From: a virus
Strand: one strand, 5' to 3'
Virus record (IMG/VR): IMGVR_UViG_3300009085_000015
Location: 1-38,752 of that record
DNA: 38,752 nt
Both the position numbers and the translations under genes were made by a program. The notes under the pieces were generated by a model, which made no database searches, had not been told where the DNA came from, and was given only the letters and a program-made list of their open reading frames with translations. Position 1 is the first letter of the stretch; each line of letters begins with the position of its first letter. This document shows, piece after piece, positions 1 through 38,752 of the stretch.

Positions 1-123
1 GCCACGGTTTGAGAGTAACCAGGCACTAACCAAAGCACCAAGAAGGCCAAGGATATACAGTATTTTTTTCCACACATCAAAACCCCGCCAGAGTAAAAAT
101 CGTGATGACAACACCGACCGCCA
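1..123. repeat. Terminal direct repeat, left copy
   Basis: These 123 bases are identical to the last 123 bases of the window. The simplest reading is a circular genome opened by the assembler, with a unit length near 38,629 bp. A true short terminal redundancy is possible but a 123-base overlap is also what an assembly of a circular or permuted molecule produces. Positions 1-77 therefore repeat the 5' ends of the nested lysis genes annotated at 38,284-38,706. Confidence 0.97.
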
Positions 124-202
124 AAATCAGGCAGAAATAGCCGAGGATGTAGTTTTGTTCGAAAAAATCATAGATGCTGTCAAGCAGACTCTTTTTTTGC
201 AT
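77..202 (-). CDS. Small single-span membrane protein in lysis cassette
   Basis: A 41-residue protein starting MQKKSLLDSIYDFF, with one hydrophobic segment at about residues 20-40 (GYFCLILAVGVVITIF). Its start lies 23 bases inside the end of the upstream holin-like gene and is preceded by AAGGAG ten bases before the ATG. Its TGA overlaps the start of the next lysis gene as TGATG, which predicts coupled translation. Size, topology and position suit a second holin, an antiholin or another lysis modulator, but no family was recognised. Confidence 0.7.
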   Translation of the reverse strand: MQKKSLLDSIYDFFEQNYILGYFCLILAVGVVITIFTLAGF

Positions 203-437
203 TTCCGGTAATCTCCTTAATCATTTGGTTGGTGACAAGTCCCCAGAAATAAGCACCAGATACGACCAAGGCACCACCAGGGCCAAGGCGCAATACCACA
301 TCCCAAACAGTGACACCTTCTACCATTGGCTGTATAGACGCAATGGTGAGAAGCACGGCGCCCCATACGATAAGAGCAAGTCCAATCACCTTGCGCCCTG
401 ATGGTTTTCCATCCCTGCCATTAAGTATATCGAGCAT
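180..437 (-). CDS. Holin candidate, two transmembrane segments
   Basis: An 85-residue protein with two predicted membrane helices (about residues 17-34 and 52-70), a charged N-terminus (GRDGKPSGRK) and a basic C-terminal tail. It follows the cysteine peptidase by one base and has AGGTGG upstream of its ATG. A two-helix protein directly downstream of the presumed endolysin is the usual holin arrangement, so a pore-forming lysis-timing role is inferred from topology and context rather than sequence similarity. Confidence 0.65.
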   Translation of the reverse strand: MLDILNGRDGKPSGRKVIGLALIVWGAVLLTIASIQPMVEGVTVWDVVLRLGPGGALVVSGAYFWGLVTNQMIKEITGNAKKESA

Positions 438-438
438 T

Positions 439-873
439 TTACACCACCTTTTTGTATATTCTCTTTGATCTTACATCGCCTTCTCTAACTGTTCTTGACC
501 CAGGAAATGGATCAATCATGCACTTGCCTTTTCCATCTCCAAGAACAAAATGAGTATACCCTGTTCTTTTATTAAAGTAATCAAGAATTTCGTATTCATC
601 ATTGTTGCAAACATAATTTGCATCGCGCTTTCCAACAAAAATAACTTTGTTTTTACCACAGAAGTCTTCAATAATTCCATCTGGATCAAGTATGGTTGAT
701 TCAATATCAATATCACCATCATCTTTGTAGTTTTTGAACCATTTTATAATAACCTCAGAGGCTGAAAAATCAACGTTGGTAGCAATAGAAACCATATTTA
801 CTATACTTATATAGTAGCATCCCCATTCCTGGATCGGGTTAAGGTTCTTGTCATTTTGTGTCCACAGTTTCAT
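439..873 (-). CDS. C39-like cysteine peptidase, endolysin candidate
   Basis: A 144-residue protein laid out like a papain/C39-fold peptidase: Gln15 and Cys19 in IQEWGCYYIS, His108 in YTHFVLGDG, and Asp121 in MIDPFPG. This order (Gln, Cys, His, Asp) is that of the catalytic residues in C39-like enzymes. It also resembles the short DUF261-type proteins I associate with spirochaete genomes, from memory and unverified. No signal peptide is visible, so holin-dependent export fits. It overlaps the preceding gene by ATGA and is followed by the holin candidate. Cleavage of peptidoglycan cross-bridges is inferred. It could instead act on a protein. Confidence 0.6.
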   Translation of the reverse strand: MKLWTQNDKNLNPIQEWGCYYISIVNMVSIATNVDFSASEVIIKWFKNYKDDGDIDIESTILDPDGIIEDFCGKNKVIFVGKRDANYVCNNDEYEILDYFNKRTGYTHFVLGDGKGKCMIDPFPGSRTVREGDVRSKRIYKKVV

Positions 874-1169
874 GCCTTCCCCCAGAAGTTAATTATCATC
901 GCGCTTGCAAACAAAAGTATCGCGGTAAAATAAGGTGCGAGGCTTTGTATCTTCATTTGCTTGGACGAATTGTGTTCTTTGATTGTGGATAGAATCAACT
1001 GTCTTGTTTCGTTCGGTTGCATAAGTCCCGCCACCTGTAGCTCACGAATCGCTACACGACCTTTTTCAATCTCTTGTTTAACTATATGCAATTCTTTGGC
1101 GGTAGTCTCATGATCTTTTTTTAATAGTGCTATTTCCATACATATCTCATCGTTTGTTTTTGGTGCCAT
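870..1169 (-). CDS. Coiled-coil protein with C-terminal membrane anchor
   Basis: A 99-residue protein with a long charged helical region (about residues 8-75) and a single hydrophobic C-terminal segment (about 78-97, YFTAILLFASAMIINFWG). This is the layout of XhlA-type haemolysin/holin accessory proteins. The start is supported by GAGAGGA six bases upstream, and the gene overlaps the six-helix protein before it by 23 bases. Its stop overlaps the peptidase start (ATGA). A role in lysis is inferred from position and topology. Confidence 0.6.
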   Translation of the reverse strand: MAPKTNDEICMEIALLKKDHETTAKELHIVKQEIEKGRVAIRELQVAGLMQPNETRQLILSTIKEHNSSKQMKIQSLAPYFTAILLFASAMIINFWGKA

Positions 1170-1692
1170 GATTTATCCTCTCTACCAAGTCCATAGCCCT
1201 GGCCGTAATGCCTTCACTTTTCGTTATAGCATTGTAAGCCCTTTCGAGTTTTTCGTAAAGTATCATAAAGATAGTTGCTATTATGAAATTGGTGAAAATG
1301 AACCACATTATGGCCACATCAAATGGACTTATCGTAATAAATATTATCACGGCAAGAGAAAAGAACGTGCCAATAATCTTTATGAAGAGATTGTTTTCAT
1401 AAAAATCATAGGCATATAATACAAAAATCTCTACTATTAGAATTGCAGTCCCAAACATTAGATTTTCATTGAACATAAGAGACAAACCAGATGCAATAAG
1501 AAAAGAAAATATCTGCAATAGCTTTGATGCTTGTGAGTCAACTATTGCAGAGTACCCAAATGCTGATACATACAAAATGAATGTTGCTATGTAAAAAAGT
1601 TCAATGTCGCTGTTTATTTTAATTGAGTTTGCTACAAGGGTAATTAGAGAAAGTATAAAAAATACAAGCCCAATCCTCCTTTGTAGGCTCAT
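1147..1692 (-). CDS. Six-helix integral membrane protein, function unknown
   Basis: A 181-residue protein with about six hydrophobic segments (near residues 7-22, 32-50, 58-73, 79-95, 103-120 and 126-146) and a basic soluble tail of about 35 residues. The gene is markedly more AT-rich than the tail genes upstream, which suggests separate acquisition. It sits between a hypothetical protein and the lysis genes. No family was recognised. A host-takeover or superinfection role is as plausible as lysis. Confidence 0.7.
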   Translation of the reverse strand: MSLQRRIGLVFFILSLITLVANSIKINSDIELFYIATFILYVSAFGYSAIVDSQASKLLQIFSFLIASGLSLMFNENLMFGTAILIVEIFVLYAYDFYENNLFIKIIGTFFSLAVIIFITISPFDVAIMWFIFTNFIIATIFMILYEKLERAYNAITKSEGITARAMDLVERINHGTKNKR

Positions 1693-1693
1693 G

Positions 1694-2071
1694 TTAATAC
1701 CAGTATCCCCTTGAAGCAGTCTCTACCGAAAACACCGCCTGAACGTCTGGATACAATGCCTCATCAGCTTCGATCTCTTTCTTGATTCCTTCGGCTTCTG
1801 CCATCGCATCATCATCACCATGCTCTATCGCGTAGTGGGAGGCCACAGCCAGGGTAGCCAACTTCTTGCAGAACTCGCGCTTCTTTTCGTTCTCGCATGG
1901 CCAATCAAACAGAAAACCAATGCGGTCTTCAGGGGATTCGCATGGTTCACGCTTAAACTCTTTTCCTTCTGTTTCAACCTCGAAAACAATACCGGCCACC
2001 CTGGAATGTTTATTGGCGCTGACAGCACCGCACAGCTCAGGAGCAGACTCAAGCAACTTTTTTACGCTCAT
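1694..2071 (-). CDS. Hypothetical protein after tail fibre
   Basis: A 125-residue soluble, acidic protein with no recognised family. The segment MAEAEGIKKEIEADEALYPDVQ is helical and charged. The start has GGAG six bases upstream (ATAGGAGATACCA). It lies just downstream of the tail fibre gene behind a hairpin and a 23-bp element shared with the leader of the major tail protein gene, so it may be transcribed separately. Its position between fibre and lysis genes could fit a fibre chaperone, but nothing in the sequence proves that. Confidence 0.7.
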   Translation of the reverse strand: MSVKKLLESAPELCGAVSANKHSRVAGIVFEVETEGKEFKREPCESPEDRIGFLFDWPCENEKKREFCKKLATLAVASHYAIEHGDDDAMAEAEGIKKEIEADEALYPDVQAVFSVETASRGYWY

Positions 2072-2080
2072 TGGTATCTC

Positions 2081-2103
2081 CTATATTCAAGTTTTAGTAT
2101 ATA
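2081..2103 (-). repeat. 23-bp element, copy 1 (promoter-like)
   Basis: This segment matches 11,624-11,646 exactly. On the minus strand it reads TATATACTAAAACTTG followed by AATATAG, with TATACT in the -10 position and the start of the transcript included in the match. The -35 region here is poor (TGGATT), unlike the other copy, so this may be a weak or activator-dependent late promoter. Confidence 0.5.
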
Positions 2104-2106
2104 GAT

Positions 2107-2130
2107 AAGGCATGGAATAATCCATACCTT
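2107..2130 (-). terminator. Hairpin after tail fibre gene
   Basis: On the minus strand a 9-bp stem (AAGGTATGG with CCATGCCTT, one G-T pair) closes a 6-base loop just after the tail fibre stop codon. No T-run follows, so it may be a weak terminator or an mRNA-stabilising hairpin. Confidence 0.4.
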
Positions 2131-2135
2131 GCCTG

Positions 2136-3116
2136 TCATATTTGTGCGATCACCAGCGCCCATGCGTCATAGCCATCGGAGGCTGATACAACTTGCGCCC
2201 ATGTTCTGCCCTGCAAAATACTCTCATCAACACCAACAGGATTCCTGGCAAGCAAAACCCTGATTTGACCTGCTGTGATCTTTGCTATCCTAATTGGAGC
2301 TGGCCTTGAGTTTGATGAATTTCCCACATCAATATACTGTGATACAAAATTACTGATATTCAGCGAAGGTACCCCAGCAATCTCCACCGGCACCGTATTC
2401 CCATCAACCTTGCTCCGCACCACAATCTTCGGCACTTCATCCCGTAGCAATGGCCTGTCAAGCAAAACATCGTAGTAGGTAGCCACAGTATTATTCAAAA
2501 TCGGCGTCCACTGCCCCTTGGTGGTCTTGCCAGTAACGCCATTAGTGTTGACCACGGCCTCGCTATTTCCATACCAATCACCACCTTGTCTGCCCCAAAT
2601 ATAATCCGTTGCGGTTGCCTTCTTAAACTCAACTGCCGTGTACTGGCCAGACGCAACAAACGAAAATGTAGCCGATCCGTTTATTGTCTCTGCACCGACC
2701 GTATCAACGGTGATTGCACCTCCTGCAATAAGCCTGATGATGTTAAATGCCTTCCCGAGCGGTAGCGCGTTAGGTATCGACACCGTGATTGCGGAAGCAG
2801 TGTTGACAAAGATATTTTCATCGGTCCCGAGTATGGTGTAATTACCAGTGATTGTAGCTTGTGTTTTTACGCCCACTGATGCAAGTGCAGAATCAACATA
2901 ACCCTTGGTGGTTGCTTGATTTGATGCGGTAGGCGTAGGCACAACCACAGACCCGGTAAACGTAGGGTTCGACTTTGGAGCCGCCAAATCAGACACCGGC
3001 AACTCCGCAAGCGTGGCATTGACTGTTATGCCGTTTCGCACAAGCGGTACGATCTCAGCTCCTGTCAACGGCGGTGGAGTACCTGGGTTTAGATTAGATA
3101 TTGTTATTTTAGCCAT
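2136..3116 (-). CDS. Tail fibre or receptor-binding protein
   Basis: A 326-residue protein. The N-terminus (ITISNLNPGTPPPLTGAEIV) matches the attachment motif common to phage side-fibre proteins, followed by a repeat-like segment (NPTFTGSVVVPTPTAS) and the TTKGYVDSALAS motif found before the shaft of many fibres. Residues 100-180 are beta-rich (TITGNYTILGTDENIFVNT). The C-terminal third, from about 190, is probably the receptor-binding head. It is the last tail gene, begins one base after the tail tip gene and has GAGAGGG upstream. Assignment as fibre is strong. The receptor is unknown. Confidence 0.8.
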   Translation of the reverse strand: MAKITISNLNPGTPPPLTGAEIVPLVRNGITVNATLAELPVSDLAAPKSNPTFTGSVVVPTPTASNQATTKGYVDSALASVGVKTQATITGNYTILGTDENIFVNTASAITVSIPNALPLGKAFNIIRLIAGGAITVDTVGAETINGSATFSFVASGQYTAVEFKKATATDYIWGRQGGDWYGNSEAVVNTNGVTGKTTKGQWTPILNNTVATYYDVLLDRPLLRDEVPKIVVRSKVDGNTVPVEIAGVPSLNISNFVSQYIDVGNSSNSRPAPIRIAKITAGQIRVLLARNPVGVDESILQGRTWAQVVSASDGYDAWALVIAQI

Positions 3117-3117
3117 G

Positions 3118-4902
3118 TTATACTACCCTCTCTGTTAAAATCATCGTAACTTTATTGGACAAAGCCCCGAATTGTGGATCTATGCCGATAATCTGCGCCT
3201 TCCACCGTCCGAAGTACGGCCTTCCGTTATTGGTCAGGTCGATATACAGTGTATCATAAATCCTCATTTCGTAGTAATCAGGTCCATGTAATTCGCACGA
3301 CAATACCGGCCTAATCTCTGATAGTTTCTGCGCGGTCCATGTGCCACGGGCAATAGCGTCAACCTCATTGGTAAGAAACGTGTCAACCGTAATTTCTGGT
3401 TTCTGTCGGTAGGCGTCAAATGCAGCCTGTTGATAGTCCGTATTCGTGACAGAAAGGAACGTCCCTTCATTCCAGTCTTTGTTGTACCGAATCTTGGCAG
3501 AAGCAAAGAATATGGAAGAATCGGTATTGATTGAAAGAGTTTTATTGTCCTTGATGTCAATTACCGTGATTTCTTCCCGCGGTACAAAAGCCCAAATAAT
3601 GTCTCCGCTTTCGGTCGTAATTAGTTGTCCGTCTTCGGTGGCAAGCTGGGCATAGTATGTGGGAGTACGGAGCCAATTGTCTATGCGTATGGTACGGTAT
3701 CCATCGGGCCGGATCTCGTACCGAAAACCGATGTTCGCACCATTCTGTAGTAGCCTGATTGCCTCGTACAATTCCATCTGCCCCAGGACTACGCCAACAG
3801 GGTCAAGCATGGCAGATTCTGCGGTCCATTCTTGGATGTCGTAGAATGATTCGTTAAAACCGATCCCAAGTACTCTTTGGTTCAAATCTATGATTACATC
3901 GGCAACGGTAGTGTTTGGTATGCCGACCGGAGCCAAGAGTCGTACTTTCTTCGGCGTTCCGGAAGCCGTTCCATCTTCACGCCCAACGGCGGCTGTCAAG
4001 GTAAAGCTACCATTGGCAAGGTCAGTAGTGTTTGCTGTAACATTGACCCATTTCTTGGTTGTCTCGTTAAAGGTCTGTATAGTCCCCATGCTTGATAGTG
4101 TAACACCTGCACGGTATGAAACTATGCCAGTTGCACCTTCTGCCTCGTTTACAAGGCATTTGGCTGTCCGTACTGACCCGTAGATTAACGGCACATCCTC
4201 ACCCCTGAGCGTTACGGCTGTGAGTATCTTGGAGTTCTGGCTCTTGCGTTTGTCTTGTACCCGGACGTCAAAATTTGGCATTGAGTATCCAAAATCCTCA
4301 ATATAGAATGAAGCCAGGTTGATGAGATCCGACCTCCTTGGATCGGTTATGGTCGAATCAAGGTAGTATAGATTGAGGTCATTGCCGTAGATGTTTTTCG
4401 TAATGTACTGGTCGAAATAATTATCAACATTGTCAAAAGAAACAGTTCCTGAGATGAACGCAAGCCGGTCATAATTAACCATGTCGGCCTTTTGCGCTAT
4501 ACGTGGAACTCCACGAATGTATGGAAGGTACTCTTCGCCCTCGATGTAGACAACGCCAGAGTCTGTAAATCCCTGGCCAAGCCCGATGGAATAGAGGGTA
4601 TAGTCTGGCCACGAGGTATGCGTGATATGCGCGTAGCCAACCTGGTTGATGTTGTCCCAATAAAATGACTGCTCGGTGGCTATGCAATCAGCTACCGAAA
4701 ACACTCGCCGGTACCTGATGTTTGGGTTTTCAAGGAATGACGTTACGTTGATTTCCTCCGTCGAGTCATCACCCTGGGCTCCGAATGTTGTGGTCCAGTA
4801 TGGTGCGGTTGTGCGCCTACCTGGTCGCCAAGAATAGACGAATGGCGCGAAGTTGGCCATGGGCTTGAGTGGAATGTATATGGTTAGTTCGGCGATTAGC
4901 AT
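3118..4902 (-). CDS. Tail tip or baseplate hub protein
   Basis: A 594-residue protein with a mixed beta-rich sequence and no membrane segments. Features include an N-terminal beta region (AELTIYIPLKP), the segment GYSMPNFDVRVQDKR near the centre, and LRGEDVPLIYGSVRTAKC, a stretch resembling hub proteins that form the tail tip. The C-terminal part (YFGRWKAQIIGIDPQFGALS) looks like a small structural domain. It lies among tail tip genes downstream of the tape measure. A structural role is well supported by position. Whether it is the central hub or a minor tail protein is not settled. The start has no clear Shine-Dalgarno site but follows the preceding stop by one base. Confidence 0.65.
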   Translation of the reverse strand: MLIAELTIYIPLKPMANFAPFVYSWRPGRRTTAPYWTTTFGAQGDDSTEEINVTSFLENPNIRYRRVFSVADCIATEQSFYWDNINQVGYAHITHTSWPDYTLYSIGLGQGFTDSGVVYIEGEEYLPYIRGVPRIAQKADMVNYDRLAFISGTVSFDNVDNYFDQYITKNIYGNDLNLYYLDSTITDPRRSDLINLASFYIEDFGYSMPNFDVRVQDKRKSQNSKILTAVTLRGEDVPLIYGSVRTAKCLVNEAEGATGIVSYRAGVTLSSMGTIQTFNETTKKWVNVTANTTDLANGSFTLTAAVGREDGTASGTPKKVRLLAPVGIPNTTVADVIIDLNQRVLGIGFNESFYDIQEWTAESAMLDPVGVVLGQMELYEAIRLLQNGANIGFRYEIRPDGYRTIRIDNWLRTPTYYAQLATEDGQLITTESGDIIWAFVPREEITVIDIKDNKTLSINTDSSIFFASAKIRYNKDWNEGTFLSVTNTDYQQAAFDAYRQKPEITVDTFLTNEVDAIARGTWTAQKLSEIRPVLSCELHGPDYYEMRIYDTLYIDLTNNGRPYFGRWKAQIIGIDPQFGALSNKVTMILTERVV

Positions 4903-4903
4903 G

Positions 4904-5995
4904 TTAGTACTCGATTACGATGAGGGCTGGACCGCCTTCGCCACCAAGGATGAGTTGACCCCCACTGTTGCTATCACCAGCACCTCCACCACCTCCACCT
5001 ATACCACCAGGGCCACCGATCCCTCCGACGCCACCTGTATTTGTCTCTCCAAACTCTCCTCCTGCTCCACCAGCTCCTTGCCCTCCAGATTCTGCGACAC
5101 GCCCGGCGCTACCACCAGTGCCGTTAAAAATACTCGCCATCCTTGGCTTTCCACCTATCCCTCTCAACCCTCCTGGTCCACCAGAGCCACCCCCGCCCCC
5201 GCCATGACCACCAAAACTAACGCCCCCAGGCCCGCCAGGACTGCCAACCCCACCAATGCCACCACCTCCAGCACCATTGGCAGAGCTACCGGTACCACCA
5301 GCAAATCCATTTGACGCTCCACCTGACCCAACACCACCAGTCCCGGCAGTGGCACCAGAAGCATTGCCTCCACGACCAAGACTTATATTTAATGCTCCTC
5401 CTACAAAAGTACTTGCTCCGGTGTTTGATATGATTATGGTGTATGTGGTATTGGGCGTAACTGGAATATTGGTGTCAACAAGGTGTGCTCCAGATCCACC
5501 ACCTCCCCCGCCAATAGTTCCACTTGGGCTATTGGCCCCATTACCACCAGCCCCAACCCCGTTAAACAATATTGAATTAACCCAAGGAGGGCACACCCAT
5601 GAGTATGTACCTGGGGCCGAATAAACCATCTTGCGCCTGTAAATCTGTCCAATAAGCACCAGATTTCCACCAGAATAATACCCATTATGCACCGAGTTCC
5701 ACGACACTCCCGAAAGATTGGCCACAAAAGAAGCAGTAGCCGTAGACCCATCTCCACTTGGCGTAATCACCACATAATCCGATGGAGTGCCAGTGATATT
5801 ATTGGTAGCGGTCACAGAATCCACCCGGTACACCGTCCCACCAATGTAAAAGGTGGCCCCTATTGTCATAGCAGTGCCAGACCACGGAATGGTACCAAGC
5901 CCGCTAAAAATCGCGTCTATTTCGTTATTCTGTGCCTGGTAGTCCCCTACCGTCAAAGGCAGGCTATTCGGCCCCGTGATCCTATTTATCGCCAT
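4904..5995 (-). CDS. Glycine-rich tail adhesin
   Basis: A 363-residue protein. The first ~130 residues form a fibre-like base (INRITGPNSLPLTVGDYQAQ; EIDAIFSGLG), followed by YSAPGTYSWVCPPWV, a conserved opening of phage glycine-rich domains. From about residue 150 to the end it is dominated by glycine runs and GG-x-GG repeats (for example GGVGSPGGPGGVSFGGHG). Such polyglycine domains in phage adhesins pack as polyglycine-II helices and carry receptor-contacting loops. It overlaps the upstream stop as TAATG with GGAGG before it. Host binding is inferred from composition and place. Confidence 0.75.
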   Translation of the reverse strand: MAINRITGPNSLPLTVGDYQAQNNEIDAIFSGLGTIPWSGTAMTIGATFYIGGTVYRVDSVTATNNITGTPSDYVVITPSGDGSTATASFVANLSGVSWNSVHNGYYSGGNLVLIGQIYRRKMVYSAPGTYSWVCPPWVNSILFNGVGAGGNGANSPSGTIGGGGGGSGAHLVDTNIPVTPNTTYTIIISNTGASTFVGGALNISLGRGGNASGATAGTGGVGSGGASNGFAGGTGSSANGAGGGGIGGVGSPGGPGGVSFGGHGGGGGGSGGPGGLRGIGGKPRMASIFNGTGGSAGRVAESGGQGAGGAGGEFGETNTGGVGGIGGPGGIGGGGGGAGDSNSGGQLILGGEGGPALIVIEY

Positions 5996-7536
5996 TACCT
6001 GGCCTCCTTAAATTTAAGCATAGCGGTATAGAGTTTTCTGTTTTTACTGGCAGATAACGCTTCGGTCATTCTACCATACATTACCGGTAGATCGTCTGTC
6101 TCGGGATCTATCCACAATATAGCACCCCGACCATAAGCAAGGTACACGTCCTGTAAGGCTCTCAGATCGTCCCTGGTGATGGTCGGTATGCTAAAGTCAT
6201 AGTTCCGTAGTGGCTCCACGTACTCTTGCAATACCTGGCCTGTTTGGGACTCTGAGACTATCGACCTATCGTCAAAAGTTTCGTCCCAGAACGATTCTGG
6301 AGGATCTAAAGCTACTGATTCACCGGCACCGATACCGCCGATGTAGGCCTTGTCTGTGGTTACTTTTGAGACGGAGACTGAGCCGATGAGCCATATCCCA
6401 CTGGTGAAATTATCCAAAATATCTGGAGTACAGGATGTTATCCCCGCACCGTCGGCGGTAGATACCAATGTTTTAGTTACCCAATTGCTTGCCTCTGCTG
6501 CGGTAATTGTTATTTGGTCTGCTTCTCCGGTATCGTATCTATTTCTAACCTGCAATGAATTTGTACCAAACAGACATTTTGCCATTACCTCGAAGTTGAA
6601 TACATCACCAGTTGATGCTTCAAATGTATTCGCCCTAGTATATGATGACAACGAATAATCAGTAACGAAAGTATTCCCACTCCCACCAGGTAGAGCATTG
6701 CCCATGTAGGCGTTGGTTGGGTCGTATGTTATAACGCCAGGGTTGACACTTGTCCATCCTGTAGTCCCATCGGCAAAATCCCAGTTTGATACAACCGGTA
6801 TACCGTTAACAGTGCCAAGAGCAAACCCTAGATAACAGTTACCAGAGGTGTAAGAATTTACGGTCACAACAATATTTGCAAATGCTGTATTGGCAGGTGC
6901 AGTCATTGTATTAGTTTTTACTACCCAACCAACGTCAGTATTAGTCCACACTACCAAAGGCCAATCAGCCAATCCACTACCACCACTATTAGACCACCTG
7001 ACCGATAACTGTACGCCAGGTGCCACAAGATCACCCCAGTTCAGTACCCCTGTTATAGCCCCAACACTGCCAGGAGTAGCAGGTATGCTTGGGGAAATGA
7101 AAGATGTATCCAAGCTACCAAGTTTTGCCACCCATCCTTGCTGTCTAACACTCGCACCAGCACCAAGAATCCAACCGGTACTACCACTCCAAAAATCCCC
7201 ATTGACAACCTTCTCTCCATCCACATCAATGTCAACGCGGATTTCGTCAACCGTCACCACCGGGAAATGGCACGCATCCTCACAGGTATACTTTCCAACC
7301 ATTGTACCGGCATTAAACAAATTATATACAACGGTTTTACAGTTAGTATATCCCTTATAAACCGATGAAACCTGTACGGGGGGAGAGAATGTAGCGGTTA
7401 TACTTGCATTTGATCCGGTGGACTGAAACTTCTTTCTCAGGAACGGTGATTTTAGGTTTCCTACTGGATAATTATTATCCTCATTCGTGGCCATGAGAGT
7501 TGCCGAAAGTAGTTTGTTGTCGAATAATATTTTCAT
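5995..7536 (-). CDS. Large minor tail protein (distal tail or tail tip)
   Basis: A 513-residue beta-rich protein with carbohydrate-binding-like repeats: two related modules contain FWSGSTGWILG (near residue 115) and WDFADGTTGWTSV (near 255), each followed by a jelly-roll-like stretch. The C-terminal 90 residues (YDFSIPTITRDDLRALQDVY) look like a distal tail/baseplate structural domain. It starts at the ATGA overlap with the tape measure stop, the position normally held by the distal tail protein. Adhesion to cell-surface glycans through the inner modules is an inference. Confidence 0.6.
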   Translation of the reverse strand: MKILFDNKLLSATLMATNEDNNYPVGNLKSPFLRKKFQSTGSNASITATFSPPVQVSSVYKGYTNCKTVVYNLFNAGTMVGKYTCEDACHFPVVTVDEIRVDIDVDGEKVVNGDFWSGSTGWILGAGASVRQQGWVAKLGSLDTSFISPSIPATPGSVGAITGVLNWGDLVAPGVQLSVRWSNSGGSGLADWPLVVWTNTDVGWVVKTNTMTAPANTAFANIVVTVNSYTSGNCYLGFALGTVNGIPVVSNWDFADGTTGWTSVNPGVITYDPTNAYMGNALPGGSGNTFVTDYSLSSYTRANTFEASTGDVFNFEVMAKCLFGTNSLQVRNRYDTGEADQITITAAEASNWVTKTLVSTADGAGITSCTPDILDNFTSGIWLIGSVSVSKVTTDKAYIGGIGAGESVALDPPESFWDETFDDRSIVSESQTGQVLQEYVEPLRNYDFSIPTITRDDLRALQDVYLAYGRGAILWIDPETDDLPVMYGRMTEALSASKNRKLYTAMLKFKEAR

Positions 7537-9989
7537 GCGAGTTCCAGCCTTACTATACCATTGTTGAAAATGTCAGCCGTTTTCTCTGCCACTAAAACCG
7601 AATCCATCATGAATTGAATTGTAGCACGCATTGGCTGATTGTTGCCACCTAAAGCGCTCATTGTGTCCCTATTGTTTAGCACTGTTGCGCCCTTGGGTAT
7701 TATCATTTCCATACCCTGGTCCGCAACTATGGCCGGCGTATCTTGGCTAAACGGATTCGTAGTCCCAGTCCACAACTTTGGTGGCTGTGGTTTGTTGGAG
7801 GCAATGGCGCCGATCTGCAAAGCTGTGGCCGCACCAGATATGGCAGTGAGTGCCGCCGCTACCGGTGGGTATGCCCCATGATTTGCCCATATGCCGGTGA
7901 TAGACAGCGCGGCATTAGCGATTGATTGTACTAAAGATGCCGCCCATGTAGCCAGGTCTGATTCGTACTTTAGTTTAGCTTTCTTCTTTTCAAACTCTTC
8001 GGTGATTTTATATTTACTTATTTCAAGATTTGCCTTCTCAATCTTTTCCTTATCACCGCTTGCCTTAGCGTCTGCCAAGTCTTGTTCAAGTCTTTCTTTC
8101 CTGGTAATCCCACCATTTTCCAAGAGTTCCATGTCTTTGTCGTAAACGCTCTGGAGGTCGGCAATCTCTTGTTCTTTGGATGCACGGAATATTTCAGATA
8201 GTGAGGACACAATGGAGAAAAATGCTTCTTTCGATGCTTCCCATATTGCTTTTTTGTTTGCCTCTGCTTGCTCAAGAGCTTTAATCTGTTCGTCAAGGCT
8301 GTCTATTTCAGCCTGTACCGCAATAGCAAGATTTGCATCCCTTAGCGCTTCCTCTTCCTCAAAGGCGGTTTTCCATGCGTCATACTTTTCGTCTACGGTT
8401 TTGTCAGTTATTTTAAGAGACTCTGCCCTATACCATTCGTCAATCTCTTTTTTGCGCTGTGCAGTATCTGCAAATGCCATGAGTTCTTTGCGCCTAATGT
8501 CGAGCTTTTCTTGTTCAGTATCATTGAGCCGGTCTATTTCTTCCTGTCCAGATTTTCGCCTTTCATCACTTGCTTTTTTCTGGTCTGCCGTAATTTTGGA
8601 TTGAGCATCGGCGTAATCTTTCTGTGCTTTTGTCTGTGCATCGGTCATGACCTTTGCATCTTTCAGCAATATAGCTTCTTTTGCCTTTTGGTCATTAATC
8701 ATTTGTTGATAGGCAACATTCTTTCTCTGTTCGTTGCCTATCTTGGTATATTCGTCAACCAGGCCCTTTAGTACGCCCTTTGGATCTTGTATTGTTTTTG
8801 ATGCAAGCCCAATCTTTGCTACCTGCTCGGCAGTAAGCCCAAGTTCCTTTGCTATTTTTTCAATGCTATCTTTATCAATAGCACCTTTCAATTTTCTGAG
8901 TTCAACCTCTGCCTTGAATGCTTTCTTGGCAAAATCATCAAGCGATTCAGCCGAAACATTAGTACTTGAGGCAACATTGCCAAATCTCTTTTGGAGGTCT
9001 TCGAGAAGCCTTGCTTGGCCCGCGCCAAGAGATGATGTTATTGCTACACCAAGTGCGATAACGCCGGCCGTAATGGCCGCTATCGGCCCCATAGAGGCAG
9101 TTAAGGTAACTCCAAACAACTGCACTACCGGAATTGCCGCAAGTAGTGCAGCGCCTATGAGTGCCAATGACCCCACGAATGCTTGAATCTCTTTTGGTAA
9201 AGCCGAAAATGCCCCCAGGAGCGTAGTCACAACATCAGCAAAGCCCTTGATGAATGGCGTGAAGGCTTCGGTAAGAGATCCCAATGAAGTATCAATAGCA
9301 TCATTCATGGTCGAGAGTTTGCCTGAAAGCGTTTCCGATTGCTTTTCAAGCATTCCAAAGAACTGTCCGCCCTCACTTGTAGCACGCTTGAACGATTCCT
9401 TGACCATATCGGCACTGATAGCGCCATTTTCCATGTCTTTTTTAAGGTCGGCCATGGATCGACCTGTTTTATTCGATATTTCAAGAAGCGGATTGAATCC
9501 ACTATTTATGAGCTGATTGAGGTCCTGTCCATTTAGCCTAGAACTTGAGCTAATTTGACCCATAGCAACCGCAAGACTTTTTAGTCTTTCTGCATTACCA
9601 CCAGAAACATCCCCCAACATTTTAACGGTAGAAACAGCTTCTTCCGCACCTAATCCAAACTGAATGAGCGTCTGGGTAGCGTCCCGGATGTCCTTAAATT
9701 CAAGCGGAGTCTTGTTTGCATAATCCTTGAGTTCGCGCAAGGTTTTTTCGGCAGTCTTAGCACTACCAGTCATAACGGTAAATGCTACCTTGGCCTGTTC
9801 TGCGGCCTTGTTAAACTCTATACCCCTGACCAGTCCAGCGAACACGGCAACGGAAGCCCCAAGGCTTGCAAATGCTTTACCGGCGGTTGATGCGAATGTG
9901 TTTGTCTGCTTTGTGGAATCTTTTAATGCAGTATCAAGACTTGAATTATCGCCTACAATATCGACTACTAATTCTCCGATTTTAGCCAT
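7533..9989 (-). CDS. Tail tape measure protein
   Basis: At 818 residues it is the longest protein in the genome. The N-terminal 250 residues match the tape-measure pattern (VGDNSSLDTALKDS; LKDYANKTPLEFKDI; LNQLINSGFNPL). A hydrophobic stretch runs at about residues 270-320, typical of the membrane-interacting segment. A long charged coiled coil follows to about residue 700, then a second hydrophobic patch and GMEMIIPKGATVLNN near the C-terminus. It sets tail length and helps DNA entry. It follows the two assembly chaperone frames. Tail length should be roughly 0.15 nm per residue, about 120 nm, an estimate from the usual rule. Confidence 0.92.
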   Translation of the reverse strand: MAKIGELVVDIVGDNSSLDTALKDSTKQTNTFASTAGKAFASLGASVAVFAGLVRGIEFNKAAEQAKVAFTVMTGSAKTAEKTLRELKDYANKTPLEFKDIRDATQTLIQFGLGAEEAVSTVKMLGDVSGGNAERLKSLAVAMGQISSSSRLNGQDLNQLINSGFNPLLEISNKTGRSMADLKKDMENGAISADMVKESFKRATSEGGQFFGMLEKQSETLSGKLSTMNDAIDTSLGSLTEAFTPFIKGFADVVTTLLGAFSALPKEIQAFVGSLALIGAALLAAIPVVQLFGVTLTASMGPIAAITAGVIALGVAITSSLGAGQARLLEDLQKRFGNVASSTNVSAESLDDFAKKAFKAEVELRKLKGAIDKDSIEKIAKELGLTAEQVAKIGLASKTIQDPKGVLKGLVDEYTKIGNEQRKNVAYQQMINDQKAKEAILLKDAKVMTDAQTKAQKDYADAQSKITADQKKASDERRKSGQEEIDRLNDTEQEKLDIRRKELMAFADTAQRKKEIDEWYRAESLKITDKTVDEKYDAWKTAFEEEEALRDANLAIAVQAEIDSLDEQIKALEQAEANKKAIWEASKEAFFSIVSSLSEIFRASKEQEIADLQSVYDKDMELLENGGITRKERLEQDLADAKASGDKEKIEKANLEISKYKITEEFEKKKAKLKYESDLATWAASLVQSIANAALSITGIWANHGAYPPVAAALTAISGAATALQIGAIASNKPQPPKLWTGTTNPFSQDTPAIVADQGMEMIIPKGATVLNNRDTMSALGGNNQPMRATIQFMMDSVLVAEKTADIFNNGIVRLELA

Positions 9990-10005
9990 AATTCAAGCCC
10001 CTTAT

Positions 10006-10251
10006 TTACATACTTGCAAAGCCCACATCGTTATTTATAGGCCCGTCTTTTTTCTTCTTGTCATTGATCCATTCCGGTTGCTTCCCGTTCTGGAACATTA
10101 CCGTAGCGTAGGCAATTCTCGTTGCCTGAATCTGGCCCTCAAGCTCCTCTATCCTTGACCATTCGGTAATCAAAATATCAAGCTCACGTAACGTCATGCC
10201 CCAAAATTGCGCCGATGATCTTCCGAGTTTTACCGTAGCCATGTAATACAT
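10006..10251 (-). CDS. Tail assembly chaperone, downstream (frameshift) part
   Basis: An 81-codon frame beginning MYYMATVKLGRSSAQFWGMT, which resembles the second part of tail assembly chaperones (a short helical domain with FWGMTLRELDIL). It lies between the upstream chaperone frame and the tape measure gene, the invariant place for this pair. No Shine-Dalgarno site precedes either ATG, and the frame is open upstream into the end of the preceding gene in the -1 register. It is therefore probably made mainly as a fusion by ribosomal frameshifting. It could also be translated independently from 10,242. Confidence 0.65.
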   Translation of the reverse strand: MYYMATVKLGRSSAQFWGMTLRELDILITEWSRIEELEGQIQATRIAYATVMFQNGKQPEWINDKKKKDGPINNDVGFASM

Positions 10252-10295
10252 ATATGACCACGGTATACCTGCCTCGGACTCCTGACCATCGGCCT

Positions 10296-10652
10296 CTAAG
10301 GGTTTTGTTTCGGCTTTGGAAGGCTCGCAATCAGTGCCTTACTCATGGCCTGGGCATACTCGACAAAATCACCCATTGAAGCGTGTTTCAGAACGTAATC
10401 AGAATCAACTGGATTTTCTTCATGCTGTAGGCCATAGGCCACAATATCAGCAATCATTTGCAATTCTTTCACGCCAAAATCCATGGCACCAAGGCCCTGT
10501 AGGTTTTGAAATGCAATCATAATATCGCCGATTGAACCATACTTTTCAAAAATGCACCGTAGATCATAGGCGCGATAAATGAGAAATCGTTCCTTCTCAA
10601 GAAAGATTTTCTCTCCACGTGGAGCAATGTCATTAGCAGTTGTTTCGTCCAA
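10296..10652 (-). CDS. Tail assembly chaperone, upstream part
   Basis: A 118-residue mostly helical protein located between the major tail protein and the tape measure gene, where siphophages encode the chaperone that wraps the tape measure during tail building. It starts at a TTG codon with GGAGG six bases before it (GGAGGAACATT). The C-terminal end SLPKPKQNP is followed by a stop, while the -1 frame stays open into the next frame. No distinctive motif was recognised, so the assignment is from position, size and the overlapping frame. Confidence 0.65.
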   Translation of the reverse strand: MDETTANDIAPRGEKIFLEKERFLIYRAYDLRCIFEKYGSIGDIMIAFQNLQGLGAMDFGVKELQMIADIVAYGLQHEENPVDSDYVLKHASMGDFVEYAQAMSKALIASLPKPKQNP

Positions 10653-10666
10653 AATGTTCCTCCATC

Positions 10667-10695
10667 AAAAAATAGCCCCCACATAAGTAGGGGCT
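10667..10695 (-). terminator. Terminator after major tail protein gene
   Basis: On the minus strand AGCCCC pairs with GGGGCT around a 10-base loop, then ATTTTTT. It should reduce transcription from the highly expressed major tail gene into the chaperone and tape measure genes. Confidence 0.8.
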
Positions 10696-10707
10696 TTATA
10701 ATCAAGA

Positions 10708-11595
10708 TCAGGTTACAGTAGCGGTTCCACCCCTGGCGGTAACTCCTACGCCGTTAGTGTCCTTGATTGCGTTAGACACGAACCAAGTGCTTGCACCAGC
10801 GGTTAGTCCGGTTGCGGTAGCAGTCTGAGTAGCACCACCGGCTGCACCGAAAATCCAGCCAGAGGGATTGGACCTCACACCGGTTGCGGTAATGAATACC
10901 ACGATGTTTGGATCAATGAATGTTGACTGATCCATGTTGGTGTTTCCACCAGCCTTGGTAAAGGTGAACACGATCTGTCCAGCGGTTCCAGGAGCGGCGG
11001 CCACGGTAACGGCGTTGAGGTTTGCACTCGCAAAAGTAGGAGTAGTGAACCAGTTGTTGATGCGTGCAGCCGGTACGTTGTCGTCATCATCACGAACTTT
11101 TTCACGGCTCAGTCCATTAAATATCAGGTCTGAAACTCGACCTTCCATGGTGACGGCTCTTGGTGCGGGAGAAGCTTCTTGGGTAGCATCCTCGCTGTTT
11201 GGCTTGCCGAATTTGCACTTGTAGTAGACGAAATAACCGTATTTTCCACCGGTTAGCTTGGCACGACCCATGATACAAACATCGGGGCTTGCATCGTTGG
11301 CACCTTCCTGTATTGCTCCGTTCAGGTAGTTTCGACCAAGTAAGCGGGCTTCATCGGCCGGAAGTAGATCAACGATTGAAAGGGTAATTCCCTTTTCGCC
11401 GGTTGACTCCATCTGCTCAAAAGCCTTGTCATCGGCAAAGTTCGTGGCAAGGGATGCAGCGCGATTGTACGAAAGAGTTTTCGCACCAAGTAGAGGGTAG
11501 ATTGTTCCAACGGTAAAACCGGTGGTATCATCCTTTGTGACAAGCCCATAATAGAGCTTATCAAGACCGATTGCCGACCTTTGTGTTACTGGCAT
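10708..11595 (-). CDS. Major tail protein
   Basis: A 295-residue protein with a beta-rich N-terminal tube domain (AIGLDKLYYGLVTKDDTTGF; VTMEGRVSDLIFNGLS) and a C-terminal immunoglobulin-like domain from about residue 200 (NAVTVAAAPGTAGQIVFTFT). Added Ig-like domains are frequent on siphophage tail tubes. Strong AAGGAG precedes the ATG, a good promoter lies upstream and a terminator follows directly, as expected for a protein needed in many copies. It is located between the tail terminator and the chaperones. Confidence 0.82.
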   Translation of the reverse strand: MPVTQRSAIGLDKLYYGLVTKDDTTGFTVGTIYPLLGAKTLSYNRAASLATNFADDKAFEQMESTGEKGITLSIVDLLPADEARLLGRNYLNGAIQEGANDASPDVCIMGRAKLTGGKYGYFVYYKCKFGKPNSEDATQEASPAPRAVTMEGRVSDLIFNGLSREKVRDDDDNVPAARINNWFTTPTFASANLNAVTVAAAPGTAGQIVFTFTKAGGNTNMDQSTFIDPNIVVFITATGVRSNPSGWIFGAAGGATQTATATGLTAGASTWFVSNAIKDTNGVGVTARGGTATVT

Positions 11596-11623
11596 AGTTT
11601 TTCTCCTTTATGCCCACAAGGGG

Positions 11624-11646
11624 CTATATTCAAGTTTTAGTATATA
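11624..11646 (-). repeat. 23-bp element, copy 2
   Basis: An exact match to 2,081-2,103. On the minus strand it starts in the -10 box of the major tail promoter and extends about 15 bases into the transcript, so it combines a promoter element with the start of the leader. Confidence 0.6.
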
Positions 11647-11667
11647 TACTTTTCTGCTATCTGTAAA
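11639..11667 (-). promoter_or_regulatory. Promoter of major tail protein gene
   Basis: Minus strand TTTACA (11,667-11,662), a 17-base spacer and TATACT (11,644-11,639), predicting a start near 11,632 and a 37-base leader to the ATG. Confidence 0.65.
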
Positions 11668-12028
11668 GTACAGTATTCCAGCGAGTTACCACGTGCATGA
11701 GCTTTGTGTCTGGATCTACCAATTCAAGGTAGCTTTCCCTGTTCCATCCACCCGATTCCATGCAGTCAACCAAGGCCATAACGATTGGCGTTACGGTCTG
11801 CCCAGGCTTTACCCAAGCGTGAATTTCCATCAAAACGTTATCAGAGTTTGGAGCGTTGTCTGAATAGTTTTCGTCACCGGTGAAGCTGTCAATTATGTTG
11901 TGCGTAATCAGTGGCATTACCGTGAATTTGTCCGGCCAAGACCCACCAATATTGTCAACCGGAACCAATGCGGTAAGCGGTGCATAACCTGTGAGTAATG
12001 TTTGAACTACTTGCTTTGCGTTTATCAT
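11657..12028 (-). CDS. Tail terminator/completion protein (DUF3168-like)
   Basis: A 123-residue alpha/beta protein whose layout resembles DUF3168-type tail terminators: an N-terminal helix (AKQVVQTLLTGYAPLTALVP), then PLITHNIIDSFTGD, ILMEIHAWVKPG-like strand and the C-terminal strand MHVVTRWNTVLYR. These form the ring that caps the tail tube and joins it to the head. The gene overlaps its upstream neighbour by ATGA and lies just before the major tail protein, the expected position. Confidence 0.75.
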   Translation of the reverse strand: MINAKQVVQTLLTGYAPLTALVPVDNIGGSWPDKFTVMPLITHNIIDSFTGDENYSDNAPNSDNVLMEIHAWVKPGQTVTPIVMALVDCMESGGWNRESYLELVDPDTKLMHVVTRWNTVLYR

Positions 12029-12423
12029 AATTCTTTTTTAAGCTCCTTGGCTATGATTTGGGAAATGGTAGCTTTGTTTTCGGTCAAGGCTGGAGTGAGG
12101 AATGGTTTAGCTTTTTGTTTGGAAGTTCCAATTTCCACGAAAATTCCGTATTCCACGTTTGAACCTACTTGGCCTATCACCACACCTTCTTTCAATATGG
12201 TTCTGTGTGTGATTGATGCCCTCAAAAGTCCGGTATCAACCGATTTATTATCGGTAATACGTTTCTTTGCTGCACCTTCCACAAATATTGAGGCAGCAAG
12301 CATGCCACGTTCCAAGGCAGAAAATATATCCTTGCCCTTCTTTTGAAAGGCTTCTGCAAGTTCGTTAGCTTGCCTTTCAATTTCTTTGGGATCGTATATT
12401 TTTCCAGACTTTGACTTTGCCAT
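12025..12423 (-). CDS. HK97 gp10-like head-tail joining protein
   Basis: A 132-residue basic protein with the family hallmark KSVDTGLLRASITHR (about residues 65-79) followed by VEYGIFVEIGTSKQKAKPFL (about 97-116), the strand and the proline-containing end typical of HK97 gp10 tail completion proteins. GAGG stands five bases before its ATG, directly after the preceding stop. It acts at the head-tail interface during virion assembly. Confidence 0.85.
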   Translation of the reverse strand: MAKSKSGKIYDPKEIERQANELAEAFQKKGKDIFSALERGMLAASIFVEGAAKKRITDNKSVDTGLLRASITHRTILKEGVVIGQVGSNVEYGIFVEIGTSKQKAKPFLTPALTENKATISQIIAKELKKEL

Positions 12424-12738
12424 TTAACCCTCATACCTCTTGCAAACAACTTCCGCATGATCGTACCATTCATCAACCTGAATAGCCTGGAACTTTTGGC
12501 TACCAATGAGAGCAACTGCGTTTTGCGGAATGTCGGTTGATAGGTCAACGAATATCTTTCGACCAGTACCTGGCTGAATTCCATACTCACGCATTTGGGC
12601 AGGATTATTCATGGGCTGTACGTCACCGTTGACGTCATGGAGAAGAACAAGTCCCATTATATCAAGCCCATCTTGATCCTTACCAGTTACCACAAGATTA
12701 TACACCTTAATCGGCACGTCATGGCGCTTAATCCGCAT
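12424..12738 (-). CDS. Head closure (head-tail adaptor) protein
   Basis: A 104-residue beta-barrel-like protein (VPIKVYNLVVTGKDQDGLD; KIFVDLSTDIPQNAVALIG). Length and place between the connector and gp10-like genes are those of head-closure proteins of the SPP1 gp16/HK97 gp9 kind. It overlaps the connector gene by 11 bases with AGGA upstream of the ATG. Sequence similarity is not distinctive, so the name relies on position. Confidence 0.65.
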   Translation of the reverse strand: MRIKRHDVPIKVYNLVVTGKDQDGLDIMGLVLLHDVNGDVQPMNNPAQMREYGIQPGTGRKIFVDLSTDIPQNAVALIGSQKFQAIQVDEWYDHAEVVCKRYEG

Positions 12739-13168
12739 AGGGCAATCCTGGTTCTGAGTTCAGTACCACACCGTCAACAATTTGCTTCTCAGTCAATCCG
12801 CGCCTATCGTTGTATTGGGTCAACTTCTGTCCGTAGAGTGGACGAATAACCGTTACACTCTCAAACTGTTTAACTATATCGGAAGGATAACCGTTGACCA
12901 TGTCGGCCTTGGTATAACTATAACCACCTTGGGACTCTGACTTCATGCCGATACTGCCCGGGTCAAGATTGTAGCCGATCATCTTGGAGGCCGGTAGTTT
13001 CATCCATGGTTGCCAACTTGGTACGGTAGGGGAGTCTTGCCAGTCTTGGCCTGTTATTTCTCTGATAGTACCTTCCACTAAAGGAATGAGCATATCAATA
13101 AGATCATCTTTTGCGGTCCCTGATATTTGTAGTAACGTCTTTACTTCGTCCGTGGTAATTACTGCCAT
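12728..13168 (-). CDS. Head-tail connector protein (gp6/gp15-like)
   Basis: A 146-residue helical protein. The opening VITTDEVKTLLQISGTAKDD and the following LIDMLIPLVEGTIREITGQDW are the signature of phage head-tail connector proteins (HK97 gp6/SPP1 gp15 fold). These proteins form a ring under the portal. The start overlaps the stop of the preceding gene as TAATG. Confidence 0.85.
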   Translation of the reverse strand: MAVITTDEVKTLLQISGTAKDDLIDMLIPLVEGTIREITGQDWQDSPTVPSWQPWMKLPASKMIGYNLDPGSIGMKSESQGGYSYTKADMVNGYPSDIVKQFESVTVIRPLYGQKLTQYNDRRGLTEKQIVDGVVLNSEPGLPYAD

Positions 13169-13923
13169 TACTCCACCTTATGCCCATAGGCTACTGCCAA
13201 AAATGATGATAGCCCCGTGAGGTTATCCTGTACTATCAATTGCATTTCCTCTCCCATTTCAGCGTCAATCCGTAGGACTGCGCCGTAGGTATCAGGAAAG
13301 CGTGTGTCTATTGTTACACCATACACCCCAGCCGGTGCTTTGTCATTGTATTTTGTGGTCGAACCCTTGAGGGCAAACTCTCCATTGCTACGGGAAAACA
13401 ATACATTCTTATAGTCCCCGTCCTTCTTGCGGAATAGCAGACCATTCGTCAGTGCCGTGATTCCACCGAATTTGCCGTCATCCATGGCAACATCGTCTTG
13501 CATCACCAAGGACACACCGTAAATGTCCCATTTCGTTCCGGATGGTGGAGAAAGCGCGAATATTACCGGTGTTGCCGATCCATCTACGTTTACTGCATCG
13601 GAACTACGGAAAGCCACGGCGCTTGTGGTAAAGGCATAATCCAATGGCATATTGAGCGTGATTACATTGGTAGCAACTACGGTTACAATACCCTGGTAGT
13701 ACCTGCCATCTTGACGCAAGCAAAGCACGTTCCCAACTACCGTACCATGTCCACCGGCCAATGTCACTGTTCGATTGTCAACGGCGGTATTGACTGCAAG
13801 ACTTACGTCCGCAAGTTTACGACACATCTTTACCGATATAATTTCGGCTTGGTAGTTGTCTTGTATTTGAGTTCTGATTGCTCCGTCTGGTTCCGTGTGA
13901 GCCGTAGATATGTTAACAAGCAT
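13168..13923 (-). CDS. Hypothetical virion-associated protein
   Basis: A 251-residue beta-rich protein of unknown family, between the coat and the head-tail connector. The start at 13,923 (MLVNISTAHTEPDG) is chosen because AAGGTGG lies five bases upstream; an earlier in-frame start would fall inside the terminator hairpin. Sequence such as VTLAGGHGTVVGNVLCLRQDG and ATNVITLNMPLDYAF suggests repeated beta strands. A head decoration or head-tail protein would fit its place. Confidence 0.75.
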   Translation of the reverse strand: MLVNISTAHTEPDGAIRTQIQDNYQAEIISVKMCRKLADVSLAVNTAVDNRTVTLAGGHGTVVGNVLCLRQDGRYYQGIVTVVATNVITLNMPLDYAFTTSAVAFRSSDAVNVDGSATPVIFALSPPSGTKWDIYGVSLVMQDDVAMDDGKFGGITALTNGLLFRKKDGDYKNVLFSRSNGEFALKGSTTKYNDKAPAGVYGVTIDTRFPDTYGAVLRIDAEMGEEMQLIVQDNLTGLSSFLAVAYGHKVE

Positions 13924-13937
13924 TTTGCCCACCTTAC

Positions 13938-13969
13938 AAAAAAAGCCCTCCACCATGGAGGCAGAGGGC
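13938..13969 (-). terminator. Terminator after coat protein gene
   Basis: On the minus strand GCCCTC pairs with GAGGGC around a partly self-pairing loop, followed by seven T. It lies 19 bases beyond the coat stop codon. Confidence 0.85.
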
Positions 13970-13987
13970 CATTAGGTCAATCTACGA

Positions 13988-15118
13988 CTAGCCCATGATC
14001 GTTACGATATGTTCTGGCTGTACGGCCTTGAATCCCCATGCGGCATGGAGTTCCCAAGTGCGCATACCGTATCCAGCAATGTCCAAGAGCAAGTAGCTCA
14101 TGCCAAACTGGTCACTAATTACCATCTGGTTAATGGTGGGATTAGCAGGGATGATAGGAGGGCGCACAACACCAACCACGGCAGACCGTTCAAAGGCCAC
14201 GTTTGCGGTGTAGTTGTTGCCGATGGTCATGGCGTTTGCGGTAGGGATAACAACGCGAGCGCCAGGGCGATTGAGGCTCATGGTTCCAGGGGCAGTGATA
14301 CCAGTACCAACTACGTACTTGTTAGCACTATCGGCGGCGAATGTCACCACGTCGCCTGCGAGTACTGTATTTGCACCAGTTACAAGCGCAATGTCGGTTA
14401 CGCCCTTAGCGGTTGAGCCAGAGGTTACGTATGCGGAACCAGTGCCCTTGGTATGTAGTCCAATACCAGCAGACTCAACAAGGTTGATGCCAAACTGCTT
14501 CATGACGTTACCGGTTCGGCGCTCTGCATCACTACCAGCCTGATATGCTTGCTGTACAATGCCAAGTTTCAGGAGGTTGAACCAAGCGGATGAATCCAAG
14601 GCAAGAGACACATCAGTCAGAGGAGCACCATTATCACGCAAGACCTTGCGGGCTTCGGCAATTAGGTTGATGTCAGAAGCAAAAGGAGTGGTGGCGGCGG
14701 CACCAATGGCACGGCTTGCGCCTTCTTTCACGGCCACCCAAGCGTCAATTTCCATGGCATTACGCAAGGAGCGCATACCCTGGGCAAGCAACTGTCGAAC
14801 CCATTCTTGGTAGTTTCCACCATTTTCGAGGGAGCGAATCTGCTCGCCGGTCAGGTTCCAAGAGGTGAACTGGCTTTTGGTGATTGCCACGGATACGGAA
14901 GCGGCGGTCTTGTCGGTTCCTGCGGTTGGGGTCATGGCGGGAGTAAAGTTACCAAGTCCGGCCACGGGAGCGTAGGGGACTTTCACCTGATCGCCAATGG
15001 CAACGCCCTTGGAATCAAAGCTGGTTGAAATCTTGTCAACGATTCCAATTGGTTCTGCGGAAACTTCCTGGGCTGCACTATAGGCAACAGGGGCAATGGC
15101 TGTAAAAATATTAGGCAT
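13988..15118 (-). CDS. Major capsid protein, P22 coat family
   Basis: A 376-residue protein. The N-terminus (APVAYSAAQEVSAEPIGIVD) and the following VAIGDQVKVPYAP match the P22-type coat family within the HK97 fold. The segment TGANTVLAGDVVTFAADS (about residues 245-262) resembles the inserted I-domain of that family, and INQMVISDQFGMSYLLLDIA near 335-355 fits the P-domain end. It assembles around the scaffold protein encoded just upstream. AGGAG lies eight bases before the ATG and a terminator follows, consistent with high expression. A P22-type coat with a long siphovirus tail is a known but less common pairing. Confidence 0.9.
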   Translation of the reverse strand: MPNIFTAIAPVAYSAAQEVSAEPIGIVDKISTSFDSKGVAIGDQVKVPYAPVAGLGNFTPAMTPTAGTDKTAASVSVAITKSQFTSWNLTGEQIRSLENGGNYQEWVRQLLAQGMRSLRNAMEIDAWVAVKEGASRAIGAAATTPFASDINLIAEARKVLRDNGAPLTDVSLALDSSAWFNLLKLGIVQQAYQAGSDAERRTGNVMKQFGINLVESAGIGLHTKGTGSAYVTSGSTAKGVTDIALVTGANTVLAGDVVTFAADSANKYVVGTGITAPGTMSLNRPGARVVIPTANAMTIGNNYTANVAFERSAVVGVVRPPIIPANPTINQMVISDQFGMSYLLLDIAGYGMRTWELHAAWGFKAVQPEHIVTIMG

Positions 15119-15129
15119 GATCTTTTCTC

Positions 15130-15747
15130 CTATTCAAAAAGACCACCGGCCTTGGCGAACGCTGATCGGTCGGCAAGCGGTAGTTGGTTAAATGCCTCCA
15201 AGCTCATCTTGGGGACATCCTTCGATTGTCCACCTTTTGGGGTGGCCTGGTTGCCAACGGCACCAGTAAGTGCTTTCTTTATCTGTTCATCCTTCCACGC
15301 ATTAAGCCCAGAAAGTTTCTCTAACTTCGAGGAGAAAATGTTTTCGTCCTCGTCAAGAGCAAAATCAGCAAGGTCGGCAGGTAGGCCAGCCTCGGTTAGT
15401 TTCTGCAAAGCGGTTGCTCTGCGATCTTTAAGTAGCGCCTGTCGTTTCATGTCGGCAAGCTCTTTCTGCATATCGGCAAGCGCCTGATCCTTTGGATCTT
15501 TGGGCGGATTGCGTTTCTTCAATTCCTCGTCTACGATTCCGGAAAGCTTCTCTTCACGGAATTTCACAGCATAATTGTCAGTGGTTCGGGAGATAATTGC
15601 ATCCCGTTCTGACTTCAAGTGTGGATGTTCAGCTATGTATTTTGCTGCATCCTCACGGTTTGATACTACAATGGCGTTTTGAGCCATGGCCCGAAATGAT
15701 TCCCGCTTTTCTTCGGGAAGATCGTTCACAAAATCAAGTAGGTTCAT
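15130..15747 (-). CDS. Capsid scaffolding protein
   Basis: A 205-residue highly charged, helical protein with a coiled coil at about residues 75-125 (DQALADMQKELADMKRQ) and a C-terminal helix, the layout of DUF4355-like scaffolds. It directly precedes the coat gene. The start at 15,747 (MNLLDFVNDLPEEKR) has GGGAG five bases before it; upstream in-frame codons lack a ribosome site. It guides procapsid assembly and then leaves. A promoter lies 44 bases upstream, so scaffold and coat can be transcribed apart from the portal genes. Confidence 0.85.
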   Translation of the reverse strand: MNLLDFVNDLPEEKRESFRAMAQNAIVVSNREDAAKYIAEHPHLKSERDAIISRTTDNYAVKFREEKLSGIVDEELKKRNPPKDPKDQALADMQKELADMKRQALLKDRRATALQKLTEAGLPADLADFALDEDENIFSSKLEKLSGLNAWKDEQIKKALTGAVGNQATPKGGQSKDVPKMSLEAFNQLPLADRSAFAKAGGLFE

Positions 15748-15790
15748 GTTTACTCCCGTCCACCTCAATCAAGTCAAGGTACACGTATTT

Positions 15791-15819
15791 ACTATATAGC
15801 GATTCTTGAATATTGACAA
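15791..15819 (-). promoter_or_regulatory. Promoter of scaffold and coat genes
   Basis: Minus strand TTGTCA (15,819-15,814), a 17-base spacer and TATAGT (15,796-15,791). It stands back to back with the plus-strand promoter of the Lar-like insert. Confidence 0.7.
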
Positions 15820-15845
15820 GTCCCTAAAATATTTTTGTATGATGG

Positions 15846-15874
15846 TTGACATGAATCTATAATGGTTATATACT
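15846..15874 (+). promoter_or_regulatory. Promoter of the plus-strand insert genes
   Basis: TTGACA, a 17-base spacer and TATACT, then GGAGGAAC before the ATG at 15,896. The spacer carries TATAATGGTTATA, an imperfect inverted repeat shared with early promoters, suggesting common control. Confidence 0.85.
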
Positions 15875-15895
15875 GTATTTATCAGGAGGAACGAA

Positions 15896-16108
15896 ATGAT
15901 TGATAGAAACCAGATGACTGAAATAATCAGGGCTATTTATAAAGAACGAGGACAAGGAATTATTGATTCACTTTATAACGCAAAAATAAAAGCATTTGAA
16001 ATTGCCGATTCCATGATACCAAATAAAGCATGGGTTAACAATGGAGGATTCATGTGTTGGGAAAATCAATATTCAATAACTGAGGATGAACTAAAATGTC
16101 TAGTGTGA
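15896..16108 (+). CDS. Hypothetical protein, first gene of plus-strand insert
   Basis: A 70-residue protein (MIDRNQMTEIIRAIYKERGQ) with an N-terminal helix, no cysteines needed for metal except one near the end, and no recognised family. GGAGG lies six bases before the ATG, behind its own promoter. Its last 13 bases overlap the Lar-like gene, so the two are probably co-translated. It is AT-rich and runs against the surrounding head genes, which marks it as an inserted accessory gene. Confidence 0.8.
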   Translation: MIDRNQMTEIIRAIYKERGQGIIDSLYNAKIKAFEIADSMIPNKAWVNNGGFMCWENQYSITEDELKCLV

Positions 16109-16377
16109 AAAAATCAAACTGCCCTTGCTGTGGGGCAGTTGCTCATGAGAATCGTGGCAAGCGTGGGTTTCAATCATCATATGATTGTGATATTGAACAA
16201 TGGCAAATGGTCACTCAAACTTGCACTATTGTATGCACTGGTTGCGGTCTTAGTATAAGCTGTTCTTCAACAGCACTTCATGCTGGTATAAAAAATAAAG
16301 AAAATTCAGAAGAAAATACATATGATTATGTAAAAAACATTGCTATAAACAGATGGAACTTAAGACAAAATAAATAA
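16096..16377 (+). CDS. Lar-like zinc-binding protein (restriction alleviation)
   Basis: A 93-residue protein with two CxxC pairs (Cys9-Cys12 in NCPCCGA and Cys47-Cys50 in VCTGCG) and the C-terminal signature AINRWNLRQ. This order (CPxCG, CxxCG, A-x-x-WNxR) is that of the Lar family of phage restriction alleviation proteins, which reduce cutting by type I restriction enzymes. Family membership is likely; the activity is inferred. It is the second gene of an early-promoter insert inside the late head operon and ends exactly where the MuF-like gene ends on the other strand. Confidence 0.75.
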   Translation: MSSVKKSNCPCCGAVAHENRGKRGFQSSYDCDIEQWQMVTQTCTIVCTGCGLSISCSSTALHAGIKNKENSEENTYDYVKNIAINRWNLRQNK

Positions 16378-17256
16378 TTACAATTTCTTCTTCTGCCCAA
16401 ACTCTTCACGCCATTGCTCCCAAGTCCAGTTGGGAGTTTCATTTTTCTCAGTACCTTCGATTCGGTAGTATGAGTCGCACCGGCAATTTATCGTCTCACT
16501 CGCCGGCCCGTATCCTGGAGAAATAACCTTTCCCCAAGGAGTATGAAAAAGCCCATCTTTCTTGTTCACGGCAACGCCATTCATACGGGCATGGTCTGGC
16601 CTGGTTCGTCCGTCCCGGGTACTCAGCCATACCCGTTCCCCATCAATCCCTTTTTCCTTGGCACGTTCATAAGCCTGAGTACTTCCATCCTGCCAGCATC
16701 TATGGGACTCAGTACGCACTACACGGTCGGATTGCCACAAAAGGTTATTGAATAGATCCTTCATTTCACTGGCAGTCTTAGTGTAACTCTGTCCCGTAGC
16801 GATTCCCCGGGTAATAGTTTCAGCAATCTTGTCTATGGTTCCGGTGTAGAGCTTGCCATACCGTGTAGCAAAATCAGCCCCTGACACTTGGCTGTACACT
16901 GAGTTCCTGATTGCATCCACCGGCAATATGCCAAAAGCCACTTGCTCATAGGTATTTTCATAGCTGTACCAGAATGTTTCGAAAGCATCCAGAACACTAT
17001 TGGCGCTGGTATCTTCTGTCAATGCTTTGGCGTAGTTGATTGACTTCTTGACTTCCTTTGACATTTCCGTGAGTAGGTTTTTCAGCCGATTGTACTTGTT
17101 GGCATCCTCTAAACCGGTAGCGGTAAAGTCTGCAAGCTGTGCTTTAATGGCCTTGTATGAGGCGCTGTAGGACTTGGCAAGCTGTTTCTCGACCACATCA
17201 AGGTAATCCTCTATGCGGTCGGTCCCTTGCTCAAGGAGGTCACGGTATAGGCTCAT
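16378..17256 (-). CDS. MuF-like minor head protein
   Basis: A 292-residue protein. The N-terminal half is helical (LLEQGTDRIEDYLDVVEKQL). The C-terminal half has the Mu F/SPP1 gp7 signature: VVRTESHRCWQDG (about 185-197), WLSTRDGRTRPDHARMNGV (about 213-231), SPGYGPASETINCRCD (about 253-268). These proteins bind the portal, enter the capsid and are ejected with DNA in some phages. It overlaps the upstream small gene by ATGA and lies two genes after the portal, as in SPP1-like phages. Confidence 0.9.
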   Translation of the reverse strand: MSLYRDLLEQGTDRIEDYLDVVEKQLAKSYSASYKAIKAQLADFTATGLEDANKYNRLKNLLTEMSKEVKKSINYAKALTEDTSANSVLDAFETFWYSYENTYEQVAFGILPVDAIRNSVYSQVSGADFATRYGKLYTGTIDKIAETITRGIATGQSYTKTASEMKDLFNNLLWQSDRVVRTESHRCWQDGSTQAYERAKEKGIDGERVWLSTRDGRTRPDHARMNGVAVNKKDGLFHTPWGKVISPGYGPASETINCRCDSYYRIEGTEKNETPNWTWEQWREEFGQKKKL

Positions 17257-17447
17257 TCTGGCCCCAATTCATAGCCATATAGCTCTATAAATTTCTGTTC
17301 CTCATTATGCCAGTAGTATACGCCATAGCATACACCGTTTTCGGTTATGATAATCCTGCCAACATATCCATGGTGAGGCCCAAAGATAACGCGGTCGCGG
17401 ACTGCGTATTCTGTTTCTACAAATACCGGCGTTTTCACTCCGTTCAT
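17253..17447 (-). CDS. Small hypothetical protein between portal and MuF genes
   Basis: A 64-residue beta-rich protein with an SH3-like look (YAVRDRVIFGPHHGYVGRII; GVYYWHNEEQKFIEL). Both ends overlap neighbours by ATGA, so it is translationally coupled to the portal and MuF-like genes. Small SH3-fold proteins with a similar pattern occur as minor structural or regulatory components, but no specific family was recognised. Confidence 0.75.
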   Translation of the reverse strand: MNGVKTPVFVETEYAVRDRVIFGPHHGYVGRIIITENGVCYGVYYWHNEEQKFIELYGYELGPE

Positions 17448-18727
17448 TCCTGGGTATCCTCTTCATCATCAACATCATCTAAAGTCAAGCCAGTACTCGG
17501 AGCAGACTTCTTAACCAACTTCATTTCAGCCTTAACACCATTGGGCAATATGTTTGCTGGCAAGTAGGCCAAGGCGGTTTCTTTTGAGGTCAATGTAGAC
17601 AATTCAACGGCACTACGGATTATGTCTGCTTGATTGATCGGCAAGTCTGCTTGTATGGTAATATCAAGCCCCTCGAATGGCACGTTCACCAGGATATGTC
17701 CACAAATCATTTTAGCCCTGTTCTGTAGGAATTTCAGGAAGTACGGCTTTATGCTGTTGAACCTGTACATCATGGGGAGTAGGCGCCATTTCTGAGCCTC
17801 ACCTGATGCACCGGCGAAATTCTCGTCATAGGCGTCTATGATTTGTAGTGCTTTGGTAATGTCCTCATTCACTACCTTGAGCGCCATTTCGATAAAATCG
17901 GTTGGAATGTCCCTGGTAATAAATGCCGCTTCATTTGCTGGATCTTCTGAACCGTCAAGAATCTTCCACATCTTGACCTTGTCTGCATCGGTGAGACCAG
18001 ATTCGTCTGGAGCATTAGACAGGCGTTTCTTGAGCACCAGGATTGCAGCATTAAAACGCTCTCCTTCGTTGGCAACGTCTTGGGAGAGTAGCTTGTCTTT
18101 AAGGTCAATCAAAGTTAAAGCATGGTCGAAAAGGTTTTTCCATTCGGCTTGGAACGGGCCACAATTGACGGGAACTGTACGGTATCCGTGTTTTTCTTCG
18201 GGTAGTGCAGTCCAAGTACCTTTGATCTTCTCATAACGGTAGATAAAGTCCTTATCCAAGTAATCGGCATACTCTGATTCACCAATCTTGCGATACCAAA
18301 TGAAACCCAAGAGCTTGGGCCGAATGTCATTCGACCAAAGCGGAATACCTTGGTCAAACGGGATTATTTCAAACTGTGGCCCTTCCTCAGAGAACCAATG
18401 CAACTCATACATTCCACCATGCCTTGCACCTTGCTCAAACTCATTGGCAGAAACTAAGGGCTCGTCGTTCAGGTCATAGATAGGTTTCAGGACGCTATCG
18501 TACAAATCACCGGCATACTTGATGTTACCCGGGGAGGCACCATATCCCTTGAAAAGGGCGATACATACCATGGCGTTGGGGCTTACTATTCGGGCATCAG
18601 GTGAAGGCTGTGGAGCTGGCCTTAGTATTGCAGGGTTGTAGCCCTGTGCGTATGCGGTCTGCTGGTTGATTCTTGGGAGTCTATTGGTTAGGGAGTCAAT
18701 GTGGGCCTGTAAAGTTTTAGTGTCCAT
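17444..18727 (-). CDS. Portal protein, SPP1 gp6-like
   Basis: A 427-residue portal. Recognisable parts include FKGYGASPGNIKYAG, WFSEEGPQFEIIPFDQ, RRTIVPVNCGPFQ-like strand VNCGPFQAEWKNLFD, DLKDKLLSQDVANEG (the helix leading into the tunnel) and the acidic C-terminal tail DDVDDEEDTQE. It forms the dodecameric ring through which DNA is packaged. I start it at the ATG at 18,727 because a good promoter predicts transcription beginning on that very base; the longer GTG form at 18,748 lacks a ribosome site. SPP1-type portal plus MuF plus scaffold is a standard head module. Confidence 0.85.
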   Translation of the reverse strand: MDTKTLQAHIDSLTNRLPRINQQTAYAQGYNPAILRPAPQPSPDARIVSPNAMVCIALFKGYGASPGNIKYAGDLYDSVLKPIYDLNDEPLVSANEFEQGARHGGMYELHWFSEEGPQFEIIPFDQGIPLWSNDIRPKLLGFIWYRKIGESEYADYLDKDFIYRYEKIKGTWTALPEEKHGYRTVPVNCGPFQAEWKNLFDHALTLIDLKDKLLSQDVANEGERFNAAILVLKKRLSNAPDESGLTDADKVKMWKILDGSEDPANEAAFITRDIPTDFIEMALKVVNEDITKALQIIDAYDENFAGASGEAQKWRLLPMMYRFNSIKPYFLKFLQNRAKMICGHILVNVPFEGLDITIQADLPINQADIIRSAVELSTLTSKETALAYLPANILPNGVKAEMKLVKKSAPSTGLTLDDVDDEEDTQE

Positions 18728-18733
18728 AACGAT

Positions 18734-18762
18734 ATTGTACCCCCTCACCTTGATTTAGTCAA
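18734..18762 (-). promoter_or_regulatory. Promoter of portal gene, predicted leaderless
   Basis: Minus strand TTGACT (18,762-18,757), a 17-base spacer and TACAAT (18,739-18,734). The expected start site is 18,727, the A of the portal ATG. It overlaps the end of the BRO gene. Confidence 0.65.
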
Positions 18763-19397
18763 ACACCGATCATTTTAAGACTTGCGTCAACTACACTTGC
18801 TGTTTCTGCAATGGATGATTTTACCATAGGCAATCCTTGCACATCTTCTCTGCCTTGTAGTTTCAACATTTCCATGGTTTCAAATATCAGTAGCTTGGCC
18901 TTTTCTTCCGGCGTCATGTCAGGTTTGCGGATGGTTTCGCTCTTAAATACTTGGCGGTATTCTTCGACCGTTGCCTTTGCATAATCAGACCCAACCAAGC
19001 CATGATCCTTCCATTGGTCAGTGAGTGAGTTTCTTGCCTTGGTTGATTTGATGTCAAGTTGTGTTTTCTTGGCCTTATACGAACCGGTCTTTCTAATTGA
19101 TGGTAGTACTTCCGATGTTACCCATTTCCTGAATGGTTTCGCCTCTGGTTTGTCTGACCTGAGTAGCACCGAATACAGGCCAGATTCGTTTATAATCCAT
19201 GCATCTTGTTTTCTTCCTATTGAATCAGTGAGTGGAGTCAGACTCCGTTCATCATCATCAAGTCGCTCAGCCACCCTCCGAACATCTCCTATTTCAAGAA
19301 TCGCGCAAACATCCTTGAGGGCAAACCATGGCTGCCCGTTGATAGTAAATGTCCGTACTTCAGATTCATTGAACTTGAAAACTGCAATGTCATTCAT
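18759..19397 (-). CDS. BRO-N domain antirepressor-like protein
   Basis: A 212-residue protein with an N-terminal BRO domain of about 110 residues (FTINGQPWFALKDVCAILEI; WIINESGLYSVLLRSDKP; FRKWVTSEVLPSIRKTG). BRO proteins are DNA-binding and often act as phage antirepressors. The C-terminal half is a separate helical region. The start at 19,397 has GGAG six bases upstream. The first codons lie only about 15 bases beyond the T-run of a terminator hairpin, so expression needs readthrough of that leader. Its target repressor is not identifiable. Confidence 0.82.
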   Translation of the reverse strand: MNDIAVFKFNESEVRTFTINGQPWFALKDVCAILEIGDVRRVAERLDDDERSLTPLTDSIGRKQDAWIINESGLYSVLLRSDKPEAKPFRKWVTSEVLPSIRKTGSYKAKKTQLDIKSTKARNSLTDQWKDHGLVGSDYAKATVEEYRQVFKSETIRKPDMTPEEKAKLLIFETMEMLKLQGREDVQGLPMVKSSIAETASVVDASLKMIGV

Positions 19398-19411
19398 TCT
19401 AAACTCCAAAT

Positions 19412-19448
19412 AAAAAAGCCCGCTTGCAGGTGAGAGTCTGCTTGCGGG
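19412..19448 (-). terminator. Terminator or attenuator upstream of BRO gene
   Basis: A strong GC stem (AGCCCGC/GCGGGCT) continued by GCAG/CTGC across an AA/AA internal loop, then TTTTTT. It lies between the leader promoter and the BRO ribosome site. Confidence 0.85.
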
Positions 19449-19503
19449 CTTGGCTGGTACGAATTGACCACGGAAGCTCTCACCCTTCCATCGTCAATCT
19501 GAT
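19412..19503 (-). ncRNA. Leader or small RNA with two complementary hairpin loops
   Basis: A predicted transcript of about 92 nt from the promoter at 19,510-19,538. Hairpin 1: ATTGAC pairs with GTCAAT enclosing GGAAG/CTTCC with the 8-base loop GGTGAGAG. Hairpin 2: AGCCCGC pairs with GCGGGCT enclosing GCAG/CTGC with the 8-base loop ACTCTCAC, followed by six T. The loops share a 7-base perfect complement (GTGAGAG with CTCTCAC), which predicts a kissing interaction. It ends just before the BRO ribosome site, so it may be a terminated small RNA, a regulated leader or both. Confidence 0.65.
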
Positions 19504-19509
19504 ACCTGT

Positions 19510-19538
19510 AGTATATAGTACTTTCTCTATATAGTCAA
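19510..19538 (-). promoter_or_regulatory. Promoter of leader RNA and BRO gene
   Basis: Minus strand TTGACT (19,538-19,533), a 17-base spacer and TATACT (19,515-19,510); start expected near 19,503. It begins directly after a terminator for the upstream transcript. Confidence 0.85.
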
Positions 19539-19539
19539 C

Positions 19540-19574
19540 AAAAAGACCCTCCCCCAGCCAACGGAAGGGAGAGG
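19540..19574 (-). terminator. Terminator after structured RNA tract
   Basis: On the minus strand CCTCTCCC pairs with GGGGGAGG (one G-T pair) around an 11-base loop, then GTCTTTTTG. It isolates the leader promoter from upstream transcription. Confidence 0.75.
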
Positions 19575-19679
19575 ATCAGCCACGTACCTAAGCCGATTCG
19601 GGACAGCTCGGCAAACACTGTGTTAACGCCGTTACCCACGGCTTCCCTTGGTTCCTGGCAGCTCTACGAGCAAGGCGGA
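19575..19679 (-). ncRNA. Non-coding tract of consecutive hairpins after tRNA-Thr
   Basis: No convincing open frame. On the minus strand several short stems follow one another: GCTC/GAGC inside CCTTG/CAAGG, GCCGT/ACGGC, AACAC/GTGTT and GCCGA/TCGGC. With the terminator that follows, this looks like the 3' part of a structured transcript that begins upstream of the tRNA. A defined RNA family was not recognised. Confidence 0.4.
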
Positions 19680-19750
19680 TGCTGGATGAAGGAATCGAAC
19701 CTTCACAATCTGCTTACAAGGCAGAAGGTCTACCATTAACCTAATCCAGC
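19680..19750 (-). tRNA. tRNA-Thr (anticodon TGT)
   Basis: A 71-nt cloverleaf: acceptor GCTGGAT with ATCCAGC, D-stem GGTT with GACC and a GG-containing loop, anticodon stem TCTGC with GCAGA around CTTGTAA (anticodon TGT, reading ACA), T-stem GAAGG with CCTTC around TTCGATT, discriminator A. The CCA end is not encoded. It may supplement host decoding of ACA codons in late genes. Confidence 0.93.
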
Positions 19751-19919
19751 AAGTACCGGGCATTTTACGTCCCTTCCGGCAAGACGTTAGGTTTGACCCG
19801 TAGTATTGGTACTGCAATACCCAGCACTGTCTCAGTGAGCGATGAAAAAAAGCACAAGAGGTTGTAGTCTCCCGTGATAGCCATTGGTGGAGTTGCACCA
19901 CCGGACCTGTTATGGCTTT
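19751..19919 (-). ncRNA. Structured non-coding tract between small membrane gene and tRNA-Thr
   Basis: On the minus strand several stems are clear: AGCCAT/ATGGCT enclosing GGTGG/CCACC with loop TGCAACT, then the terminator-like hairpin at 19,845-19,876, CACTG/CAGTG, GTATTG/CAATAC with loop CAGTAC, and ACGTCTT/GGGACGT. One open frame crosses this tract but it is an out-of-frame shadow of the small membrane protein. I interpret it as leader or processing RNA of unknown role. Confidence 0.4.
19845..19876 (-). terminator. Terminator after small membrane protein gene
   Basis: On the minus strand CACGGGAG pairs with CTCTTGTG (two G-T pairs) around an 8-base loop, then C and seven T. Confidence 0.7.
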
Positions 19920-20039
19920 TTATTTTGGCAAAATAATCTTTATCAATCCAGCAAAAGCACTTGCGATAATTGCAAGTAAAAATGCCGATCCAAGCCAATG
20001 CCAAAAGTCCTGAAAGATAAACTGTAATACTTCTATCAT
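19920..20039 (-). CDS. 39-residue membrane protein, left-arm copy
   Basis: The encoded peptide begins MIEVLQFIFQDFWHWLG and continues with a hydrophobic helix (LLAIIASAFAGLIKII) and a short basic end (LPK). AGGAG lies five bases before the ATG. A second copy at 29,692-29,811 in the other arm differs by 9 of 120 bases and three internal residues, so both copies are under constraint. The layout (amphipathic N-terminus with aromatic residues, then one helix) recalls small phage membrane proteins with an FWHWLG-like motif, function unknown to me. Structured RNA and a terminator follow. Confidence 0.8.
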   Translation of the reverse strand: MIEVLQFIFQDFWHWLGSAFLLAIIASAFAGLIKIILPK

Positions 20040-20078
20040 ATCAACTCCTATTCCGTGGAATTGCCCACGGAGTAAATG

Positions 20079-20588
20079 TTATATTTCTTCCCACCGCTTC
20101 CCGATGCTGTCGGGGGAGAAGGGTTTTACAAGATCATGAGCAAAATGTCGCTTTTCACCTGTAGCCATAATAACTGTGTAGTATCCTTCATATTCTCCGA
20201 CAAATCGACCCACAAACGGAACTGTATTGTCAATACTCGCACCATCCCCAACAGTTGCATTGTAGAACACCGCTTCCCTAACTACAGGCACCCATGCTGG
20301 CTTGGGTCGGGGGATCAGTAGTATAAAGTCCTCCATATTAACATGATTACTGTCCTTGGAGAAATAAAACTTTACCGATTTTGCAAATGCTGGCCACTCA
20401 ACCTTCCGCAAGTCCACCACAAGCGGATCTGAAAGCAAAAGCTCCTCGGCTCGCTTGGCTCCCAGGTAAAAGAAAAGCGCTTGTACATAACCATCGAAAA
20501 GACTACCCCTATAATCCTCTGCAAAATCCATAGCGCCATCTATTGGAGCTTTCTTCCTACACTCCTCAAACTCTTTCTTAATATCCAT
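20079..20588 (-). CDS. Hypothetical protein, 169 residues
   Basis: A soluble protein with an acidic helical N-terminus (MDIKKEFEECRKKAPIDGAM) and a beta-rich second half (PAWVPVVREAVFYNATVGDG; VGRFVGEYEGYYTVIMATGE) that could be an SH3-like or similar small barrel. No family was recognised. AAGGAGG precedes the ATG. It is part of a series of small genes between the terminase and the RNA tract. Confidence 0.8.
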   Translation of the reverse strand: MDIKKEFEECRKKAPIDGAMDFAEDYRGSLFDGYVQALFFYLGAKRAEELLLSDPLVVDLRKVEWPAFAKSVKFYFSKDSNHVNMEDFILLIPRPKPAWVPVVREAVFYNATVGDGASIDNTVPFVGRFVGEYEGYYTVIMATGEKRHFAHDLVKPFSPDSIGKRWEEI

Positions 20589-20603
20589 CCTGTTCCTCCT
20601 TGG

Positions 20604-20780
20604 TTACATCCTGACCGCTACTTTTAACCTGTTAATATAAACACCCGTTGTCGTTTCCCTTATAGACGGGTGTTTTTCTTTGATCCTTGCAATAAATGCA
20701 TCATCAACAACATCGAACCGTAACAGGCCAAACTCATTGAAAAGTATGTTAAAGCCTGATTTTGTTATTTCGTATTTCAT
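20604..20780 (-). CDS. Small hypothetical protein, 58 residues
   Basis: An uninterrupted frame starting MKYEITKSGFNILFNEFGLL and ending VYINRLKVAVRM. It has AAGGAGG seven bases before the ATG, the same leader as the gene following it (AAGGAGGAACAGG). It is basic and helical with no recognised motif. The next gene's ribosome site begins right after its stop, as expected for an operon. Confidence 0.75.
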   Translation of the reverse strand: MKYEITKSGFNILFNEFGLLRFDVVDDAFIARIKEKHPSIRETTTGVYINRLKVAVRM

Positions 20781-20802
20781 CCTGTTCCTCCTTGTTCCTC
20801 TG

Positions 20803-21042
20803 TCAGCTTTTTATGCTTTTTAATTTTTCCATTCCAATTGAATTATATCCCTGGTATGATCCAACAACACAATTAAAGCCATATGCACGCTCTAGTATTT
20901 TTCCATCTGATGAAAAATGAGTAATAAAACCATCTTTGACTCTATACCCAACACCACGAAAAGTATAAACACCGTCTTTTTTTAACTTTGCTTTGTCGAG
21001 AATAATTGACTCATTTTCTATAGTAAGCCCATACCGAATCAT
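20803..21042 (-). CDS. Small hypothetical protein, 79 residues
   Basis: The product MIRYGLTIENESIILDKAKL continues with a beta-rich centre (GVYTFRGVGYRVKDGFITHF). The start at 21,042 is chosen because AAGGAGG stands five bases upstream; a longer GTG form would run through the tRNA-like element and gives a peptide typical of translated tRNA. No family was recognised. Confidence 0.8.
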   Translation of the reverse strand: MIRYGLTIENESIILDKAKLKKDGVYTFRGVGYRVKDGFITHFSSDGKILERAYGFNCVVGSYQGYNSIGMEKLKSIKS

Positions 21043-21062
21043 ATTGTCCTCCTTGTTCCTTT

Positions 21063-21168
21063 GGAAGTGTCCAAGATTCGAACTTGGCACGGATTTACTG
21101 GTGGCTTTAATATGGCCAATCTTACCCACCAAACCTCCCCATCGCACTATTCAGTGCCATACACTTCC
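21063..21168 (-). ncRNA. tRNA-like element with intact acceptor and T-arm
   Basis: On the minus strand an 8-bp outer stem (GGAAGTGT with ACACTTCC) encloses a D-arm-like hairpin (GCAC/GTGC), a long imperfect central arm (GGTGG/CCACC plus outer TTT/AAA and GG/CC) and a canonical T-arm (CCAAG, loop TTCGAAT, CTTGG). At 106 nt it is too long for a normal tRNA and no good anticodon loop with a 5-bp stem is present. It may be a degenerate tRNA, a tRNA mimic or an unrelated branched RNA. Its 5' end overlaps the end of a small open frame. Confidence 0.4.
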
Positions 21169-21312
21169 ACGCCTGTCTTTCCAGGCTGTCATAAGTTTTG
21201 TCCCAGCCTCAGCTTGCTCAAGCCTAAGCTGACTACATCCAGACTTAATATTGGACTCTTCCAGCGCCCAGTAATGAGCCGGGCCAGTGTAAACTAAAAC
21301 ACTTGGGATCAT
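21151..21312 (-). CDS. Possible small protein, 53 residues
   Basis: A frame starting MIPSVLVYTGPAHYWALEES and ending KDRRGSVWH. AGGAAG is eight bases before the ATG. The end overlaps the 5' stem of the tRNA-like element by 18 bases. Residue composition is protein-like, with an amphipathic helix in the middle, but there is no second copy or family to support it, so it is a candidate only. Confidence 0.35.
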   Translation of the reverse strand: MIPSVLVYTGPAHYWALEESNIKSGCSQLRLEQAEAGTKLMTAWKDRRGSVWH

Positions 21313-21354
21313 CCCACTGGCTTCCTGGTTCCTTCCATTTGGTTCCTTTCGGCG

Positions 21355-21735
21355 TTACTTTAATTCAATTGCTGGAATAATTGCAGAGGGCTTGAATACC
21401 ACCCTGTAATTGCTTGTTGAAACATCACTTGCTTGTAGCGCTTCCGAAAAGTAAGTAACGTTATCAGAAAGCCCAAGATAGTGCTTCAAGAACTGGCCTT
21501 CATTCGTCTTTACAGTAACAACTAAGTCACCGTCCGAGTCAACAATGATTGCCAGCCTTCCTTCTATGGTAAGAATATACTGGTCTGTTATTCCGTTGTA
21601 GAATACCACGCGCCGGTATACTTCGAAGTTCTGTTCAGCCGTTTCCAGATTTGACCTTGCAATCATTGCATCACTGCAACTGGTAAGAGCCAATAAAGCC
21701 ACCACAACACCGATTGCCATAAATACTTTCTTCAT
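21355..21735 (-). CDS. Predicted lipoprotein
   Basis: A 126-residue protein. A basic start, a hydrophobic run (VFMAIGVVVALLAL) and the lipobox LTSC at residues 17-20 predict a lipid-anchored product. The mature part starts SDAMIARSNLETAEQ and is otherwise beta-rich (YILTIEGRLAIIVDSDGDLV). Serine before the lipobox cysteine is more frequent in spirochaetes than in enterics. It has its own promoter just after the terminase and GGAGG in its leader, so it is an independently expressed accessory gene. Surface exclusion or host alteration is a guess from topology. Confidence 0.75.
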   Translation of the reverse strand: MKKVFMAIGVVVALLALTSCSDAMIARSNLETAEQNFEVYRRVVFYNGITDQYILTIEGRLAIIVDSDGDLVVTVKTNEGQFLKHYLGLSDNVTYFSEALQASDVSTSNYRVVFKPSAIIPAIELK

Positions 21736-21763
21736 TTCTTTGATCCTCCGTTGATCTGTTATT

Positions 21764-21792
21764 ACTATAACCGATACATGATATTAAGTCAA
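21764..21792 (-). promoter_or_regulatory. Promoter of lipoprotein gene
   Basis: Minus strand TTGACT (21,792-21,787), a 17-base spacer and TATAGT (21,769-21,764). The 16 bases TGTATCGGTTATAGTA are shared exactly with the promoter of the XRE regulator gene. Confidence 0.8.
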
Positions 21793-21810
21793 CAGTTAAA
21801 TGAAAAATAT

Positions 21811-23043
21811 TTACATCCCGAATGCGGAACGGGTGGAGGTTGGGGCTGGGGTGGCGGTGTATGCTTTAATCATATCGGTAACAACGTACCTGGAAGCGTC
21901 AATGGCGTGGTTCAGGCAGTCCACAGGTTCAGGCAGATACCGACCGTTTTTGTCTTGCTTCCAAGTGTAGGAATAGAACTCTTTCTGGATGTTTCTTGAT
22001 TGTGGCGTAATGAATATTTGCTTCGATTGCATAAGGTCGATACCGTAGCGTATAGAGTCTGGCCCCTTCTTGCATGGGTGTATGTTGAAACCGGCGCGGT
22101 ATAGTTCCTCGATGCTTTTTGGTTCCGCACTATCGGCAACAATGCGAGCGTGTTGATTTATGTTCATGGACTTTAGCTTTCGCATTATATCGGAGTTCGT
22201 GAGTCCAGTCTGATAAATCATTTCATCCAAATATATTTCATCTCCACGAACCCATAGGGCTACCATAGCCAATTCATCCGAACTAAAGCCAAAGTCCATC
22301 CCATAACCGTATAACTTTGCATTGTCTGGCACTTCCGACACTTTGAAGTCTTTGAAAACCAGACCTTCCGTAACTCCCCACTCACCAAGAGCGTAGACCT
22401 GGTATGCCGTGCCTTTTAGTGCTTCCAGCTGCTTGCGGTATCCATCGTCAATGAACTTATTATCTTTGTAGGTTGTCTTGAGCAACGTACAAGACTCTGG
22501 TTGATTGTCCACAAAGTACGATTTCAGCCAATGGAAGGCAGAAACCGGATTGAATGACACGGTAATCTGAAACGGTACTGTTGACTGTCCGCGCAATCGT
22601 AGATTGATTTGTTGCAGGTCAGTGTCTGCAAATTCGTTGGCTTCCTCAAGCCATACAGCAGAAAGCACACCGGATCTGAATGTTATACTCTTGATCTTAT
22701 CCTCAGAATCCATTCCGAGGAAAAGAACCTGGTTATTACTGGCCGTACACGTGATAGTCATATCTGATTTATTCACCACGAACAGGCTTTCAAGGTTCCA
22801 CTGGCCTATGATTTGCCGGAATAGCGCAAATGTAGAAAAGCGATTGGTGACACCGTACTTTCTTGCCACCAAAAGATTATACCCTGGAACTGTTATTATC
22901 CTGAATATAGCCCTCTGTACGATAGCAAAAGACTTGCCTGAGCCTGAGCCACCAAGTATGCAGTTAAAGCGCTCCCAATCGCGGTATAGAGGCTTATACG
23001 CATCATTAACCCAATGTGTTAGGCCAGACCAGTCTATGTTCAT
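21811..23043 (-). CDS. terL: Terminase large subunit (PBSX/SPP1-like)
   Basis: A 410-residue motor protein that packages DNA into the procapsid. Walker A is GGSGSGKS at residues 31-38; Walker B is VLSAVWLEEA at about 126-135; the coupling segment QITVSFNP follows at about 159-166. The RNase H-like nuclease has acidic residues at Asp250 (YGMDFGFS), Asp304 (VADSAEP) and Asp382 (NHAIDASRY). The start overlaps the small terminase stop as ATGA. This type usually packages by a headful mechanism, consistent with a circularly permuted genome. Confidence 0.95.
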   Translation of the reverse strand: MNIDWSGLTHWVNDAYKPLYRDWERFNCILGGSGSGKSFAIVQRAIFRIITVPGYNLLVARKYGVTNRFSTFALFRQIIGQWNLESLFVVNKSDMTITCTASNNQVLFLGMDSEDKIKSITFRSGVLSAVWLEEANEFADTDLQQINLRLRGQSTVPFQITVSFNPVSAFHWLKSYFVDNQPESCTLLKTTYKDNKFIDDGYRKQLEALKGTAYQVYALGEWGVTEGLVFKDFKVSEVPDNAKLYGYGMDFGFSSDELAMVALWVRGDEIYLDEMIYQTGLTNSDIMRKLKSMNINQHARIVADSAEPKSIEELYRAGFNIHPCKKGPDSIRYGIDLMQSKQIFITPQSRNIQKEFYSYTWKQDKNGRYLPEPVDCLNHAIDASRYVVTDMIKAYTATPAPTSTRSAFGM

Positions 23044-23345
23044 TTAACAAAGTCAGGTACGCCGATGGAAATAATGCCAATAGTAGCATCTACTTCGGCG
23101 TCTACCTGTTGCACTGGTTTACCGTATGCCCTATCTGCAATAAGTTCGGCTGCCTTGAGCCTGTCAGATCCTCGCTGTTCTGTATCAAGCATAATTTCGG
23201 CCATTACTTCGATTGCCTTGGGAGTAAGTTCTTTTAATCGCTTTTTTAGTTCTTCGGGAATTTGCGGTCTACCGTTGGGGTTATTGGTCTGACCAGGCTT
23301 TGAAAGTCCGCTTGTATTTCTCTTGTTACCAAGTGATTCGCTCAT
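23040..23345 (-). CDS. Terminase small subunit candidate
   Basis: A 101-residue protein opening with the DUF5681-like signature KPGQTNNPNGRPQIPEELKK, then a helical region (AAELIADRAYGKPVQQ) typical of small terminase or terminase-associated proteins. It binds packaging sites on phage DNA in related phages. Its stop is inside the large subunit start (ATGA). GAGG precedes the ATG. Assignment rests on this domain and the position. Confidence 0.8.
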   Translation of the reverse strand: MSESLGNKRNTSGLSKPGQTNNPNGRPQIPEELKKRLKELTPKAIEVMAEIMLDTEQRGSDRLKAAELIADRAYGKPVQQVDAEVDATIGIISIGVPDFVK

Positions 23346-23424
23346 GTGAAATTTACCTCACCGTCTCAGTATTCTACCCGATCCAGTGAGTATAGGATAC
23401 TACGGATGGGGGAGGATTGCAAGC

Positions 23425-23799
23425 TCAATAGAATGTCTCCACAGAACCTGCTGTTTTAATCTCGAAGAACTTGTACTTTCCTTCACGGCAATAGTTCCAG
23501 AGGAATAGTTTTTTACGCATGGTATAATCCACCGTAACAAATCCCTTAACATCCTCAACGACTGTTTCCCCTGAAATATTGCAGTACTGGAAGTCTGCCG
23601 TAAAAACCATACCACGAATAGTCTTTCCATCAATCTTGAATGAAGGCAAAAGAACAAACTTTGGTTGAAGCTCAAGGTTGAATACCTGAGTTCCTTCCAG
23701 AGACTTTAGATAAGAGTACCGCTTTGCTTCCTCTTTGGAATCAAACTTGATGTTATCGACAATGCACTTTTTGCCCCCGTACTTTGAGCGCTTGATCAT
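23425..23799 (-). CDS. DUF1064 nuclease-like protein
   Basis: A 124-residue protein with the full DUF1064 pattern: SKYGGKKCIVDNIKFDSKEE at the start, ELQPKFVLLPSF in the middle, MVFTADFQYC and VVEDVKGF as the acidic core, then KKLFLWNY. The conserved E (of SKEEA), D (of ADF) and E-x-K (EDVK) fit a PD-(D/E)xK nuclease fold. In related phages this family accompanies replication or packaging genes. The activity is inferred. ATGA overlap with its upstream neighbour. Confidence 0.85.
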   Translation of the reverse strand: MIKRSKYGGKKCIVDNIKFDSKEEAKRYSYLKSLEGTQVFNLELQPKFVLLPSFKIDGKTIRGMVFTADFQYCNISGETVVEDVKGFVTVDYTMRKKLFLWNYCREGKYKFFEIKTAGSVETFY

Positions 23800-24332
23800 T
23801 GTTCTATACCAATTTGTTCAAGATGGTCTATCGCTATAAAGTCTCGAACTTCTTTGACTTTGCATATTTGCCTGATAACTTCATCAATCATGCATTTATC
23901 ACGATGTATGACGGTTAGTGCATTTGATAGTATCAAGTTTACTTTTTTAACGTCTGGAATTTCTTTCCAGAATGAATCACAAGCACCGGCTGATTTCCTT
24001 AGTGTTTTTATGTTGTCTTCTGGATGAGATACTACCTTGAATTTTCCACCATCATTCCATAGCATCATGGCCTTTGAAAGTTGCACATCTTGATCAGTGG
24101 TGCTTAGTCTTGATTTAAGAGTTAGTTGCAAATCAGTTTCATCATATATGTTCTGTTTATGGGCTTCATACGCTAATTTTATGTGGTCAGTTAGATTTGA
24201 AGCAATAAACGTAGCGTATGGAACCTTTGTTTTTAGCCCATCTGCTTTTACCGTTGCTTGTTCAAGTGTGGTGTAAAATCCAATTGCAAGTTTTAACTCT
24301 GGATTATATACACAAAAAAAATCTTCTCTCAT
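23796..24332 (-). CDS. Hypothetical protein, 178 residues
   Basis: The product starts MREDFFCVYNPELKLAIGFY. No family was recognised. It has a helical middle region with many lysines and a C-terminal segment (VKEVRDFIAIDHLEQIGIEQ). I use the ATG at 24,332 because it overlaps the preceding stop as ATGA and AGAGG lies nine bases upstream; an ATG 36 bases earlier is possible. Position next to DUF1064 and terminase genes does not define a role. Confidence 0.75.
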   Translation of the reverse strand: MREDFFCVYNPELKLAIGFYTTLEQATVKADGLKTKVPYATFIASNLTDHIKLAYEAHKQNIYDETDLQLTLKSRLSTTDQDVQLSKAMMLWNDGGKFKVVSHPEDNIKTLRKSAGACDSFWKEIPDVKKVNLILSNALTVIHRDKCMIDEVIRQICKVKEVRDFIAIDHLEQIGIEQ

Positions 24333-24565
24333 TTTGTGGCCTCTTTGATTTCTTCCATTGAAGCCCATCGGAAGGTATATCCTTTAGCGTGCTTGCATCC
24401 ACCTGTCATGAACTTCGCCATAAGTGGATAGCTTATGTTCATGGCAATCGCCATAGAGGTCATCGATTCGGCATAGAGTCCAGTCTGTTCGCAAATGATT
24501 GGTTTGCCCTTAGATCCCCTTGGCATCTTTTCTACCGATGGTTTTTTTTGTATGTCAAGAATCAT
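24329..24565 (-). CDS. NUMOD1-like DNA-binding protein, stand-alone
   Basis: A 78-residue protein. The segment KPIICEQTGLYAESMTSMAI followed by MNISYPLMAKFM and KHAKGYTFRW matches the NUMOD1 pattern (I-C-x-x-TG, helix-turn-helix, G-Y-x-F/W-R-W) known from homing endonucleases, but no nuclease domain is attached. AAAGGAG lies seven bases before the ATG and a near-consensus promoter is directly upstream, making it the first gene of the left arm. A regulatory DNA-binding role is plausible. Confidence 0.65.
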   Translation of the reverse strand: MILDIQKKPSVEKMPRGSKGKPIICEQTGLYAESMTSMAIAMNISYPLMAKFMTGGCKHAKGYTFRWASMEEIKEATK

Positions 24566-24589
24566 GAATATTACTCCTTTCAAGTTAAA

Positions 24590-24618
24590 ATTATAACTTA
24601 TAAAAATAATAAAGTCAA
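24590..24618 (-). promoter_or_regulatory. Left-arm main promoter
   Basis: Minus strand TTGACT (24,618-24,613), a 17-base spacer and consensus TATAAT (24,595-24,590). The -10 region lies in the inverted repeat AAGTTATAATTTTAACTT, a likely operator. Confidence 0.9.
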
Positions 24619-24642
24619 TGGTTTTGAATGTCAAATGGTAAA

Positions 24643-24948
24643 ATGCGACATGTCGCATCGTAATGCGACACCTTAATTCCATGTACCATATAAAATAAAG
24701 TCGTGTTTTTGACAAAATCGCATTTGACCCCCCTATACACACACAATAAATACTATGGGATATGTGAGGGGGTGGGTATATGCGACACTGCTACTTACTA
24801 TGTAATAATACATATTATATATTATATTATATATATTATTATGTATGTAATGGAGATTTTCATATGGTTTCATGTAAGAATAATAGAGATATTTTAGTTT
24901 TCCATAGTGTCGCATTTTTGTCGCATTTTAGTGCGACAGTACGCGACA
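24643..24948. other. Iteron cluster, candidate replication origin or operator array
   Basis: The heptamer TGCGACA (reverse TGTCGCA) occurs at 24,644-24,650, 24,651-24,657, 24,664-24,670, 24,781-24,787, 24,908-24,914, 24,919-24,925 and 24,932-24,938, with a one-mismatch copy at 24,942-24,948 and a poorer one near 24,716-24,722. The first two form a perfect 16-bp palindrome, ATGCGACATGTCGCAT. A long AT-only tract (about 24,810-24,842) and C-rich and G-rich stretches (24,728, 24,769) lie between. With the DnaA box downstream this looks like an origin. Repressor operators are the alternative. Confidence 0.7.
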
Positions 24949-24967
24949 AAATAACATAAAAAATCGT

Positions 24968-24996
24968 TTGACATAGTGTAGAATAATATGTAAGAT
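24968..24996 (+). promoter_or_regulatory. Early right-arm promoter
   Basis: TTGACA, a 17-base spacer and TAAGAT (24,991-24,996). It lies 20 bases after the last iteron and leads into the branched leader of the primase gene. Confidence 0.8.
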
Positions 24997-25019
24997 GTTT
25001 TTATCTACTTGGTGGTGCT

Positions 25020-25028
25020 TGTGGATAA
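25020..25028 (-). promoter_or_regulatory. DnaA box
   Basis: The plus strand reads TGTGGATAA, the complement of the perfect DnaA box TTATCCACA. It is within a short hairpin-forming segment downstream of the iterons. Confidence 0.65.
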
Positions 25029-25052
25029 GCATTATACGATGCATACTGTAAG

Positions 25053-25131
25053 AGCCTTTTGACATGGTATCTGGTCGTATAGCCGGATAATGGAAGCACA
25101 CCACTTCCAGCCATGTCAAAGGGCTTTTTTT
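25053..25131 (+). ncRNA. Branched leader RNA, attenuator-like
   Basis: A 15-bp outer stem (AGCCTTTTGACATGG with CCATGTCAAAGGGCT, one G-T pair) encloses two hairpins: TATCTGG/CCGGATA with an 8-base loop and TGGAAG/CTTCCA with loop CACACCA. Seven T follow directly. It lies between the early promoter and the primase ribosome site, so it should act as a transcription attenuator or a terminated small RNA. Confidence 0.7.
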
Positions 25132-25149
25132 ATCGACAGGAGTTTTTTT

Positions 25150-27294
25150 ATGAGTCAGAAGCTAAGATTCGCCAGATACTATGCAAGTCTTGGCATACCT
25201 GTGTTTCCGGTGCGTCATATTGTTGATGGTAAATGTTCGTGTGGAAATTCGAGTTGTGATAGTCCTGGCAAACATCCAGAATATGAAAAAGGATACTTTG
25301 AACACGGGCTAACCGATGCCACAACAAATATAGAAAAAATAGATGAATGGTGGGCCAAGTGGCCCAATGCAAATATTGGCGGAGTCATGGGTGAAAGATC
25401 CGGCATTATCTGCATAGACTTTGACGACATGAATTGGTTTGATAATCAGAGTGAACTTGATATTGAGCTACCTGAAACACCACTTTCTATAACAGGAAAA
25501 GGACTTCACTATTTTTACAAGTATCCTGGTCCTACAAGATCGGCAAAGAGAATACAGAAATACCCTATAGATTCAAGGGCAGATGGCGGATATGTTCTTC
25601 TGGCCCCTTCTGATCATATTTCAGGTAGAAAATATGAATGGAAACTTGGTTTTCCAGACGTTGAAATTGCTCCATGTCCTCAATGGTGGATTGATCTACT
25701 TGCAAAGTCAAACGATAAGCCAAAAATTGAAAACTCTGGAGAAAAGATAAACGAAGGCGGAAGAAACGACACTATTTTTACCTATGCGTATGAGTTATTC
25801 ATCAAAGAAAAATATTCATACGATGATGTGGAAGCTATGGTTTTTGGTCTTAACTATAAAAAATGTGTCCCCCCAATGAATGACCAAGAAGTTATAAACA
25901 TAGTAAGAAGTGCATTCCAAAGAAAGGAAAAGGTAGAAGAAGAGCAAGCAGAATTACTTTCCCATGTTGATATGGAATCAGTAATGAGAAACCTTGATCT
26001 TAAAAAAGAAATGGGTCTAATGAATGAAGATCTTGGTAAGAGGGAAATAGTAAAACCAGACTTCATGCCAAAGAGAGGATTGATTAAGGATATAGCAGAA
26101 TACATACTTGCACATTCAGAAAAGCCACTTCCAACACTTGCTGTATCGGCTGCAACTTGTTTTGTTGGTGCAATGGCTGGAAGGAAGTACAGTACTACAA
26201 CTGGACTTGGCCCTAATATTGTTATGGTTGGAGTGGCAGGATCTTCACATGGTAAGGGTAAAGCTCAAGCTATTATAGAAAAAATTGCCTCAGAATGTGA
26301 TGGTAATGTTAATAGAAAAATGGGTGTTAGTGATTTTGCTTCTGGTCCTGGTGTTGTATCAATGCTGGTCGAAAACCCAGCAAGGCTATGTATCATAGAT
26401 GAATTTGGAATATTTCTTAATGCTGTAACTGGAGCTATGGCAGATTCAAGCAAGAAAGAAATAGCCAAGGTTATCATGGTAATGTATTCTTCTTACAATA
26501 CAACATACCGAGGAACAGCAAGGGCAGACACTAAGCTGAATCCAGCAAAAATAATTCATAACCCATGCCTTTGTATTTATGGCATGAGTACGCCAGATAT
26601 TCTCTATAAGGCATTCTCGTCAAGCCATAGTGAAGATGGATTCTTGGCAAGACTTATGATAGTAGATGATGGTGAGAAGTCACCTAAAATAAACAGAGAT
26701 GCAAAAAGTTATCCTGTTCCAGGGCATATTATACAAGGTGTAAATAAGATAGCTGGTAGAATAAATATTGGCGAAATAGAAAGCTCTGCAACAAAGCCTA
26801 CTATCGAAGTAGTAAACGAAACCAAGCACGTTACAGAACAGCGTATGGACATAGCTGATTTGATGAACGAACAGGATGACGTTAGCAAACAATCTATTCT
26901 TGGTCGTGTGGTAGAGAATGCCATGAAACTTGCACTCATTCATGCCATAAGTATCAATCAAGAAAACCCTGTTATCGGTAGCGAATCCTTTGAATGGGGC
27001 TTGAATATTGCGGTCTATTGCGCTGAAAGACTCATAGAGATAAACGAAAAGCACGTTTTTGACACAAAGGTGCAGGAAGAAACAAACAAATATTACAGCT
27101 ACATAGAGAAGCACAAAGATGGCGTTGAATTAAGGCTTATTACAAAGAATGGCCCAGGCAGAAGCCATAAGACGTATGATAGGGATGAATATCTGAAGGT
27201 TCTTGTAGAGTCTGGAAAAGTATTTGTAGTAGGCAAAAAATACTATACAGCAAAGGCTTATAAAAAATATCTACAAAGCTTGGAAAATGAGTAG
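25150..27294 (+). CDS. Primase-polymerase with C-terminal ATPase
   Basis: A 714-residue replication protein. N-terminal prim-pol domain: YYASLGIPVFPV (10-21), cysteine/histidine cluster CSCGNSSC..PGKHP (29-43), metal site CIDFDD with Asp90 and Asp92, and GKGLHYFYKYP (116-126). A PriCT-like helix region follows (NEGGRNDTIFTYAYEL, 201-216). The C-terminal half resembles DUF3987-type ATPases, with GVAGSSHGKGKA (361-372) and Walker B CIIDEFG (414-420). Position 370 is Gly where Walker A normally has Ser or Thr. The start at 25,150 has AGGAG upstream; a longer form would include the leader RNA. Probably makes primers and unwinds or loads at the origin. Confidence 0.88.
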   Translation: MSQKLRFARYYASLGIPVFPVRHIVDGKCSCGNSSCDSPGKHPEYEKGYFEHGLTDATTNIEKIDEWWAKWPNANIGGVMGERSGIICIDFDDMNWFDNQSELDIELPETPLSITGKGLHYFYKYPGPTRSAKRIQKYPIDSRADGGYVLLAPSDHISGRKYEWKLGFPDVEIAPCPQWWIDLLAKSNDKPKIENSGEKINEGGRNDTIFTYAYELFIKEKYSYDDVEAMVFGLNYKKCVPPMNDQEVINIVRSAFQRKEKVEEEQAELLSHVDMESVMRNLDLKKEMGLMNEDLGKREIVKPDFMPKRGLIKDIAEYILAHSEKPLPTLAVSAATCFVGAMAGRKYSTTTGLGPNIVMVGVAGSSHGKGKAQAIIEKIASECDGNVNRKMGVSDFASGPGVVSMLVENPARLCIIDEFGIFLNAVTGAMADSSKKEIAKVIMVMYSSYNTTYRGTARADTKLNPAKIIHNPCLCIYGMSTPDILYKAFSSSHSEDGFLARLMIVDDGEKSPKINRDAKSYPVPGHIIQGVNKIAGRINIGEIESSATKPTIEVVNETKHVTEQRMDIADLMNEQDDVSKQSILGRVVENAMKLALIHAISINQENPVIGSESFEWGLNIAVYCAERLIEINEKHVFDTKVQEETNKYYSYIEKHKDGVELRLITKNGPGRSHKTYDRDEYLKVLVESGKVFVVGKKYYTAKAYKKYLQSLENE

Positions 27295-27349
27295 ACAAGA
27301 ATATAAAAATATAGTATAAATAATGTGAAGAGTAGAAAAAGGAGAGTAT

Positions 27350-28168
27350 ATGGAAGGTGAAAAACTGACCATCGGCATACCGCCAAAAGAGTCAAAGCTC
27401 AAAGGTATGTTGACCAAGCCAAAGCCAAGAGCGCCTATTATTACGGCATTTGGCACTGGTGGAGTAGGAAAGACAACATTGTTGTCTTTATTCCGTAAGC
27501 CGGTATTGATACGTACCGAAGATGGAAGCCAGGCTATAGACGGTAAAAACGTTTATATGTTCGAACAAGCCAATGGATACGATGATATTGTTGAACAGCT
27601 TGAATTGTTGCTTCATGAAGATCATAAGTTTGAAACCGTTGGCATTGATAGTATTACCAAGATGCACCTACTTTTTGAGGCAGAAGTCTTGGCAAGCGAT
27701 CCAAAGGCACCAAGCTTAAACCAGGCCCTTGGAGGCTATGGAGCTGGAAACAAAGCGATTGCTAAGAAACACGCTTATATCAGGCAATTGTGTGGGCTAC
27801 TGAATGAGCGAAAAGGCATGACGGTCATTTTCATAGCCCATGCTGAACTCGACACGGTAGAACCACCAGATAGCCCAAGCTATTCGATGTACTCCATTAA
27901 AATCCAAAAGGCTTCTATGGCGTACTATACGGATGACGTCGATATTGTTGCACACGTGAAACTACAAACATTCACGAAGAAAAACGAAGACAAAACAAAT
28001 CAAGCAGTGTCAACAGACACAAGGCTTATTGCATGTACTTCTAACGCAAACAGTATTGCCAAGAATCGCTATGGCATAACAGAAGAAATTCCATACACCA
28101 TGGATCATATTAATCAGGGCATTAATCCTATTATGCCATTCATCCCCTACTACAACATAAAGGAATAA
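27350..28168 (+). CDS. Sak4-like/RecA-type ATPase
   Basis: A 272-residue NTP-binding protein. Walker A GTGGVGKTT is at 35-43 and a Walker B strand FETVGIDSIT at about 94-103 (Asp100), followed by GMTVIFIAHAEL-like strand near 160. This is the layout of phage AAA_24/Sak4 single-strand annealing ATPases, which work with an SSB. The SSB-like gene follows three bases later, supporting a recombination or replication role. GGAG lies five bases before the ATG. Confidence 0.85.
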   Translation: MEGEKLTIGIPPKESKLKGMLTKPKPRAPIITAFGTGGVGKTTLLSLFRKPVLIRTEDGSQAIDGKNVYMFEQANGYDDIVEQLELLLHEDHKFETVGIDSITKMHLLFEAEVLASDPKAPSLNQALGGYGAGNKAIAKKHAYIRQLCGLLNERKGMTVIFIAHAELDTVEPPDSPSYSMYSIKIQKASMAYYTDDVDIVAHVKLQTFTKKNEDKTNQAVSTDTRLIACTSNANSIAKNRYGITEEIPYTMDHINQGINPIMPFIPYYNIKE

Positions 28169-28171
28169 ATC

Positions 28172-28654
28172 ATGAGCTACGAAGTAAACATTAACGCCAA
28201 GCAGATTAACGACGAAGACAAGAAGAAATTCGGCCTTATTCCAGACGGTAACTACACCGCAATGATGACTGATTATGAAAGTAAATCAGGACCAAAAGGT
28301 GAATACCTTTCAGCAACATTCCAGATCGTAGAAGGTGAATACAAGAATCGCAAGATTTTTGATAAGTACTTTATCAATGGTAGCTCTGCTGCTGTAGCCA
28401 TTGCACATTCGAAATGGTCAGCTATTGCTGTATCAGTTGGTATTGAAAACATCAAGAATCTTGACCAGTTGCTTAATAAGCCGTTCTCTATGGCAATAGG
28501 ATTTGAAAAGGGATCTGGTGGATATGACGATAAGAATGTGTATAAAGGCGCAAAGCCAATGAAAGCAAATCTTACCGCCAGACCAGCCAAGGTAGAACAA
28601 ACACCACAGCAAGCCAATGCTACGCAATCGGGTTTCGAAGACGATGTATTTTGA
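28172..28654 (+). CDS. DUF669-type single-strand DNA-binding protein
   Basis: A 160-residue protein with the DUF669 pattern: LIPDGNYTAMMTDYESKSGP, YLSATFQIVEGEYKNRKIFD and a glycine/lysine region, ending in an acidic tail (GFEDDVF) like those by which SSBs contact partner proteins. It directly follows the Sak4-like ATPase, the usual partner. It likely coats single-stranded phage DNA during replication and annealing. Confidence 0.82.
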   Translation: MSYEVNINAKQINDEDKKKFGLIPDGNYTAMMTDYESKSGPKGEYLSATFQIVEGEYKNRKIFDKYFINGSSAAVAIAHSKWSAIAVSVGIENIKNLDQLLNKPFSMAIGFEKGSGGYDDKNVYKGAKPMKANLTARPAKVEQTPQQANATQSGFEDDVF

Positions 28655-28662
28655 TTAACCGC

Positions 28663-28683
28663 GCCCCCGAAAGGGGGCTTTAC
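28663..28683 (+). terminator. Weak terminator after SSB gene
   Basis: GCCCCC, tetraloop GAAA, GGGGGC, then TTTA. A stable hairpin with a short T-run, probably giving partial termination. Confidence 0.6.
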
Positions 28684-28696
28684 TATTGGAGGAACC

Positions 28697-29152
28697 ATGG
28701 ACAAAGTACTTGATATATTCGCTCCACATTGCCAGTTTATCACCTGGACAGAAACAGCATGGATTGCAACTGCCATACGTGAACATTATTGCAATGGCAA
28801 AAGTGAGGATGAACTTGAACAGTTTGTCAATCAAACATACCTCAAGAATCGAAAGCTCAAGCTCTTGAACGGCGAATACTGGACTAAGGCAATGACATCA
28901 AGACCATACATAGAATGGATCTCAGCAAACACCAAACTGATTATTGATGAACTAAAACCAGACATCTGGAGCACCGACCACGAATCAGATGATATGCCTG
29001 ATTTCATGAAGATCCCCCGCTTTGGCCTGTTCCATGAAGGAGGCCAGGACGAATACATGAACGGTACACGTGAACATAGAATTGGTGCAGTAACGAAAAA
29101 GTACAGCCTAAGGTCGATAATCAAGAGCTACGATACATTGCCAACAGTATAA
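28697..29152 (+). CDS. Hypothetical protein, 151 residues
   Basis: The product begins MDKVLDIFAPHCQFITWTET and is mostly helical, with a basic C-terminal end (AVTKKYSLRSIIKSYD). No family was recognised. GGAGG lies six bases before the ATG. It follows the SSB gene behind a weak terminator and ends at a stronger terminator, so it is the last gene of the replication transcript. A replication accessory role is possible from context only. Confidence 0.78.
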   Translation: MDKVLDIFAPHCQFITWTETAWIATAIREHYCNGKSEDELEQFVNQTYLKNRKLKLLNGEYWTKAMTSRPYIEWISANTKLIIDELKPDIWSTDHESDDMPDFMKIPRFGLFHEGGQDEYMNGTREHRIGAVTKKYSLRSIIKSYDTLPTV

Positions 29153-29162
29153 CCGCAACACG

Positions 29163-29187
29163 CCACCCCATCCGGTGGATTTTTTTA
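29163..29187 (+). terminator. Terminator of replication operon
   Basis: CCACC, 6-base loop, GGTGG, then A and seven T. It is followed within 11 bases by the next promoter. Confidence 0.85.
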
Positions 29188-29197
29188 TTTATAACTA

Positions 29198-29226
29198 TTG
29201 ACTGTAAGCATTGTATCGGTTATAGT
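29198..29226 (+). promoter_or_regulatory. Promoter of XRE regulator gene
   Basis: TTGACT, a 17-base spacer and TATAGT. Shares TGTATCGGTTATAGTA (29,212-29,227) with the lipoprotein promoter. Confidence 0.85.
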
Positions 29227-29245
29227 ATCCAATAGAGGTAAAACA

Positions 29246-29470
29246 ATGATCTATCCTAACGGACATTTTTCTAACAAGATTGCAAGTCTACTTGCAGTAA
29301 ACAACTGGAACCAATCGGATTTCGCCAAGTTGACTGGCGGTTCTCCTGCATCCGTTTCCCATTGGGTATGCGGAAGGACGAAACCGAATCGGTTTATTAT
29401 GCCAAAGGTATTGCAGGTGCTTGGTGAGTATGCGGAGAGGGCGTTGACGGAAGAGGAGGTTTGGAAGTGA
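29246..29470 (+). CDS. XRE/Cro-type HTH regulator
   Basis: A 74-residue protein with a helix-turn-helix: SNKIASLLAVNNWNQSDFAK (helices 1-2), LTGGSPASVSHWVCGRTKPN (recognition helix and turn) and ALTEEEVW at the end. The pattern (NQSDFAKLTG..ASVSHWVCGR) is that of Cro/C1-type DNA-binding domains. AGAGG precedes the ATG at 29,246. It may bind the operator-like sequences around the family of early promoters. Confidence 0.82.
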   Translation: MIYPNGHFSNKIASLLAVNNWNQSDFAKLTGGSPASVSHWVCGRTKPNRFIMPKVLQVLGEYAERALTEEEVWK

Positions 29471-29652
29471 GTAAATGTATGATTGATTATGCAATTAGAA
29501 CACTTGAAATAGAGCTTGCTAAAATAGAAGGATCAATGCGTGTTGAGGATAGGTATTCGGCATATCCTGAATATAGAGGCTCAGGGGTTGATTATCTATC
29601 AAGGAAGAAAGAAAGACCTCCAACGTGCAATAGATTTGCTTATGGTTATTAA
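29467..29652 (+). CDS. Small hypothetical protein, 61 residues
   Basis: Starts at GTG (29,467) with GGAGG seven bases upstream; the GTGA overlaps the stop of the XRE gene, so the two are translationally coupled. The peptide (VSKCMIDYAIRTLEIELAKI) is helical at first and rich in Tyr, Arg and Gly later. No family was recognised. Confidence 0.65.
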   Translation: MSKCMIDYAIRTLEIELAKIEGSMRVEDRYSAYPEYRGSGVDYLSRKKERPPTCNRFAYGY

Positions 29653-29691
29653 TCAATCACCAGTGGAAAATTCAACAAAATAGGAGTTGAT

Positions 29692-29811
29692 GTGATAGAA
29701 GTATTACAGTTTATCTTTCAGGACTTTTGGCATTGGCTTGGATCGGCTATTTTACTTGCAATTATTGCAAGTGCTTTTGCTGGATTTATACGGATTATAT
29801 TGCCGAAATAA
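29692..29811 (+). CDS. 39-residue membrane protein, right-arm copy
   Basis: A second copy of the 19,920-20,039 gene. It starts GTG instead of ATG with the same AGGAGTTGAT leader and encodes VIEVLQFIFQDFWHWLG followed by LLAIIASAFAGFIRIILPK. The protein differs at three positions beyond the start codon (Phe19 to Ile, Leu32 to Phe, Lys34 to Arg). The first 54 bases after the start codon are identical, indicating recent duplication or gene conversion. Because it sits in the early arm it should be made at a different time from the other copy. Confidence 0.75.
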   Translation: MIEVLQFIFQDFWHWLGSAILLAIIASAFAGFIRIILPK

Positions 29812-29855
29812 CATCAGTAAAAGAAATAGAAATCACCTACACTGGAGGAATAATC

Positions 29856-30143
29856 ATGATAGTAAAAGAAGTTTTAGAGCTTGCTCACGGTACATGCAGT
29901 ATGCGGGATGAACTTGCTAATGCACATCTTGGCGCTTTGCAGAAGATTGCAGAACTAAAAGCAACTATTTCTGTACTTGAGTATGAAAAATCAATACTAA
30001 AAGACATTGCTCTTTGTGCAAAATATTTGTCCAAAGAATATCTTAATTACGGTGGTACAGAATGGACTGAGGCAAAGTGTCTGACGATAAAATATCGATG
30101 GGAAGATTATGATAATTTTATCCATGGAAAGGATGATATATGA
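29856..30143 (+). CDS. Hypothetical protein with VKEVLELAHGT module, copy 1
   Basis: A 95-residue protein opening MIVKEVLELAHGTCSMRDEL and continuing with a helical region (ALQKIAELKATISVLEYEKS) that looks like a coiled coil, then a Tyr/Trp-rich end. Its first ~35 residues match the gene at 35,673-35,903 almost exactly. GGAGG precedes the ATG. Function unknown; the conserved helix may be a shared interaction module. Confidence 0.75.
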   Translation: MIVKEVLELAHGTCSMRDELANAHLGALQKIAELKATISVLEYEKSILKDIALCAKYLSKEYLNYGGTEWTEAKCLTIKYRWEDYDNFIHGKDDI

Positions 30144-30391
30144 ATATCATACACATACTTGAGATGAATAAAAATGATCTTAGTAACCACATATTATATC
30201 TTTATGATGAAATTTCAGATATTTCTAAAAGAATAAAAGATCTCGAAAAACTATTGCTTGAGTCAAAAGATATGGCGATTGATCTACTGAATTACGTGGA
30301 GTCAAGCGGATGGACAAGGCACCGAGATTCAGAAATTGCAGAAACGAAAGCGTATATCGAGAAGGTCGATAAGGCTTTAGGAGAGACATGA
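30140..30391 (+). CDS. Coiled-coil hypothetical protein, 83 residues
   Basis: Helical with heptad-like spacing (ISDISKRIKDLEKLLLESKD). Starts at ATGA overlap with the gene before. No family recognised. The C-terminus (ETKAYIEKVDKALGET) is also charged and helical. Confidence 0.75.
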   Translation: MNIIHILEMNKNDLSNHILYLYDEISDISKRIKDLEKLLLESKDMAIDLLNYVESSGWTRHRDSEIAETKAYIEKVDKALGET

Positions 30392-30392
30392 A

Positions 30393-30683
30393 ATGAAAGT
30401 CTATATCAGTGGCCCGATAACTGGTAAGCCAGGTTTGAATAAGCAAGCATTTTTTGATGCAAGGGACTTAATTCAGAAAACAGGACATATATGGGTTTGT
30501 CCACACAATATTTGCGCCCATATTCCGAATGATGCACCGTGGATTGAGTACATGAAAGTCTGCCTTGCGGAGCTAACCAAGTGCGATTATATATTTATGC
30601 TACCCGGGTGGATTTGGTCGCGCGGTGCAAGAATTGAATGGGTCGTAGCAAAACTGCTTGGTATAAAAAGAATAAAGCTTTAG
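30393..30683 (+). CDS. DUF4406 protein, nucleoside deoxyribosyltransferase-like
   Basis: A 96-residue Rossmann-like protein with the DUF4406 pattern: KVYISGPITGKPGLNKQAFF at the start, VCPHNICAHIPND and the later CDYIFMLPGWIWSRGARIEW. This family is structurally related to nucleoside 2-deoxyribosyltransferases and is common in phages with other nucleotide genes. Its reaction is not established. It fits the dCTP deaminase and ThyX genes of the same arm. Confidence 0.85.
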   Translation: MKVYISGPITGKPGLNKQAFFDARDLIQKTGHIWVCPHNICAHIPNDAPWIEYMKVCLAELTKCDYIFMLPGWIWSRGARIEWVVAKLLGIKRIKL

Positions 30684-30712
30684 GAATATCCCCTATCTCT
30701 GGAGGGCAGAGG

Positions 30713-31129
30713 ATGAACAACGATCTAATGTTTTCGAGCTTGACCGATCTGTGGTCAACTCCACAAGATTACTTTGATATAGTGTCAAAGGAATTTGATT
30801 TTACACTTGATGTTTGCGCTATTGCCGAAAATGCAAAGTGCAAAGATTTCTACTCACCAGGACAAAATGGTCTTGCTCAGCTTTGGCATGGTGTTTGCTG
30901 GATGAATCCACCGTATGGGCGTACTATCGGGAAGTGGGTAAAGAAGGCTTTTGATAGTACGCATTATGGTACTGTTGTGGTCGGCTTACTTCCAGCCAGG
31001 ACAGATACAAAATGGTTCCATGATTACATATATGGCAAGGCAGAAGTGCGTTTTATTCGAGGCCGTCTAAAATTCGGCGGTTGTAAAAATTCGGCACCAT
31101 TCCCAAGTATGTTAGTAATATGGAAATGA
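30713..31129 (+). CDS. Phage Dam-type N6-adenine methyltransferase
   Basis: A 138-residue enzyme of the phage DNA N-6-adenine-methyltransferase family. It has a SAM region with LDVCAIAENAKCK, the catalytic motif NPPYGR (residues 65-70) and the family segment STPQDYFDIVSKEF near the start. It probably methylates adenine in GATC-like sites and could protect phage DNA from restriction or time replication. The start at 30,713 has a GGAGG-like site; a longer form exists upstream but overlaps the DUF4406 gene. Confidence 0.88.
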   Translation: MNNDLMFSSLTDLWSTPQDYFDIVSKEFDFTLDVCAIAENAKCKDFYSPGQNGLAQLWHGVCWMNPPYGRTIGKWVKKAFDSTHYGTVVVGLLPARTDTKWFHDYIYGKAEVRFIRGRLKFGGCKNSAPFPSMLVIWK

Positions 31130-32139
31130 CAGCCGAAACATTGGTAGAATCGGCACGAGCTGCCGGTTTACCGTTACCCTCTGCCCAAGTGCTGGTGCAG
31201 AGGTTTGGGATTACGGAGGAGGAAGCTGGTGAAGTACTCAAGGAAAATAAAAAAAATATCGAAATTACTGGCTATAATAAGGCAACAGATAAGAACAGTA
31301 AAATCGTTCGACGTACAAGCAACGATTCAATCAAGGGAATGGGCAAGGACAATAAATATGTTCAAAATAAGACTCAAGAGACTACGCCGACAACTATTGG
31401 AAAACAGCCGGTAGGGTTACGCCAGAGGGTTCAAGGACTTCTCCTTGCCACCCTCCCATTCATCTTTTTCTTTGCTTCCGTGGCCGGGTCTATCCGCTCC
31501 TACACCCTATGCTACGGCTATTTCGTGAGGTTCAACGATCATTTTGACGCCATGATGCTTTCGGTTATGCTGGTGGCAACGGCTTTCGCGGTTCCCCAGG
31601 CAGTGCCAATACTTTGGGAGAGTTTTCGCAAGGGCCAAAGGATCTTGATGTTTTTTATCGCGGTCTTGATTTCCCTTGGAACCATCGGAACCAATGTTTT
31701 GATCACGGCCACAGAGTTGGCAAATCAGAAAACCGAAACATACACCGGAATGTCAGAACAGGCAGAACGTAGAACCCAAATAGAGGCCCGTATAAGGTCA
31801 TTAGAGGGCCGTGGTAACGATTTGCGGGAACTACTGGACATTGACAAGGCCGAACGCTTGGGACTCATGGAGAGTCAGAAAAAGTATGAGGTGGGAACGT
31901 ATGAGTACAACAGGGTCAGGAATAATTTGGCAGACTCTAAAAAACGGATTGACGATGGTCAGGCAGAAATGCAGGTGATCCTGGAGTCGGTCGATGGTTT
32001 GCGCCAGGAATTGTCGGGACTTCCGGCCATGGTGGATGGTGGCAAAATGTCGGACGTTGACAGAGTGATCATGTACATGTCGGCGGTTCTGATTGAAGTG
32101 AGTTCACCATTGGCGCTTTCGCTGGCATTATTTTTATAA
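31126..32139 (+). CDS. Membrane protein with four helices and coiled coil
   Basis: A 337-residue protein, starting at the ATGA overlap with the methylase gene. N-terminal soluble part has a small helical domain (ETLVESARAAGLPLPSAQVL) and a basic linker. Membrane segments are near 104-122, 141-163, 172-195 and 313-336, with a charged coiled coil between the third and fourth (about 205-300; RTQIEARIRSLEGRGNDLRE). No family was recognised. Expressed early, it might exclude superinfecting phages or organise replication at the membrane, both inferred from topology. Confidence 0.7.
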   Translation: MTAETLVESARAAGLPLPSAQVLVQRFGITEEEAGEVLKENKKNIEITGYNKATDKNSKIVRRTSNDSIKGMGKDNKYVQNKTQETTPTTIGKQPVGLRQRVQGLLLATLPFIFFFASVAGSIRSYTLCYGYFVRFNDHFDAMMLSVMLVATAFAVPQAVPILWESFRKGQRILMFFIAVLISLGTIGTNVLITATELANQKTETYTGMSEQAERRTQIEARIRSLEGRGNDLRELLDIDKAERLGLMESQKKYEVGTYEYNRVRNNLADSKKRIDDGQAEMQVILESVDGLRQELSGLPAMVDGGKMSDVDRVIMYMSAVLIEVSSPLALSLALFL

Positions 32140-32146
32140 TTCCCTG

Positions 32147-32175
32147 TTGACATAAATGTATAATAGTTATAGTAT
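32147..32175 (+). promoter_or_regulatory. Promoter cassette A
   Basis: TTGACA, 17-base spacer, TAGTAT, then TATGGAGGAACC before the ATG. The spacer and -10 contain TATAATAGTTATA, a perfect 5-bp inverted repeat with a 3-base centre. Confidence 0.85.
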
Positions 32176-32192
32176 GTGTGTATGGAGGAACC

Positions 32193-32339
32193 ATGACCCT
32201 ATACGAATTTTACAACATGAAAATCAGGCAGTATCAGCGCATGGCAATCATTACCAATGGACTTGATACTGTGCGCTGGATTGAGAAGGCCCAGGAATTG
32301 CTGGAGCTACGGAATAAAGTTGGAGGAGCATTGATATGA
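32193..32339 (+). CDS. Small hypothetical protein, 48 residues
   Basis: The peptide MTLYEFYNMKIRQYQRMAII is helical and basic. GGAGG precedes the ATG behind promoter cassette A. It overlaps the following small gene by ATGA. The pair belongs to a series of tiny early genes. Confidence 0.7.
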   Translation: MTLYEFYNMKIRQYQRMAIITNGLDTVRWIEKAQELLELRNKVGGALI

Positions 32340-32497
32340 CAAGGTATGAAGAGCTTTCGATTAAGATCCAAGATTGCTTGGATGCATCGCACAGGACAAC
32401 CGGAAGCGTACGGGAAATGTGGCAGATGAATGCGGAAATTCTGGAAGTACGCCGGAATGCAATGGATGTAGTTGAGGCTGGAAGGATAGTAAAATGA
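32336..32497 (+). CDS. Small hypothetical protein, 53 residues
   Basis: A helical peptide (MTRYEELSIKIQDCLDASHR). Its start and its stop each overlap a neighbour by ATGA. GGAGG lies about ten bases upstream. The similar helical layout of the two tiny genes may mean they form a pair. Confidence 0.7.
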   Translation: MTRYEELSIKIQDCLDASHRTTGSVREMWQMNAEILEVRRNAMDVVEAGRIVK

Positions 32498-32874
32498 AAG
32501 TATTTGCTGTATTTTCTGGGTGCTATTCATACCGTGGTCTTGATGCAATTTTCTCAACCAAAGAACTTGCAGAAAAAAATATTCAAAAAAGAAATATTTT
32601 TGATTATTACGGTGGAGTAGATAAAACACCAACCGAATATAATTTAGATCTTACAAAAGATGAAGAATATGTTGTATATACATATGATAATGGTAAAGCT
32701 ATTCCTTACAATGGATTGTATTATACATCATCATTTAATGAAACCGACGTTTCAATAATGGAAGAAAAAAACATAATAATAAAAGTACACTACAATGAAG
32801 ATCATTCGGTAATGGAAAAATCAGCTATTGACAAGTATTTTATATGGAAAGCCACAAAGGAAGGCATTTCATGA
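32494..32874 (+). CDS. Hypothetical protein, 126 residues
   Basis: The product MKVFAVFSGCYSYRGLDAIF is a mixed alpha/beta protein with many Asn, Tyr and Lys and is more AT-rich than its neighbours. GGAAGG precedes the start codon and both ends overlap neighbours by ATGA. No family was recognised. Confidence 0.75.
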   Translation: MKVFAVFSGCYSYRGLDAIFSTKELAEKNIQKRNIFDYYGGVDKTPTEYNLDLTKDEEYVVYTYDNGKAIPYNGLYYTSSFNETDVSIMEEKNIIIKVHYNEDHSVMEKSAIDKYFIWKATKEGIS

Positions 32875-33323
32875 CCCAGGCCACATACTACCTAACGAAC
32901 CACCCAGGATCACCGGAGAGAAGGAAGAACCTCTACGGACAGCCGAAACCGCGAGAATGGCTTGATGAGGCAGACCGGAAGATCATCAAGGCAATCGAGA
33001 AGCCAAAGGCGCCAGCATTGTTTGACTGGCAGAAGGCCAAGATCAAATGGACCCGTACCGGAATCACCTACACCGGAATGAAGGCGGTACAGTTGGCGTC
33101 TGGACTGACTCAAACTACCATAACCTACCATTGCAGGAGGCCCGATGGTGATTTTAAGGTAGTCGGCAAACAACCACCACCCGCGGTCCAGAAAAGCAAG
33201 TGGGCAATCAAGGACATTCACACCGGGACAATCTACAAAAATGCCAGTGTTGCGTCCCGTGAAACCGGTGTAAACAGAAAATTAATTTACAACCACCCCA
33301 GATTTGTGAGGATAGAGGAATGA
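32871..33323 (+). CDS. Protein with two NUMOD-like DNA-binding modules
   Basis: A 150-residue basic protein. The central part (ITYTGMKAVQLASGLTQTTI) and the C-terminal part (DIHTGTIYKNASVASRETGV) each have the helix-turn-helix layout of NUMOD modules found in homing endonucleases, followed by a Tyr/His-rich short strand. No nuclease domain is present. The ATG at 32,871 overlaps the preceding stop. Another stand-alone NUMOD-like protein starts the left arm. A regulatory role is plausible. Confidence 0.6.
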   Translation: MTQATYYLTNHPGSPERRKNLYGQPKPREWLDEADRKIIKAIEKPKAPALFDWQKAKIKWTRTGITYTGMKAVQLASGLTQTTITYHCRRPDGDFKVVGKQPPPAVQKSKWAIKDIHTGTIYKNASVASRETGVNRKLIYNHPRFVRIEE

Positions 33324-33865
33324 TAATAGCCCACGATCAACTTTTAGAGGATGTAGAGTCAGGCCGTATCCACTGTTGGCCTTTTGACTTGGATATGGTC
33401 GGAACTAACAGCATAGACGTGACTTTGGGCAGGAATATAAAGATTGTACGTGATAACAAAGTACACTCAAAATACGGAGACAAAGGATACATTGATCCGG
33501 TGTTCGATCAAGTTTTTGAGGAAATAACCATGCCAGACGCTGGAATCATCCTTGAACCAGGCATACGCTATCTTGCCCATACTGAGGAAGAAATAGGGTC
33601 AGACTTTTATGTACCTATCTACGAGGGTCGGTCGAGTATTGCCAGAATGTTTCTATGGTCACATATTTCGGCTGGATTCGGGGAAGTCGGATTTAAGCGC
33701 CAATGGACGTTAGAGCTGGCCTGTGTCGGTAGAATCAGGATCTTCCCCGGTATGCGTATCGGCCAAGTGTTTTTCTCCACGGTTTCGAGCAATGCGAAAT
33801 TGTACGGACGGGACATAAAAGCACATTATGCCGATCAGGTCGGAGCGCAGGTTTCGAAGTACTGA
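33320..33865 (+). CDS. dcd: dCTP deaminase
   Basis: A 181-residue protein of the dCTP deaminase/dUTPase family. It has TNSIDVTLGRNIK (29-41), EGRSSIARM (102-110) and SAGFGEVGFKRQWTLEL (117-133), with the Glu of TLEL (residue 132) in the catalytic place of deaminases. It converts dCTP to dUTP; a bifunctional dCTP deaminase-dUTPase is possible. With ThyX in the same arm it provides dTMP. It overlaps the preceding stop by ATGA. Confidence 0.88.
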   Translation: MIIAHDQLLEDVESGRIHCWPFDLDMVGTNSIDVTLGRNIKIVRDNKVHSKYGDKGYIDPVFDQVFEEITMPDAGIILEPGIRYLAHTEEEIGSDFYVPIYEGRSSIARMFLWSHISAGFGEVGFKRQWTLELACVGRIRIFPGMRIGQVFFSTVSSNAKLYGRDIKAHYADQVGAQVSKY

Positions 33866-33882
33866 AAATAACCGATTGACCC

Positions 33883-33911
33883 TTGACATAATCGTATAAC
33901 CATTATACTAT
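33883..33911 (+). promoter_or_regulatory. Promoter cassette B
   Basis: TTGACA, 17-base spacer, TACTAT (or TATACT with 15), then CCATGGAGGAAC before the ATG at 33,932. Contains TATAACCATTATA, an imperfect inverted repeat. Confidence 0.8.
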
Positions 33912-33931
33912 CTACCCATGGAGGAACAAGA

Positions 33932-34153
33932 ATGTATAACCAAGCAATGAAGGAACACGGTGGACCAGCTGACCAGGGAGATGGTCTGAGAACCCGCCTA
34001 ACATGTACCGAGTGTGATACCAATTTTCCTGATGACTCTGGATTGCGGGAAGGGTCAATCTGCCCGGTATGCCGACCAGCATTCGAAAAAGAACCGGCCC
34101 CGTTTAACGAGGAGCGGTTCATGGCCCGAGTCAGTATCGAGTATGAACGCTGA
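33932..34153 (+). CDS. Zinc-ribbon-like small protein
   Basis: A 73-residue protein with two CxxC pairs (LTCTECDTNF and ICPVCRPAF) about 17 residues apart, a rubredoxin/zinc-ribbon pattern. GGAGG precedes the ATG. The product could bind zinc and a nucleic acid or protein partner. The ten last bases overlap the next gene. Confidence 0.75.
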   Translation: MYNQAMKEHGGPADQGDGLRTRLTCTECDTNFPDDSGLREGSICPVCRPAFEKEPAPFNEERFMARVSIEYER

Positions 34154-34547
34154 ACAATTTTCGCTCCAAGTGGAGCGATTATACCACCAACACAGGCAAT
34201 TGCTTGCCATGGGCACCATGCGGGCTCATAGACCTACTGCGCGGTTGTTGGTGGAGTTCTACGTCAACCGGTTCGACCATGTCCGGTGTATTGTGGACGG
34301 GATTACCCACGATAACCGGCAGGATATTCCGTTTAACGAGTTCTGCCACCGGGCCAGTTTTAAGGATGAGTACCATACGGCAATGGTTGAACTCAAGGAA
34401 AGAGCGGAGATTTCTGGTCTATCTGTCCTGGAGTACGTGCAGAAGGTATTTGGGGACAGGTTCCCGAAATGGGATCTCGTGGTAAGGGACGGAAAGAGCG
34501 TGAGAGTGGACGAAAACGAGGTGGAGTGGAATGGATATAACCCATAA
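34143..34547 (+). CDS. Hypothetical protein, 134 residues
   Basis: The peptide MNAEQFSLQVERLYHQHRQL is mostly helical and rich in His and Arg (RAHRPTARLLVEFYVNRFDH). The ATG at 34,143 lies within the end of the zinc-ribbon gene. No family was recognised. Being co-transcribed with a zinc protein from cassette B suggests a shared regulatory job, not provable here. Confidence 0.7.
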   Translation: MNAEQFSLQVERLYHQHRQLLAMGTMRAHRPTARLLVEFYVNRFDHVRCIVDGITHDNRQDIPFNEFCHRASFKDEYHTAMVELKERAEISGLSVLEYVQKVFGDRFPKWDLVVRDGKSVRVDENEVEWNGYNP

Positions 34548-34573
34548 AAATAACCATGTTTTCTTGAAAAGCA

Positions 34574-34602
34574 TTGACACTATTATAAAAGTGTTTTATT
34601 AT
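34574..34602 (+). promoter_or_regulatory. Promoter of KilA-N gene with nested inverted repeats
   Basis: TTGACA, 17-base spacer and TATTAT. CTTGAAA (34,563-34,569) and TTTCAAG (34,602-34,608) flank it, and ACACT (34,577-34,581) and AGTGT (34,590-34,594) lie inside. Both pairs are good operator candidates. Confidence 0.8.
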
Positions 34603-34624
34603 TTCAAGAGAAAGGTGGTATTTT

Positions 34625-35236
34625 ATGAAAGCGGAAGTAATCATGAAGCGTGAAATCTTTGGTGGTGAGATTAGCCAAGCAAGCAAGAGTGAGTTTTTCT
34701 CTGCTACTGACTTGGTTCGGGCCGGAAACAAATGGAGAATAAACAACGGTTTACAGCCATTTGATATGTCGGCATGGTTTTTGCAATCAGGAACAAAGGA
34801 ATTTATCAAGGCACTTGAAAACAAATTTGGTGAAGTAAAGACCGCCGGTCGTGGCCGTGGTAATCACACTTGGGTTCACCCATTCCTATTCATTGATATG
34901 GCTCTTGCAATAAGTCCAGAACTAAAGATTGAGGTTTATGGATGGCTGTACGATCATTTGCTTAAATACCGAAACGATTCAGGTGATAGCTACAAAAAAA
35001 TGTCAGGCGCTTTGTTTGAGGCTCTTGGGAATAAATCAACTTTCCCGGCTTTCATAACAAACACAGCATTGGTAATAAAAAATGAAGTTCTAAAGTCTGG
35101 AGATTGGGAACACGCAACAGAAGAACAGCTTGAATTGCGCGATAAAATCCACAGCAACATTGCACTTCTTGCAGATGTTTTACCACCACAAGATGCCGTG
35201 AGGGTCGGCATAAAGAAGGCTTTAGATGGATATTGA
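34625..35236 (+). CDS. KilA-N domain protein
   Basis: A 203-residue protein with a KilA-N domain: FSATDLVRAGNKWRINNGLQ, MSAWFLQSGTKEFIKAL, RGRGNHTWVHPFLFIDMALA and the closing VYGWLYDHLLKYR (about residues 24-117). KilA-N proteins bind DNA and often act as phage regulators or antirepressors. The second half is helical and separate. AAGGTGG precedes the ATG, behind a promoter with nested operator-like repeats, suggesting autoregulation. Confidence 0.85.
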   Translation: MKAEVIMKREIFGGEISQASKSEFFSATDLVRAGNKWRINNGLQPFDMSAWFLQSGTKEFIKALENKFGEVKTAGRGRGNHTWVHPFLFIDMALAISPELKIEVYGWLYDHLLKYRNDSGDSYKKMSGALFEALGNKSTFPAFITNTALVIKNEVLKSGDWEHATEEQLELRDKIHSNIALLADVLPPQDAVRVGIKKALDGY

Positions 35237-35411
35237 TTTTGCTTACATCTTAAAAGTAGGCGACAAATTCATTGCCGATAATCGTCGGCTACGGATGTCC
35301 ACAACACCAGACAGAGCGCACAAGTACACCACGAAATTGGTAGCCATGTGTGCAGCCGAAAACTACATGAAGCGAACTGGAAAGTATGCGGAGGTGATTG
35401 AGTATGAATGA
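35226..35411 (+). CDS. Small hypothetical protein, 61 residues
   Basis: The product MDIDFAYILKVGDKFIADNR contains a short beta region and a helical end (MCAAENYMKRTGKYAEVIEY). It overlaps the KilA-N gene by 11 bases and the next gene by eight. No family was recognised. Confidence 0.7.
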   Translation: MDIDFAYILKVGDKFIADNRRLRMSTTPDRAHKYTTKLVAMCAAENYMKRTGKYAEVIEYE

Positions 35412-35676
35412 AATGAGGTTGCTTGATTCGGCAGTAAAACTGGCTGAGCGGGTAAATGAGCTTGAACAACTACTTGAGGCAACACTGAAAAGCCACACGG
35501 AAGAGCAGGAAATGGCGATCAAGGCAGAGGACAGGGTAATGGAGCTCGAGGATTTAGTCTCTGAAATAAGTGGGTACCTTGACCCAAAAGTTACAGGTCA
35601 AATAAATACTGTTAATACCGGATCTATTTTGCATCAAAAAATGTGGGAAGCTCTCGCCGGAAAGGAAAAGGTATGA
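35404..35676 (+). CDS. Leucine-zipper-like small protein
   Basis: A 90-residue helical protein with heptad leucines (LAERVNELEQLLEATLKSHT; AEDRVMELEDLVSEISGYLD). GGAGG lies nine bases before the ATG at 35,404. Its end overlaps the next gene. Probably a coiled-coil dimer; function unknown. Confidence 0.72.
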   Translation: MNEMRLLDSAVKLAERVNELEQLLEATLKSHTEEQEMAIKAEDRVMELEDLVSEISGYLDPKVTGQINTVNTGSILHQKMWEALAGKEKV

Positions 35677-35903
35677 ACGTAAAAGAAGTTTTAGAGCTTG
35701 CTCACGGCACATACAGTATGCGTGATGATCTTGCCAATGCTCATCTTAAGGCTTTGCAGGAGGTTGCAGAACTAAAAGCCCGGGTGAAGGAGCCGGAGGA
35801 GGCATTACGGGACATAATTGATTTTAATGCTGGCACTGAAATTCAAGGAACTTGGCCGGATAAAAAAGCAAAAGCAATCCTGGGCATAAAGGAGCAAGTA
35901 TGA
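35673..35903 (+). CDS. Hypothetical protein with VKEVLELAHGT module, copy 2
   Basis: A 76-residue protein starting MNVKEVLELAHGTYSMRDDL, nearly identical over about 35 residues to the start of the gene at 29,856-30,143; the two then diverge completely. The matching DNA covers about 100 bases with high identity, so it is a recent module duplication rather than convergence. AAAGG precedes the ATG. The second half (IQGTWPDKKAKAILGIK) is unrelated to the other copy. Confidence 0.75.
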   Translation: MNVKEVLELAHGTYSMRDDLANAHLKALQEVAELKARVKEPEEALRDIIDFNAGTEIQGTWPDKKAKAILGIKEQV

Positions 35904-36178
35904 CCATTGAGAAATTGTATTTTCATCAACTTCCCGAAGATGCTAAGGAAGATATGCCTAGTAATGGCTGTGACAAGGAAGATGCGGGCTACATTCACAT
36001 AGCATGGGACGATGGTACACATGAATATCATTCTGATGCCATGGAGCCAGAGGATGCCAAGTTTAGTAGGGACCTGGCTTGGGTCGTGACACTGTTGAAG
36101 AAGGTAGCTGATCTGTCTTTTGATGCAGGTAGAGATTATGAGTGGGGCAGACTCAAAGAACAGGAGAATCAATCATGA
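35900..36178 (+). CDS. Acidic hypothetical protein, 92 residues
   Basis: The product MTIEKLYFHQLPEDAKEDMP is acidic (HEYHSDAMEPEDAKFSRDLA) with a helical C-terminus. It overlaps neighbours by ATGA at both ends, so it is one member of a coupled run of small genes. No family was recognised. Confidence 0.72.
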   Translation: MTIEKLYFHQLPEDAKEDMPSNGCDKEDAGYIHIAWDDGTHEYHSDAMEPEDAKFSRDLAWVVTLLKKVADLSFDAGRDYEWGRLKEQENQS

Positions 36179-36471
36179 ACGTACAGAAAAGCTATGAAAA
36201 ATGGATGGCAACCGATACCTTCTCTGAAAAAGAAGATTTGTTTGCGTGCGCCAACAATAACACCAATGCCTCCTTTTATTACGGTGGTTTCCAGGGTGGA
36301 AAGAAGTCAGCCAAGAAGCGGATTAAGGAGCTTGAAAAAGCTTTGGAGGGTATGCTTGACGAGGCTGAACGCGAAAGGGTAAGTGGTGATTGTGGTAATT
36401 GGGAATGGGATGAAGACCACGAATACACCAAGGCTATGAAGATCCTACAGAAAGGAAAAAGAAATGAATGA
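36175..36471 (+). CDS. Hypothetical protein, 98 residues
   Basis: Begins MNVQKSYEKWMATDTFSEKE, with a basic helical middle (KKSAKKRIKELEKALEGMLD) and an acidic end. The start overlaps the preceding stop as ATGA. No family was recognised; the coiled-coil-like helix recalls other small proteins of this arm. Confidence 0.72.
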   Translation: MNVQKSYEKWMATDTFSEKEDLFACANNNTNASFYYGGFQGGKKSAKKRIKELEKALEGMLDEAERERVSGDCGNWEWDEDHEYTKAMKILQKGKRNE

Positions 36472-36646
36472 ACACAAAGCCCGCGTGAACCTGGAAGGAA
36501 TGATTATGTCAGATAACGCGCTGTCTCTCAACTGGGCGCGATACGTGTACTGGCCAGGAAATGATACAATCAGGATCGAAGGAACATTCACCACCGACGA
36601 ACTTGAAGCTATCGCATGGTGGGTGAAGAATAAGGAAGTGAAATGA
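36464..36646 (+). CDS. Small hypothetical protein, 60 residues
   Basis: The product MNEHKARVNLEGMIMSDNAL contains a Trp-rich beta part (LNWARYVYWPGNDTIRIEG) and ends IAWWVKNKEVK. It overlaps ThyX by ATGA and the preceding gene by eight bases. No family was recognised. Confidence 0.7.
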   Translation: MNEHKARVNLEGMIMSDNALSLNWARYVYWPGNDTIRIEGTFTTDELEAIAWWVKNKEVK

Positions 36647-37218
36647 TTAAAGCAACACTCTTAAACTCCATGGGCTCCGACCTTGACCCAGCATACGCCG
36701 CTTGGGTGAGTACAGGCCGGGACATTGACCGAACAGAACAGGACGCCATTGAACTAATCGCAAGGCTTGCCAAAGAGGGCCACCATTCATGTTTTGAGCA
36801 CTTGGTGGCGTCGTTTATGATTGAATGCCCGATATTTATAGCAAGGCAGATTATGCGCCATAGGACGTTCTCTTACAATGAACTTTCAGGACGCTACAAG
36901 AGCTTTTCCAGCGCTACATGCTATGTTCCAGAGCTTGAAGATGAAGCCGTCAAGAATTTCATACAAGAACACTTCGACCTGTCCATAAAAAAGTACAAGT
37001 CCATGCGGGAAGCCGGTGTATCCAAGGAAGTGGCGCGGTATGTGCTTCCACTAAACACCATGACGAGGTTTCAAATGACGGGCAATCTCAGGAACTGGAT
37101 ACATTTTTTGAAGCTCAGGATGGACTCCCATGCACAATATGAGGTGAGGATGGTAGCAAAACAAATCCATGCACAATTGCTGGAATTATGGCCCATATCG
37201 GTTGACAAGCTACTATAA
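36643..37218 (+). CDS. thyX: Flavin-dependent thymidylate synthase
   Basis: A 191-residue ThyX. The diagnostic RHRxxSxNxxSxR motif is complete as RHRTFSYNELSGR (72-84). The segment GHHSCFEHLVASFMI (46-60) and the C-terminal NLRNWIHFLKLRMDSHAQYE complete the fold with FAD, dUMP and folate sites. It makes dTMP from dUMP with methylene-tetrahydrofolate and NADPH. Together with dCTP deaminase it gives a full route from dCTP to dTMP once dUTP is hydrolysed. It overlaps the preceding gene by ATGA. Confidence 0.95.
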   Translation: MIKATLLNSMGSDLDPAYAAWVSTGRDIDRTEQDAIELIARLAKEGHHSCFEHLVASFMIECPIFIARQIMRHRTFSYNELSGRYKSFSSATCYVPELEDEAVKNFIQEHFDLSIKKYKSMREAGVSKEVARYVLPLNTMTRFQMTGNLRNWIHFLKLRMDSHAQYEVRMVAKQIHAQLLELWPISVDKLL

Positions 37219-37230
37219 CTAATATAGTAT
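37202..37230 (+). promoter_or_regulatory. Promoter cassette C
   Basis: TTGACA overlaps the end of ThyX; 17-base spacer, TAGTAT, then CCATGGAGGAAC before the ATG at 37,251. The downstream part matches cassette B closely. Confidence 0.85.
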
Positions 37231-37250
37231 ATAGCCATGGAGGAACGGGA

Positions 37251-37427
37251 ATGAAGAGATTTTTTGTAACTGTAACTGGTTATGACGATGGTCCGATGGG
37301 GTACTCAAACATGATGATGGATTGCGAAACAATGGATGAAGCCAAAAGAGTTGCGGTTAAAACTGTTTCTGAACAAACTGGTTTTCCATCAGATCGCCTT
37401 AAGGCTACGGCAATAGAAAAAGTTTGA
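37251..37427 (+). CDS. Small hypothetical protein, 58 residues
   Basis: The product MKRFFVTVTGYDDGPMGYSN ends DRLKATAIEKV and has a beta-alpha-beta look. GGAGG precedes the ATG behind promoter cassette C. No family was recognised. Confidence 0.72.
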   Translation: MKRFFVTVTGYDDGPMGYSNMMMDCETMDEAKRVAVKTVSEQTGFPSDRLKATAIEKV

Positions 37428-37443
37428 TAAACTGGAGAAACCA

Positions 37444-37596
37444 ATGACCATACAAGAAATGGAACTAAAGCGCAAAGAGAAATGGCTTGAGTACTGCAAG
37501 CGGACAGAGCGTGATCCAAGCAATAATGACCTTTATTTCATTTGGGTATCTGCTTGGACAGAAGCATTGGTTGCCTGTGGAGAGTTGCCGTTTTAG
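37444..37596 (+). CDS. Small hypothetical protein, 50 residues
   Basis: A frame starting MTIQEMELKRKEKWLEYCKR and ending VACGELPF, with a basic N-terminal helix and a Trp-rich second part (FIWVSAWTEALVACG). TGGAG lies eight bases before the ATG. No family was recognised. Confidence 0.65.
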   Translation: MTIQEMELKRKEKWLEYCKRTERDPSNNDLYFIWVSAWTEALVACGELPF

Positions 37597-37618
37597 GGTT
37601 TTATACGGAGGTGAATAA

Positions 37619-37822
37619 ATGCAGTGGGTGAGTGTAAAAGAACGGTTGCCAAAAGAAGCAGTAGAAGTATTGGTTTTTGATGAGGTGATAATGCTGGGTA
37701 TTTATTGGGGTGATATTGATAGGCATAATGAATGGTGCATTGGCAACAGGTTTACAACAAAAGTAACCCACTGGATGCCATTGCCAGAACCGCCTACATC
37801 ACACAAGAACAAGGATATTTAA
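37619..37822 (+). CDS. DUF551 protein
   Basis: A 67-residue protein with the DUF551 pattern: MQWVSVKERLPKEAVEVLVF at the start and TKVTHWMPLPEPP near the end. The family is common in phages and prophages and has no assigned function. GGAGG lies seven bases before the ATG. The stop overlaps the next start. Confidence 0.88.
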   Translation: MQWVSVKERLPKEAVEVLVFDEVIMLGIYWGDIDRHNEWCIGNRFTTKVTHWMPLPEPPTSHKNKDI

Positions 37823-38034
37823 TGACCGATCCAAAGTATATCCAGAAAAAATATACGAGAATTGTACCGTATCGTGATGAACATGATTCCAAGAAATGGA
37901 CCGCATACATAAATATCGACCATCAATCGTTTGTTATTGCTGACGATAGGTCAAAGAGAGATGCAGTGTGGTATACAAAAATGGCGTCAATTGCGCTTGC
38001 GAGGATGATAGACAATGAAAAATCTACTGGGTAG
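37822..38034 (+). CDS. Hypothetical protein, 70 residues
   Basis: The product MTDPKYIQKKYTRIVPYRDE is basic with a beta hairpin (WTAYINIDHQSFVIADDRSK) and a helical end. The ATG shares an A with the preceding TAA. It overlaps the next gene by 20 bases. No family was recognised. Confidence 0.72.
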   Translation: MTDPKYIQKKYTRIVPYRDEHDSKKWTAYINIDHQSFVIADDRSKRDAVWYTKMASIALARMIDNEKSTG

Positions 38035-38221
38035 AATCATTGCATTCCTGCTAATAACCCTTTTCCTTTCCATGTGTCTCTACATCGAGAAAGCCGGAAT
38101 CGGCCACTGGCAGGAAGTCAAGCAAGAGCCTGAACTAATCGCCAACTTCGACGGTCTTCTAGTTTATGCGGACAAAATGGGTGGATACTATTGCAAAGAA
38201 TACAATTATGGAGTAGATTAA
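38015..38221 (+). CDS. Small membrane-anchored protein
   Basis: A 68-residue protein with a basic start, one hydrophobic segment (LLGRIIAFLLITLFLSMCLY) and a soluble tail of about 45 residues. A Cys at the end of the segment (LSMC) could serve as a lipobox, though weakly. It is the last gene of the early arm, followed by a strong terminator. Function unknown. Confidence 0.7.
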   Translation: MKNLLGRIIAFLLITLFLSMCLYIEKAGIGHWQEVKQEPELIANFDGLLVYADKMGGYYCKEYNYGVD

Positions 38222-38258
38222 AGATACTCCTTCATTGTTCCTCCAGACATGGGTGTGG

Positions 38259-38285
38259 CCTTCGTAGAAATACGAAGGTTTTTTT
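38259..38285 (+). terminator. Terminator of early arm
   Basis: CCTTCGTA, tetraloop GAAA, TACGAAGG, then seven T. It ends at the stop codon of the convergent lysis gene. Confidence 0.92.
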
Positions 38286-38706
38286 ATTTAATCACCAGCC
38301 ACACTAAAAGACCGGCGTTGACTCCAATAGAAATATTGCGTTCAAGAATCGCTTGATCCAAGTTTGCTTTTGATTCTTTCTCTAAGATCTTGCGAATCTC
38401 TGACAAGTTCTGCATCGCTTCGGATAATTGCATCAAGTTCAGATTTTCGCTCTTGATTTTCTCGTTCTCTGTCTGCATTGTTACCAACAATGGCTCTAGC
38501 TTCGTCAATCGCTCGTCCCTGTCGGTCAATTGCTGATCCTTGGCGGTCAATAGATTGTTTTGTTCTATCACTCGACTCTCTAATCTTTCGTTCATTTTCA
38601 TCAATTCGCTTCGCTGTGCTTTGAGTTCTGCCACGGTTTGAGAGTAACCAGGCACTAACCAAAGCACCAAGAAGGCCAAGGATATACAGTATTTTTTTCC
38701 ACACAT
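38284..38706 (-). CDS. Coiled-coil lysis protein, outer frame (spanin candidate)
   Basis: A 140-residue product: signal-like N-terminus (MCGKKYCISLAFLVLWLVPG, likely cut after SQ), a long coiled coil (about 24-120; QRSELMKMNERLESRVIEQN) and a C-terminal hydrophobic segment (ISIGVNAGLLVWLVIK). The ATG overlaps the preceding TGA as TGATG with GGCGGGG upstream. A second gene is nested in another frame starting two bases later. This resembles nested Rz/Rz1 spanin genes, though neither product is a clear lipoprotein. Confidence 0.65.
   Translation of the reverse strand: MCGKKYCISLAFLVLWLVPGYSQTVAELKAQRSELMKMNERLESRVIEQNNLLTAKDQQLTDRDERLTKLEPLLVTMQTENEKIKSENLNLMQLSEAMQNLSEIRKILEKESKANLDQAILERNISIGVNAGLLVWLVIK
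38342..38704 (-). CDS. Nested coiled-coil lysis protein (inner spanin candidate)
   Basis: A 120-residue product read from GTG at 38,704, two bases after the ATG of the overlapping gene and using the same GGCGGGG site. N-terminal membrane segment (WKKILYILGLLGALVSAWLL, 2-21), then a charged helical region with repeats (TKQSIDRQGSAIDRQGRAID) to the end. An N-terminal anchor followed by a periplasmic coiled coil is the layout of an inner-membrane spanin. Whether both frames are translated is not proven by sequence alone. Confidence 0.55.
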   Translation of the reverse strand: MWKKILYILGLLGALVSAWLLSNRGRTQSTAKRIDENERKIRESSDRTKQSIDRQGSAIDRQGRAIDEARAIVGNNADRERENQERKSELDAIIRSDAELVRDSQDLRERIKSKLGSSDS

Positions 38707-38752
38707 CAAAACCCCGCCAGAGTAAAAATCGTGATGACAACACCGACCGCCA
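38630..38752. repeat. Terminal direct repeat, right copy
   Basis: Exact copy of positions 1-123. It covers the last codons before the contig end of the two nested lysis genes and part of the small membrane gene. Confidence 0.97.

Follow-up and report, generated by a model that had tools for sequence, protein, structure and literature searches.

The leader analysed here lies on the minus strand of IMG/VR virus record IMGVR_UViG_3300009085_000015, of which positions 1 to 38,752 (38,752 nt, hereafter the window) were examined. The first gene behind it, at 18759-19397 (-), encodes a BRO protein of 212 amino acids counted from the ATG, with a Bro-N domain (PF02498, E 2e-25). The portal protein gene follows on the same strand (17444-18748, PF05133; the ATG at 18728 is the likelier start), and then Mu F-like and further head and tail genes, so the leader heads a structural operon and not BRO alone. 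A tRNA-Thr gene (anticodon TGT, 19677-19751, minus strand) is located between the leader and the terminase-side genes. It ends before a terminator-like hairpin (19544-19567, minus strand) that lies just upstream of the promoter and would insulate the leader from the tRNA transcript. Given this hairpin and the tRNA gene upstream, the leader seems to begin a transcription unit of its own.

The predicted promoter, TTGACT-17-TATACT (19510-19538; -35 box at 19538-19533, 17-nt spacer, -10 box at 19515-19510, all minus strand), was read directly from the sequence. The transcript expected from it is about 92 nt long, starting near 19503 and ending near 19412 (minus strand). Hairpin 1 (19457-19505, main stem 19499-19462) consists of 4 + 7 + 7 bp with mismatches and was present in both the minimum free energy (MFE) and the centroid structure; its 8-nt loop 1, GGTGAGAG, covers 19477-19484. 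A linker of 5 nt in the fold separates it from hairpin 2 (19416-19451; 8 + 4 bp around a 2x2 internal loop), which carries loop 2, ACTCTCAC, at 19430-19437. Since hairpin 2 runs into the T-run TTTTTTATTT (19408-19417), it is an intrinsic terminator. The Shine-Dalgarno-like GGAG of the BRO gene (19404-19407) and its ATG at 19397 lie directly behind the T-run, leaving no space for a second promoter. Both hairpins occur together in the MFE fold, whose energy of -42.9 kcal/mol compares with -26.8 +/- 3.2 kcal/mol in shuffled sequences (z -4.98; 0 of 200 shuffles as good). GTGAGAG in loop 1 (19483-19477) and CTCTCAC in loop 2 (19436-19430) form seven contiguous Watson-Crick pairs with all 14 bases inside the loops, an assignment based on direct reading, the fold and covarying relatives.

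A first-pass annotation of the same DNA had described two hairpins, the second a terminator, with a perfect 7-base complement between their loops and the BRO gene beginning just behind the T-run, and each of these points was borne out by sequence and fold. It had also described the promoter as near-consensus. The site is present and matches the consensus at 10 of 12 positions, but such a match is common by itself, with 4 sites found against 4.6 expected in 2.6 kb. Assignment of the promoter rests on its position and on a Bacteroidota-type motif at the same place in most relatives, and it is to be read as a prediction from sequence.

To place the leader among its relatives, loci were collected in several ways. 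Viral contigs were searched for the pattern GTGAGAG...CTCTCAC, and after a check of the structures 93 loci remained in which the first word lies in a hairpin and the second in a terminator-like hairpin; the ATG mostly lay a few bases behind the T-run, and the spacing between the two words varied. The same pattern in cellular genomes hit 118 loci, of which 7 passed a loose structure filter and 1 had an open reading frame (ORF) in reach. These cellular hits were essentially chance, and the scan was set aside as a survey of hosts and kept as a negative control; the near-absence of structured leaders from cellular genomes implies that the element belongs to phages. The decisive set comprised loci fetched by identity to two replication proteins, with loop sequence unused. 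A loop-agnostic scan, which required a 7-base complement, two loops left unpaired when folded separately, at least 5 pairs per stem and a T-run, found 99 leaders with an ORF directly behind in these protein-fetched loci, against 0 in dinucleotide shuffles; when all hits were counted, the numbers were 115 and 11. In the whole 38.7-kb window, the leader described above was the sole match with an ORF behind.

Applied across all phage loci collected, the loop-agnostic definition yielded 120 unique leaders, and the layout of promoter, hairpin, terminator hairpin and ATG thus recurs in about 120 distinct phage leaders, most of them at the head of replication operons in Bacteroidota phages. From the terminator stem to the ATG there are usually 9-19 nt. 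As part of this set was fetched through the GTGAGAG pattern, class frequencies in it are biased towards GTGAGAG. The Bacteroidota-type promoter motif TAnnTT[TCG] was present upstream of hairpin 1 in 98 of the 120 leaders (40% in shuffles), most often 5-7 nt before the hairpin, and the strict form TAnnTTTG in 62 of the 120 (5% in shuffles). In many Bacteroidota members, including locus L419 and its relatives, the linker that joins the two hairpins contains a small third one (AGGTT...AACCT), which is missing from the window leader.

Searched with blastn against cultured phages, the window leader gave only weak Listeria and Staphylococcus matches (E 0.02-0.08), and the leader of locus L103 gave no blastn match. 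Among 39 loci with related BRO genes, L038 alone has the same motif; L031 is a tentative third case, with a candidate leader (GGCAAAC/GTTTGCC) about 140 nt before the ATG, and no leader was seen in the remaining loci examined. In the nearest relative by terminase large subunit (L041, 69%), the region from terminase to portal carries no leader of this kind.

In the protein-fetched loci the loops vary widely yet remain complementary. Their loop pairs include GTGAGAG/CTCTCAC, GTGGTAG/CTACCAC, GTGGAAG/CTTCCAC, GTAGGAG/CTCCTAC, GTCGGAG/CTCCGAC, GTCAGAG/CTCTGAC and GTAGTAG/CTACTAC, as well as ATGCAAC/GTTGCAT, GTTGCAG/CTGCAAC, GTCGCAT/ATGCGAC, ATGGTAC/GTACCAT and CTCTCGAC/GTCGAGAG, the last with its purine and pyrimidine sides swapped; overall, there are about 20 pairs. 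When loops were taken from the fold of each hairpin alone, at least seven contiguous Watson-Crick pairs joined a leader's own loops in 52 of 65 leaders. For several of the other 13, which belong to the ATGCAAC-type class, the loops were miscalled by the automatic procedure, and the loops of L491 retain seven pairs with one G-U. Between loops of different classes, the longest complementary run was 5. Near-identical backbones bear different loop pairs, and inside the main class the GT...AG loop ends are nearly invariant. A reading of the loops as Shine-Dalgarno and anti-Shine-Dalgarno mimics was dropped, loop sequence not being conserved across classes.

A MAFFT alignment of all 38 leaders misaligned the shorter-loop classes and was replaced by two length-matched alignments, A4 and A5. 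In A4 (22 sequences) the kissing helix was paired in 100% of cells, and two of its seven pairs showed a change of both partners, each in 11 of 22 sequences, where cells count sequences and not independent events. None of 500 shuffles and no slid register reached the whole-structure covariation score of A4; covariation is also seen in both stems, and A5 agrees with A4. The first-pass annotation had proposed looking for covariation in the stems and loops of relatives, and both were found. It had named independent variation of the loops in homologues as the outcome that would speak against its reading, and this reading survives, given that the loops covary in a set collected blind to them. With so many unrelated loop classes, common descent alone is insufficient as an explanation. 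Comparison of the sequences indicates that the 7-9 bp loop-loop (kissing) helix is selected, complementarity being kept while the sequence changes, and we regard the pairing as almost certainly real for the family.

The genes behind the leaders are mutually unrelated. They encode replication-type proteins (with Lin1244_N, DUF6291, HTH_36 or unnamed N-termini), NUMOD4/HNH endonucleases, a PAPS reductase-like protein and Bro-N proteins. The gene is usually that of a replication protein and sometimes an HNH/NUMOD4 endonuclease or other gene, while Bro-N was found behind the leader only in the window and L038 (tentatively L031). In 17 metagenomic loci, a short gene separates the replication gene from the leader, with the leader remaining at the head of the operon, and this intervening gene indicates that the leader belongs to the operon head. 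The first-pass annotation had tied the leader to an antirepressor gene. A Bro-N gene, a putative antirepressor, does lie directly behind it in the window, but most relatives precede replication genes; the antirepressor link is therefore not the essence of the element, which heads an operon and not a single gene. HNH-like or NUMOD4 (homing-type) endonuclease genes occur directly behind the leader in L178, L179, L210, L233, L261, L264, L273 and L298, where mobile endonuclease genes may have been inserted between leader and replication gene.

Leaders of this kind were also present in cultured phages, where most stand before a small gene that precedes the replication protein gene. Loop pairs were GCATCCTAC/GTAGGATGC (9 bp) in Tenacibaculum phage JQ, GTGGTGG/CCACCAC in Olleya phage Harreka_1, CGGGCAGG/CCTGCCCG in Flavobacterium phage 11b, TGAGAGC/GCTCTCA in Flavobacterium phage elemoC and CTCTCACAA/TTGTGAGAG, with swapped sides, in Cellulophaga phage phi13:2. 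Flavobacterium phage hemulen6-1 (L592) has two leaders, one with GTCGTCG/CGACGAC before a NUMOD4 endonuclease gene and the other with GTGAGACG/CGTCTCAC before gp40, the small gene preceding its replication gene. A second leader, which differs in its loop pair and stands before a different gene, also occurs in each of L100, L170, L179 and L258. Loop pairs thus differ within the genome in all five two-leader phages, a small sample, as expected if loops are specificity tags that must not cross-react. In the plain MFE fold of some weakly stemmed members (JQ, Harreka and 11b), the loop-loop helix replaces the hairpins, a hint from modelling that loop pairing may be able to compete with the terminator.

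At the gathering score, Rfam 15 matched only tRNA in the window and no riboswitch or leader family. Relaxing the search to E 10 over 19380-19600 gave nothing meaningful, the best sub-threshold hit being Trp_leader with 20 bits against a cutoff of 41, and 19 related loci had no match to any family, C4 (RF01695) and IsrK included. The first-pass annotation had known no named RNA family with this layout, which accords with these searches. We found no description in the open literature, a search that did not extend to the unnamed motifs of large computational surveys (e.g., PMC8040213). The leader looks like an undescribed RNA family, a variant of phage RNA attenuators.

Several known systems share parts of its anatomy. 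In plasmid pT181, the gene behind the attenuator is the replication initiator; a separate antisense RNA is made from the opposite strand, and an antiterminator overlaps the terminator. Here, in contrast, both loops come from one strand, and in the MFE fold of the window leader hairpin 1 and the terminator form side by side without overlap. The sole nearby opposite-strand promoter-like site in a consensus scan, which may miss others, was at 19491-19519 (+) and points away from the leader. In attenuators of the pT181 type, contact between kissing hairpins controls an intrinsic terminator in the leader, and orthogonal variants are possible, although specificity is not always determined by the loop sequence alone (PMC3753616). 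P4 CI RNA is a short RNA processed from the leader of a phage replication operon, and it pairs with leader sequences to cause premature transcription termination before the replication genes (PMC4825925). A predicted short leader RNA of a replication operon fits the anatomy of most relatives; the window leader precedes BRO and structural genes. CI pairs in trans with seqA/seqC, with termination and immunity as the result, and its targets are separate sites upstream and downstream of CI, while the complementary stretches here are the apical loops of adjacent hairpins, the second of which is itself the intrinsic terminator.

The C4 RNA (RF01695) of phages P1 and P7 is a small structured RNA that controls an antirepressor gene, with pairing sequences thought to lie in loops, and is important for P1/P7 heteroimmunity (PMC12197685). 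C4 is encoded ahead of the antirepressor gene within one transcript. In the window, the putative antirepressor gene (Bro-N) lies directly behind the leader, and most relatives precede replication genes. C4 targets the ribosome-binding-site (RBS) region of ant and blocks translation; here, neither 7-base loop word matches at the BRO RBS, and outside the leader the whole window contains them only once (GTGAGAG at 34500, plus strand). IsrK of prophage Gifsy-1 has a promoter, a short RNA ending at an intrinsic terminator and partial read-through into an antirepressor operon; its short form targets the long form in trans, rearranging structure around the orf45 RBS and activating translation, and kissing loops are not mentioned there (PMC4825925). 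A layout of promoter, terminated short RNA and read-through is predicted here too. The leader would work like an attenuator of the P4 CI or pT181 kind but is assigned to neither of these families nor to C4: no Rfam model matches it, its loops find no complement at the BRO RBS, and hairpin 1 is clear of the terminator.

Taken as a whole, the element is probably a compact attenuator RNA at the head of an operon, with its own promoter, a sensor hairpin, a terminator hairpin and then RBS and ATG. That genes behind the predicted promoter can be transcribed from it by read-through only is supported; the anatomy gives good grounds for expecting the downstream gene to depend on read-through of the terminator, and the downstream operon is likely attenuated. 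Most transcripts would stop at the terminator and give a stable RNA of about 90 nt, and read-through would feed the operon, that is, BRO, portal and structural genes in the window and replication genes in the Bacteroidota phages. Loop-loop contact would set the fraction of read-through, and we consider such control probable. The most likely route, of which we are less certain, is that loop 2, transcribed ahead of the terminator's 3' arm, pairs in cis with loop 1, which would strain or delay closing of the terminator and so allow read-through. The released short RNA, carrying both loops, might occupy nascent loops in trans and favor termination as phage copy number rises; such trans action is conceivable, though we would not presume it. 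As a working hypothesis, we favor a combination in which cis contact is a weak antiterminator and trans contact provides feedback, with loop sequence serving as a specificity tag like those of immunity or incompatibility groups.

By a rough distance estimate (2.8 A per bp and 6.2 A per linker nt), a coaxial kiss with all stems closed needs a linker of about 14 nt. Linkers suffice for this in 78 of 120 leaders and are too short in 42, as well as in the window with its 5 nt, and with a short linker cis contact needs partly open stems or occurs only in trans. A short-linker cis kiss would hold part of a stem open and hence act against termination. A more speculative version, which we put forward tentatively, is that the leader of about 90 nt is its own antisense partner: the terminated RNA would pair loop to loop with new copies and thereby measure genome copy number, and the complementary loops, which diversify quickly, would define immunity groups among co-infecting phages and prevent cross-talk where one genome has several such switches.

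The strongest rival, itself doubtful, dispenses with cis kissing altogether. The RNA of about 90 nt would dimerize or pair with nascent copies, loop 1 to loop 2 of another molecule with two contacts per pair, and act as an immunity or copy-number device. The short linkers of the window and the 42 leaders favor it, as do the allele-like diversity of loops on near-identical backbones and the different loops in two leaders of one genome; P4 CI RNA and IsrK, short leader RNAs with a trans effect on the longer transcript from their own region (PMC4825925), and C4 in P1/P7 heteroimmunity (PMC12197685) are precedents by analogy. Against it, linkers in most leaders are long enough for cis contact. A rather improbable rival is recognition of the loop-loop complex by a protein (an antiterminator or repressor of the phage, or an RNA chaperone), as in antitermination of the nut or put type, with the pairing as a scaffold. 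Antiterminators are frequent at the heads of phage operons, and the nearly invariant GT...AG ends of the main class also speak for it, but between classes the loops vary completely, including purine/pyrimidine swaps (L505, phi13:2 and Tenacibaculum JQ), which leaves the loops without a constant site for a protein. Inverted repeats close to a promoter commonly serve as operators, and GTGAGAG...CTCTCAC could be an operator pair for a DNA-binding protein with incidental hairpins; this is highly improbable, as both repeats come after the promoter, each in the loop of a stem with covariation of its own, the second is always followed by a T-run, and repeat spacing varies. Equally improbable is a plain strong terminator with a small RNA and chance complementarity in the window. 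A single 7-base match between two 8-nt loops in one sequence could arise by chance, but loop-agnostic conservation and covariation in more than 100 leaders refute this for the family.

Under the favored attenuator reading, an RNA family supported by covariation and apparently undescribed stands at the heads of replication operons in many phages, cultured ones included. It would be a simple natural attenuator whose specificity seemingly resides in a 7-base loop pair that has changed many times in evolution. It bears on how phages time their replication genes, on possible RNA-based exclusion between co-infecting phages and on the design of orthogonal RNA switches.

Elsewhere in the window, a second antirepressor-like gene, with a KilA-N domain, lies on the opposite strand (34625-35236, plus strand); no kissing-loop leader was found at it by the loop-agnostic scan. 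The ORFs at 19765-20004 (-) and 29727-30143 (+) begin with nearly the same peptide (MALAWIGIFTCNYRKCFCWI and MALAWIGYFTCNYCKCFCWI, respectively), which indicates that the window holds two copies of a short DNA segment. Read in another frame, this segment may encode a small membrane peptide.

Follow-up and report, generated by a model that had tools for sequence, protein, structure and literature searches.

The window, by which we mean the whole 38,752-nucleotide stretch of viral DNA that was analysed, carries near its right-hand end two nested reading frames, here called A and B, whose start codons overlap. The features of this locus and of the cassette to which it belongs are as follows.

38284 to 38706, minus strand: gene A, opened by ATG at 38706; 140 residues with a signal-peptide-like N terminus (GYS|Q), a long helix and a C-terminal transmembrane (TM) segment
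38342 to 38704, minus strand: gene B, opened by GTG at 38704; 120 residues with an N-terminal TM segment and a long helix
38702 to 38706, minus strand: twin start ATGTG, in which the ATG of A and the GTG of B have one base in common
38710 to 38716, minus strand: the one SD-like site, CGGGGTT, at spacings of 3 nt to the ATG of A and 5 nt to the GTG of B
38630 to 38752: end overlap, 123 bases identical to window positions 1 to 123
77 to 202, minus strand: single-TM gene of 41 residues, with a stop codon (TGA) that overlaps the ATG of A; the second copy of this junction lies at 38706 to 38708
180 to 437, minus strand: holin-like protein of 85 residues with two TM segments and without a family match
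439 to 873, minus strand: DUF261 protein (PF03196, E 1.5e-18), a putative cysteine-peptidase endolysin by position
870 to 1169, minus strand: 99-residue helical protein with a C-terminal TM segment (tail-anchored helix), XhlA-like in layout only
38257 to 38280, plus strand: terminator-like stem-loop with a T run, which ends a convergent plus-strand operon directly after gene A

The whole of B lies inside A, which occupies the +1 frame of B, and the ATG of A in turn overlaps the stop codon of the upstream 41-residue gene (TGATG). An earlier note on this DNA had described an ATG at 38,706 and a GTG at 38,704 that open two frames of 140 and 120 codons from one ribosome site; the coordinates, frames and lengths are exact, and the site is a single, weak SD-like sequence (-5.7 kcal/mol). 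The same note had placed the pair in a lysis cassette, and this placement is borne out once the two ends of the window are joined through their 123-base overlap. Its ends thus join, which makes the record either circular or terminally redundant, though listed as a plain record; the remaining lysis cassette therefore lies at the other end of the window (77 to 1169), with A/B as its last gene. The pair thereby forms the end of a leftward late operon that comprises terminase, portal, coat, tape measure, tail and lysis genes. The T run beyond A was considered as its terminator and ruled out, because the stem-loop at 38257 to 38280 fits the plus strand only. Elsewhere in the window, the early operon holds the nucleotide metabolism genes ThyX (PF02511, 36643 to 37218, plus strand) and a dCTP deaminase-like gene (PF22769, 33320 to 33865, plus strand).

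Distant phage records with the same plan

Related phage records were located via terminase, tape measure and coat protein, with missing parts of some fetched, and were scanned for pairs of frames with close starts, each beginning with a hydrophobic segment and hydrophilic in its middle, the outer frame also ending in a hydrophobic stretch. A two-ORF scan of 161 loci (1.69 Mb, duplicates included) returned the window, L058, L127 and a junk row (L073), and 77 further loci (1.19 Mb) yielded L174, L184 and another junk row (L203). Scanning 238 loci (2.89 Mb) for A alone added L185, which the two-ORF scan misses, and two partly overlapping pairs, L053 and L054; this second scan in turn misses L174 and L184. 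Four junk rows (L073 and L203 from the two-ORF scan, L041 and others) were dropped as lying in unrelated genes or lacking the layout. Because the loci partly overlap and most records stop short of the lysis region, the resulting six nested pairs are not to be read as a rate. Values for them are given below in the order window, L058, L127, L174, L184, L185.

The start of B is offset from that of A by +2, +5, -7, -4, +5 and +2 nt, and in L185 the two starts overlap exactly as they do in the window (ATGTG). Between 98 and 100% of B is overlapped, and relative to B, A always reads in the +1 frame, in the six nested pairs and in both partly overlapping ones. SD energy is comparable and spacing usable for both starts in every nested pair; one SD-like site serves both starts, with the exception of L127, where two adjacent sites fit. 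The predicted plan is also common to the six: an N-terminal TM segment and a helix in B, and a hydrophobic N terminus, a helix and a hydrophobic C terminus in A, in which a plausible signal peptidase I site precedes a glutamine (YS|Q, SA|Q, SA|Q, FC|Q, KA|Q, SA|Q). All six pairs come after cassettes with an endolysin-like gene, of differing kinds: DUF261 in the window and L185, VanY/M15 in L058, and genes without a Pfam match, called endolysins by position only, in L127, L174 and L184.

Two further observations were made in these regions. Three of the six A proteins end in Phe (L185 at 20338, L184 at 18006, L174 at 12476), as outer-membrane beta-barrel proteins often do; the surrounding pattern is unlike a beta signal. 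Secreted transglycosylase-like ORFs, recognised by eye, run on the opposite strand close to where the lysis region ends in L174 (12477 to 13019, minus), L184 (18984 to 19511, minus) and L061 (18837 to 19361, minus).

The two partly overlapping pairs come from one Ignavibacteriae MAG. They resemble A/B in layout, in the +1 frame and in their place after an endolysin-like gene, and differ in that their starts are 199 nt apart, only 40-51% of B is overlapped, and the A proteins bear an IVSC motif that fits the lipobox consensus. The two copies differ at 14 of 137 aligned sites in the overlap, at 21 of 199 in B only and at 77 of 226 in A only; A is thus more conserved within the overlap and B is not, and constraint on both frames is not proven by this comparison. 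A class-wide search with the Ignavibacteriae A protein matched 3 of 294 genomes, namely the query genome and two weak matches.

The link between the six nested pairs is one of architecture, frame and position. Sequence homology of all six was rejected: block-shuffle Z-scores are low, A-B scores are as high as A-A scores, and leave-one-out profiles recover only the A of L185 (E 9e-4) and the B of L174 (E 0.012), the L127 B ORF having remained among the background sequences in runs that trained on it. The six pairs may share an ancestor or may be convergent.

No close relative of A or B was found in the collections searched. Single-sequence scans of viral contigs with A, B, DUF261 and the 594-residue tail protein, and of genome contigs with DUF261, gave no relative, and tblastn of A in the phage collection gave no match. 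With B, the same search gave three weak tape-measure matches (E 0.5), rejected as composition, and nothing was found there with the A or B proteins of L058, L185, L127, L174 and L184 as queries. A profile search of the fetched loci for relatives of A/B gave no convincing new pair; L029, L226, L234 and L157 were rejected after inspection of their profile matches. Weak Rz-like profile matches (B to phrog_214, E 0.005; A to phrog_89, E 0.025) may reflect only helical composition.

Predicted topology, folds and lipobox

Hydrophobicity predicts a membrane segment at the N terminus of B and, in A, a signal-peptide-like segment at the N terminus and a second segment at the C terminus, in agreement with the expectation that both products have a membrane segment and one of them a C-terminal one. 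Structure prediction of each protein, which the earlier note had recommended, yielded a single helix in both cases: AlphaFold2 models one continuous helix over residues 4-139 of A (mean pLDDT 85.6) and over residues 2-119 of B (mean pLDDT 83.8), from eight-row alignments that give models saying little about partners. A long coiled coil had been claimed for both products; by a simple heptad test the claim stands for the B of the window (P = 0.008) and fails for its A (P = 0.19), with P from 0.000 to 0.031 for the A of the five relatives and 0.000-0.044 for the other pairs overall.

The absence of a lipoprotein member was likewise upheld. Protein A of the window, with cysteines only at 2 and 7, has no lipobox of the form [LVI][ASTVI][GAS]C, and none was found in the A of the six nested pairs, nor was a strict lipobox ORF found on the same strand in the six cassettes. 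Opposite-strand matches occur near the pair in L058 and, as a short one, in L184. The one convincing lipoprotein ORF of the window (MKK...LTSC, 21735 to 21355, minus strand) is far from the cassette: it matches Pfam PF25682 Phage_VG64 (E 1.9e-42) and lies directly downstream of the large terminase, about 17 kb of window away from the lysis genes.

Two frames against chance

We asked how readily one frame leaves the other open by redrawing synonymous codons from phage usage while keeping one protein, with open frames counted over the overlap in 20,000 trials each. With A kept, the B frame was open in 0, 22, 0, 0, 0 and 12 trials; with B kept, the A frame was open in 57, 279, 0, 0, 0 and 0. In a harsher control, which only shuffles the gene's own codons and so keeps a bias that the overlap itself may have shaped, the counts were 1, 498, 840, 0, 2 and 2,075 with A kept and 1,817, 5,331, 2,528, 507, 1,411 and 643 with B kept. 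Neither frame alone readily explains the other in these simulations, and the assertion that random alternate frames rarely give such a pair fits the window well with redrawn codons (0 and 57 of 20,000) and less evenly under permutation (1 and 1,817). The A and B frames fit phage codon usage about equally, with the third frame worst in 6/6 pairs. When 233 loci were replaced by Markov versions, 1, 3 and 1 layout matches turned up in arbitrary places, against six in the real loci (four cassette pairs and two junk rows) by a scan that misses L185.

With both frames maintained in six diverged pairs at the level of layout, as dual coding calls for, we regard A and B as two real nested genes with high confidence. 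It is very improbable that just one of the two is a gene and that the second frame is open as a by-product of composition: hydrophobic stretches in one frame do tend to yield hydrophobic stretches in another, the A of the window fails the heptad test, and permuted codons with B kept leave the A frame open in 507 to 5,331 of 20,000 trials, but frame, start site, domain layout and place are alike in six diverged pairs, open-frame counts are near zero when codons are drawn from phage usage, and the Markov matches are fewer than the real ones, four of which are in lysis cassettes.

Clues to the host

Two clues bear on the host and thereby on whether an outer membrane is present; both are indirect, and they conflict. 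Of 173 plasmid records matched by DUF261, 172 bear the name Borrelia or Borreliella, and these matches would point to a spirochaete host; among 395 Bacteroidota genomes there was no match, and because the control was also without a match this does not show absence. The second clue is the glutamine directly after the predicted signal peptidase site in the A of all six nested pairs. According to PMC5837995, glutamine after the signal peptide is a Bacteroidetes habit (the Q-rule), and Q-values in spirochaetes are typically below 20%. A Bacteroidetes host from the glutamine alone was rejected, since the plasmid DUF261 matches are nearly all from Borrelia or Borreliella, though the low spirochaete Q-values stand against this.

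DUF261 occupies the endolysin slot in the window (439 to 873, minus strand), in L185 (19302 to 19700) and in Borrelia sp. RT1S lp30-B (L243; 3001 to 3435). When the window protein was aligned on a small scale with L185 and L127, its C19 proved an invariant Cys, and a downstream His and Asp recur by eye. This suggests that DUF261 is a cysteine-peptidase endolysin of spirochaete phages.

Comparison with known lysis systems

In the main spanin survey (PMC6139136), a two-component spanin is defined as a type II protein of the inner membrane together with a lipoprotein of the outer one, and a unimolecular spanin as a single protein with a lipobox at its N terminus and a TM segment at its C terminus; a recent dataset also filtered spanins by lipobox (PMC12596118). 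Against these definitions, B has the N-terminal TM segment and periplasmic helical domain of an i-spanin by hydrophobicity and structure prediction only, the pair has the expected place in the cassette, and the overlapping partner is in the +1 frame in 6/6 nested pairs, where +1 or -1 is called for. No outer-membrane lipoprotein with a lipobox, as an o-spanin would be, was found in A or in any other cassette ORF, and A has the C-terminal TM segment of a unimolecular spanin (by hydrophobicity only) without the N-terminal lipobox. Because A has the lipobox of neither definition, we do not file the pair as spanins. The earlier suggestion of a spanin pair is thus partly supported: nested membrane helices in a lysis cassette, with no lipoprotein member, are borne out and recur in five distant relatives, and the name 'spanin' draws on cassette position and architecture.

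Among the closest known systems is lambda Rz/Rz1, which also lies at the cassette end and in which a helical membrane protein of type II shares its DNA with a partner read in the +1 frame (PMC6139136). Here, however, it is the type II gene, B, that is nested inside, and the partner A, unlike Rz1, lacks a lipobox, is helical and carries a C-terminal TM segment. The starts of A and B lie within 7 nt of each other, whereas in the embedded spanins described in the survey the partner starts at about 0.4-0.5 of the i-spanin length. The survey criteria take no account of further topologies, one example being an inner-membrane protein of type I (N-out, C-in) whose TM segment is C-terminal (PMC6139136, section 15), and about 13% of the surveyed genomes were without a spanin. 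Protein A is predicted to have just this type I topology, which the survey named as possible and left unsearched.

A second comparison is offered by Borrelia sp. RT1S lp30-B (L243), in which a tail-anchored helix ORF, a two-TM ORF and DUF261 are followed by two short ORFs, both annotated as hypothetical proteins: one of 72 residues with an N-terminal TM segment and a basic helix (3600 to 3818), and one of 74 residues with a lipobox, LLGC (3877 to 4101). These look like a separated i-spanin/o-spanin pair. They follow the same three kinds of gene as A/B and differ in being two separate genes, the second with a lipobox; A/B therefore occupies the place where another DUF261 cassette has spanin-like genes. 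In B. turicatae lp32, no spanin-like neighbours of DUF261 were seen.

A description of such a pair was not found in the open PMC literature (including PMC8705779, PMC8776804 and PMC10136315), and within that literature A/B appears as a twin-start, lipoprotein-free arrangement not previously described.

Proposed function

From their place we infer a role in lysis for A and B, and on balance we favour a spanin-like function at the outer membrane. We propose that ribosomes reaching the end of the upstream gene would start at either the ATG of A or the GTG of B, and that starting at either codon from one site would cause both partners to be made together. B would insert as a type II inner-membrane protein, N-in, with its helix in the periplasm in the manner of an i-spanin. 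A would be exported through Sec, its signal peptide removed by signal peptidase I at GYS|Q, and its C-terminal segment would then keep it in the inner membrane with type I topology (N-out, C-in). The periplasmic helices of A and B may pair while restrained by the cell wall, and once holin and endolysin have cleared the wall, the A/B complex could reach and disrupt the outer membrane. Against this reading stands the search for a lipobox, which turned up no candidate outer-membrane anchor in A or in same-strand ORFs near the pair in the six cassettes; the low homology scores among the pairs, the heptad result for the A of the window and the much weaker permuted-codon counts of several pairs also weigh against it.

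It is unlikely that A alone acts as a lipobox-free unimolecular spanin-like protein, with B a separate i-spanin-like or regulatory protein. Protein A does combine an export signal and a C-terminal TM segment in one protein, matching the layout of the T1 gp11-type unimolecular spanins in the survey (PMC6139136), and the IVSC motif of the Ignavibacteriae A proteins fits the lipobox consensus. However, in the six nested pairs A is without a lipobox, its periplasmic part is predicted as a single helix where the survey describes a mainly beta domain for gp11 (PMC6139136), and B always accompanies it.

We also think it unlikely that the pair is a holin/antiholin-type or lysis-timing module and not an outer-membrane disruptor. 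The twin starts do recall lambda S, a dual-start holin/antiholin gene that gives two products, both in one frame unlike A and B, from neighbouring start codons, and every predicted anchor of A and B is in the inner membrane. The cassette, however, already holds a two-TM holin-like gene and a tail-anchored helix gene, long soluble helices are un-holin-like, and the position equals that of the spanin-like pair in Borrelia lp30-B. That A and B are a secreted coiled-coil pair with another job, such as superinfection exclusion or envelope modification, placed by chance at the late operon end, is improbable: the lysis assignment does derive from place, and Porphyromonas phages have secreted proteins that follow the Q-rule and whose function is unknown (PMC10367356), but the arrangement recurs after different endolysins in six genomes.

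For the spanin-like function that we favour, the wider implication can be drawn only tentatively. It is possible, though we would not yet call it probable, that A and B exemplify lipoprotein-free two-component outer-membrane disruptors, built from two inner-membrane proteins, one of type I and one of type II, with antiparallel periplasmic helices and encoded from overlapping starts with one ribosome site. Such disruptors would be widespread in phages that count as 'spanin-less' by present criteria and whose diderm hosts, probably including spirochaetes, are poorly studied. The locus itself would be a compact case of dual coding, in which about 360 nt carry two frames whose start codons are 2 nt apart, and gene callers that reject overlaps would retain at most one of the two genes. 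In six diverged phage records, a topology that the survey left out is predicted to be paired with an i-spanin-like protein, and with these defined genes the question of how lipoprotein-free phages open the outer membrane becomes testable.
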